33,800 nt of DNA from an uncultured Alphaproteobacteria bacterium (lineage in GTDB: Bacteria; Pseudomonadota; Alphaproteobacteria; RF32; CAG-239). Where the stretch lies: NCBI GenBank assembly GCA_944391335.1, contig CALXTF010000002.1, positions 75,801 through 109,600 of the forward strand, in the 5' to 3' direction. Made by a program: the position numbers and the translations under genes. Of this stretch, positions 1-33,800 are shown one piece after another; the first letter of the stretch is position 1; every line of letters begins with the position of its first letter. The notes below the pieces were generated by a model. It saw only the letters and a program-made list of their open reading frames with translations, made no database searches and was not told where the DNA came from.

Positions 1-399
1 TGGAGAATTTAATTTGGCTTCATCAACGATAACGAGGTTACCCTCTTTAGCTTTTGCTGAAAGAGCGGTTTTTAATCCAAGTTTTCTAAATTTCTTGGTT
101 AATTCATGTGAATGATCTCGAACAACCGGACCAAACACTATTCCACCTTTTCTAAATTGCGTTCCTTTACGTGAACCTTGACGTGCATTACCGCTTCCTT
201 TTTGTTTAAAGGGTTTTGCCGGCGTCAATGATACTTCCGAACGTCCTTTAGTTTTGTGGGTACCGGCTTGCATTTTGGCCAACTGCCATCTTACAACCCG
301 TTGTAAAATATCTGCACGAACATCTAATCCAAAAATAGAATCATTGAGTTCAATCGTACCGACATTTTTATTATCTAAATTTAAGATGTCCTGTTTCAT
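1..399 (-). CDS. rplD: 50S ribosomal protein L4 (partial, C-terminus outside window)
   Basis: Encodes the first 133 residues of L4, a large-subunit protein that binds 23S rRNA and lines the exit tunnel. The protein begins MKQDILNLDNKNVGTIELND, and the stretch with KTKGRSEVS, GSGNARQGSRKGTQFRKGG and GGIVFGP is the typical L4 rRNA-binding loop. The frame is still open at base 1, so the gene is cut by the window edge; L4 is usually about 200 residues. The start ATG at 397-399 has a Shine-Dalgarno (AAGGA) on the minus strand and lies 18 bases after the rplC stop. It is the third gene of the S10 operon, after rpsJ and rplC. Confidence 0.97.
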   Translation of the reverse strand, partial: MKQDILNLDNKNVGTIELNDSIFGLDVRADILQRVVRWQLAKMQAGTHKTKGRSEVSLTPAKPFKQKGSGNARQGSRKGTQFRKGGIVFGPVVRDHSHELTKKFRKLGLKTALSAKAKEGNLVIVDEAKLNSP

Positions 400-417
400 A
401 ACTTTTATCCTTTATAA

Positions 418-1137
418 TTAAGCATTATCAGCTGTTTCAGCTTTAACTGCAACAGGTTCATCAACTTTTTTCAAACCGGCGGGCATTGGTAATTCAACAT
501 TACCGCTTTTTTTAACGGCATCTGTAATTCGAACCCAACTATTAGCGCAGCCTGGTACGCCTCCTTTTACCATAATCAGCCCTTTAGCGGCATCAACAGA
601 AACCACTTTTAAGTTTTGAACCGTAACACGTTCATCTCCCATATGTCCGGCCATTTTTTTACCTTTAAACACTTTACCGGGATCCTGTCTTTGTCCTGTT
701 GATCCATGTGAACGGTGCGAAATTGACACACCGTGTGATGCTTCTAAGCCTGCAAAGTTGTGGCGTTTCATTACGCCTGCAAAACCTTTACCTATAGATG
801 TTGCACATACATCAACATATTGACCTGGAACAAAATGTTCCACCGATAATTCTGCCCCGACAGAAAGCAGGCAATCTTCAGACACTCTGAACTCACCAAG
901 CTTCTTTTTCGGTTCTACATTTGCTTTAGCAAAATGTCCCTTCATAGCTTTAGAAACATTTTTAGCTTTAACGGAGCCTGTACCGAGTTGAACGGCTGTA
1001 TAACCATCGCGTTCCTTTGTTCTGACATCTACAACTTGAAGATTATCAACTGACAGAACGGTTACCGGTATATGTGTTCCGTTTGCTTCAAAGACACGGG
1101 ACATTCCCAATTTCTTTGCGATTAAACCAGTACGCAT
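418..1137 (-). CDS. rplC: 50S ribosomal protein L3
   Basis: L3 is an early-assembly protein of the large subunit that contacts 23S rRNA near the peptidyl transferase centre. The 239 residues match the family from the start ([16 protein letters not shown]) through the central glycine-rich loop with [20 protein letters not shown] and the KMAGHMG segment. The last 20 or so residues, after LPMPAGLKK, are a short charged tail that looks lineage-specific. The start ATG at 1135-1137 is preceded by AAGGAAA at good spacing. It lies between rpsJ and rplD, the standard S10 operon order. Confidence 0.98.
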
Positions 1138-1229
1138 ATTTTATTTTCCTTTTCAATTGGTTGACTTCTTTATTTCAAAAAGCCAACATTGCCTTATTTT
1201 TACCTATAATTATTTCTTTACCAAAACAA

Positions 1230-1541
1230 TTACAATTTAATTTCAACATTAACACCTGCAGCCAAATCGAGTTTCATTAAGGCATCGACTGTTTGTGGTG
1301 TTGGATCAACAATATCAAGAAGTCTTTTATGCGTTCTAATTTCAAACTGTTCACGAGATTTTTTATTTACGTGCGGTGAACGGTTTACTGTAAACTTCTC
1401 AATTCTTGTCGGAAGAGGTATTGGACCTCTTACATTTGCCCCTGTTCTTTTGGCTGTATGCACGATTTCTTTTGTAGATAAATCAAGCAAACGATGATCA
1501 AAAGCCTTAAGGCGAATTCTTATATTTTGTGTTTCCATCAT
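1230..1541 (-). CDS. rpsJ: 30S ribosomal protein S10
   Basis: S10 is a head protein of the small subunit and also acts as NusE in transcription antitermination. The sequence has the family core [14 protein letters not shown], the [14 protein letters not shown] loop and the [18 protein letters not shown] segment. A longer open frame reaches 1571, but I chose the first ATG of the MMETQ pair, giving 103 residues, the usual S10 length; AGGAA lies about 10 bases before it. The second ATG (1536-1538) is possible. It is the first gene of the S10 operon. The gene upstream is ychF, not tuf or fusA, so the operon is detached from the str operon on this side. Confidence 0.97.
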
Positions 1542-1869
1542 TTTTATATATTTCCTATAACTAGAAGGCAAAAATTTGATAATGTCAAACTTGCCATCTA
1601 AAATTTAACCTTTCGTAAAACCTTGATATACAAGGGATACAACTTATTTTTTATATCAACCGCAAGACAGATTCGTCCTCTTGATCGGTTTAATGTGTGG
1701 GCTTTGTAACACATACAAAACGACTTTGCAAGCAAAAAATGACTTTTTTTTCAATTTTTTAAAACTTTAAAAATCTCTTATTCTGACTCTTGTTGAGTCA
1801 AAATCTAAAATTGATTTTTACCAAAATATGACAAAAATATATCTTATCTTTTCTATATGAAATATTCTC
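1542..1869 (-). promoter_or_regulatory. S10 operon upstream region with possible promoter and structured leader
   Basis: This 328-base gap holds no convincing gene. Read on the minus strand, a possible promoter has TTGCAA at 1726-1731 and TACAAA at 1703-1708, 17 bases apart, which would leave a leader of about 150 bases before rpsJ. The leader contains a small perfect hairpin, CCTTG-ATATA-CAAGG on the plus strand (1621-1635), and a longer imperfect stem near 1655-1690 with ATCAA/TTGAT ends. A short GACTC/GAGTC hairpin near 1784-1798 may end ychF transcription but has no clean T-run. S10 operons are often autoregulated through their leader in other bacteria; here that is inference. Confidence 0.35.
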
Positions 1870-2979
1870 TTAAACATTAAAAAGAAAATTTAATAAATCA
1901 CCGTCTTGAACAACATAATCTTTACCTTCAGAGCGTACTTTTCCTGCTTCTTTACAAGCTTGTTCGCCTCCGTATTTTATAAAATCATCATAGGCTATTG
2001 TTTCGGCGCGAATAAAACCTCGTTCAAAGTCCGAATGTATAATACCTGCACATTGTGGTGCTTTCGAGCCTTTAACAAACGTCCATGCGTGAACTTCTTT
2101 CGGTCCGGCTGTAAAATATGTTTCCAAACCAAGTAATTGATATCCTTCTTTGATGACTTTTGATAAACCTGTTTCTTCTAAACCTAGGGACTCTAAAAAT
2201 TCTTTTTTATCTTTTTCATTTGCTAATTGCGCAACTTCCGATTCAATTTCGGCAGAAATAATCACCATCCGTGCATTTTCTTTTTTGGCTTTATCCTCAA
2301 CCATATTTGAAAAATTATTTCCTTTTGCGGCTGATGCTTCATCAACATTACATACATATAGCACAGGTTTCGAGGTCAACAATTGCAACATCTTATATTC
2401 TTTTAGAGCCTCTTTATCTTCTTTATTGGGCATAACGCTTCTTGCAGGCTTACCGGCTTTTAATGCTTCTATTATTGGCTCCATAACAGATAATCTTATT
2501 TTAGCTTCTTTATCATTTCCTCGAACTTTTTTTATTGTTTGCTCCAACCTTTTTTCCAAACTTTCAAGATCGGCAAGCATTAATTCCGTTTCTACAATTT
2601 CCGCATCGCGAATTGGATCAATACTTCCTTCAACGTGAGTTATATTGGCATCGTCAAAACAACGCAGCACATGAACGATTGCATCAACTTCTCTTATATT
2701 GGCTAAAAATTGATTTCCTAAACCTTCTCCTTTAGAGGCTCCTTTAACCAAACCGGCAATATCCACAAATTCCAACTGTGACGGAACAACATTTTTAGGT
2801 TTAACTATTTCCACCAACTTATCGAGTCTTTTATCGGGAACCGCCACTCGTCCTGTATTGGGTTCTATTGTGCAAAAAGGAAAATTTGCTGCTTGAGCGG
2901 CTATTGTCTGTGTCAAGGCGTTAAATAACGTCGATTTACCGACATTAGGCAAACCAACGATTCCACAATTAAATCCCAT
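1870..2979 (-). CDS. ychF: redox-regulated ATPase/GTPase YchF (OLA1 family)
   Basis: YchF is an Obg-related P-loop nucleotidase that binds ribosomes and prefers ATP. The 369 residues have the P-loop GLPNVGKST at the N-terminus, DIAGLVKGASKGEGLGNQFL as the switch II region, and NVDE in place of the NKxD guanine-specificity motif, which is typical of the YchF/OLA1 branch. A helical middle region is followed by a C-terminal TGS domain with FTAGPKEVHAWTF. The start ATG has AAGGAGC upstream on the minus strand. It follows pth by 34 bases, and the rplY-pth-ychF order is common in alphaproteobacteria, linking it to translation. Confidence 0.97.
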   Translation of the reverse strand: MGFNCGIVGLPNVGKSTLFNALTQTIAAQAANFPFCTIEPNTGRVAVPDKRLDKLVEIVKPKNVVPSQLEFVDIAGLVKGASKGEGLGNQFLANIREVDAIVHVLRCFDDANITHVEGSIDPIRDAEIVETELMLADLESLEKRLEQTIKKVRGNDKEAKIRLSVMEPIIEALKAGKPARSVMPNKEDKEALKEYKMLQLLTSKPVLYVCNVDEASAAKGNNFSNMVEDKAKKENARMVIISAEIESEVAQLANEKDKKEFLESLGLEETGLSKVIKEGYQLLGLETYFTAGPKEVHAWTFVKGSKAPQCAGIIHSDFERGFIRAETIAYDDFIKYGGEQACKEAGKVRSEGKDYVVQDGDLLNFLFNV

Positions 2980-3013
2980 TTTTTAAGCTCCTTGTCTTAT
3001 TATTTTTAATGAT

Positions 3014-3592
3014 TTATATATTTTTATGAATTGCCATTCCTATTAAATTTGAAAAGGCCGATAATCCTTCATCAATCATAACAGATATATTGTTTACGAC
3101 AAACTCTATAATCTTTGCCACTTCTTGAGCCTCTGTTTTAGAAAATCCTCCTAAAACATAATTAACAACATCTTCTTTACCGCCTTGCGGATGTCCAACT
3201 CCTATGCGTATTCGATTATAATTTGATGTAACTGCGGCATCAATTGATTTTAAACCGTTATGACCGCCGGAGCCGCCACCCATTTTTACTTTTAATCTTC
3301 CTATTGGCAAATCCATATCATCATGAATAACAATTATATTTTGAGGTAATATTTTATAAAAAGACGCGGCTTTCACAACCGAATTTCCAGAAAGATTCAT
3401 ATAAGTTTGCGGCTTAAGCAAATACACTTTCTCTTTGCCGATTCTTCCTTCGGCTATCAAGCCGTCAAATTTATTACGGAAAGGAGAAAATTTATATTCA
3501 TCGGCTATAGCATCTGCCGTTGTAAAACCGACATTATGTCTTGTTTTAACATATTCAGCTCCCGGATTTCCTAAACCGACAACTAAAAACAT
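3014..3592 (-). CDS. pth: peptidyl-tRNA hydrolase
   Basis: Pth releases peptides from tRNAs dropped by the ribosome by cutting the ester bond. The 192-residue protein is full length. Visible family residues are Asn9 in GLGNPG, catalytic His19 in TRHNVG, Asn66 in TYMNLSG, Asp91 in IHDDMDLP and Asn112 in GGHNGLKS, matching E. coli Asn10, His20, Asn68, Asp93 and Asn114. The start ATG follows AGGGGT. It lies downstream of rplY, with a hairpin in the 72-base gap, and upstream of ychF. Confidence 0.97.
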   Translation of the reverse strand: MFLVVGLGNPGAEYVKTRHNVGFTTADAIADEYKFSPFRNKFDGLIAEGRIGKEKVYLLKPQTYMNLSGNSVVKAASFYKILPQNIIVIHDDMDLPIGRLKVKMGGGSGGHNGLKSIDAAVTSNYNRIRIGVGHPQGGKEDVVNYVLGGFSKTEAQEVAKIIEFVVNNISVMIDEGLSAFSNLIGMAIHKNI

Positions 3593-3615
3593 TTTTACCC
3601 CTAAAAGACAAAAAC

Positions 3616-3657
3616 GAGCCTATATTTTATTATTAGAAAATAATTTTATATAGGCTC
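3616..3657 (-). terminator. hairpin between rplY and pth, possible terminator or attenuator
   Basis: A perfect 10-bp inverted repeat, GAGCCTATAT (3616-3625) and ATATAGGCTC (3648-3657), has a 22-base AT-rich loop. On the minus strand the stem is followed by GTTTTTG, so it resembles a Rho-independent terminator just after the rplY stop. The pth start lies only 24 bases beyond the stem, so partial read-through or a processing site is also possible. Confidence 0.55.
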
Positions 3658-3664
3658 TATTTTC

Positions 3665-3955
3665 TTATTTTCTTAGAAAATCAACATGAATCGGGCGATC
3701 GCTGACCGGATGGAATTGTACATCCTGACAAACAACTGCATATTTTTTGCCATCAACGACAACTTCTATATCGGCATCATAAAAACCGACCATATCCAAC
3801 GCTTTTTCAAGTTCAACCGGATGTAAACTAATCATAACGGGTTCTTGTTTGCCGCCATAAATTACTGCAGGAACACGACCCTCGCGACGACATGCCCGAG
3901 CTGCCCCCTTACCTGCTTTTTCGCGCTTTTCAGCATTAAATATAACATCTGCCAT
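3665..3955 (-). CDS. rplY: 50S ribosomal protein L25, short form
   Basis: L25 binds 5S rRNA in the large subunit. The 96 residues cover only the N-terminal 5S-binding domain: EKREKAGKGAARACRREGRVPAVIYG at the start and FHPVSDRPIHVDFLRK at the end. Many alphaproteobacterial L25 proteins are the longer CTC type, with a C-terminal beta domain after the HVDF motif. Here a stop follows HVDFLRK, giving an E. coli-like length. The start ATG has only a weak Shine-Dalgarno (AAGGA). It is first in the rplY-pth-ychF run and is preceded by a GC-rich hairpin at 3988-4009. Confidence 0.95.
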   Translation of the reverse strand: MADVIFNAEKREKAGKGAARACRREGRVPAVIYGGKQEPVMISLHPVELEKALDMVGFYDADIEVVVDGKKYAVVCQDVQFHPVSDRPIHVDFLRK

Positions 3956-3987
3956 TTTATAAATCCTTATATTAAATTAAATAAACT

Positions 3988-4009
3988 TTCGGCCTCCAGG
4001 GGTGCCGAA
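3988..4009 (-). terminator. GC-rich hairpin upstream of rplY (galU terminator or rplY leader)
   Basis: TTCGGC (3988-3993) and GCCGAA (4004-4009) form a 6-bp stem with a 10-base loop, in an otherwise very AT-rich gap. On the minus strand it is followed by AGTTTATTTAATTT, a loose T-rich tract. It lies about 105 bases after the galU stop and 32 bases before the rplY start. Either a galU terminator or part of an rplY leader would fit. Confidence 0.4.
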
Positions 4010-4114
4010 TAGACAGCTAAAGCTTTTACAACTTTATTTTTATTTTTTCAAGTTATTTTTTAGACGCCTTGCCTTATTTGACATTTTAATGATATCATTT
4101 ATAAAAGAAGATAT

Positions 4115-5008
4115 TTATACATACATTGTATCTAAGAGTTCCTTACAATATCCTCTTAATTCGGGATTTTCCATTAATGTCAACTTAAGATTAGATTTAG
4201 CTAAATCTGCATTTGTACCACAATCGAACCTCATGGTATCACATAAAACGCCGGTTAATTTCATTCCTCTTTCGGCGGCCAGACCTGCTGCGTCTGCCAA
4301 ATTGATTTCTCCATTGGTTCCCTTTTGCACTTCAGGTAAAATATCCATAATTTCATTTGGAAGTATATAAGGACCCATACTGGCATAATTTGAGGGAACC
4401 TTATCAAGAGGAGGTTTTTCAATTTTTCCTTTAGCGCGAACGATTCGCCCATCGCGAACGGCTCCTATCAAAGCTCCATAGCGCACCATTTCTTCACGAG
4501 GAAATTCCATAATATTTTCAACCATTCCTCCTTCTTCTTCGTAAACATCAAGCAATTGACGAAGGATGCCTTTACCTCCATGAACATTAATATAAACATC
4601 ATCAGGCCACATTACGACAAAATCTCTATCTCCAACGATATCTTTTGCCATTAGCACGGCATGGCCATTTCCTTTAGGTTCGCTTTGTTCTGCAAAATGG
4701 AATTTCATATCTTTAGGAATGACTTTACGCACTGCCGACAAAAGATCATTTTTTCCTTTTTCCTCAAGATGTTTTTCCAGCCAAGGCGAGGGAGAAAAAT
4801 AATTTTCAAATAAATATTTACAAGATTGGTCACTATATATGAATACAATATCTTTAATGCCTATTTCCGCACAAGCATTAACAGCATATTGAATGATGGG
4901 TAAGTTATTAAGGGTTAAAAATCCTTTGTGCAGGACTTTAGTAGCAGGCAGATTGCGTGTTGACAATCCGGCTACTGGGAGGATACAAACCTCTGGTTTT
5001 TTATGCAT
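4115..5008 (-). CDS. galU: UTP-glucose-1-phosphate uridylyltransferase-like protein
   Basis: GalU makes UDP-glucose from UTP and glucose-1-phosphate for envelope sugars. The 297 residues show the nucleotidyltransferase fold: an N-terminal LPVAGLSTRNLPATK loop, GNGHAVLMAKDIVGD, a PDDV metal-binding aspartate region, KIEKPP and a C-terminal GTNGEINLADA and FDCGTNADLAKSN. The frame can be extended to a TTG at 5018-5020, but I chose the ATG at 5006-5008 because GGAG sits about 7 bases before it. The loop is unusual: LSTRN replaces the common LGTRM/F, and LHKGFL replaces MPKEML, so the sugar substrate could differ. Nearest alternative: another UTP- or CTP-sugar nucleotidyltransferase. Confidence 0.8.
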   Translation of the reverse strand: MHKKPEVCILPVAGLSTRNLPATKVLHKGFLTLNNLPIIQYAVNACAEIGIKDIVFIYSDQSCKYLFENYFSPSPWLEKHLEEKGKNDLLSAVRKVIPKDMKFHFAEQSEPKGNGHAVLMAKDIVGDRDFVVMWPDDVYINVHGGKGILRQLLDVYEEEGGMVENIMEFPREEMVRYGALIGAVRDGRIVRAKGKIEKPPLDKVPSNYASMGPYILPNEIMDILPEVQKGTNGEINLADAAGLAAERGMKLTGVLCDTMRFDCGTNADLAKSNLKLTLMENPELRGYCKELLDTMYV

Positions 5009-5047
5009 TAAATTCTCCAAATAACAATATATTTTTAATATATATAT

Positions 5048-5075
5048 ATAATAGCATAAAAAACAATTTCGACAA
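5048..5075 (-). promoter_or_regulatory. possible galU promoter
   Basis: On the minus strand TTGTCG (5070-5075) and TATTAT (5048-5053) are 16 bases apart, just after the AsmA stop and 40 bases before the galU ATG. The alternating TA run next to the -10 (about 5038-5050) makes any single box uncertain. Confidence 0.35.
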
Positions 5076-5088
5076 CTTTTATCTCCTA

Positions 5089-8000
5089 TTATTTCACAAC
5101 TATTTCGTTATTTTTTTGTTCTTTCGCAGAAATTTGGTTGTTTTCCGTAGTAATTGAAAAATCCAACACTCTGATTTTTTTATTTTTAACGGCTTCTTCT
5201 GCTTTTTGAATATCTTCCAAATCTCGACCAACGGTCATTGTTTTACCTCCGGCAGTTGATATTTGTCCGGTATTCTCCTGCATCATTTGTTTATCTTTTT
5301 GTTCTTGCAACATTTTGATATAAGCAGCTTCTTCATGAGTTATTTTATCTTCAACATAAATCAACATATCTGCCGCTGTTTTTTCCATAGAAGCTAAAAT
5401 ATCGGAGGTTTGTTGTTCTATTTGTTGGAATTTTTCTGCAAAATCCTCAAGTTGCTCTATATCATTTGTGTTTTGTAAAATAATATTATCACGCACTATT
5501 TCGCTTTGCATTTCATCAATTTGATATAAATCTTGATCAATTTGTTTTTGTTGTTCCTTAACTTTCTTATCTTGACCAAGCAAATATGTTGTATTAATAG
5601 CCATTAATCTTTTTTGCCATTCACCTGTTTTATCAACATAATTAAGCGAAATTTTTTTAGCGTTATCATAATTTTCAATTATTCTCTTATAATGGTTTGC
5701 AACACGAAGTTTAACATCTTTAAGATGAACTCGAGTTATTTCTTCTTTAATTTGTTTAATTTGCTCTTCTACATTTTTATTTTGTTCAGTCAAACGAGTA
5801 ATAACTTCATCACTTACGTTTACCATATTTTCTTTAACTAATATTTCTTGCAGTACGGCTTGAACAGAAGAAATACGATCGCCTATTGTTTTATATTGAG
5901 AACGAATTTTCTTATCTTCCGCCAATCTGCTGTATGTTTCATAATCAGGAATTATTTCATCTACAAGAATATTTTCCAATGATTGCGCTTTATTTTGTTG
6001 TTGCTGCATTAATGTGCGGTATTTTTCAATTCGTTCTTGTTCAAGAGCTTGTGCCTCGGCTTCTTTTTTCGCCCAATATGTATTAAAAACATTTGTTGTC
6101 TTACTTACGTCTACTTCAAGCAAAGGAGTATTAAGCGAACCTTCGTAGCTAAAATCAAAACCTGGAACTTTTGATTGATTAAAAACAACTTGTAAAGACG
6201 AATTATTAGTCCAATTTTTTAAATCTCCGGTTCCTGACATATTGATAATCATATCATTATTTGCAAAAAGAGTGTCGGTAAAAACATACACGCCTTTATC
6301 CAATTTGATGGCTCCGCTAATTTCATCAAAAAGTGTTTCTCCTTGACTAAGTGCGTTTCTGACCATGTTCTCAAAACCATCAGCGACATCTCGAGTGGCT
6401 AGATCATTTTTGATACCTTCAAAATTCCAACCTTTAACGATGGCGTCATTAATTGTAAAATTTATATTTCCTGAAAAATTATTTAACAAACTTTCTATTG
6501 AAACCGCCGAAGTCGTAAATGAAGCATCCGCATCTAAGACGCCCTGCGTAAGACCATAAACATTACCGCTCCATGCGTTTTTATTTATATTCAGATTTTT
6601 GATATTAATACGACCATTTAAAAGCTTATTTTGTGTAAGATCAAGTATTGTTTTTCCTGTTAATTTACCTCCTGAGACCTCTGTTGCAAAATCATCAAAT
6701 GTCAAGATTCCATTATTTAACAGCAATTTTCCTGTTGCATGTTTAAAATCCAATCGATTTAAGCTCAGATTATCTACTGAGAAAGTAATGTTAGCATCCC
6801 AATTTTGCAGCCAATCATAATTTATCAACATTTGGCTCAAACGAGGGCGCACCAAAAAAGTTACACTATCTGATGAATTTCGAAAATTATTATTTTCATC
6901 TTTTGCGTTTACATTATAGAAAAATTTTTCTAATTCAAATCGATTAATTTTGAGATTGCTTTTGATTTGTCTACGTCCATCTTTTTGTTGATAGATAAGA
7001 TTTCCTTTAAAATTATTTACTCCAATATTCGCATCCAATTGATTAAATACCATCAACTTATTATTTGTACGCACATCTGCCGACATTTTAAATAATCCGA
7101 GCGGATAATTTGGCGAATAATCAATAGAAAAATCATTTAACATACGCACAAAATCCGGCGTTTTGATTTCAATTTGACCATTTAAAGAATAAGCGTTATT
7201 AAACCAAGTGAGTTGTCCGTGGTATCCAACATCGATATTTCCTAATTTCACAAAACTTTTTGTTGCAAAGCGATCCAAGCTTCCGGTTACAACACCTGAA
7301 GATGAAAAGTGATTTAATTCTTGTAAATCAACATCTTTAATATTTATAGAAAATTTTTCTAGAAAAGAAGGGACATTTGCTATTTCAACTTGGTATTGGA
7401 GATTTTTAACCTGAGGTTTTTGAGAAAAGCCGCTAAGTTCGCCTTTAAAGAAGAAATCACCGCTAGCCAAACTTTGCAGAGAAAGTTCCTGAATATTCAT
7501 CACGCCGTTTTTAACACTTGCGTTCATCTGAAGATTTTCAAAAGGTTTGTTATCATAGATTCCCATATTCAATGAAGCATTGTATTCTATATTAATATCT
7601 TTTAAAAAAGCTAATTTATTAAATTGATAGAGCAACTTCTCCCGCCAACTTTGCTTATTAACATCCACCGGCAAAGGTAAAAGATAATTATCAAAATTAA
7701 TACTATCGGCATGAGTTATGAGGAAAAATTGATTTACATCACCACGAACCACACCTAATTTTCCATTAATAACACTTTTATCAACAATCAAATCGAAAGG
7801 TGAAATTTTTATAATTTCGGTATTTCCCTCTATCATTGCGGATAGTCCTGCTTTTTTATACACGCTTTGAGATGCGGGGTGCAAATTGATTTTCAACCAT
7901 TGAGCCAATTTATTAAAATCATTTGTATTTGACACCAAATTAAATGCGTATGTTAATTTTTTTTCTAAAGAGAAAATTTCTCCTGTTAGTTTAGCAGAAG

Positions 8001-9213
8001 TATTTCCAGGCATTGTTGCGCTCAAATTTTGAATTTTTAGGACATTATTTATAAAATCGACGCTTAGATCAAAATCACGAACAACCTCGCCGTTATATGT
8101 TGATTTTAAAGCCTTAAGATCGGCGATAACATCAAAATCATATTCTGGGAAATAATTTTCTTGACGATCATATTGGGATAAAAAGTCTCGTATAAAAGAA
8201 ACGATCGGTTCAATTTCCAATTCTGTCATATTGAAGGCGGCATCAATTTTCCGACGATCTTCGACATTTTCTCCTATTTTATCTTTTTGACGGGGAATTA
8301 AAATATTTCCGGCACCGGCACTATTTCCATATTTAATCACAATATTAGCAAGGCTTATCTGATTTTTATCTGTTTTAATCTCAAGCGACAAAGCCAAAGG
8401 ATGTTCATAAGTTTCGGGTATATTCAGATTTTTGAAATTAGCATTAAAAAAGTTGACTGGATTTTTAGATTCGAAAATCAAATTTCCATTAATGGCATCA
8501 TTATTCAATAACAATGTGCCGTCAAAACGGACATAACTTTCGGATTGTGGATGACTAACAACAACATTTGCCGAAGTTGCAAAACTTTCAGAAAATTGTC
8601 CTAAAGAAATAGCAAAACCGCCGGGGTTACCGTTTTTGATATAACTTCCTTCGATTCGGTATGGACCGAACAAGCTTTGAGCAATTATTTCCGCATTCAT
8701 ATTATCAAGTATTGAATTTATATTATATGGTTGATTAATAAGATGCATTTTAGCTTTTTCGAGGACAACGCTATTTAAGGATATTTCCAAATTATCAATC
8801 CGAAAATCTTTTTGATCACCATTAACCGATTGCCAATTCAAACGACCATCTGGATATAATTCAACAAAGATTTCCGGTTCAACAATATTCATTTTTTCTA
8901 CATTGAAATGTCCACTTATTAAGGAACGAATAGATAAAGTGGACACCAACCGTGGAATTTTTGCCAATAAGGTTCTTTTACCTGCAGCCGTAAGATTATA
9001 TATGCTAATATTAGAGGCTTCCAAATATGGTGACGGGAAAAGATTAAAACGAACAGCACCTTCAAAAACGACTTCTTTACCTGTTGCTTGAGAAAATTGT
9101 TCAGAAATAGCATCTTTATGACGATTCCAATCAATATTGTTAAGATAAATTGTTAGACCGCCTATTACTGCCAAAATCAAAATAACAAACAACAGTAAAA
9201 ATTTTTTCCACAT
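5089..9213 (-). CDS. AsmA-family envelope protein with long helical C-terminal tail
   Basis: AsmA-like proteins are inner-membrane-anchored periplasmic proteins implicated in outer-membrane assembly and phospholipid transport. The 1374 residues start with one membrane anchor (about residues 4-25, KKFLLLFVILILAVIGG), then the AsmA N-terminal domain with NNIDWNRHKDAISEQF and GKEVVFEGAVRFNLFPSPYL. Long beta-rich repeats follow, and an AsmA_2-type region with TGKTILDLTQNKLLNG, FSGNINFTINDAIVKGWNF and SGAIKLDKGVYVF. From about residue 1045 to the end the protein changes to a charged, Gln/Glu/Lys-rich helical segment, probably coiled coil, which is unusual for the family. I chose the ATG at 9211-9213 (AGGAA upstream); the frame runs further to 9507 but would overlap cdd and lacks a signal anchor at its start. 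Confidence 0.9.
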   Translation of the reverse strand: MWKKFLLLFVILILAVIGGLTIYLNNIDWNRHKDAISEQFSQATGKEVVFEGAVRFNLFPSPYLEASNISIYNLTAAGKRTLLAKIPRLVSTLSIRSLISGHFNVEKMNIVEPEIFVELYPDGRLNWQSVNGDQKDFRIDNLEISLNSVVLEKAKMHLINQPYNINSILDNMNAEIIAQSLFGPYRIEGSYIKNGNPGGFAISLGQFSESFATSANVVVSHPQSESYVRFDGTLLLNNDAINGNLIFESKNPVNFFNANFKNLNIPETYEHPLALSLEIKTDKNQISLANIVIKYGNSAGAGNILIPRQKDKIGENVEDRRKIDAAFNMTELEIEPIVSFIRDFLSQYDRQENYFPEYDFDVIADLKALKSTYNGEVVRDFDLSVDFINNVLKIQNLSATMPGNTSAKLTGEIFSLEKKLTYAFNLVSNTNDFNKLAQWLKINLHPASQSVYKKAGLSAMIEGNTEIIKISPFDLIVDKSVINGKLGVVRGDVNQFFLITHADSINFDNYLLPLPVDVNKQSWREKLLYQFNKLAFLKDINIEYNASLNMGIYDNKPFENLQMNASVKNGVMNIQELSLQSLASGDFFFKGELSGFSQKPQVKNLQYQVEIANVPSFLEKFSINIKDVDLQELNHFSSSGVVTGSLDRFATKSFVKLGNIDVGYHGQLTWFNNAYSLNGQIEIKTPDFVRMLNDFSIDYSPNYPLGLFKMSADVRTNNKLMVFNQLDANIGVNNFKGNLIYQQKDGRRQIKSNLKINRFELEKFFYNVNAKDENNNFRNSSDSVTFLVRPRLSQMLINYDWLQNWDANITFSVDNLSLNRLDFKHATGKLLLNNGILTFDDFATEVSGGKLTGKTILDLTQNKLLNGRINIKNLNINKNAWSGNVYGLTQGVLDADASFTTSAVSIESLLNNFSGNINFTINDAIVKGWNFEGIKNDLATRDVADGFENMVRNALSQGETLFDEISGAIKLDKGVYVFTDTLFANNDMIINMSGTGDLKNWTNNSSLQVVFNQSKVPGFDFSYEGSLNTPLLEVDVSKTTNVFNTYWAKKEAEAQALEQERIEKYRTLMQQQQNKAQSLENILVDEIIPDYETYSRLAEDKKIRSQYKTIGDRISSVQAVLQEILVKENMVNVSDEVITRLTEQNKNVEEQIKQIKEEITRVHLKDVKLRVANHYKRIIENYDNAKKISLNYVDKTGEWQKRLMAINTTYLLGQDKKVKEQQKQIDQDLYQIDEMQSEIVRDNIILQNTNDIEQLEDFAEKFQQIEQQTSDILASMEKTAADMLIYVEDKITHEEAAYIKMLQEQKDKQMMQENTGQISTAGGKTMTVGRDLEDIQKAEEAVKNKKIRVLDFSITTENNQISAKEQKNNEIVVK

Positions 9214-9248
9214 AAGTATATTCCTTTTATTTTTAATAAAAATAATCT

Positions 9249-9277
9249 TTGCTAAAATGACATTCCTAGCATAATAT
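9249..9277 (+). promoter_or_regulatory. possible cdd operon promoter
   Basis: In the 107-base gap between the divergent AsmA and cdd genes, TTGCTA (9249-9254) is followed by TAATAT (9272-9277) after 17 bases, or CATAAT (9270-9275) in a one-off register. This would place the start of transcription about 35 bases before the cdd ATG. Confidence 0.4.
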
Positions 9278-9320
9278 ACTCTTATATTGATAAATAAAAC
9301 ATTTAAGGTCAAGTCCGAAC

Positions 9321-9725
9321 ATGAAAAAATACCATCAACTTTTAAATTTTGCTTCAAATGCGCGCAAAAACGCTTATGCCCCTTATTCGCATTATACGGT
9401 TGGGGCTGCAATAGAAGCCGATAACAATAAGATTTATGCCGGATGCAATGTAGAAAATATTTCTTACCCCTGTGGCACTTGTGCTGAAGAAAGTGCCATT
9501 TCTGCAATGATTGCAGATGGAGCGTGTAAAATCAAACGGATTCTTATTACTGCCGGTGGCGATATTTTAATTTCACCTTGCGGGGCCTGCCGCCAAAGAA
9601 TTATTGAGTTTTCTGATGAAAACACAGAAATTTTACTTGCTGATGAAGATGAAATAAAAAAAATTTTATCAATTAATGAATTATTACCCTTTTCATTTAA
9701 GGAGTTTAGAGATGATAAATATTGA
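9321..9725 (+). CDS. cdd: cytidine deaminase
   Basis: Cdd hydrolyses cytidine and deoxycytidine to uridine and deoxyuridine with a zinc-bound water. The 134 residues match the small homotetrameric type. Zinc ligands and catalytic Glu are visible as Cys54-Ala-Glu56 in GTCAEES and Cys87/Cys90 in PCGAC. NVENISYPCG is the substrate-binding segment. It is the first gene of a six-gene plus-strand run, and its end overlaps the purine nucleoside phosphorylase start by 14 bases, so the two are probably translationally coupled. Confidence 0.97.
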   Translation: MKKYHQLLNFASNARKNAYAPYSHYTVGAAIEADNNKIYAGCNVENISYPCGTCAEESAISAMIADGACKIKRILITAGGDILISPCGACRQRIIEFSDENTEILLADEDEIKKILSINELLPFSFKEFRDDKY

Positions 9726-10521
9726 AAAACTTCGCAACATACTTTCTAAACATCATCCACAAACAGCTATTATCCTTGGTTCGGGTTTAGGTGGTGTTGC
9801 CAATGAAATATCTGATTTTCAAACGATTAATTACACGGATATTGAAGGCTTTCCACAAACCACAGTTTCCGGACATCAAGGACAAATGATCGTCGGACAT
9901 ATAGGAGAAGCAGAGCTTATTTGTTTAAAAGGACGTTTTCATTTTTATGAAGGATATTCTCCCAAAACAATTGCCGAAGTTATTTACGCCTTAAGAGCCA
10001 TTGGAATTAAACGATTAATCGTAACCAATGCGGCCGGCTCGCTTAATCCGGATTTTACTCCCGGAACTCTTATGTTAATTAGAGATCATATTAATTTTTC
10101 CGGTCAAAACCCTCTTATCGGACCAAACGATGAAAATATTGGTCCGCGTTTTCTTGATATGAGTAATGCTTATGACATCAAACTTCGAGAACAAATCAAA
10201 AAGACGGCATATCAAGATAATATTAAGTTATCCGAAGGCGTTTACATGATGGTATCTGGTCCGACTTATGAAACACCTGCCGAAGTTAAAGCCTTTCGAC
10301 TTTTAGGTGCAGATGCCATTGGTATGTCCACGGTTTTTGAAACCATTGCCGGCGTTCACTGCGGTATGCGTGTTCTCGGCATTTCCGTTATTACGAATTA
10401 TGGCTCGGGTATACAAAAACAACCTCTTTCCCACCAAGAAACACTATCCGGCGCACAAAATGCAAGCGGAAATCTTATTCGTTTAATTGTCAACTATATT
10501 AAGGAGAACCCTTATGGATGA
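9712..10521 (+). CDS. punA: purine nucleoside phosphorylase (trimeric type)
   Basis: Splits purine nucleosides with phosphate to give free base and (deoxy)ribose-1-phosphate. The 269 residues carry the trimeric PNP motifs: LGSGLGG phosphate loop, GHQGQ, GRFHFYEGYS with His77, TNAAGSLNPDFTPG, SGPTYETPAEV with Glu189, and ITNYGSG with Asn229; Glu and Asn are the purine-binding pair in the mammalian enzyme. The frame extends upstream to 9676, but AAGGAG sits 7 bases before the ATG at 9712, so I use that start. It overlaps both cdd (14 bases) and deoC (8 bases). A 5'-methylthioadenosine phosphorylase is less likely, because the Glu/Asn pair fits 6-oxopurines. Confidence 0.93.
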   Translation: MINIEKLRNILSKHHPQTAIILGSGLGGVANEISDFQTINYTDIEGFPQTTVSGHQGQMIVGHIGEAELICLKGRFHFYEGYSPKTIAEVIYALRAIGIKRLIVTNAAGSLNPDFTPGTLMLIRDHINFSGQNPLIGPNDENIGPRFLDMSNAYDIKLREQIKKTAYQDNIKLSEGVYMMVSGPTYETPAEVKAFRLLGADAIGMSTVFETIAGVHCGMRVLGISVITNYGSGIQKQPLSHQETLSGAQNASGNLIRLIVNYIKENPYG

Positions 10522-11248
10522 TTATCAAACTGCTCGTCAATTAATAGGCTGTCTTGATTTAACTTCGCTTAATTCCAATGATAATGAGGAAACAATTATT
10601 CATTTATGCGAAAAAGCTATCACGCCATATGGCGGAACAGCGGCTGTTTGTGTTTATCCACAGTGGATAAGCACCGCAAAAAAATATTTAAAAAAAACAC
10701 CGATTAAAATTGCTTCTGTTGCTAACTTTCCTAATGGAAATAACGATATTAAACAGATTAAAGATGAAATAAAAAAAGCTTTAAGCAATGGAGCAGATGA
10801 AATTGACATCGTTTTTCCTTATCATGATTTTCTTATTGGAAATATTGATAATTGCCGCCGTTTTATGGAAACAATCCATCGCGAATGCGGTAAACACACA
10901 AATAAAATCATTTTAGAAACAGGAGAATTAAAACATGTTTCCACGATTGCGGCTGCTACTCGTTTTTGTTTGGAATATGATGTTGGCTTTATAAAAACTT
11001 CAACCGGTAAAACCCCTGTATCCGCCACCATAGGAGCAGCTAACATTATTCTTGAAACGATTCGCGACAGCGGCAAAAATACGGGCTTTAAAGCAAGCGG
11101 AGGAATTAAAGATTATGAAGAAGCCCGAAAATATCTTATTTTATCTGAAGTAATACTTGGAAAAACTTGGCCGGATTCCAATCATTTTCGTATTGGTGCC
11201 AGTTCCTTGCTTGATGATTTATTAAAAATTGCCAATAAAGGAGAATAA
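10514..11248 (+). CDS. deoC: deoxyribose-phosphate aldolase
   Basis: DeoC cleaves 2-deoxyribose-5-phosphate to glyceraldehyde-3-phosphate and acetaldehyde, sending deoxynucleoside carbon into glycolysis. Of 244 residues, Lys161 in GFIKTSTG forms the Schiff base; Asp98 in ADEIDIVFPY and Lys193 in GFKASGG complete the catalytic set (E. coli Asp102, Lys167, Lys201). I chose the ATG at 10514 because AAGGAG precedes it; the frame continues upstream inside the PNP gene. The gene ends 2 bases before deoA. No phosphopentomutase (deoB) is seen in the window, so that step must be encoded elsewhere. Confidence 0.96.
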   Translation: MDDYQTARQLIGCLDLTSLNSNDNEETIIHLCEKAITPYGGTAAVCVYPQWISTAKKYLKKTPIKIASVANFPNGNNDIKQIKDEIKKALSNGADEIDIVFPYHDFLIGNIDNCRRFMETIHRECGKHTNKIILETGELKHVSTIAAATRFCLEYDVGFIKTSTGKTPVSATIGAANIILETIRDSGKNTGFKASGGIKDYEEARKYLILSEVILGKTWPDSNHFRIGASSLLDDLLKIANKGE

Positions 11249-11250
11249 AA

Positions 11251-12561
11251 ATGCTGCCGCAAGAAATTATCCGTCGAAAAAGAGACCGACAGGAATTAAC
11301 AAATGAAGAAATCTGTTTTTTTATTAAAGGTATAACAGATGGTTCAATTGCCGATTGTCAAATTGGTTCTTTTACAATGGCTGCCTTTCTTAACGGTCTT
11401 TCGGCAGAAGAAACGGCCTCGCTAACTCTTGCCATGCGCGATTCCGGAGAGATTCTCAAGTGGTCGAAACTTGACGCACCCATTGTCGACAAACATTCTT
11501 CAGGCGGTGTCGGTGACAAAATTAGTCTAATGCTCGCACCCATGCTCGCTGCAGCAGGAGTTTATGTTCCTATGATTTCCGGTCGAGGATTAGGACATAC
11601 AGGCGGAACATCGGATAAACTTGACTCAATTCCCGGATATAACACCCAACCCAGTCGTGATTTATTTTTTCAAACAGTTAAAGATGTTGGTTGCGCAATT
11701 ATCGGACAAACAGGCAATTTAGCTCCTGCCGATAAAAAAATTTATGCGATTCGCGATGTCTCGGCTACCGTAGAATCAATACCTTTAATCACCGCTTCTA
11801 TTTTATCTAAAAAATTAGCAGCCGGATTGGATAATTTAATTATGGATGTTAAATTCGGCAATGGTGCGTTTATGGAAGATATTGATACGGCTCAAGAATT
11901 AGCCCGATCCATTGTCGATGTTGCAAAACTTGCCGGAACTCAAGCTAAAGCACTTTTAACAGATATGAACCAAGTTCTTGGAACAACAGTCGGCAATGCT
12001 GTTGAGGTTAAAGAAGCTGTTGATTATTTAAAAGGTTCTTATCGTGATATTCGTTTACATAATATAACACTTAATTTGGCTTCTGAATTACTCGTAATGT
12101 CTAAATGTTTTGATAATATAAATGATGCACGGGGAAATTTAATCAAAATTCTCGATTCTGGCAAAGCTTTGGAAGTATTTGCCCATATGATAGCCAATCT
12201 TGGCGGACCGGCTGATTTTATTGAAAAGACAGATAAATATTTACCACAAGCTGCTATTATTAAGCCTGTTTTCCCTCTTTGTGCAGGCTATGTTGAAAGC
12301 ATGAATACACGAAATATCGGATTAAGCATTATCGGTCTAAAAGGAGGAAGAACCACTCCCGAACAAAAACTTGATTACGCTTCGGGATATACAAGTTTTT
12401 GCCAAATTGGAGATTATGTCGATGAACAAACACCTATAGCTTTTGTTCATGCTGCAAATGAAGAAGATTACAATTTTGCCGCTGACGAATTACAACGCAA
12501 TATTATAACATCTATTGACAAACCCAAGCTGCTGCCGCCGATTTTTAAAACTATGGAATAA
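11251..12561 (+). CDS. deoA: thymidine phosphorylase
   Basis: Cleaves thymidine (often also deoxyuridine) with phosphate to base and deoxyribose-1-phosphate. The 436-residue length is normal for the dimeric family. Visible residues are His82 in DKHSSGGVGDK, the signature SGRGLGHTGGTSDKLDS (110-126), and Arg168, Ser183 and Lys187 in the YAIRDVSATVESIPL and ASILSKK stretch, matching E. coli His85, Arg171, Ser186 and Lys190. AAAGGAG lies before the ATG. Together with cdd, PNP and deoC it makes a pyrimidine and purine nucleoside catabolic set. Confidence 0.96.
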   Translation: MLPQEIIRRKRDRQELTNEEICFFIKGITDGSIADCQIGSFTMAAFLNGLSAEETASLTLAMRDSGEILKWSKLDAPIVDKHSSGGVGDKISLMLAPMLAAAGVYVPMISGRGLGHTGGTSDKLDSIPGYNTQPSRDLFFQTVKDVGCAIIGQTGNLAPADKKIYAIRDVSATVESIPLITASILSKKLAAGLDNLIMDVKFGNGAFMEDIDTAQELARSIVDVAKLAGTQAKALLTDMNQVLGTTVGNAVEVKEAVDYLKGSYRDIRLHNITLNLASELLVMSKCFDNINDARGNLIKILDSGKALEVFAHMIANLGGPADFIEKTDKYLPQAAIIKPVFPLCAGYVESMNTRNIGLSIIGLKGGRTTPEQKLDYASGYTSFCQIGDYVDEQTPIAFVHAANEEDYNFAADELQRNIITSIDKPKLLPPIFKTME

Positions 12562-12564
12562 AAT

Positions 12565-13341
12565 ATGTCTGACAATACTGTTAATTTTTATCTTGCTCCC
12601 AATTTACCCCAAAACAAACATGCTTTTTTTGGACGTTGCGGCGGTGTTTCAACGGGATTTTACGATAGTCTTAATTTTAATTACTATAGTAACGATAAAA
12701 AAGAAAACATTAAACAAAATTTAGAAATTGTAGGAAAATTTTATGGTTTAAACCATAGTAATATCATGCGTCCCAAACAAGGACATACCAATAAAGCTGT
12801 TTATATAGATTATCCGTCTTTCAACCAAATAGAAGCCGATGGAATTGTAACCGATCATATTGACATTATCTTAGGAATTACAACAGCCGACTGTATGCCT
12901 GTATTATTAGCTGATTTTAAACATGGAATTATTGGCGCGGCTCATGCGGGATGGCGGGGAGCTTTATCGGGAATTGTTGAAAACACAATTTCAATTATGC
13001 TTGACAAAGGCGCGAATAAAGAAAATATCGCTGTTGCAATTGGTCCATGTCTACAACAAAAAAATTTTGAAGTTCATAATGATATGCGTAATCTTTTTTT
13101 GCAACAAGACAAAGATAACGATCGTTTTTTTAAATCTATTGATGATCAAACTTTTTTATGCGATCTTGAAGGATATATGAAACAAAGACTTATGTTAATC
13201 GGCATTAAAAATATTTCTTTATCCGGTATTGACACATATAGTCATCCTGAGCTTTATTTTAGTTATCGTCGTTATTGTCATCAAGACTTAATTAAACAGG
13301 AAAAAGATTTTCCTATTGAATTATCAACTATCAGATTATGA
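12565..13341 (+). CDS. pgeF: peptidoglycan editing factor PgeF (YfiH/LACC1 family)
   Basis: This laccase-domain family protein has 258 residues. Conserved metal-site residues are His74 in KQGHTNKA, Cys110 in TTADCMPVLL and His127 in HAGWRG, which match E. coli YfiH His71, Cys107 and His124; GPC and SYRR motifs follow. Family knowledge offers two roles: in E. coli it prevents misincorporation of serine for alanine in the stem peptide, and the mammalian relative LACC1 (FAMIN) shows purine nucleoside phosphorolysis and deamination. Both fit the neighbours, nucleoside enzymes upstream and an amidase downstream. It starts 3 bases after deoA with only a weak ribosome-binding site and overlaps the amidase by 4 bases. 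Confidence 0.93.
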   Translation: MSDNTVNFYLAPNLPQNKHAFFGRCGGVSTGFYDSLNFNYYSNDKKENIKQNLEIVGKFYGLNHSNIMRPKQGHTNKAVYIDYPSFNQIEADGIVTDHIDIILGITTADCMPVLLADFKHGIIGAAHAGWRGALSGIVENTISIMLDKGANKENIAVAIGPCLQQKNFEVHNDMRNLFLQQDKDNDRFFKSIDDQTFLCDLEGYMKQRLMLIGIKNISLSGIDTYSHPELYFSYRRYCHQDLIKQEKDFPIELSTIRL

Positions 13342-14078
13342 GTTTTTCCATGATTAACCTTTATCCTCTTCCTTATTATAACGAACGCAAACTTCCTATC
13401 AATATGTTGGTTATACATTCCATGGCACATAACGCAGCCGAAGGAATTAAGCAGCTTGAAACGCTAAAATTGAGTGTTCATTATGTCATTGATTATGATG
13501 GCAGGATTTTTCAATGTGTCAGCGAAGATAAAAGGGCTTGGCACGCCGGCGTCAGTTATTGGCGGAAAATAACAGATATTAATTCATGTTCAATTGGTAT
13601 AGAAGTCTGTCATCGCAGTCTCGGACAAAGTAAATTTAATCAAAAACAAATAAAATCATTAATAGATTTAAGCCGAGATATCATTAACCGCTATCATATA
13701 GCTCCAACAATGATTGTTGGTCATTCGGATATAGCTCCAAAACGCAAACCCGATCCGGGTAAAGATTTTCCATGGCGGGAATTAGCCGCTAATAATATCG
13801 GCATATGGTTTGGCAGTCGCTTTTCCAGCGAAAATGATATTATAAAAATGCTTTCCGACATAGGTTATGATACAGAAGATGAAATATCGATTAAGGCGTC
13901 ATCTTACGCTTTTTGCCGACGTTTTTTATCGGGAAAGATAAAAAAACGCCCTGTCAGAAAAGTTTTGGAACATCCTTTTGACGACGAAGATGAAAATCTA
14001 TTAAAGGATAAAGAATTTATTAAAACATTACAAAATGTTCACTATCAATATCTAATGTACGAAAAAAATGGTTTATAA
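13338..14078 (+). CDS. N-acetylmuramoyl-L-alanine amidase, AmpD-like (Amidase_2)
   Basis: Expected to cut the bond between MurNAc and the stem peptide in muropeptides. The 246-residue protein has the amidase_2 zinc site: His27 in LVIHSMAH, His129 in VGHSDIAP and Asp139 in KPDPG; Glu89 in GIEVCH is also conserved. There is no signal peptide, so the enzyme probably works in the cytoplasm on recycled muropeptides, as AmpD does. After about residue 165 a small helical segment (DIIKMLSDIGYD) resembles a peptidoglycan-binding-like module, followed by a charged tail. The start ATG overlaps the pgeF stop (ATGA) without its own ribosome-binding site; an ATG at 13350 is an alternative. It is the last gene before a strong terminator. 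Confidence 0.88.
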   Translation: MSFSMINLYPLPYYNERKLPINMLVIHSMAHNAAEGIKQLETLKLSVHYVIDYDGRIFQCVSEDKRAWHAGVSYWRKITDINSCSIGIEVCHRSLGQSKFNQKQIKSLIDLSRDIINRYHIAPTMIVGHSDIAPKRKPDPGKDFPWRELAANNIGIWFGSRFSSENDIIKMLSDIGYDTEDEISIKASSYAFCRRFLSGKIKKRPVRKVLEHPFDDEDENLLKDKEFIKTLQNVHYQYLMYEKNGL

Positions 14079-14082
14079 TAAA

Positions 14083-14108
14083 AACCTCTTTTCCGTAGAA
14101 AAGAGGTT
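14083..14108. terminator. bidirectional Rho-independent terminator
   Basis: AACCTCTTTTC (14083-14093) pairs perfectly with GAAAAGAGGTT (14098-14108), an 11-bp stem with a CGTA loop. A T-rich tract (CTTATTT) follows on the plus strand and TTTTATTA on the minus strand. It lies between the convergent amidase and pyk genes and serves both. Confidence 0.9.
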
Positions 14109-14113
14109 CTTAT

Positions 14114-15538
14114 TTAATCTATATAAACAGTATGCAGCATATTTGTCCGCCCTTTGACACCTAAAGGAAATCCCCCTGTTATGATAATATGATCGCCTTT
14201 TTGTGCGATTTGACTTTCAAGAGCAACTGATTTTGCCACATCTTCGAAACGATCAAAACTTTGGAAAGTTGATTCATTAATAAAACGTCTTGCCCCCCAT
14301 ACAAGACCGAGCCAACGAGCGACTTTAATATTTGGAGTTACAGCAATAATTGGAATATCCGGTCTTTCCCGCGAAACAAGGAAAGTTGTTCGTCCTGAAC
14401 TTGTATAAGTAATAACAGCTTTTACGTTTGGTAGAACTTTGGATATTTCACTAGCAGCATAAGTAATAGAATCGGCTTCTCCCATACAGCAAGAAACCGG
14501 CTGTAAGTTTTTGATATATTGATGGAATAAAGGATCTGCCTCAACTTCAGTAATAATTTTATTCATCATTTTGACAGCTTCGACGGGATATTTTCCGGCG
14601 GCTGTTTCGGCGGACAACATAACGACGTCCGCTCTATCATAAACAGCCGTAGCGACATCGGAAACTTCTGCTCTTGTCGGTGTTGGTTTTTCAATCATAG
14701 ATTCAAGCATTTGAGTTGCGACAATAACCGGTCGGGCATATTTTCGACAAGCGTGAACAATTTTTTTCTGTAAGACAGGAACCGTTTGCAAAGGACATTC
14801 GACGCCTAAATCTCCTCGAGCAACCATAATACCGTCAGAAAGTTTAATAATATCTTCTAATTCGGCAATAGCGCTTGGTTTTTCAAGTTTAGAAATAATT
14901 AAAGCTTTATCCCCGATAAGTTTTTTAGCCTCGCGGACATCGTCTGCGGATTGCACAAAAGACAAGCACACCCAATCCACACCCAAATCAAGAGCAAAAT
15001 TTAAATCATCTTTATCTTTTTCGGTAATTGCCGAAATAGGTAATTTTATATTAGGTAAATTAACACCTTTATGACTTGAGAGTTCACCGCCGACTTTAAC
15101 TTCTGTAACAGCACTAGAGGTATTGCAAGATTTTACTGTTAAAACGATATTACCGTCATTTAACAATAAATCATCACCAGGTTTAATTGCAGCAAAAATT
15201 TCTTTATGAGGTAATGTCACTCTATATTCATCTCCGAGTTGATTTTTCATATCCAAAATAAAATCTTGACCTTCTTTTAGGATAATATGATCCTTAGCGA
15301 AAACACCAACTCTGAGTTTTGGTCCTTGCAAATCAGCAACGATGGTTGTAAACAAACCTTTTTTTTCTGCCAACTGACGAACAATTTGATATCTTTTTTT
15401 ATGTTCTTCATGTGTTCCATGGCTAAAGTTAAAACGAAAACCATCTACTCCTGCATCAAGCAATTTAGAAATTGTTTCTTCATCCGCAGATGATGGTCCA
15501 ATCGTTGCAAGAATACGCGTATATGTTTTAATTGGCAT
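14114..15538 (-). CDS. pyk: pyruvate kinase
   Basis: Transfers phosphate from phosphoenolpyruvate to ADP, the last step of glycolysis. The 474 residues are full length. The N-terminus has ATIGPSS and RFNFSHG; the barrel has the ISKLEKP lysine, MVARGDLGVE metal ligands, and the substrate region ATQMLESMI with PTRAEVSDVA. A C-terminal regulatory domain with TSSGRT and SRERPDIPIIAVTPN completes it. AGAGGA precedes the start ATG. The gene is alone in its unit, divergent from gapR and convergent with the nucleoside operon. Confidence 0.97.
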   Translation of the reverse strand: MPIKTYTRILATIGPSSADEETISKLLDAGVDGFRFNFSHGTHEEHKKRYQIVRQLAEKKGLFTTIVADLQGPKLRVGVFAKDHIILKEGQDFILDMKNQLGDEYRVTLPHKEIFAAIKPGDDLLLNDGNIVLTVKSCNTSSAVTEVKVGGELSSHKGVNLPNIKLPISAITEKDKDDLNFALDLGVDWVCLSFVQSADDVREAKKLIGDKALIISKLEKPSAIAELEDIIKLSDGIMVARGDLGVECPLQTVPVLQKKIVHACRKYARPVIVATQMLESMIEKPTPTRAEVSDVATAVYDRADVVMLSAETAAGKYPVEAVKMMNKIITEVEADPLFHQYIKNLQPVSCCMGEADSITYAASEISKVLPNVKAVITYTSSGRTTFLVSRERPDIPIIAVTPNIKVARWLGLVWGARRFINESTFQSFDRFEDVAKSVALESQIAQKGDHIIITGGFPLGVKGRTNMLHTVYID

Positions 15539-15632
15539 TTTAATCCTCTTTCACTATTCGTTATTTTAACGGCATTATAGGCATTAAAAAATATTCTACA
15601 AGATTTTTTAGCAATATGGTTAATTTATTTAC

Positions 15633-15661
15633 TTGTCAAAAGATATAGGTTTTGTTAATCT
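15633..15661 (+). promoter_or_regulatory. possible gapR promoter
   Basis: In the 159-base gap between divergent pyk and gapR, TTGTCA (15633-15638) is followed after 17 bases by TAATCT (15656-15661), about 37 bases before the gapR start. The -10 match is weak. Confidence 0.25.
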
Positions 15662-15697
15662 CGGTTGCAATATTAATTTTATTTTTAGGAGAAAGAA

Positions 15698-15940
15698 ATG
15701 ACAGAAGTTGGTGGTATTGCTGCTGACAGATTACGTTCTTTAATTGAACGTATTGAACGATTGGAAGAAGAAAAAAAGGCTCTTGCCGGAGATATAAGAG
15801 ATGTTTTTGCCGAAGCTAAATCTGCTGGTTTTGATATAAAAACCATGCGTTCTATTTTAAAATTACGCAAAATGAACGCGGCGGATCGTGATGAGCAAGA
15901 ATCTCTACTTGATATTTATCGCAAAGCACTTGATTTATAA
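15698..15940 (+). CDS. gapR: nucleoid-associated protein GapR (DUF2312)
   Basis: GapR is an alphaproteobacterial DNA-binding protein that forms dimers or tetramers around overtwisted DNA ahead of replication and transcription forks and stimulates topoisomerases. The 80-residue sequence matches the family along its length: an N-terminal helix with RLRSLIERIERLEEEKKAL, then DIRDVFAEAKSAGFD, and the terminal MRSILKLRKMNAADRDEQ. A good Shine-Dalgarno (TAGGAGAAAG) precedes the ATG. The stop overlaps the stop of the convergent chromate transporter gene. This is one of the strongest clues that the organism is an alphaproteobacterium. Confidence 0.95.
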   Translation: MTEVGGIAADRLRSLIERIERLEEEKKALAGDIRDVFAEAKSAGFDIKTMRSILKLRKMNAADRDEQESLLDIYRKALDL

Positions 15941-16453
15941 TTTAAGAACAAGGCCTAAAATTCCACCTACAAGGATATAAATAACAGGGTGCAATTTAAT
16001 AAAGTGAATTGCTCCCAAAAATATTATACAAAGCCCTGTTGTTTTTATATCATTTAGCGATAATTCGCCTAATTTTATACCTGCATTTAAGATTAAAGCC
16101 AAAACAGCGGGACGCGCGCCATACATTAAATTCTGAAACACTTTGGTCTGTTTAATTTTATCCCAAAAAGCAGCAATTAAAACAATAATAATAACAGATG
16201 GAAGGACAAGACCGATTGTTGCCATAGCAGCACCGCCTATTCCTGCCGCTTTAAAACCGGCATATGTTGCCATATTAACCCCTATGGGACCGGGAGAAGA
16301 TTCGGCCACCGCGATCATATTAACCAATTCTTCCGCGGTATACCATGGATAAGTCTCACAAAGAGCAAATAAAAAAGGAACAGTAACTAATCCTCCCCCT
16401 AAAGCCAACAAACCGATTTTACAAAATTCAAAAAAAAGGATTCCGTAAATCAT
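15935..16453 (-). CDS. chromate transporter family protein, second of a split pair
   Basis: A 172-residue membrane protein of the CHR family, which exports chromate or related anions. It carries the family motif LGGGLVTVPFL near the start and SSPGPIGVNMATYAG in the middle, plus about five hydrophobic segments. CHR proteins occur as single two-domain chains or, as here, as two half-size genes whose products pair. It overlaps the other half by 4 bases (ATGA), so translation is probably coupled. The actual substrate cannot be told from sequence; many short-chain CHR pairs have no shown chromate role. Confidence 0.88.
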   Translation of the reverse strand: MIYGILFFEFCKIGLLALGGGLVTVPFLFALCETYPWYTAEELVNMIAVAESSPGPIGVNMATYAGFKAAGIGGAAMATIGLVLPSVIIIVLIAAFWDKIKQTKVFQNLMYGARPAVLALILNAGIKLGELSLNDIKTTGLCIIFLGAIHFIKLHPVIYILVGGILGLVLKL

Positions 16454-16980
16454 TTTATTTTCCCCGCTACAAGTCCAACAAATACTGCGGCGGCAACAAT
16501 TACCGCCGGTGAAAAATTAAATATTATTAAAGTTACAATCGCCAAAATGAAAATAATTCCTTGAAAAAGATCATTAACGGCTTTTTTTATCATTTTTAAA
16601 ACCACATCTGCAATTAAAGCAATAACAACGATGCGTATGCCGGCAAAAGTATGTGATACATAAGCATTTTCAATATATAATTGAATAATATTTGCTAAAG
16701 CCAAAATAATCAAAAAAGAAGGAGTTACGATTCCGATTGTTGCGGCTAAAGCTCCGGATATTTTTTTCTTTTTATAACCAATGAAAGTTGCAACATTAAC
16801 AGCGATAATCCCTGGAGTACATTGACCAATGGAGCAATAATCCATAATTTCTTCTTCCGTTATCCATTTTTTTCTTTCCACTAATTCAGCTTGAAGGAGT
16901 GGGATCATGGCATATCCGCCGCCAAAAGTAAATAAACCTATTTTAAAGAAAGTTGAAAATAAATTCCATAACAACAACAT
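16450..16980 (-). CDS. chromate transporter family protein, first of a split pair
   Basis: The partner half-size CHR protein, 176 residues, with FTFGGGYAMIPLLQAELV at the N-terminus and QCTPGIIAVNVATFIGY in the middle; hydrophobic segments alternate along the chain. It has the same fold as the downstream half, and the GGG and PG motifs are shared, so the two arose by duplication. The start ATG follows AGGA. An 84-base gap separates it from divergent pntAA. Confidence 0.88.
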   Translation of the reverse strand: MLLLWNLFSTFFKIGLFTFGGGYAMIPLLQAELVERKKWITEEEIMDYCSIGQCTPGIIAVNVATFIGYKKKKISGALAATIGIVTPSFLIILALANIIQLYIENAYVSHTFAGIRIVVIALIADVVLKMIKKAVNDLFQGIIFILAIVTLIIFNFSPAVIVAAAVFVGLVAGKIK

Positions 16981-17021
16981 TTTTATTTAATCCTGTTTTC
17001 AAAACAACAATCGTTATTATA

Positions 17022-17027
17022 TATAAT
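17022..17027 (+). promoter_or_regulatory. possible -10 box of the pnt operon
   Basis: A perfect TATAAT lies 38 bases before the pntAA start in the gap between divergent genes. No good -35 box is found at 16-18 bases upstream, so this is a suggestion only. Confidence 0.3.
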
Positions 17028-17064
17028 AATAAGCTTTCTTAATTGTTAAACGAGTGGAGAAAAA

Positions 17065-18069
17065 ATGATTATTGCTGTTATTAAAGAAACAACGGATAAA
17101 GAACAACGAGTCGCACTTACACCAACCACTGTACAAAAGCTTATAGCAAATAACATTAAAATAAAAATAGAAAAAGGTTCGGGGACAGCCGCCGGTTTTT
17201 TAGATAGTCAATATCTTGACGCTGGAGCTAAACTAATAGAAACCAGACAAGAAACTGTTATGGATGCTGATTATTTATTTAAAATAATGGCTCCGAATAC
17301 TTTAGAAATGAAAGAACTTCCTAAAAAAACGACAATTATCGCCGATTGCCGCGACATTGATATTAATGACCCATTAATTTTTAAAAAGGAACTCACTTTT
17401 TTTGCTTTAGAAAAAATTCCACGCATATCTCGCGCGCAAAATATGGATATTTTATCTTCCCAAGATAATTTAGCCGGTTACAAAGCGGTACTTGAAAGCG
17501 TAAATATTCTTAACCGTGTCATACCTATGATGACTACGGCGGCAGGTTCAATACCACCGGCAAAAATTTTAATTATCGGCATAGGTGTTGCCGGATTACA
17601 AGCAATTGCAACGGCTAAAAGATTAGGGGCTGTCGTTTTGGCTTATGATATCCGTCCGGAAACGAAAGAACAAGCTCTTTCTTTAGGAGCAAGATTTATT
17701 GAAACAACGGAATTAAACAAAACAATATCTGAAGCGGATATTGTTATTACAGCGGCCGGTTCTCCTTCAAAAGCACCTTTATTAATAAAAGAAAATGAAC
17801 TAAATCTTCTTAAACATAACAGTGTTTTAATAGATATTTCCGGAAATGTTGATAAAAAACACAATATCCGAAGTTTTACGACAAAGAAGGGAGCTTTTGT
17901 GGTTATAGATAAAATAATGCCCGCGTTATTACCGCAAACAGCAAGTTATTTATTTGCGAATAATATTTTTTCTTTTTTCCAATTACTAACGTCTTATAAT
18001 GAACCTGATTTTAAAGATGAAATTATAAATCAAACTTGTTTATTTTATCATGGTGAAAAAAGGAGTTAA
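17065..18069 (+). CDS. pntAA: NAD(P) transhydrogenase subunit alpha part 1, shortened
   Basis: PntAA is the NAD(H)-binding domain I of the proton-translocating transhydrogenase that makes NADPH from NADH. The 334 residues begin with IAVIKETTDKEQRVALTP and include RISRAQNMDILSSQDNLAGY and the Rossmann loop GIGVAGLQAIATAKRLGAVV, all characteristic. Family members are usually about 370-385 residues; here the segment after LGARFIE goes almost straight to ADIVITAAG, so the variable loop region of about 30 residues, including the mobile loop described in Rhodospirillum rubrum, is missing. GTGGAG precedes the ATG. It is followed by pntAB after 2 bases. Confidence 0.92.
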   Translation: MIIAVIKETTDKEQRVALTPTTVQKLIANNIKIKIEKGSGTAAGFLDSQYLDAGAKLIETRQETVMDADYLFKIMAPNTLEMKELPKKTTIIADCRDIDINDPLIFKKELTFFALEKIPRISRAQNMDILSSQDNLAGYKAVLESVNILNRVIPMMTTAAGSIPPAKILIIGIGVAGLQAIATAKRLGAVVLAYDIRPETKEQALSLGARFIETTELNKTISEADIVITAAGSPSKAPLLIKENELNLLKHNSVLIDISGNVDKKHNIRSFTTKKGAFVVIDKIMPALLPQTASYLFANNIFSFFQLLTSYNEPDFKDEIINQTCLFYHGEKRS

Positions 18070-18071
18070 AA

Positions 18072-18347
18072 ATGGTGCTAATTTTTATATTATCTGTTTT
18101 TATCGGTTGGTTTGTCGTTCGCGGTGTAACACCGGTGCTTTATTCTCCGCTAATGAGTGTAACTAATGCCATTTCCGGTATTATAATTATCGGAGCTATC
18201 CATGTTGCAGGTTTAACAGAAAATAAAATTGTTCTTTTCTTTGCTACTGCTGCCATTATTTTTTCTGCAATTAATGTTTTTGGCGGTTTTACCGTTTCAG
18301 CTCGTATGTTATCAATGTTCAAACCTAAAGAGAAAAAAAATGAATGA
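18072..18347 (+). CDS. pntAB: NAD(P) transhydrogenase subunit alpha part 2
   Basis: A 91-residue membrane protein with three hydrophobic segments and the typical RGVTPVLYSPLMSVTNAISG motif. It is the small part of the proton channel (domain II) in the three-subunit form of the enzyme. AAAGGAG precedes the ATG, and the end overlaps pntB by 8 bases. A separate PntAB is usual in alphaproteobacteria. Confidence 0.96.
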   Translation: MVLIFILSVFIGWFVVRGVTPVLYSPLMSVTNAISGIIIIGAIHVAGLTENKIVLFFATAAIIFSAINVFGGFTVSARMLSMFKPKEKKNE

Positions 18348-19677
18348 AATATTTTATTCAACTGCTGCAATTTTATTTATTTTATCCATTCATGGTTTAA
18401 ATTCCCCTAAAAATGCGCAAAAAAGTAATTTTATCGGCATAATCGGCATGATTATTGCTTTATTGACGATATTAGCATTTATTCCTATTAATCGTTTGCC
18501 TATTATAATGACATCACTTTTATTAGGCGGAACAATAGGTATAATCAGCGGTCGCAAAGTCTTAATGACGGCTTTACCGCAAATGGTCGCCGTATTTAAC
18601 GGTCTTGGAGGATTAGCTGCGGTATTATTATCCCTTGGAGAAATAATACTTAATCCCTATCATCATTTAATATCAACCATTAGCGTTATTATAGGATCTT
18701 TAACTTTTTCTGGTTCTATGGTTGCTTTTTTAAAACTTCAAGGATGTTTAAAAATCACGAGTTTTCGTAGTCAACAAATAATCAACTTTATATTTACAAT
18801 TATAATGATTGCATTAGCGATTATTTTTTATTTATCACAAAAGAATGAATTTTTCTGGTTACTGACAATAATTTCTTTTATTGTTGGTATTTTATTGGTA
18901 CTTCCGATAGGCGGTGCAGATATGCCGATTATTATTTCTATTTTAAATGCCGCTTCCGGATGGGCCGCGGCCGGTATAGGTTTTATGCTTGAACAACCTC
19001 TGTTGATTATAACCGGAGCAATAATTGGAGCCAGTGGAATCATGTTGGCTCAAGTTATGACAAAAGCAATGAATGCTTCCTTAATTGAAATCTTGTTTTT
19101 TACTCATAACAAAAAAACAAATAATACCGATTCTGATAAAAAAGAAATAACACATATTGGAAGTCCTAAAGATGCTGCGTTTATTATGGAAAACGCAGAA
19201 AATATGATAATTATTCCCGGATATGGTATGGCTGCGGCACACGCACAATATTCCTTAAAAGAAATGACAACAATTCTTGAAAAAAAATATCATGTGCAAG
19301 TTCGTTTTGCGATTCATCCCGTTGCAGGTCGAATGCCCGGACATATGAATGTATTATTAGCCGAAGCGGATATACCTTATGATCAAATTTTTGAATTTGA
19401 AGATATTAACCGAGATTTTGGCACTGCTGATGTTGTTTATATTATTGGTGCTAATGATATTACCAATCCCAAAGCTAAAGATGATAAATCATCACCTATA
19501 TATGGAATGCCTGTTTTTGATGTTAGCAGCGCCAAGACGGTTTTTTTCGTAAAAAGATCGCTCAATACGGGTTATGCCGGTATTGATAATCCTCTTTTTT
19601 ATGCTGATAATACAATAATGTTATTTGGTGATGCGAAAAAAATAACAGAATCTATTGTAAAAGAGTTGGCGGAATAA
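18340..19677 (+). CDS. pntB: NAD(P) transhydrogenase subunit beta
   Basis: PntB holds the larger part of the membrane channel and the NADP(H)-binding domain III. Of 445 residues, about the first 270 contain eight or more hydrophobic helices; the rest has the NADP site, GYGMAAAHAQ, FAIHPVAGRMPGHMNVLLAE, EDINRDFGTADVV, GANDITNP, SPIYGMP and a terminal MLFGDAKK, all canonical. I chose the ATG at 18340, inside the pntAB end, because the protein then starts MNEIFYSTAAILFIL, and the longer open frame to 18229 is just a shadow of pntAB. It ends 2 bases before a convergent gene. Confidence 0.96.
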   Translation: MNEIFYSTAAILFILSIHGLNSPKNAQKSNFIGIIGMIIALLTILAFIPINRLPIIMTSLLLGGTIGIISGRKVLMTALPQMVAVFNGLGGLAAVLLSLGEIILNPYHHLISTISVIIGSLTFSGSMVAFLKLQGCLKITSFRSQQIINFIFTIIMIALAIIFYLSQKNEFFWLLTIISFIVGILLVLPIGGADMPIIISILNAASGWAAAGIGFMLEQPLLIITGAIIGASGIMLAQVMTKAMNASLIEILFFTHNKKTNNTDSDKKEITHIGSPKDAAFIMENAENMIIIPGYGMAAAHAQYSLKEMTTILEKKYHVQVRFAIHPVAGRMPGHMNVLLAEADIPYDQIFEFEDINRDFGTADVVYIIGANDITNPKAKDDKSSPIYGMPVFDVSSAKTVFFVKRSLNTGYAGIDNPLFYADNTIMLFGDAKKITESIVKELAE

Positions 19678-19679
19678 GT

Positions 19680-20237
19680 TTAGATTGAAAGCACCCAAGC
19701 GACAAATAAAAAGCCATATAACAAAACACCTTGCAAATACATTCCCGCGACTTTAAAATCCGCACCCGAAGGCATAGCGTTTTCAATAATAATTGTCTGC
19801 AAAAAAACATATAGGATATAGTTAATCATTGTTGGCTGCATCATCGGCAGATAATAACGATTGATATAAAAACCAATTATCAACAGCAGGAGCGGAGCTA
19901 AAGCGGCAGGAACCGCATTATAAAAAGTCACATTACGAAATCCGACGCTTCCCATCACATAAGATCCATCTGCTGCTTTTTTAGGAAAAATAGTAAAATT
20001 ACAAGGACGAGCATTTAAAACAAGACCAACGATATAATGCATAAGCTCATGTAAAATCGTACCTGGAATATTAACTAAAGCACTTGCCCACATACTATGA
20101 TATGTTTTATATTTTATACGAAGCAGAACAATAACAAGAAAGATTAATAAAAAACGATTATTTAAAAAAGTATCCAGAATTTCAGGATTAGAGGAAAAAG
20201 ATATCCAACGCTGATATAAAAGTTTTAGAAAATCCAT
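19680..20237 (-). CDS. membrane protein with HExxH motif (M50-like metalloprotease)
   Basis: A 185-residue membrane protein with several hydrophobic segments. HELMH at residues 63-67 lies in a hydrophobic stretch, as in site-2 type (M50) zinc proteases, and NAMPSGADFK at 153-162 could supply a third metal ligand, like the LLP..DG motif of M50 enzymes. The substrate is unknown. The ATG at 20235-20237 is chosen over one 12 bases upstream, since GGAG precedes it by about 8 bases and it then starts 1 base after the TetR stop. It forms a two-gene unit with the TetR regulator, suggesting that the regulator controls it. Confidence 0.7.
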   Translation of the reverse strand: MDFLKLLYQRWISFSSNPEILDTFLNNRFLLIFLVIVLLRIKYKTYHSMWASALVNIPGTILHELMHYIVGLVLNARPCNFTIFPKKAADGSYVMGSVGFRNVTFYNAVPAALAPLLLLIIGFYINRYYLPMMQPTMINYILYVFLQTIIIENAMPSGADFKVAGMYLQGVLLYGFLFVAWVLSI

Positions 20238-20238
20238 T

Positions 20239-20817
20239 TTAATCTCCATTCAACATCAACATACCAGCAAGATAGGTATTAAGCAACAAAGCACTTCGAA
20301 CATCGTTTTTTTTGTTTTCGGGCAAAGCACTTAAAGCCATAAGACTTTCCATTAAGACTTTTTGGGATAATTTTAAGCGTCTTATATCTAAAGCAGGAAA
20401 CATTATTTTTAAATCAGGCGTCAACAGATTTTGTAAACGCACTATTTGCCGACGATAACCAATCGTTAATTTATAATTTTTAATATTAAAATGGAAATTA
20501 CAGAACAATCCCCATAAAGGTCGATAAGATATAACGAAATCTCGAAAACAGGATGCATATTGATTAATATTAGAATAGCCCTTAGGATAATTTTTAAAAT
20601 GACAAAGATTGATATAAAGCTCATTTAATGTCTGTTCATTTTCTTCGGCAATAAATTCATCCATTGATGTAAATTGATTATAAATTGTACCAATAGAACA
20701 TCCCGAAGCTTCGGATAATTTTCGAGCTGTTAAGTATTGAACGCCTTTTTCAACAACCAATTGACGACCTGTTTGAAGTAATTTAAGGCGGATATTGTCT
20801 TTTGTTTTTTCAAGCAT
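20239..20817 (-). CDS. TetR-family transcriptional regulator
   Basis: A 192-residue helix-turn-helix regulator. The DNA-binding domain is seen at residues about 8-56: LLQTGRQLVVEKGVQYLTARKLSEASGCS, split here in two parts as LLQTGRQLVVEKG and LTARKLSEASGCSIGTIYNQF, typical of TetR. The rest is a helical ligand-binding domain with no recognisable specificity. It starts 94 bases from a divergent secreted protein gene; a 12-bp palindrome in this gap (20840-20851) is a candidate operator. Downstream is an HExxH membrane protein. The ligand is unknown. Confidence 0.88.
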   Translation of the reverse strand: MLEKTKDNIRLKLLQTGRQLVVEKGVQYLTARKLSEASGCSIGTIYNQFTSMDEFIAEENEQTLNELYINLCHFKNYPKGYSNINQYASCFRDFVISYRPLWGLFCNFHFNIKNYKLTIGYRRQIVRLQNLLTPDLKIMFPALDIRRLKLSQKVLMESLMALSALPENKKNDVRSALLLNTYLAGMLMLNGD

Positions 20818-20839
20818 ATATTTTCTTAATAAATTATTT

Positions 20840-20851
20840 GTAATATATTAC
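20840..20851. promoter_or_regulatory. palindromic candidate TetR operator
   Basis: GTAATATATTAC is a perfect 12-base palindrome. It sits just downstream of the minus-strand -10 box of tetR, near the expected start of transcription, and just before a TATAAT (20852-20857) on the plus strand, so a bound protein could act on both directions. Confidence 0.45.
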
Positions 20852-20852
20852 T

Positions 20853-20881
20853 ATAATAAATTAAATATATATTGTATTCAA
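20853..20881 (-). promoter_or_regulatory. candidate tetR promoter
   Basis: Read on the minus strand, TTGAAT (20876-20881) and TATTAT (20853-20858) are separated by 17 bases, 36 bases before the tetR start. The match is fair for an AT-rich genome. Confidence 0.45.
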
Positions 20882-20911
20882 TTTTTTTTTATATTTTATG
20901 GGAATAATTCA

Positions 20912-21748
20912 ATGAAAAAAATATTTATAATTGCAACTTGCTTTTTTATCTGTTTTCCCACCTTTACAAAAGCTCAAACACTTGAAGAAGGAGCATTTTA
21001 TGAAGATGTACTTCTTTCCGATGACGTCAAGATAAAGGAAGAATCAACCACAGCCAAAGAACAAGCCAGTGAAATACTCAAACAAAAACCAAAAATTATA
21101 AAAATTGACGGCGCACCTGTACAATTCCGCTCCTCGCGCCCACAAACCATAAAAACATCAACCATATATGGTGAAGCACCTTTCGGACTTTCTTGGGGAG
21201 CGACATATGATCAAATAAAAGCTCTCGGAGTTCAAATGCAAAAAGTAACACGAGAAGATAGCGTTAATGATTTTATGATTACTCAATTACCCAAGCCACT
21301 TTCAGATTTTCGCCAAGTCATCATTAGCTTTGGTGAAAATAATTCTTTATGGCGGATAAATGCTTACGGAGATTTGATAGATGATGATGCTTCCGCTTCA
21401 AAAGTTTTACGCTTATATAGAAAATATTACAAACTTTTAAAACAAAAATATGGTAATGCTCAAGAGTTTTTCACACCCCAAATTATAACTGTTGAAAAAA
21501 CAGTAAAAGACGAGTATGGCAAAGATAAAATAAAAATTGAAAAAATATCCGAACCTATGGGAGGACCTAATTTTCTAGATGCTCTTCAAAGCGGTGAAGC
21601 TGTTTTATATGCGACTTTTGAAAATCAAGAAGTTGGAGCAGCCTTAGCCGTTAATGTTGATGGAGAAAAAAAGAGTTATATCGTTATTGATTATACCAAT
21701 CTTCGAATATTTCGTAAACGTGAAGAAACAGCACTTGACGCACTTTGA
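20912..21748 (+). CDS. secreted protein of unknown function
   Basis: I do not recognise this 278-residue protein. It starts MKKIFIIATCFFICFPTFTKA, a signal peptide with a likely cleavage after TKA, so it is probably periplasmic. A charged linker follows, then a folded region from about residue 90 with GEAPFGLSWGATYDQIKALG, given here as APFGLSWGATYDQIKALG, which resembles the many periplasmic proteins that start a domain with FGLSWG. It ends 21 bases before the Mur ligase gene, with which it is probably cotranscribed. The ATG at 20912 is used instead of the open frame from 20795, which would run across the divergent promoter. Confidence 0.8.
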   Translation: MKKIFIIATCFFICFPTFTKAQTLEEGAFYEDVLLSDDVKIKEESTTAKEQASEILKQKPKIIKIDGAPVQFRSSRPQTIKTSTIYGEAPFGLSWGATYDQIKALGVQMQKVTREDSVNDFMITQLPKPLSDFRQVIISFGENNSLWRINAYGDLIDDDASASKVLRLYRKYYKLLKQKYGNAQEFFTPQIITVEKTVKDEYGKDKIKIEKISEPMGGPNFLDALQSGEAVLYATFENQEVGAALAVNVDGEKKSYIVIDYTNLRIFRKREETALDAL

Positions 21749-21769
21749 TAACAAAAGAAGGAAAAAACT

Positions 21770-23134
21770 ATGACTAAAATTTGTTTTTGCGGAATCTCGG
21801 GCAATGGAATGAGTCCTTTAGCCCAAATCATGTCTCTAAAAGGCTATGAAGTTTATGGCAGTGATAGAAGTTTTGATGCCGGTAAAGACACCAAAAACCA
21901 AAAAGCTCTACTTGACATGGGAATTCATCTTATTCCCCAAAACGGACATGGTATCACCGCAGATATGGAAACTGTTTATATTTCCGCGGCTCTTGATGAA
22001 AATAATCCCGATATCAAAGCCGCTACCGCATTAAATATTCCGATAAAACAACGTTCCGACCTTCTTGCGACACTTTTTCATGAATATCCTTTTGGTATTG
22101 CTGTTGGCGGAACTTCGGGAAAAACAACCACAACGGCAATGATTGGTTATATTCTTGACATGCTTGAACAAAAACCTTGTTTAATTAACGGCGGTATGCT
22201 GCGCAATTATGAACTTTTAAAAGGATTACCTAACTTTATATATAATGAAGGGAAATATTGCATTATTGAAGCAGATGAAAGTGATGGTTCTATTTGTAAA
22301 TATAAACCTCAGGTTTCCTTGGTTAATAATATTTCCCACGATCACACATCAATGGAAAACCTTATAAAATATTTTCAAACTTTTGCCGATAACACCAAAG
22401 GAACATTGGTTGTTAATGATGATTGTGAACTATCGCGTAACCTAAAACATACATCCAAAGTTACTTTTTCCGTAAAGAATCCTGATGCGAATTTTTTTGC
22501 CGATAACATCAAATGCTTACCAGACGGCGTTGAATATGAATTTCGAGGTCAACGCTTCAAATTACAATTGTTTGGCGCATTTAATGTAAGTAACGCTCTT
22601 GCCGCTATTGCCGTATGTCATGAAGCAGGGATTAATCCTTTTACCGCAGCGAAAACATTAGAAGGATTTTCCGGTATCAAGCGTCGATTAGAAATTGTCG
22701 GCACCAATAAACATGGTATAACCTTAATTGATGATTTTGCCCATAATCCAAGCAAGATTGCCTCATCTTTGGCTGCGCTTAAAGAATATCCTCGTCGATT
22801 AATTGTGATGTACCAATCTCATAGTCCTTTTTCAGCATTTAACACCGGTCGCGAAGTTGCCGCCGAAGTTGCCCATGTGCTAGATGACAACGATATTTTT
22901 ATAATGCCGGAAGTCTATATGTTAGATAAACAAAAAGATAAAGATATTACTGCCGCCAATATTATTAATGAAGCCAAGAAAGACGGTTTAAAAAACGCTT
23001 ACTTTTTTGAAAACAGAGAAAATATTCGCAACTTTATTTTACAAAATGCAAAAGATGGCGATTGTATTGTAATTATGGGCGCAAGAGATAATTCTTTACC
23101 GGATTTCAGTCGAGAACTTTTAGCGGAGTTATAA
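21770..23134 (+). CDS. mpl: Mur ligase of the MurC/Mpl family, probably murein tripeptide ligase
   Basis: Mpl joins recycled L-Ala-D-Glu-mDAP tripeptide to UDP-MurNAc; MurC adds L-Ala. The 454 residues have an N-terminal CGISGNGMSPLA loop with SDRSFD, a P-loop GGTSGKTTTT (113-122), EADESDGS (167-174), NNISHDH (187-192) and the C-terminal IDDFAHNPSKI (320-330). The first P-loop residues GGTSGKT differ from the usual GTHGKT. I prefer Mpl over MurC because the next gene is LdcA, which makes tripeptide, and because an AmgK-MurU fusion is nearby. MurC itself usually lies in the division/cell-wall cluster, not seen here. AAGGA precedes the ATG. Confidence 0.72.
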   Translation: MTKICFCGISGNGMSPLAQIMSLKGYEVYGSDRSFDAGKDTKNQKALLDMGIHLIPQNGHGITADMETVYISAALDENNPDIKAATALNIPIKQRSDLLATLFHEYPFGIAVGGTSGKTTTTAMIGYILDMLEQKPCLINGGMLRNYELLKGLPNFIYNEGKYCIIEADESDGSICKYKPQVSLVNNISHDHTSMENLIKYFQTFADNTKGTLVVNDDCELSRNLKHTSKVTFSVKNPDANFFADNIKCLPDGVEYEFRGQRFKLQLFGAFNVSNALAAIAVCHEAGINPFTAAKTLEGFSGIKRRLEIVGTNKHGITLIDDFAHNPSKIASSLAALKEYPRRLIVMYQSHSPFSAFNTGREVAAEVAHVLDDNDIFIMPEVYMLDKQKDKDITAANIINEAKKDGLKNAYFFENRENIRNFILQNAKDGDCIVIMGARDNSLPDFSRELLAEL

Positions 23135-23137
23135 ATT

Positions 23138-24031
23138 ATGATTACGCCGATTCCTCGCGGTTCTAAAGTTGGCATTATTTCTCCTTCCTGTTCACTTCAA
23201 TCACCAGAAGATATTCGCGCTGGTTTACATTGGCTTGAGAGTTGCGGTTACCATATTGTTCTTGGCCATTATGTTTTTGATAGAAAAGATCATTTAGCAG
23301 GCAGTGCCGAACAGCGAGCGGAAGACATCATGCGTTTTTTCGCCGATTCGGAAATTAAAGCTATTTTTGCAACCGCCGGAGGTTATGGCGCACAAGCCGT
23401 CTTACCTTTGCTTAATTATGATATTATAAAGAAAAATCCTAAACCTATTATAGGTTTCAGCGATATAACCGCATTACAAACAGGTATTTATAGCCAAACA
23501 AACAATATTAGTTACACCGGTATATTGTTAAAATATGATTTTCAAAACAATACATCAATCCACCCATATACCGCGGAAAGTTTTTTACAAATAATGGATG
23601 GCGATTATTCAGAAATCATGGGCGGTGTTACGGTTAATTCCGGAATTGCAGAAGGACATCTTATCGGCACGAATCTTTGTGTACTTCAACTTTTGGCAGG
23701 AACTAAATATTACCCCAAATTAAAAGATGCGATTCTCTTACTTGAAGATGTTGATGAAAAAAGTTATCGAATTGAACGACTTTTATTACAACTTCAGCAA
23801 CAACCTGATTTTAAAGATGTACGCGGTATTATTTTTGGTCAGTTTACAGACATAACTTTAAATCATCCGGAAGATAAAGACATCAATCAAATCATTGATG
23901 ATTTTGCTAATAAAGTTAAAATACCAATTATTAAAAATTTTCCTTTTGGCCATGTGAGAGCGCGTAAAAGTCTGCCTATTGGGGCAAAAATAATTTTAGA
24001 TAGTAATAAGTGTTGTCTAAAAATTAAATAA
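23138..24031 (+). CDS. ldcA: muramoyltetrapeptide L,D-carboxypeptidase (S66)
   Basis: LdcA removes the terminal D-Ala from cytoplasmic tetrapeptides, giving tripeptide for reuse. The 297 residues have TAGGYGAQAVLPLL, the nucleophile Ser108 in IGFSDITAL, Glu203 in LLLEDVDE and His272 in FGHVRARKSLP, matching the Ser-Glu-His triad known in Pseudomonas aeruginosa LdcA. No signal peptide is seen. It starts 3 bases after the Mur ligase with GGAG about 9 bases before its ATG. The end overlaps the convergent membrane protein gene by 15 bases. Confidence 0.94.
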   Translation: MITPIPRGSKVGIISPSCSLQSPEDIRAGLHWLESCGYHIVLGHYVFDRKDHLAGSAEQRAEDIMRFFADSEIKAIFATAGGYGAQAVLPLLNYDIIKKNPKPIIGFSDITALQTGIYSQTNNISYTGILLKYDFQNNTSIHPYTAESFLQIMDGDYSEIMGGVTVNSGIAEGHLIGTNLCVLQLLAGTKYYPKLKDAILLLEDVDEKSYRIERLLLQLQQQPDFKDVRGIIFGQFTDITLNHPEDKDINQIIDDFANKVKIPIIKNFPFGHVRARKSLPIGAKIILDSNKCCLKIK

Positions 24032-24697
24032 CAAATAAATGACTTTATTAAAATTTTCTATATTAAGATATGCTATCAACTGTTGATACAAAAAGAAACC
24101 TTTCCATCCCTGACTGTTAAAAGCCAACATACTTCCAATAACCCAAAAATTAGCTCCTGGAAGAAACAAAACACAAAACAAATAAGAAACCTTTGGTAAA
24201 TCCGTTTGCTTATCATGAATTTGTGAAGCAACCGTATCAATATGATAACCGATAAAATATCCAAACAATACGTTAATAATCCAATTAATCGGAGCGTATT
24301 TCAAATAAATTCCTATTCCCATCATAAAAAAGAAACAAAATAAAGGGAAAAAATAAGGAGCAATAACAATCAACCAATTACCCTCACCAAGAAAGGCCAT
24401 AGAACCACCGGAATTATCCTCAGCCACACGAATATGTTTAACTTTATGCAAGGTTAAAACAGCAAAGAAACTATGAGTTAATTCATGAGCAATAATCTGC
24501 ATAGATGTACGCATAGAAGCATCCATAGACATACGGGCGATAAAGAATAAAAAGACACCTCCCAAAAGAGCTATAAATTTAATCGATGCAAATTGAAAAT
24601 ATTCCAGCGATTGAAAAAAAGCGGGGATAGACCACAAAGCCAAAACAGCAACAGGCCATTTTAAAAGATTAATAAATTTATCTAATATTGCGCTCAT
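24017..24697 (-). CDS. membrane protein with HExxH motif (M50B-like)
   Basis: A 226-residue protein with about five hydrophobic segments. HELTH at residues 71-75 is followed by a hydrophobic stretch and DNSGGSMAF, a pattern of the M50B-type peptidases. A second polar site with QTDLPK in the C-terminal half could complete the metal site. Substrate unknown. The start ATG has no clear ribosome-binding site, so it may be incorrect. It is one of two HExxH membrane proteins flanking the secreted protein-Mur ligase-LdcA run. Confidence 0.68.
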   Translation of the reverse strand: MSAILDKFINLLKWPVAVLALWSIPAFFQSLEYFQFASIKFIALLGGVFLFFIARMSMDASMRTSMQIIAHELTHSFFAVLTLHKVKHIRVAEDNSGGSMAFLGEGNWLIVIAPYFFPLFCFFFMMGIGIYLKYAPINWIINVLFGYFIGYHIDTVASQIHDKQTDLPKVSYLFCVLFLPGANFWVIGSMLAFNSQGWKGFFLYQQLIAYLNIENFNKVIYLLFNF

Positions 24698-24761
24698 AAG
24701 GAATTATTTACATCTTAAATAAAAAAAATTCACTAAAAATATACAACTATTAACATTTCTC

Positions 24762-24793
24762 TTGTAAATATTGAGAGATATCCTACAATATTT
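24762..24793 (+). promoter_or_regulatory. promoter with overlapping inverted repeat, upstream of small acidic gene
   Basis: TTGTAA (24762-24767) and TACAAT (24784-24789) are 16 bases apart. AAATATTG (24766-24773) and CAATATTT (24786-24793) form an 8-bp inverted repeat with a 12-base spacer laid over this promoter, as an operator would be. The next gene starts at 24832. Confidence 0.45.
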
Positions 24794-24831
24794 GAATTAT
24801 AGTTCACTTATAGAAGTTTAAGGAAAATTTT

Positions 24832-25128
24832 ATGAATAAAACACCAAATACCTTTGATTTTATTATCAATGATGAAGATGAAGTTATGTTGCTTCTTTAT
24901 GCGCATGACAGCGCCCCTAACAACCCTATAATAAAAATTGATACAGATTCATTATCTGCAATTCTTTACCGAAACGAAACAGACGCCGTTGCCATTGATC
25001 ATATTTCCGAAAATGTTATTGACAGTTTAACTGATGCCGATACATTAATGGTTTGTGAATTAACCTCCAACGAAAAAGATGACAATTCTGAAATTAAATA
25101 CGCTTATGAAGCAGATATTGATTTTTAA
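24832..25128 (+). CDS. small acidic protein of unknown function
   Basis: I do not recognise this 98-residue protein. It is strongly acidic (many Asp and Glu, few Lys or Arg), has no membrane segment or signal, and no cysteine pairs. The repeated-looking DSLSA/DSLTDADT segments may be helices. TAAGGAAAA precedes the ATG at 24832, and there is a plausible promoter with a dyad, so it appears to be a real single gene. Its stop overlaps that of the convergent CDF transporter gene. Confidence 0.68.
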   Translation: MNKTPNTFDFIINDEDEVMLLLYAHDSAPNNPIIKIDTDSLSAILYRNETDAVAIDHISENVIDSLTDADTLMVCELTSNEKDDNSEIKYAYEADIDF

Positions 25129-26054
25129 GAATTAATCAAACGATCATCCAAACGATCTTCGACAAGGCCTGCTGGATCTTGATGAATAATAACTTGCGCA
25201 CATGGAAAGGCTTCTTTAAGTTTATTTTCGACAATATCCGTTAATTCATGAGCTTTATAAAGAGAAAGCGCCCCATCTAATTCCAAATGCAATTCAAACA
25301 TATAAATATCTCCGAGATTTCGACTGCGTAGATCATGAAGTCCACGACAAAAAGAACAACTTTTCACAATATTAATTACTTTTTCTCTAACATCATCTGG
25401 TAATTCTTTATCCATCAATAAAGAGACAGCCTGTTTAGCAAGTTTATAAGCAGATATGAGCAGATAAAAGGAAACAAATAATGCCGCTATTGTATCAAAC
25501 CAATCAAAATTAAAAACCTTAACAATCAATAAACTAATGATAATGGATATATTTGTAATGATATCGACTAAATAATGAGCTCTATCAGCGGCAACAGCTA
25601 ACGAATCTGTTTTTTTCACCACAATTTTCTGAAAAACAATTAAACCTATTGTTATTAACAAACACAACAACATTACAACAATACCGGCTGCAGTATCTTC
25701 AACTTTCTGAGGTTTAATAAAACGATTTATTCCTTCATAAACGACGAAGAATCCCGAACCGGCAATAAAGGCGGCTTGAACTAAAGCACTTAAAGCTTCT
25801 GCCTTGCCATATCCGTATCGATGCCCAAAACTTGCCGGTTGAGAAGAAAAACGAACGGCAATAAAAGTAATAAAAGAAGAAATAATATCTGCAAGGCTGT
25901 CTGCCATTGAAGATAATATAGCCAATGATCCTGTATAAATTGCCGCGACAAATTTAATGAAGGCTAAAAGTCCAGAAACAGCCACACTCACGCTAACAGC
26001 AATTTTTTTAAGTTGATTTATTTTTTTCTGATCAATCAATTTCATTTGCGACAT
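25125..26054 (-). CDS. cation diffusion facilitator (divalent metal efflux)
   Basis: CDF transporters export divalent metals such as zinc, iron or manganese in exchange for protons. The 309 residues have six membrane segments and a cytoplasmic C-terminal domain with LHDLRSRNLGDIYMFELHLELD. Metal site A is seen as Asp52 and Asp56 in SMADSLADI and His160 and Asp164 in ADRAHYLVDI, the DD-HD arrangement of FieF/YiiP (Asp45, Asp49, His153, Asp157). It overlaps the end of the ABC permease fusion by 23 bases, so it is last in a five-gene minus-strand run, though the link may be chance. Confidence 0.92.
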   Translation of the reverse strand: MSQMKLIDQKKINQLKKIAVSVSVAVSGLLAFIKFVAAIYTGSLAILSSMADSLADIISSFITFIAVRFSSQPASFGHRYGYGKAEALSALVQAAFIAGSGFFVVYEGINRFIKPQKVEDTAAGIVVMLLCLLITIGLIVFQKIVVKKTDSLAVAADRAHYLVDIITNISIIISLLIVKVFNFDWFDTIAALFVSFYLLISAYKLAKQAVSLLMDKELPDDVREKVINIVKSCSFCRGLHDLRSRNLGDIYMFELHLELDGALSLYKAHELTDIVENKLKEAFPCAQVIIHQDPAGLVEDRLDDRLINS

Positions 26055-29000
26055 TTTGTAACTTCTTTAAATTATCTTCACTAATTTCATAAAAACATTT
26101 TTTTGCCGTTTTAGCAAAAAAGCTTAAGTATTTATCTTTTTCCAATAAAGGGAAAAGGTAATTTACATAGATATGCTTTTGATATTTTTGAAAATCAAGC
26201 ATTATATTTATATTATTTTCCACATTAAGCTGAAGAGAAAATATTTTTTGTCCTGTTGGTTTTTCATTTATTGCAGATAAAAAAGAGGTATTCAACATAT
26301 TTTTTACCAATTCTGCCGTTTGATTTAAATTTCTTATTTGGTCAAAACCGGTTAATCTGCCAAAACGTAAATTCCATAAAGTAGCATAAGTCCAATCATT
26401 TTTTATTGTTGATAAATCAATAAAATCGGCTTTAACTTTCCAAACTTGAAATTTATCGACGAAGCGCACATAAGCGGCTCTTCCGCCGCGACCGATATCA
26501 AGATCATAACGTCCGACGAGCAAATCGGCAAAAATGTTTTGTTTATCATCAGATAATTGAATTCTGATACTTTTAGAGCCATCGGCGGATGTAGGCAATA
26601 AATCGAACTTAGATAAATATTCGACTTTATCGGAACGTTTTTCATAATAAGTCATATTTGAAAGGACTATCAACAAGTGTAAAATTCTTTCTTGATAGAC
26701 GGGAAGGCAAGGTTCTCCTTTAAGTTTCCATATTCCGTTATCTTTGTAAAAATTCAAATTTGTTTCAGCGGAAGTTAAAGAAATTTGGGTAATATCGTTT
26801 AATTTTTCGGTTAAGCCATCAAATACTAACTTATTTTCATAATCATCGATTTGCCCGTGTTGATTAATATAGAATGAAAACAACCCGACAATTAATAATA
26901 CTCCGGCAAAAAGAGCCGTCATTTTCAACTCGCGGTTTGCAGAGAATTTTAATGAAACCGAGCAATAAAGACGTTTTTGATGAAGAGCGACCAACAAAAG
27001 AATAAATAAAATTAACAAGGGGATAAAAAAGATATTAACAAGTTTAACTTTTAAATTAAGTTGTTGCAAATTACGATGCATATTCGAGCGGATATCTGCC
27101 AGATTTTGTTTTAAGTTTTCGAGTTGTTGACGAATTCCTGCAATAACGGCAAGTTCATCAGAAGTAAAATTTTCACGTTCTTCAAATTCTCTTTTTGCTA
27201 AAACTTCTTGCAAAGCTTTTTGCGTTTCTTCGATTTTGTGAAAAATATCATTTTCATTTAACCGAAACTGCCGTAAATTTTCTTTACGTTGTTTTTCCAT
27301 ATTTTCGAAGCGGCGAATTTTTTGTGTTCGACCGCGAAGATCAAGCAATACCGTTTCCCCTGCTAAATAATCTAAAGAATTGAGAATAAAATTAGCGTTA
27401 TCATAAAGCGGCGTAAAATAATTATTTTCTATAATGGTATATGTTTTACTCCAAAAAGAATCATAAATAAAATCTGTATCAGCAACCACAATTACTTCAA
27501 AAGGATTTACTTTTTTATTTTGAACAAGCAAAGCGGCTAAAAATTTTAATTTTTCATCAGGTTTAAACATATTTAGTAATTCTGTTGGGTTTTTTCCTTC
27601 ATACACGACGCTTGAAGAAAGAACACCGGAATGATCCGCTGCTTTAATCAAAGGAATAAAAGAGCTGTGATTACCTTGAGGAACAATTGCCGAAACAGAA
27701 GCGAACAATATTCCTTGTAAATTACGAGTTATAGGGAAATCAGGGTTCATTGTTTCATTAGGTGCGACGAATTGAACCACATCTTGAGTAAAAATGGGGT
27801 TTGTTGAATAATTTTTGGTAGCATCGACTGTAATTGAGTTATCAAGATCAGCAACAACCAATTCATTATAAAAGCGGAATCCCCAAAATTCATCTAATCC
27901 ATTAAGATTAGATGGAAAAAATTCAATATTGTTTGGAGAAAAGATACGCGAAGCTTCTGCGGCGGTATCTAATAGCAATAGAGTTTTTCCGCCAAATTGA
28001 GAATATTTTTTAATAGCCTCAACCATCTTATCAGGAAGTTTTTGCGGATGAATCATCATTAATAGGTCAATTTTTGCAAGATCATCGACCTGAGTAATAA
28101 TTTTGATATTATAAAATTTTTCGATTTCGGTTATAATATTCCATTTAGGAGACACATAACCGCCATCATAAGGAGTATCAAAGACAGGTAATCCGCTTAT
28201 AAGTCCCAGTGTTTTTTTCTTGTGATAGAGTTGATAGATTTGTTCAATTAAGTCCTGTTCCAAATAAGCATATCGTTCAAGAGCAAACAGAGGAATTATT
28301 TGTTGTTGATCAAGACTATCTGTCAAGACAATTCCCAAAAAACCGTTTTGATTTATATCAACCAACGGGATAGGTTGTAAACCAGACGCGATAGCTTGAT
28401 CTTCAATATCATTTAATGGTTTCGGGTTATAAATTTTATAACTAAATTTTTCGGGGACGAGTTGAGAAAATTCTTCTAACAACAATCGTATGCGATCATA
28501 TATTAAGCGAAATTCTGGATTACGTTGACCAAGAATTGGAGAATAATACAATTTAGCAATAACCGGTTCAGGAATTTTTTTAAGAATTTCAATTGAAGAA
28601 TTTGACAATGTATGTATTTTCTCTTGGGTTAAATCGAATCGATAAATTCTCAAGAATCGATTAGCTGTTAGATTAAGTCCAATAAAAGCCATAAACAAAA
28701 AAACAAAAAATAAAACATAATATCCTATTTCCGTTGATTTAAGCCAAAGAGAAGTTCCTAAAGTGCGAAAACTAATAATTAAAATAGTCATCACATTAAA
28801 TAAAAGGATAATAGATATAAAAAAGATAATATCTCGACATTCGAGTATACCGGTTGTCATAGATTCAAAATGGATAAGAAAGCTAAAAGAAGCGATCATA
28901 TCGACCACAGCGACCGGAGCGAACAAACGGAAGAAACCAAGGACATATTCAATTCCGCTTAAAAAGAAAAAGAAATTAACAATTACCGCCAGAACTAAAG

Positions 29001-29487
29001 CGATGACTTGATTTTTAGTTAAAGCCGACATAGTTTGAGAAATAGCAATCATACAACCGGCTAAAATCCAACTACCGATATAACTAAGCAAGATTACGGC
29101 ATTATCTGGAGTTCCAAGCCAATTAACAGTCACCCAAAAAGGGAAAGTCAAAATTAAAGCGACAGCCGAAAACAGCCATGCTGCAAAAAATTTTCCCCAT
29201 ACCAGAGTTGAAATACAAACAGGCATTGTTAAGAGTTGAACAATTGTTTTACTACGAAATTCTTCAGCCCAAAGCCGCATTGAAATTCCGGGAATAAACA
29301 ACAAATAAAGCCATGGTTGAAAAGCAAACATTGATGATAAATCGGCAATACCCCGATCTACGAAATGTCCGAAATAAACAGCAAAAGAACCATTTAAAAT
29401 TAAAAAAGCGATTAAATAAACATAAGCCAGCGGAGAAACAAAATAACGCAGCAGTTCATTTTTGACGACAACTCCTAATTTTTTCAT
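26032..29487 (-). CDS. ABC transporter permease fused to GldG-like and DUF4340 domains
   Basis: A 1151-residue inner-membrane protein in three parts. Residues 1 to about 240 are a GldF-type ABC-2 permease with about six membrane helices and WAEEFRSKTIVQLLTMPV. From about 245 a second anchor leads into a GldG-like domain (DLTQEKIHTLSNSS, then ABC_transp_aux region to about 540), facing the periplasm. A coiled coil at about 725-800 and an anchor near 815-832 follow. The last 300 residues after another anchor (about 855-872) look like DUF4340, with NGIWKLKGE and LLVGRYD. GldF-GldG fusions and separate DUF4340 genes are known; all three in one chain is less usual. Starts directly after the ATPase stop. 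Confidence 0.88.
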   Translation of the reverse strand: MKKLGVVVKNELLRYFVSPLAYVYLIAFLILNGSFAVYFGHFVDRGIADLSSMFAFQPWLYLLFIPGISMRLWAEEFRSKTIVQLLTMPVCISTLVWGKFFAAWLFSAVALILTFPFWVTVNWLGTPDNAVILLSYIGSWILAGCMIAISQTMSALTKNQVIALVLAVIVNFFFFLSGIEYVLGFFRLFAPVAVVDMIASFSFLIHFESMTTGILECRDIIFFISIILLFNVMTILIISFRTLGTSLWLKSTEIGYYVLFFVFLFMAFIGLNLTANRFLRIYRFDLTQEKIHTLSNSSIEILKKIPEPVIAKLYYSPILGQRNPEFRLIYDRIRLLLEEFSQLVPEKFSYKIYNPKPLNDIEDQAIASGLQPIPLVDINQNGFLGIVLTDSLDQQQIIPLFALERYAYLEQDLIEQIYQLYHKKKTLGLISGLPVFDTPYDGGYVSPKWNIITEIEKFYNIKIITQVDDLAKIDLLMMIHPQKLPDKMVEAIKKYSQFGGKTLLLLDTAAEASRIFSPNNIEFFPSNLNGLDEFWGFRFYNELVVADLDNSITVDATKNYSTNPIFTQDVVQFVAPNETMNPDFPITRNLQGILFASVSAIVPQGNHSSFIPLIKAADHSGVLSSSVVYEGKNPTELLNMFKPDEKLKFLAALLVQNKKVNPFEVIVVADTDFIYDSFWSKTYTIIENNYFTPLYDNANFILNSLDYLAGETVLLDLRGRTQKIRRFENMEKQRKENLRQFRLNENDIFHKIEETQKALQEVLAKREFEERENFTSDELAVIAGIRQQLENLKQNLADIRSNMHRNLQQLNLKVKLVNIFFIPLLILFILLLVALHQKRLYCSVSLKFSANRELKMTALFAGVLLIVGLFSFYINQHGQIDDYENKLVFDGLTEKLNDITQISLTSAETNLNFYKDNGIWKLKGEPCLPVYQERILHLLIVLSNMTYYEKRSDKVEYLSKFDLLPTSADGSKSIRIQLSDDKQNIFADLLVGRYDLDIGRGGRAAYVRFVDKFQVWKVKADFIDLSTIKNDWTYATLWNLRFGRLTGFDQIRNLNQTAELVKNMLNTSFLSAINEKPTGQKIFSLQLNVENNINIMLDFQKYQKHIYVNYLFPLLEKDKYLSFFAKTAKKCFYEISEDNLKKLQNVANEID

Positions 29488-30207
29488 TTACGCCTCATCT
29501 TGTATTGTTGTTAATTTATAAAAAGCTTTTTCCAGATTTTCGACTTTGGCCAAGTTTATGATATCATCTACTGTTCCATCTGCGATAATTTTTCCGTGAT
29601 TAATTAAGATAATTCGGTTACAAACATATTCCGCTTCATCTAATAAATGAGTTGAAATGATTATTGTTTTTTGATTTCCCATCTGATTAATAAGTTGTCG
29701 AATATGTTTTTTTTGGTTTGGATCGAGACCGTCTGTTGGTTCATCCAAAAGTAAAATCGGAGGATTGGAAAGGATACTTTGAGCAAAACCGACACGTCGT
29801 TGATAACCTTTAGATAAAGTTTCAATTTTTTGTGTTTCGACATTTTGAATTTTGGCGACATTGATGGCATAATCAATTTCCTTTTTTCCCAAGAGTTTTA
29901 ATTCGGCCATATAAGTTAAGAATTCACGCACGGTTAAATCAGGGTATAAAGGAGAACCTTCCGGAAGAAATCCTATACATTGTTTACTTTCGACGGGAAA
30001 ATCACGAATATTGCGTTCACGAATAAAAATATCACCTTGAGTTGGAGCCAAATAACCAGATAACATATTCATTAATGTCGACTTACCTGCGCCGTTTGGT
30101 CCAAGCAAAGCAATAATTTCACCTTGAGAAGCTTTAAAACTTATATTTTCAACGGCGTGGACATTTCCATAATTTTTGCTTAAATCATAAACCTCAATAT
30201 TCCACAT
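29488..30207 (-). CDS. ABC transporter ATP-binding protein (GldA-like)
   Basis: Energises the permease encoded by the next gene. The 239 residues have Walker A GPNGAGKST (36-44), the signature LSKGYQ (131-136), Walker B ILLLDEP (151-157) and the switch His187 in STHLLDEAE, as in ABC-2 type exporters. The stop TAA is immediately followed by the permease ATG, so the two genes are coupled. In Bacteroidetes the related GldA-GldF-GldG set supports gliding; outside that group the transported substrate is not known. Confidence 0.95.
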   Translation of the reverse strand: MWNIEVYDLSKNYGNVHAVENISFKASQGEIIALLGPNGAGKSTLMNMLSGYLAPTQGDIFIRERNIRDFPVESKQCIGFLPEGSPLYPDLTVREFLTYMAELKLLGKKEIDYAINVAKIQNVETQKIETLSKGYQRRVGFAQSILSNPPILLLDEPTDGLDPNQKKHIRQLINQMGNQKTIIISTHLLDEAEYVCNRIILINHGKIIADGTVDDIINLAKVENLEKAFYKLTTIQDEA

Positions 30208-30219
30208 TGATGGTTTCTC

Positions 30220-30942
30220 CTAATTTTTGTTTAATTCATACAATACGACAGCGGCAGCTGTTGACACATTTAAGCTTTCCACTTTAGGACTAATCGGTAA
30301 ACGAATACAAATATCACAAGTTTCAGCCACCAATCGACGCAACCCTTTTCCTTCGCTTCCCATAACGACAGCTAATTTATCTCCTTTTTTTAACTCATGC
30401 AACTGCGTTTTAGCATATCCATCGGTACCAATAATCCAAAAACCTTCTTTTTTTAATCTTTCGAGTGCGCGTGTTAAATTTGGTGTACGGCAAATAGGTA
30501 ATAATTCATAAGTCCCTGCAGCAGCTTTAACCATTGCCGGACTCTCTTGAGGAGAATTTTTATCTTGAACGAGAAGCGCATCCGCATTAAAAGCTGCGCA
30601 AGAACGGATAATTGCTCCAATATTTTGAGGATCTGTTACCTGATCTAAAACAACTATACAGGCATTTTTTTTCAATTTTACAAAATCACATAAATTATCT
30701 AAAGAAATTGTCGGCAACATTTCGGTTAAGACAGCTATTCCCTGATGTACGGCTTCATGTGGGAGTATTTTATCCAAAGCGGATTTATCAACCACATTAA
30801 TTTTATTATTATTGATTTTTCCATTTATAAAATGAATATTTTCTTTTAAACAATACACGCGAATAATATTGCGTTTGGAATTTTCTAATACCGCTTCAAC
30901 AGCATGTTTTCCATAAATTAAAATTTGATTATTATTTTGCAT
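30220..30942 (-). CDS. rlmB: 23S rRNA (guanosine-2'-O)-methyltransferase RlmB-like
   Basis: A SPOUT (TrmH-type) methyltransferase expected to modify 23S rRNA G2251. The 240 residues have an N-terminal RNA-binding domain starting IYGKHAVEAVLEN, and the three knot motifs: VLDQVTDPQNIGAIIRSC, VMGSEGKGLRRL and LPISPKVESLNVSTAAAV. In alphaproteobacteria rlmB is often close to the tRNA-Tyr, tRNA-Gly, tuf block, as it is here, 2.5 kb away. It starts 1 base after the HAD phosphatase stop and is 12 bases from the ABC ATPase gene. Confidence 0.93.
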   Translation of the reverse strand: MQNNNQILIYGKHAVEAVLENSKRNIIRVYCLKENIHFINGKINNNKINVVDKSALDKILPHEAVHQGIAVLTEMLPTISLDNLCDFVKLKKNACIVVLDQVTDPQNIGAIIRSCAAFNADALLVQDKNSPQESPAMVKAAAGTYELLPICRTPNLTRALERLKKEGFWIIGTDGYAKTQLHELKKGDKLAVVMGSEGKGLRRLVAETCDICIRLPISPKVESLNVSTAAAVVLYELNKN

Positions 30943-30943
30943 A

Positions 30944-31591
30944 TTATTCCCTTTCTAGGAGATTTTGAATATCCACAAGATATTTTACTTTATCATCAGG
31001 AGTTTCGCCGCAATACTGGTTTTTTGGATCCAAGATAATACATTTTGCTCTTTGATTACCCTTTTTATATACATTAGCTGTTTTAACATCTGCGGCTCCG
31101 TCACCAATTACCACAATTTGATTAACAGGAGGCAAAATACCGTCAAAAACAGCCAAGCATGCCGTAGGATGTGGCTTATCTTGAGAATATTCACCGGCAG
31201 CCACGACTTTTTTAAAATATTTTTGAAAACCAAGTTTTTCCATTTCTTTATAGATGAAATATGTTTTTTTATTTGTCAGCAAGTAACATATAATATCTTT
31301 CTTTTTACAATATTCCAATAATTGAGCCGCGCCTTCTATCGGTTTAAGATTTTTTGTATGATATTGTTCAATATACTCATAAAAATATTTAACAGCTTCA
31401 TTTTGCCGTTCTTTAAAGAAATAACCGAGAATATCTTTATTTTGTAGAGTACTGATAATTTTTTTTATGTTGTCATCGTCAATTTTTAGAATTCCCATTT
31501 TATTAAAAGTATAGTGATAAGCATCAAGAATTATCGGATAAGTATCTGCTAAAGTACCGTCCCAGTCAAAAACCGCATATTTTCGCTTCAT
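30944..31591 (-). CDS. HAD-family phosphatase, Gph-like (candidate MurNAc-6-P phosphatase)
   Basis: A 215-residue haloacid dehalogenase-type hydrolase with the four motifs: Asp9 and Asp11 in FDWDGTLAD, Thr106 in LLTNKK, Lys139 in QDKPHP and the GDGAADV motif with Asp164 and Asp168. The cap is helical, between motifs I and II, as in phosphoglycolate phosphatase (Gph). Its substrate cannot be read directly. It is divergently placed next to an AmgK-MurU fusion, and MupP, the MurNAc-6-phosphate phosphatase that feeds AmgK in Pseudomonas, is a Gph-like HAD enzyme, so MupP is my favoured role. A phosphoglycolate phosphatase is the main alternative. AAGGAA precedes the ATG. Confidence 0.85.
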   Translation of the reverse strand: MKRKYAVFDWDGTLADTYPIILDAYHYTFNKMGILKIDDDNIKKIISTLQNKDILGYFFKERQNEAVKYFYEYIEQYHTKNLKPIEGAAQLLEYCKKKDIICYLLTNKKTYFIYKEMEKLGFQKYFKKVVAAGEYSQDKPHPTACLAVFDGILPPVNQIVVIGDGAADVKTANVYKKGNQRAKCIILDPKNQYCGETPDDKVKYLVDIQNLLERE

Positions 31592-31680
31592 AAAGATTCC
31601 TTAATTTTTAATGATATTTTAAGTCTTAAATTCTAACTATAAATTATATGAAGATAATATCATGTTAGGAGTTTCGGTCA
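31592..31680. promoter_or_regulatory. divergent promoter region between HAD phosphatase and AmgK-MurU fusion
   Basis: The 89-base gap is AT-rich. On the minus strand a perfect TATAAT (31643-31648) could serve the HAD-rlmB-ABC run; I see no good -35. On the plus strand TTAGGAG sits about 9 bases before the fusion ATG. Both units therefore probably start here and may share control. Confidence 0.3.
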
Positions 31681-33384
31681 ATGGAAAAACTTAATCGTTT
31701 AGAAAAAATGAACGAATTTGTTTTAAAAAAAAGCGCACAAGAGCATTATACTTTAACACCTCTAGCAACCGATGCGTCCAGCCGCAAATATTATCGTGTT
31801 TCTTTTACAAACGGTAAAACGGCTGTTGTTATGGATGATGAGGGATGCCGTTGTCGAACACATGAATTTGTTACATTATCAAAATTTCTTCGTAGAAGAG
31901 GAGCATATGTACCGGAAGTTTTTGCCAGCGATTTTAAAAACGGTTTTTTATTAATAGAAGATTTAGGGGATAGCAGTATATCTAAACTTTTGACAGATAA
32001 TAATGAAACACAATTATATCTAAGCGCGGCTTCAGCACTTAGTAAAGTTACGGCTATTACAGAACGTCCCAAATGTGCAGAAGAACTTTCAAAGCGTAAA
32101 ATTTTAGATGATTTGCAACTATTCACGGATTGGTATTATCCGATGGCCGTAGGTCAAATATTATCACCCCAAGCTCGAAAAGATTTTTTTAATATAATTG
32201 AACAATTATCTTCTTTAGCCTATCAGGTTCCGAATCGATTGGTTTTATGGGACTATCATATTGATAATGTCATGGTTCCAAAAAATTCGAAAGAATGTGC
32301 CATTATAGACTTTCAAGACGCTTTATGGGGCCCCCTGACTTATGATATAATGAGTTTATTAGCCGCAGATCGGCGAACTGCTTCAGATACAACCATAAAC
32401 ATGGTAAAAGAGGCGTTTTTTAAGACATTAACAGGAGTTAGTCGTGAAGATTTTGAAGATTCATATGCTTTTCTTTCACTTTTCCGTCATTTAAGAGTAC
32501 TCGGACGTTTTACCACATTATCTATGATTAACGGCAAGAAGCATTATTTACAATATATCTGCCAAATATGGGAAAGGATAGACAGCATTTTAAAATACCC
32601 AAAATTAGAAAAGATAAAACAATGGATGACACAATACATTCTCCCCGAACAAAGGACAACACCTGTAAGAAAACCTATTTATAAAGCAATGGTTTTAGCC
32701 GCGGGAAGAGGCATAAGGATGAGGGAACTGAGTCTTAATCAACCTAAACCTCTTATTCAAGTAGGCGGAAAATCTCTTATTGATTATAATTTTGAACGTC
32801 TTATAGATTTTGGAATAAATGATATTGTTGTCAATTTATGCTATAAGGGAGAAATGATAAAAGAACATCTTCTTAAACACTATCCCCATACCCATATATC
32901 ATTTTCCACTGAAGAAGAAGCCTTAGAAACAGGAGGCGGAGTTAAACACGCGCTTCCCTTATTAAAAGACAGCGTTTTTTTTGTATTAAACAGTGATGTT
33001 TTTCTTACAGATAGAGGATATAAACCAATTTTATGGCGTATGCTTGATGCATGGAATGAAGAAAAATATGATATTATATTATTGCTGCAAGATAAAAAAG
33101 ATGTCTGTGGCGATAAAAGCATAGGAGATTATCGTATCACATCCAAGGGCGAAATAGAAAGAAATAAAGAAAAAACATCTGGATATCCATACATGTTTGC
33201 GGGAATATCGATTATCAATAAGAAAATTTTTAACAACCAACCGTTAAAAAAATTTTCATTACGCGACTGTTTTGACATGGCGCAACAAAAGGGACGCCTA
33301 GGTTTTGTAGTCAATGAAGGAGAATTATTTCATGTTGGAACACCAGAGGCGCTAAAAGCAGCAGAAACAAAAATCCACAGATAA
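31681..33384 (+). CDS. bifunctional N-acetylmuramate kinase / MurNAc-1-P uridylyltransferase (AmgK-MurU fusion)
   Basis: The 567-residue chain joins two recycling enzymes. Residues 1 to about 325 are an aminoglycoside phosphotransferase-type kinase like AmgK, which makes MurNAc-1-phosphate: catalytic Asp191 and Asn196 in WDYHIDN, metal ligand Asp210 in IIDFQDALWGP. Residues about 333-567 are a nucleotidyltransferase like MurU, which makes UDP-MurNAc: LAAGRGIRMREL with KPL, the ETGGG motif (416-420), LNSDV with Asp439, and a final HVGTPEAL. In Pseudomonas these are two adjacent genes. The fused product would bypass de novo GlcNAc-to-MurNAc synthesis and its fosfomycin-sensitive step. The linker (about 310-332) is short. 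AGGAG lies before the ATG. Confidence 0.9.
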   Translation: MEKLNRLEKMNEFVLKKSAQEHYTLTPLATDASSRKYYRVSFTNGKTAVVMDDEGCRCRTHEFVTLSKFLRRRGAYVPEVFASDFKNGFLLIEDLGDSSISKLLTDNNETQLYLSAASALSKVTAITERPKCAEELSKRKILDDLQLFTDWYYPMAVGQILSPQARKDFFNIIEQLSSLAYQVPNRLVLWDYHIDNVMVPKNSKECAIIDFQDALWGPLTYDIMSLLAADRRTASDTTINMVKEAFFKTLTGVSREDFEDSYAFLSLFRHLRVLGRFTTLSMINGKKHYLQYICQIWERIDSILKYPKLEKIKQWMTQYILPEQRTTPVRKPIYKAMVLAAGRGIRMRELSLNQPKPLIQVGGKSLIDYNFERLIDFGINDIVVNLCYKGEMIKEHLLKHYPHTHISFSTEEEALETGGGVKHALPLLKDSVFFVLNSDVFLTDRGYKPILWRMLDAWNEEKYDIILLLQDKKDVCGDKSIGDYRITSKGEIERNKEKTSGYPYMFAGISIINKKIFNNQPLKKFSLRDCFDMAQQKGRLGFVVNEGELFHVGTPEALKAAETKIHR

Positions 33385-33398
33385 AAGTAAAAAAGATA

Positions 33399-33425
33399 TT
33401 GACAATGATAATAAAATGCTATTAT
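33399..33425 (+). promoter_or_regulatory. candidate promoter of the tRNA-tuf unit
   Basis: A consensus TTGACA (33399-33404) and TATTAT (33420-33425) lie 62 bases before tRNA-Tyr, with a short 15-base spacer; TTATTT two bases further gives 17. A strong promoter is expected for tRNA and tuf. Confidence 0.5.
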
Positions 33426-33486
33426 TTGCAAGAATGAATTTTGTAAAAAGGAAAAACAACCTTTTTCCCTCGTCGAAATTTTTCAT

Positions 33487-33572
33487 GGAGGGGTGGCAGA
33501 GCGGTCAAATGCAACGGACTGTAAATCCGTCGACTTACGTCTACGAAAGTTCGAATCTTTCCCCCTCCACCA
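33487..33572 (+). tRNA. tRNA-Tyr (anticodon GTA)
   Basis: The 86-base gene folds as a class II tRNA: acceptor GGAGGGG (33487-33493) pairs with CCCCTCC (33562-33568), discriminator A at 33569 and an encoded CCA end. The anticodon GTA is at 33521-33523 in the loop between CGGA and TCCG arms. The long variable arm fits tyrosine tRNA, and GTTCGAATC is the T loop. It is 40 bases before tRNA-Gly. Confidence 0.97.
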
Positions 33573-33612
33573 TGTTTATATTCGACGAACTTGTTACAAA
33601 AATGATTTTTTC

Positions 33613-33686
33613 GCGGGTGTAGCTCAATGGTAGAGCAGAAGCCTTCCAAGCTTATGACGGGGGTTCGATTCCCCTCACCCGCTCCA
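33613..33686 (+). tRNA. tRNA-Gly (anticodon TCC)
   Basis: The 74-base gene has acceptor GCGGGTG (33613-33619) pairing with CACCCGC (33676-33682), discriminator T at 33683 and encoded CCA. AGCTCAATGGTAGAGC is the D arm, the anticodon TCC is at 33645-33647 and GGTTCGATTCC is the T arm. It sits between tRNA-Tyr and tuf, the arrangement seen upstream of tuf in many proteobacteria. Confidence 0.97.
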
Positions 33687-33711
33687 AATTTTTGATCAAG
33701 ATTTTGGTTTT
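33684..33711 (+). terminator. hairpin with T-run between tRNA-Gly and tuf (possible attenuator or processing site)
   Basis: A near-perfect inverted repeat starts at the CCA end of tRNA-Gly: CCAAATTTTTG (33684-33694) against CAAGATTTTGG (33697-33707), with one mismatch and one G-T pair, followed by TTTT. The loop is too tight for full pairing, so the inner pairs would open. It would overlap the mature tRNA end, so a role in processing or partial termination before tuf is uncertain. Confidence 0.25.
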
Positions 33712-33741
33712 AACAACTCTAAATTTAGGAAGAAAGAAGAG

Positions 33742-33800
33742 ATGGCAAAAGAGAAATTTGAAAGAAGCAAGCCGCATTGCAACATAGGAACGATAGGACA
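33742..33800 (+). CDS. tuf: elongation factor Tu (partial, N-terminus only)
   Basis: The window ends 59 bases into this gene. The visible residues, MAKEKFERSKPHCNIGTIG, are the start of EF-Tu, which delivers aminoacyl-tRNA to the ribosome; the GTP-binding loop lies beyond the edge. AGGAAG and a run of purines precede the ATG, and it follows tRNA-Gly by 55 bases, probably in one transcript with the two tRNAs. Confidence 0.95.
   Translation, partial: MAKEKFERSKPHCNIGTIG

Follow-up and report, generated by a model that had tools for sequence, protein, structure and literature searches.

Can one polypeptide carry both AmgK and MurU, and what would such a protein do in a gut alphaproteobacterium? 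The question is raised by an open reading frame on the forward strand of the window, by which we mean the whole 33,800-nucleotide stretch of DNA that was analyzed (G000:C2:75801-109600). The source genome has 1.33 Mb and is 99.9% complete, and the closest relatives with a name are MAGs of alphaproteobacteria from gut and rumen, among them 'Azospirillum sp. CAG:239' (L041, 47% identity). Our main reading, to which we give a probability of roughly 0.8, is that one polypeptide would carry out the last two anabolic steps of MurNAc salvage, fed by AnmK and by a HAD phosphatase in the putative role of MupP, from the chromosomal slot that holds murQ in relatives. The gene, 31681-33384 (+), comprises the following features.

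31667-31671, + strand: AGGAG ribosome-binding site, 9 nt 5' of the ATG, read directly
31681-32655, + strand: AmgK-type (APH-fold) kinase domain, aa 1 to about 325 (NCBIfam, Pfam and structure match)
32656-32679, + strand: linker between the domains, about aa 326-333 (stretch left uncovered between the 3csv and MurU matches, in sequence and structure)
32680-33384, + strand: MurU-type uridylyltransferase domain, aa 334-567 plus stop (NCBIfam and structure match)

The original prediction, made from the sequence alone, placed this gene exactly: the 567-aa frame starts with ATG downstream of AGGAG and is open throughout, with no internal stops. The motifs that it quoted for the kinase (WDYHIDN, aa 190-196; IIDFQDALWGP, aa 208-218) and for the nucleotidyltransferase (LAAGRGIRMREL, aa 339-350; ETGGG, 416-420; LNSDV, 436-440) are all present, and its domain borders match the ranges covered by the best structures (3csv, aa 5-331; MurU 4y7v, aa 334-567).

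For the N-terminal half, the highest-scoring NCBIfam profiles are two AmgK models (NF045698, 129.7 bits; NF045759, 128.0 bits), followed at a distance by MTRK (21.2 bits). The Pfam match is APH (72 bits) and the best structure match is 3csv (Z 33.6), an alphaproteobacterial AmgK-like protein. The predicted catalytic residues Asp191, Asn196 and Asp210 are invariant across all fused and split homologues examined. For the C-terminal half, two MurU models rank first (NF045697, 162.0 bits; NF045761, 156.6 bits) and HddC next (86.6 bits). Pfam assigns this half to NTP_transferase, and the MurU structures 4y7v (Z 26.5) and 8hhd (Z 25.8) come ahead of RmlA and GalU (about 24), at about 33-35% identity to the solved MurU structures. 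The domain contains a GxGxR loop (342-346), PKP (355-357) and NSD (437-439); within the nucleotide-binding GxGxR and PKP motifs and the N-x-D metal motif, G342, G344, R346, K356, N437 and D439 are invariant among the family fusions.

Both halves score far below the NCBIfam equivalog cut-offs (130 bits with 500 required for AmgK, 162 bits with 370 required for MurU). The equivalog cut-off marks close orthologues and was not counted as defining AmgK. Split homologues of the tsaE-addB operon also miss the AmgK cut-off, at 155-272 bits, and because such orthologues from the canonical operon fail the cut-offs too, we set the low scores aside as counter-evidence. The best profile and the best structure of each half are AmgK or MurU, as was claimed for the single chain. 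The profile search of both halves, which had been proposed as a way to refute that claim, returned no other kinase or nucleotidyltransferase family with a better score; together with the structure ranking, this rules out assignment to another sugar kinase or nucleotidylyltransferase family. The domain types are thus confirmed, and on sequence and structure comparison the N-terminal half is predicted to have ATP-dependent MurNAc 1-kinase activity and the C-terminal half to form UDP-MurNAc from MurNAc-1-phosphate and UTP. An AlphaFold2 model built from 32 fused homologues (mean pLDDT 91.6, pTM 0.89, linker pLDDT about 93-94) predicts the two domains in one confident arrangement.

A survey of prevalence, also suggested with the prediction, found the fusion in 36 of the 152 genomes of the family (CAG-239-type gut alphaproteobacteria), as 33 full-length single ORFs and three ORFs cut by contig ends, and found scattered further fusions elsewhere in Alphaproteobacteria. 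The 33 full-length homologues from separate genomes rule out an assembly or frameshift artefact. Given these, the three truncated copies and the invariant catalytic positions, the fusion is no product of chance or sequencing error, and the ORF is confirmed as a genuine, conserved and bifunctional-looking AmgK-MurU fusion. Every family genome with a detected kinase has the kinase fused. Another 22 of the 152 genomes have a kinase-less MurU, and the remainder have neither fusion nor MurU.

In a class-wide sample, 176 of 385 genomes have a match at E <= 1e-40. Outside the family, at least five of the matches listed are single-ORF fusions (G519, G367, G431, G053 and G228) and the others are split. 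The usual order of the split loci in Alphaproteobacteria is tsaE-amgK-murU-addB-addA, an operon that is probably the source of the fusion. Many split loci outside the family have one in-frame stop between the genes; amgK and murU share a frame with a single stop between them in 50 of the 70 split loci examined, a proportion raised by a search that favours such loci.

In trees of the MurU half, the family fusions group as a single clade (bootstrap 98-99, present in 98-100% of bootstrap trees) whose sister is the kinase-less MurU, and the four outside fusions that could be placed are separate from one another. A common origin with the fusion of family f91 (L178) was rejected (AU test, p 0.001). 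The scatter of the outside fusions and this rejection therefore show that the genes fused several times, at least once demonstrably independently, with lasting success once, in the CAG-239-type family, in whose ancestry an adjacent amgK-murU pair would have been joined a single time.

In Hyphomicrobium and other Rhizobiales the kinase has another fusion partner, as TsaE-AmgK upstream of a split murU (L053-L064). A candidate triple TsaE-AmgK-MurU fusion (L181) was discarded: its additional N-terminal stretch is high-GC sequence that happens to stay open, and TsaE is encoded in a separate, overlapping frame. The kinase-less MurU, otherwise canonical, are found in six genera of the family (22 genomes; loci L158-L164 and L177) and retain the conserved MurU residues. 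Of the eight loci read, four have rph-rdgB and addB(-addA) nearby, much as in the ancestral neighbourhood but with amgK missing, and nearly all of the 22 genomes have MurQ.

As to mechanism, the fusion may be due to the chance disappearance of a stop codon, with the two domains working independently of each other, without channelling and no better than as separate proteins. The single in-frame stop in so many split loci (again, favoured by the search) and the recurrence of the fusion are what this explanation would lead one to expect, whereas two observations speak against it, although neither proves channelling: all family genomes with a detected kinase retain the fusion, and the model has the domains in one confident arrangement. 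We put chance joining at even odds. It concerns the mechanism only and is compatible with the same salvage pathway.

The main reading requires the rest of that pathway. Two further recycling genes lie in the window.

13338-14078, + strand: AmpD-type amidase, an upstream recycling step (Amidase_2, 113 bits; AmpD model, 114 bits with a cut-off of 143)
23138-24031, + strand: LD-carboxypeptidase (LdcA type), muropeptide recycling (NF008424, 179 bits with a cut-off of 378)

Elsewhere in the source genome we found AmpG (C30), NagZ (C14), AnmK (C4) and MurA (C36), and no match to MurQ above background. With the HAD phosphatase in the MupP role, the salvage route claimed for this organism is complete in gene content. 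Across the family, AnmK is present in 150 of 152 genomes and AmpG in 137 of 152. Most genomes have two AnmK-family matches (for instance G000:C4:18820-19884 in the source genome), the second often an ORF of about 420-490 aa.

Because MurQ is absent while AmpG, NagZ, the amidase, AnmK and MurA are present, a flux from AnmK through the HAD phosphatase and AmgK-MurU to UDP-MurNAc is the coherent reading, and it is from this context that we infer the substrates. AmpG import and cleavage by NagZ and AmpD would supply the substrate, AnmK would convert anhMurNAc to MurNAc-6-phosphate, and the phosphatase would release MurNAc. The N-terminal domain would then use ATP to form MurNAc-alpha-1-phosphate, and the C-terminal domain would use UTP to form UDP-MurNAc, which would join peptidoglycan synthesis after MurA/MurB. 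Such a gene content would also imply the fosfomycin bypass that was originally predicted, and with it possible fosfomycin tolerance.

The phosphatase step is assigned to the gene divergent from the fusion.

30944-31591, - strand: HAD phosphatase, 215 aa, putative MurNAc-6-phosphate phosphatase (MupP role; HAD family, weak match to the MupP model)

This gene (E about 1e-20 or better) is present in 36 of 36 fusion genomes and in nine of the 116 others (Fisher p 8.5e-27, with shared ancestry ignored), and in nearly all loci read it is adjacent and divergent to the fusion. It could instead be an unrelated housekeeping enzyme, such as a phosphoglycolate phosphatase, that is a mere neighbour while another enzyme supplies MurNAc. 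Its profile scores lean that way (64 bits for phosphoglycolate phosphatase, 45 bits for MupP, all far below the cut-offs), as does a second HAD in the source genome (L188, G000:C6). The strict co-occurrence goes against it, and so does one genome (G026) in which the gene is still next to the fusion but on its other side. We regard the neighbour-only explanation as unlikely and infer the MupP role for the divergent gene. The second HAD adjoins an AmmeMemoRadiSam gene, and the idea of a Caulobacter-type MupP next to glmU, taken from Caulobacter locus numbers, was dropped on that account.

Two further arrangements were seen. Two tandem HAD phosphatase genes lie beside the fusion in G027 (L202, 1574-3053). 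A further tie between a phosphatase of this kind and AmgK-MurU comes from another alphaproteobacterial MAG (L080, 5300-7587), where a split amgK-murU pair is overlapped at its start by a HAD-like gene (27% identity).

The family fusion is found outside the tsaE-addB operon, between rlmB and tRNA-Tyr/tRNA-Gly/tuf. In the window, the borders of this slot are as follows.

30220-30942, - strand: rlmB, left border (TIGR00186, 213 bits with a cut-off of 160; synteny)
33487-33572, + strand: tRNA-Tyr (GTA), right border (ARAGORN; synteny)
33613-33686, + strand: tRNA-Gly (TCC), right border (ARAGORN)
33742-33800, + strand: start of tuf (EF-Tu), reading MAKEKFERSKPHCNIGTIG; the contig end at 109600 falls inside tuf

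The contig of the source genome and those of many related assemblies break at tuf just past the fusion, presumably owing to repeated copies of tuf, so the slot is often at a contig end.

In many sister genomes, murQ directly follows rlmB in the same slot (for instance L165-L167, L169-L171, L174-L176, L199 and L203). Some loci hold both, in the order rlmB-HAD-fusion-murQ-tRNA (L152, L153, L156 and L157) or rlmB-murQ-HAD-fusion-tRNA (L148 and L149). MurQ is present in 13 of 36 fusion genomes and in 96 of 116 others (Fisher p 2.4e-7, with shared ancestry ignored). When corrected for phylogeny on a 39-locus tree, the anticorrelation rests on five independent pairs and loses significance, with a median p of about 0.25, in the expected direction and with low power. 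Because the same slot in relatives holds either the fusion with its phosphatase or murQ, the two MurNAc recycling routes seem to replace each other at this position within the family; the murQ etherase there would consume the same MurNAc-6-phosphate. This in-place exchange is of greater interest than the fusion, and with the divergent phosphatase it forms the most telling part of the context, which the original prediction had not picked up.

In G103 (L186) an intact HAD gene stands beside murQ with the fusion absent, and in G081 (L187, 8302-8466) a 32-residue HAD stub does; both look like relics of cassette loss. In the divergent intergenic region between the fusion and the HAD gene, a promoter scan gave 13 hits against 9.5 +/- 3.6 in shuffles, no enrichment.

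Our confidence in the main reading is held to about 0.8 mainly because the family clade has replaced residues that are near-invariant elsewhere. The clade-specific changes in the kinase are R190W, Q268F/L, R279T, R283V/I and D284N, together with I276R (Arg in 29 of 29 family fusions). The G547-x-W549 pair of MurU is lost in the family fusions, with W549 becoming F, L, E or Q; W549 is kept in the split and the kinase-less MurU. R190, R279, R283 and D284 of AmgK and W549 of MurU are each near-invariant among 80 split loci, and the fusions outside the family retain R279. Although neither these kinase residues nor G547-x-W549 were counted as defining AmgK or MurU, both halves carry substitutions at near-invariant positions, so the substrate identity rests on context. 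The replaced residues may reflect a remodelled pocket, the domain interface, or drift.

These substitutions raise the possibility that a protein derived from AmgK-MurU took on a different amino sugar or 1-phosphate as its substrate, such as GlcNAc or a surface-glycan sugar; the matched family is itself named N-acetylmuramate/N-acetylglucosamine kinase. Set against this are the slot in common with murQ, the HAD phosphatase that always accompanies the fusion and the near-universal AnmK of the family, and no glycan-synthesis genes adjoin the fusion in the neighbourhoods read. Re-specialisation therefore appears quite improbable, and we retain UDP-MurNAc synthesis as the main reading.

A single chain might channel MurNAc-1-phosphate between its active sites, as the original prediction had it. 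In a stronger form, the protein would be a channelling UDP-MurNAc synthase with pocket and interface remodelled together (R190W, I276R, R279T, R283V and W549F/L), in a cassette with the phosphatase that replaces murQ in place. This full combination is unlikely; if true, the lineage would switch from MurNAc breakdown to intact reuse.

The route is known; the single-chain AmgK-MurU and the slot exchange with murQ are new here. We found no description of a natural AmgK-MurU fusion in the open-access literature, to which the search was confined (subscription papers lay outside it). The AmgK and MurU of Pseudomonas (pp0405/pp0406; PA0596/PA0597), used with AnmK and MupP (PMC5371407, PMC5371409), belong to the same two domain families in the same gene order, but are two proteins, whereas the CAG-239-type family has one chain with clade-specific changes. 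The tsaE-amgK-murU-addB-addA operon (e.g. Hyphomicrobium and Hoeflea) likewise has homologous genes in the order of the fusion, but split and at another locus, and in many Rhizobiales it is TsaE that is fused to AmgK instead. The MurU pathway of Caulobacter, examined by mutants and metabolomics (PMC13046382), is alphaproteobacterial like the fusion. In C. crescentus, however, its genes are split (CCNA_03649/03650), and the locus number of the MupP homologue (CCNA_02390) is far from amgK-murU. MurQ, the MurNAc-6-phosphate etherase, occupies the same slot in sister genomes and presumably shares the branch-point metabolite, but is an unrelated SIS-fold enzyme of a catabolic route.

The gene content of the source genome agrees with the Caulobacter pathway and with the reported rule that Beta- and Gammaproteobacteria have either MurQ or AmgK-MurU (PMC5371407). 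Because murQ and the phosphatase-fusion pair exchange at one locus, whether a lineage recycles MurNAc catabolically or anabolically, hitherto described as a contrast between large bacterial groups, becomes testable among close gut relatives. The fusion also allows a direct test of MurNAc-1-phosphate channelling and, as one-gene UDP-MurNAc synthesis, would simplify peptidoglycan metabolic labelling, which now needs two genes.

One other gene of the window deserves mention. The 1151-aa protein encoded at 26032-29487 on the reverse strand has an N-terminal match to GldF (permease) followed by one to GldG, and adjoins a GldA-like ATPase, so that this gut alphaproteobacterium has a gliding-type ABC transporter gene that is itself a fusion.
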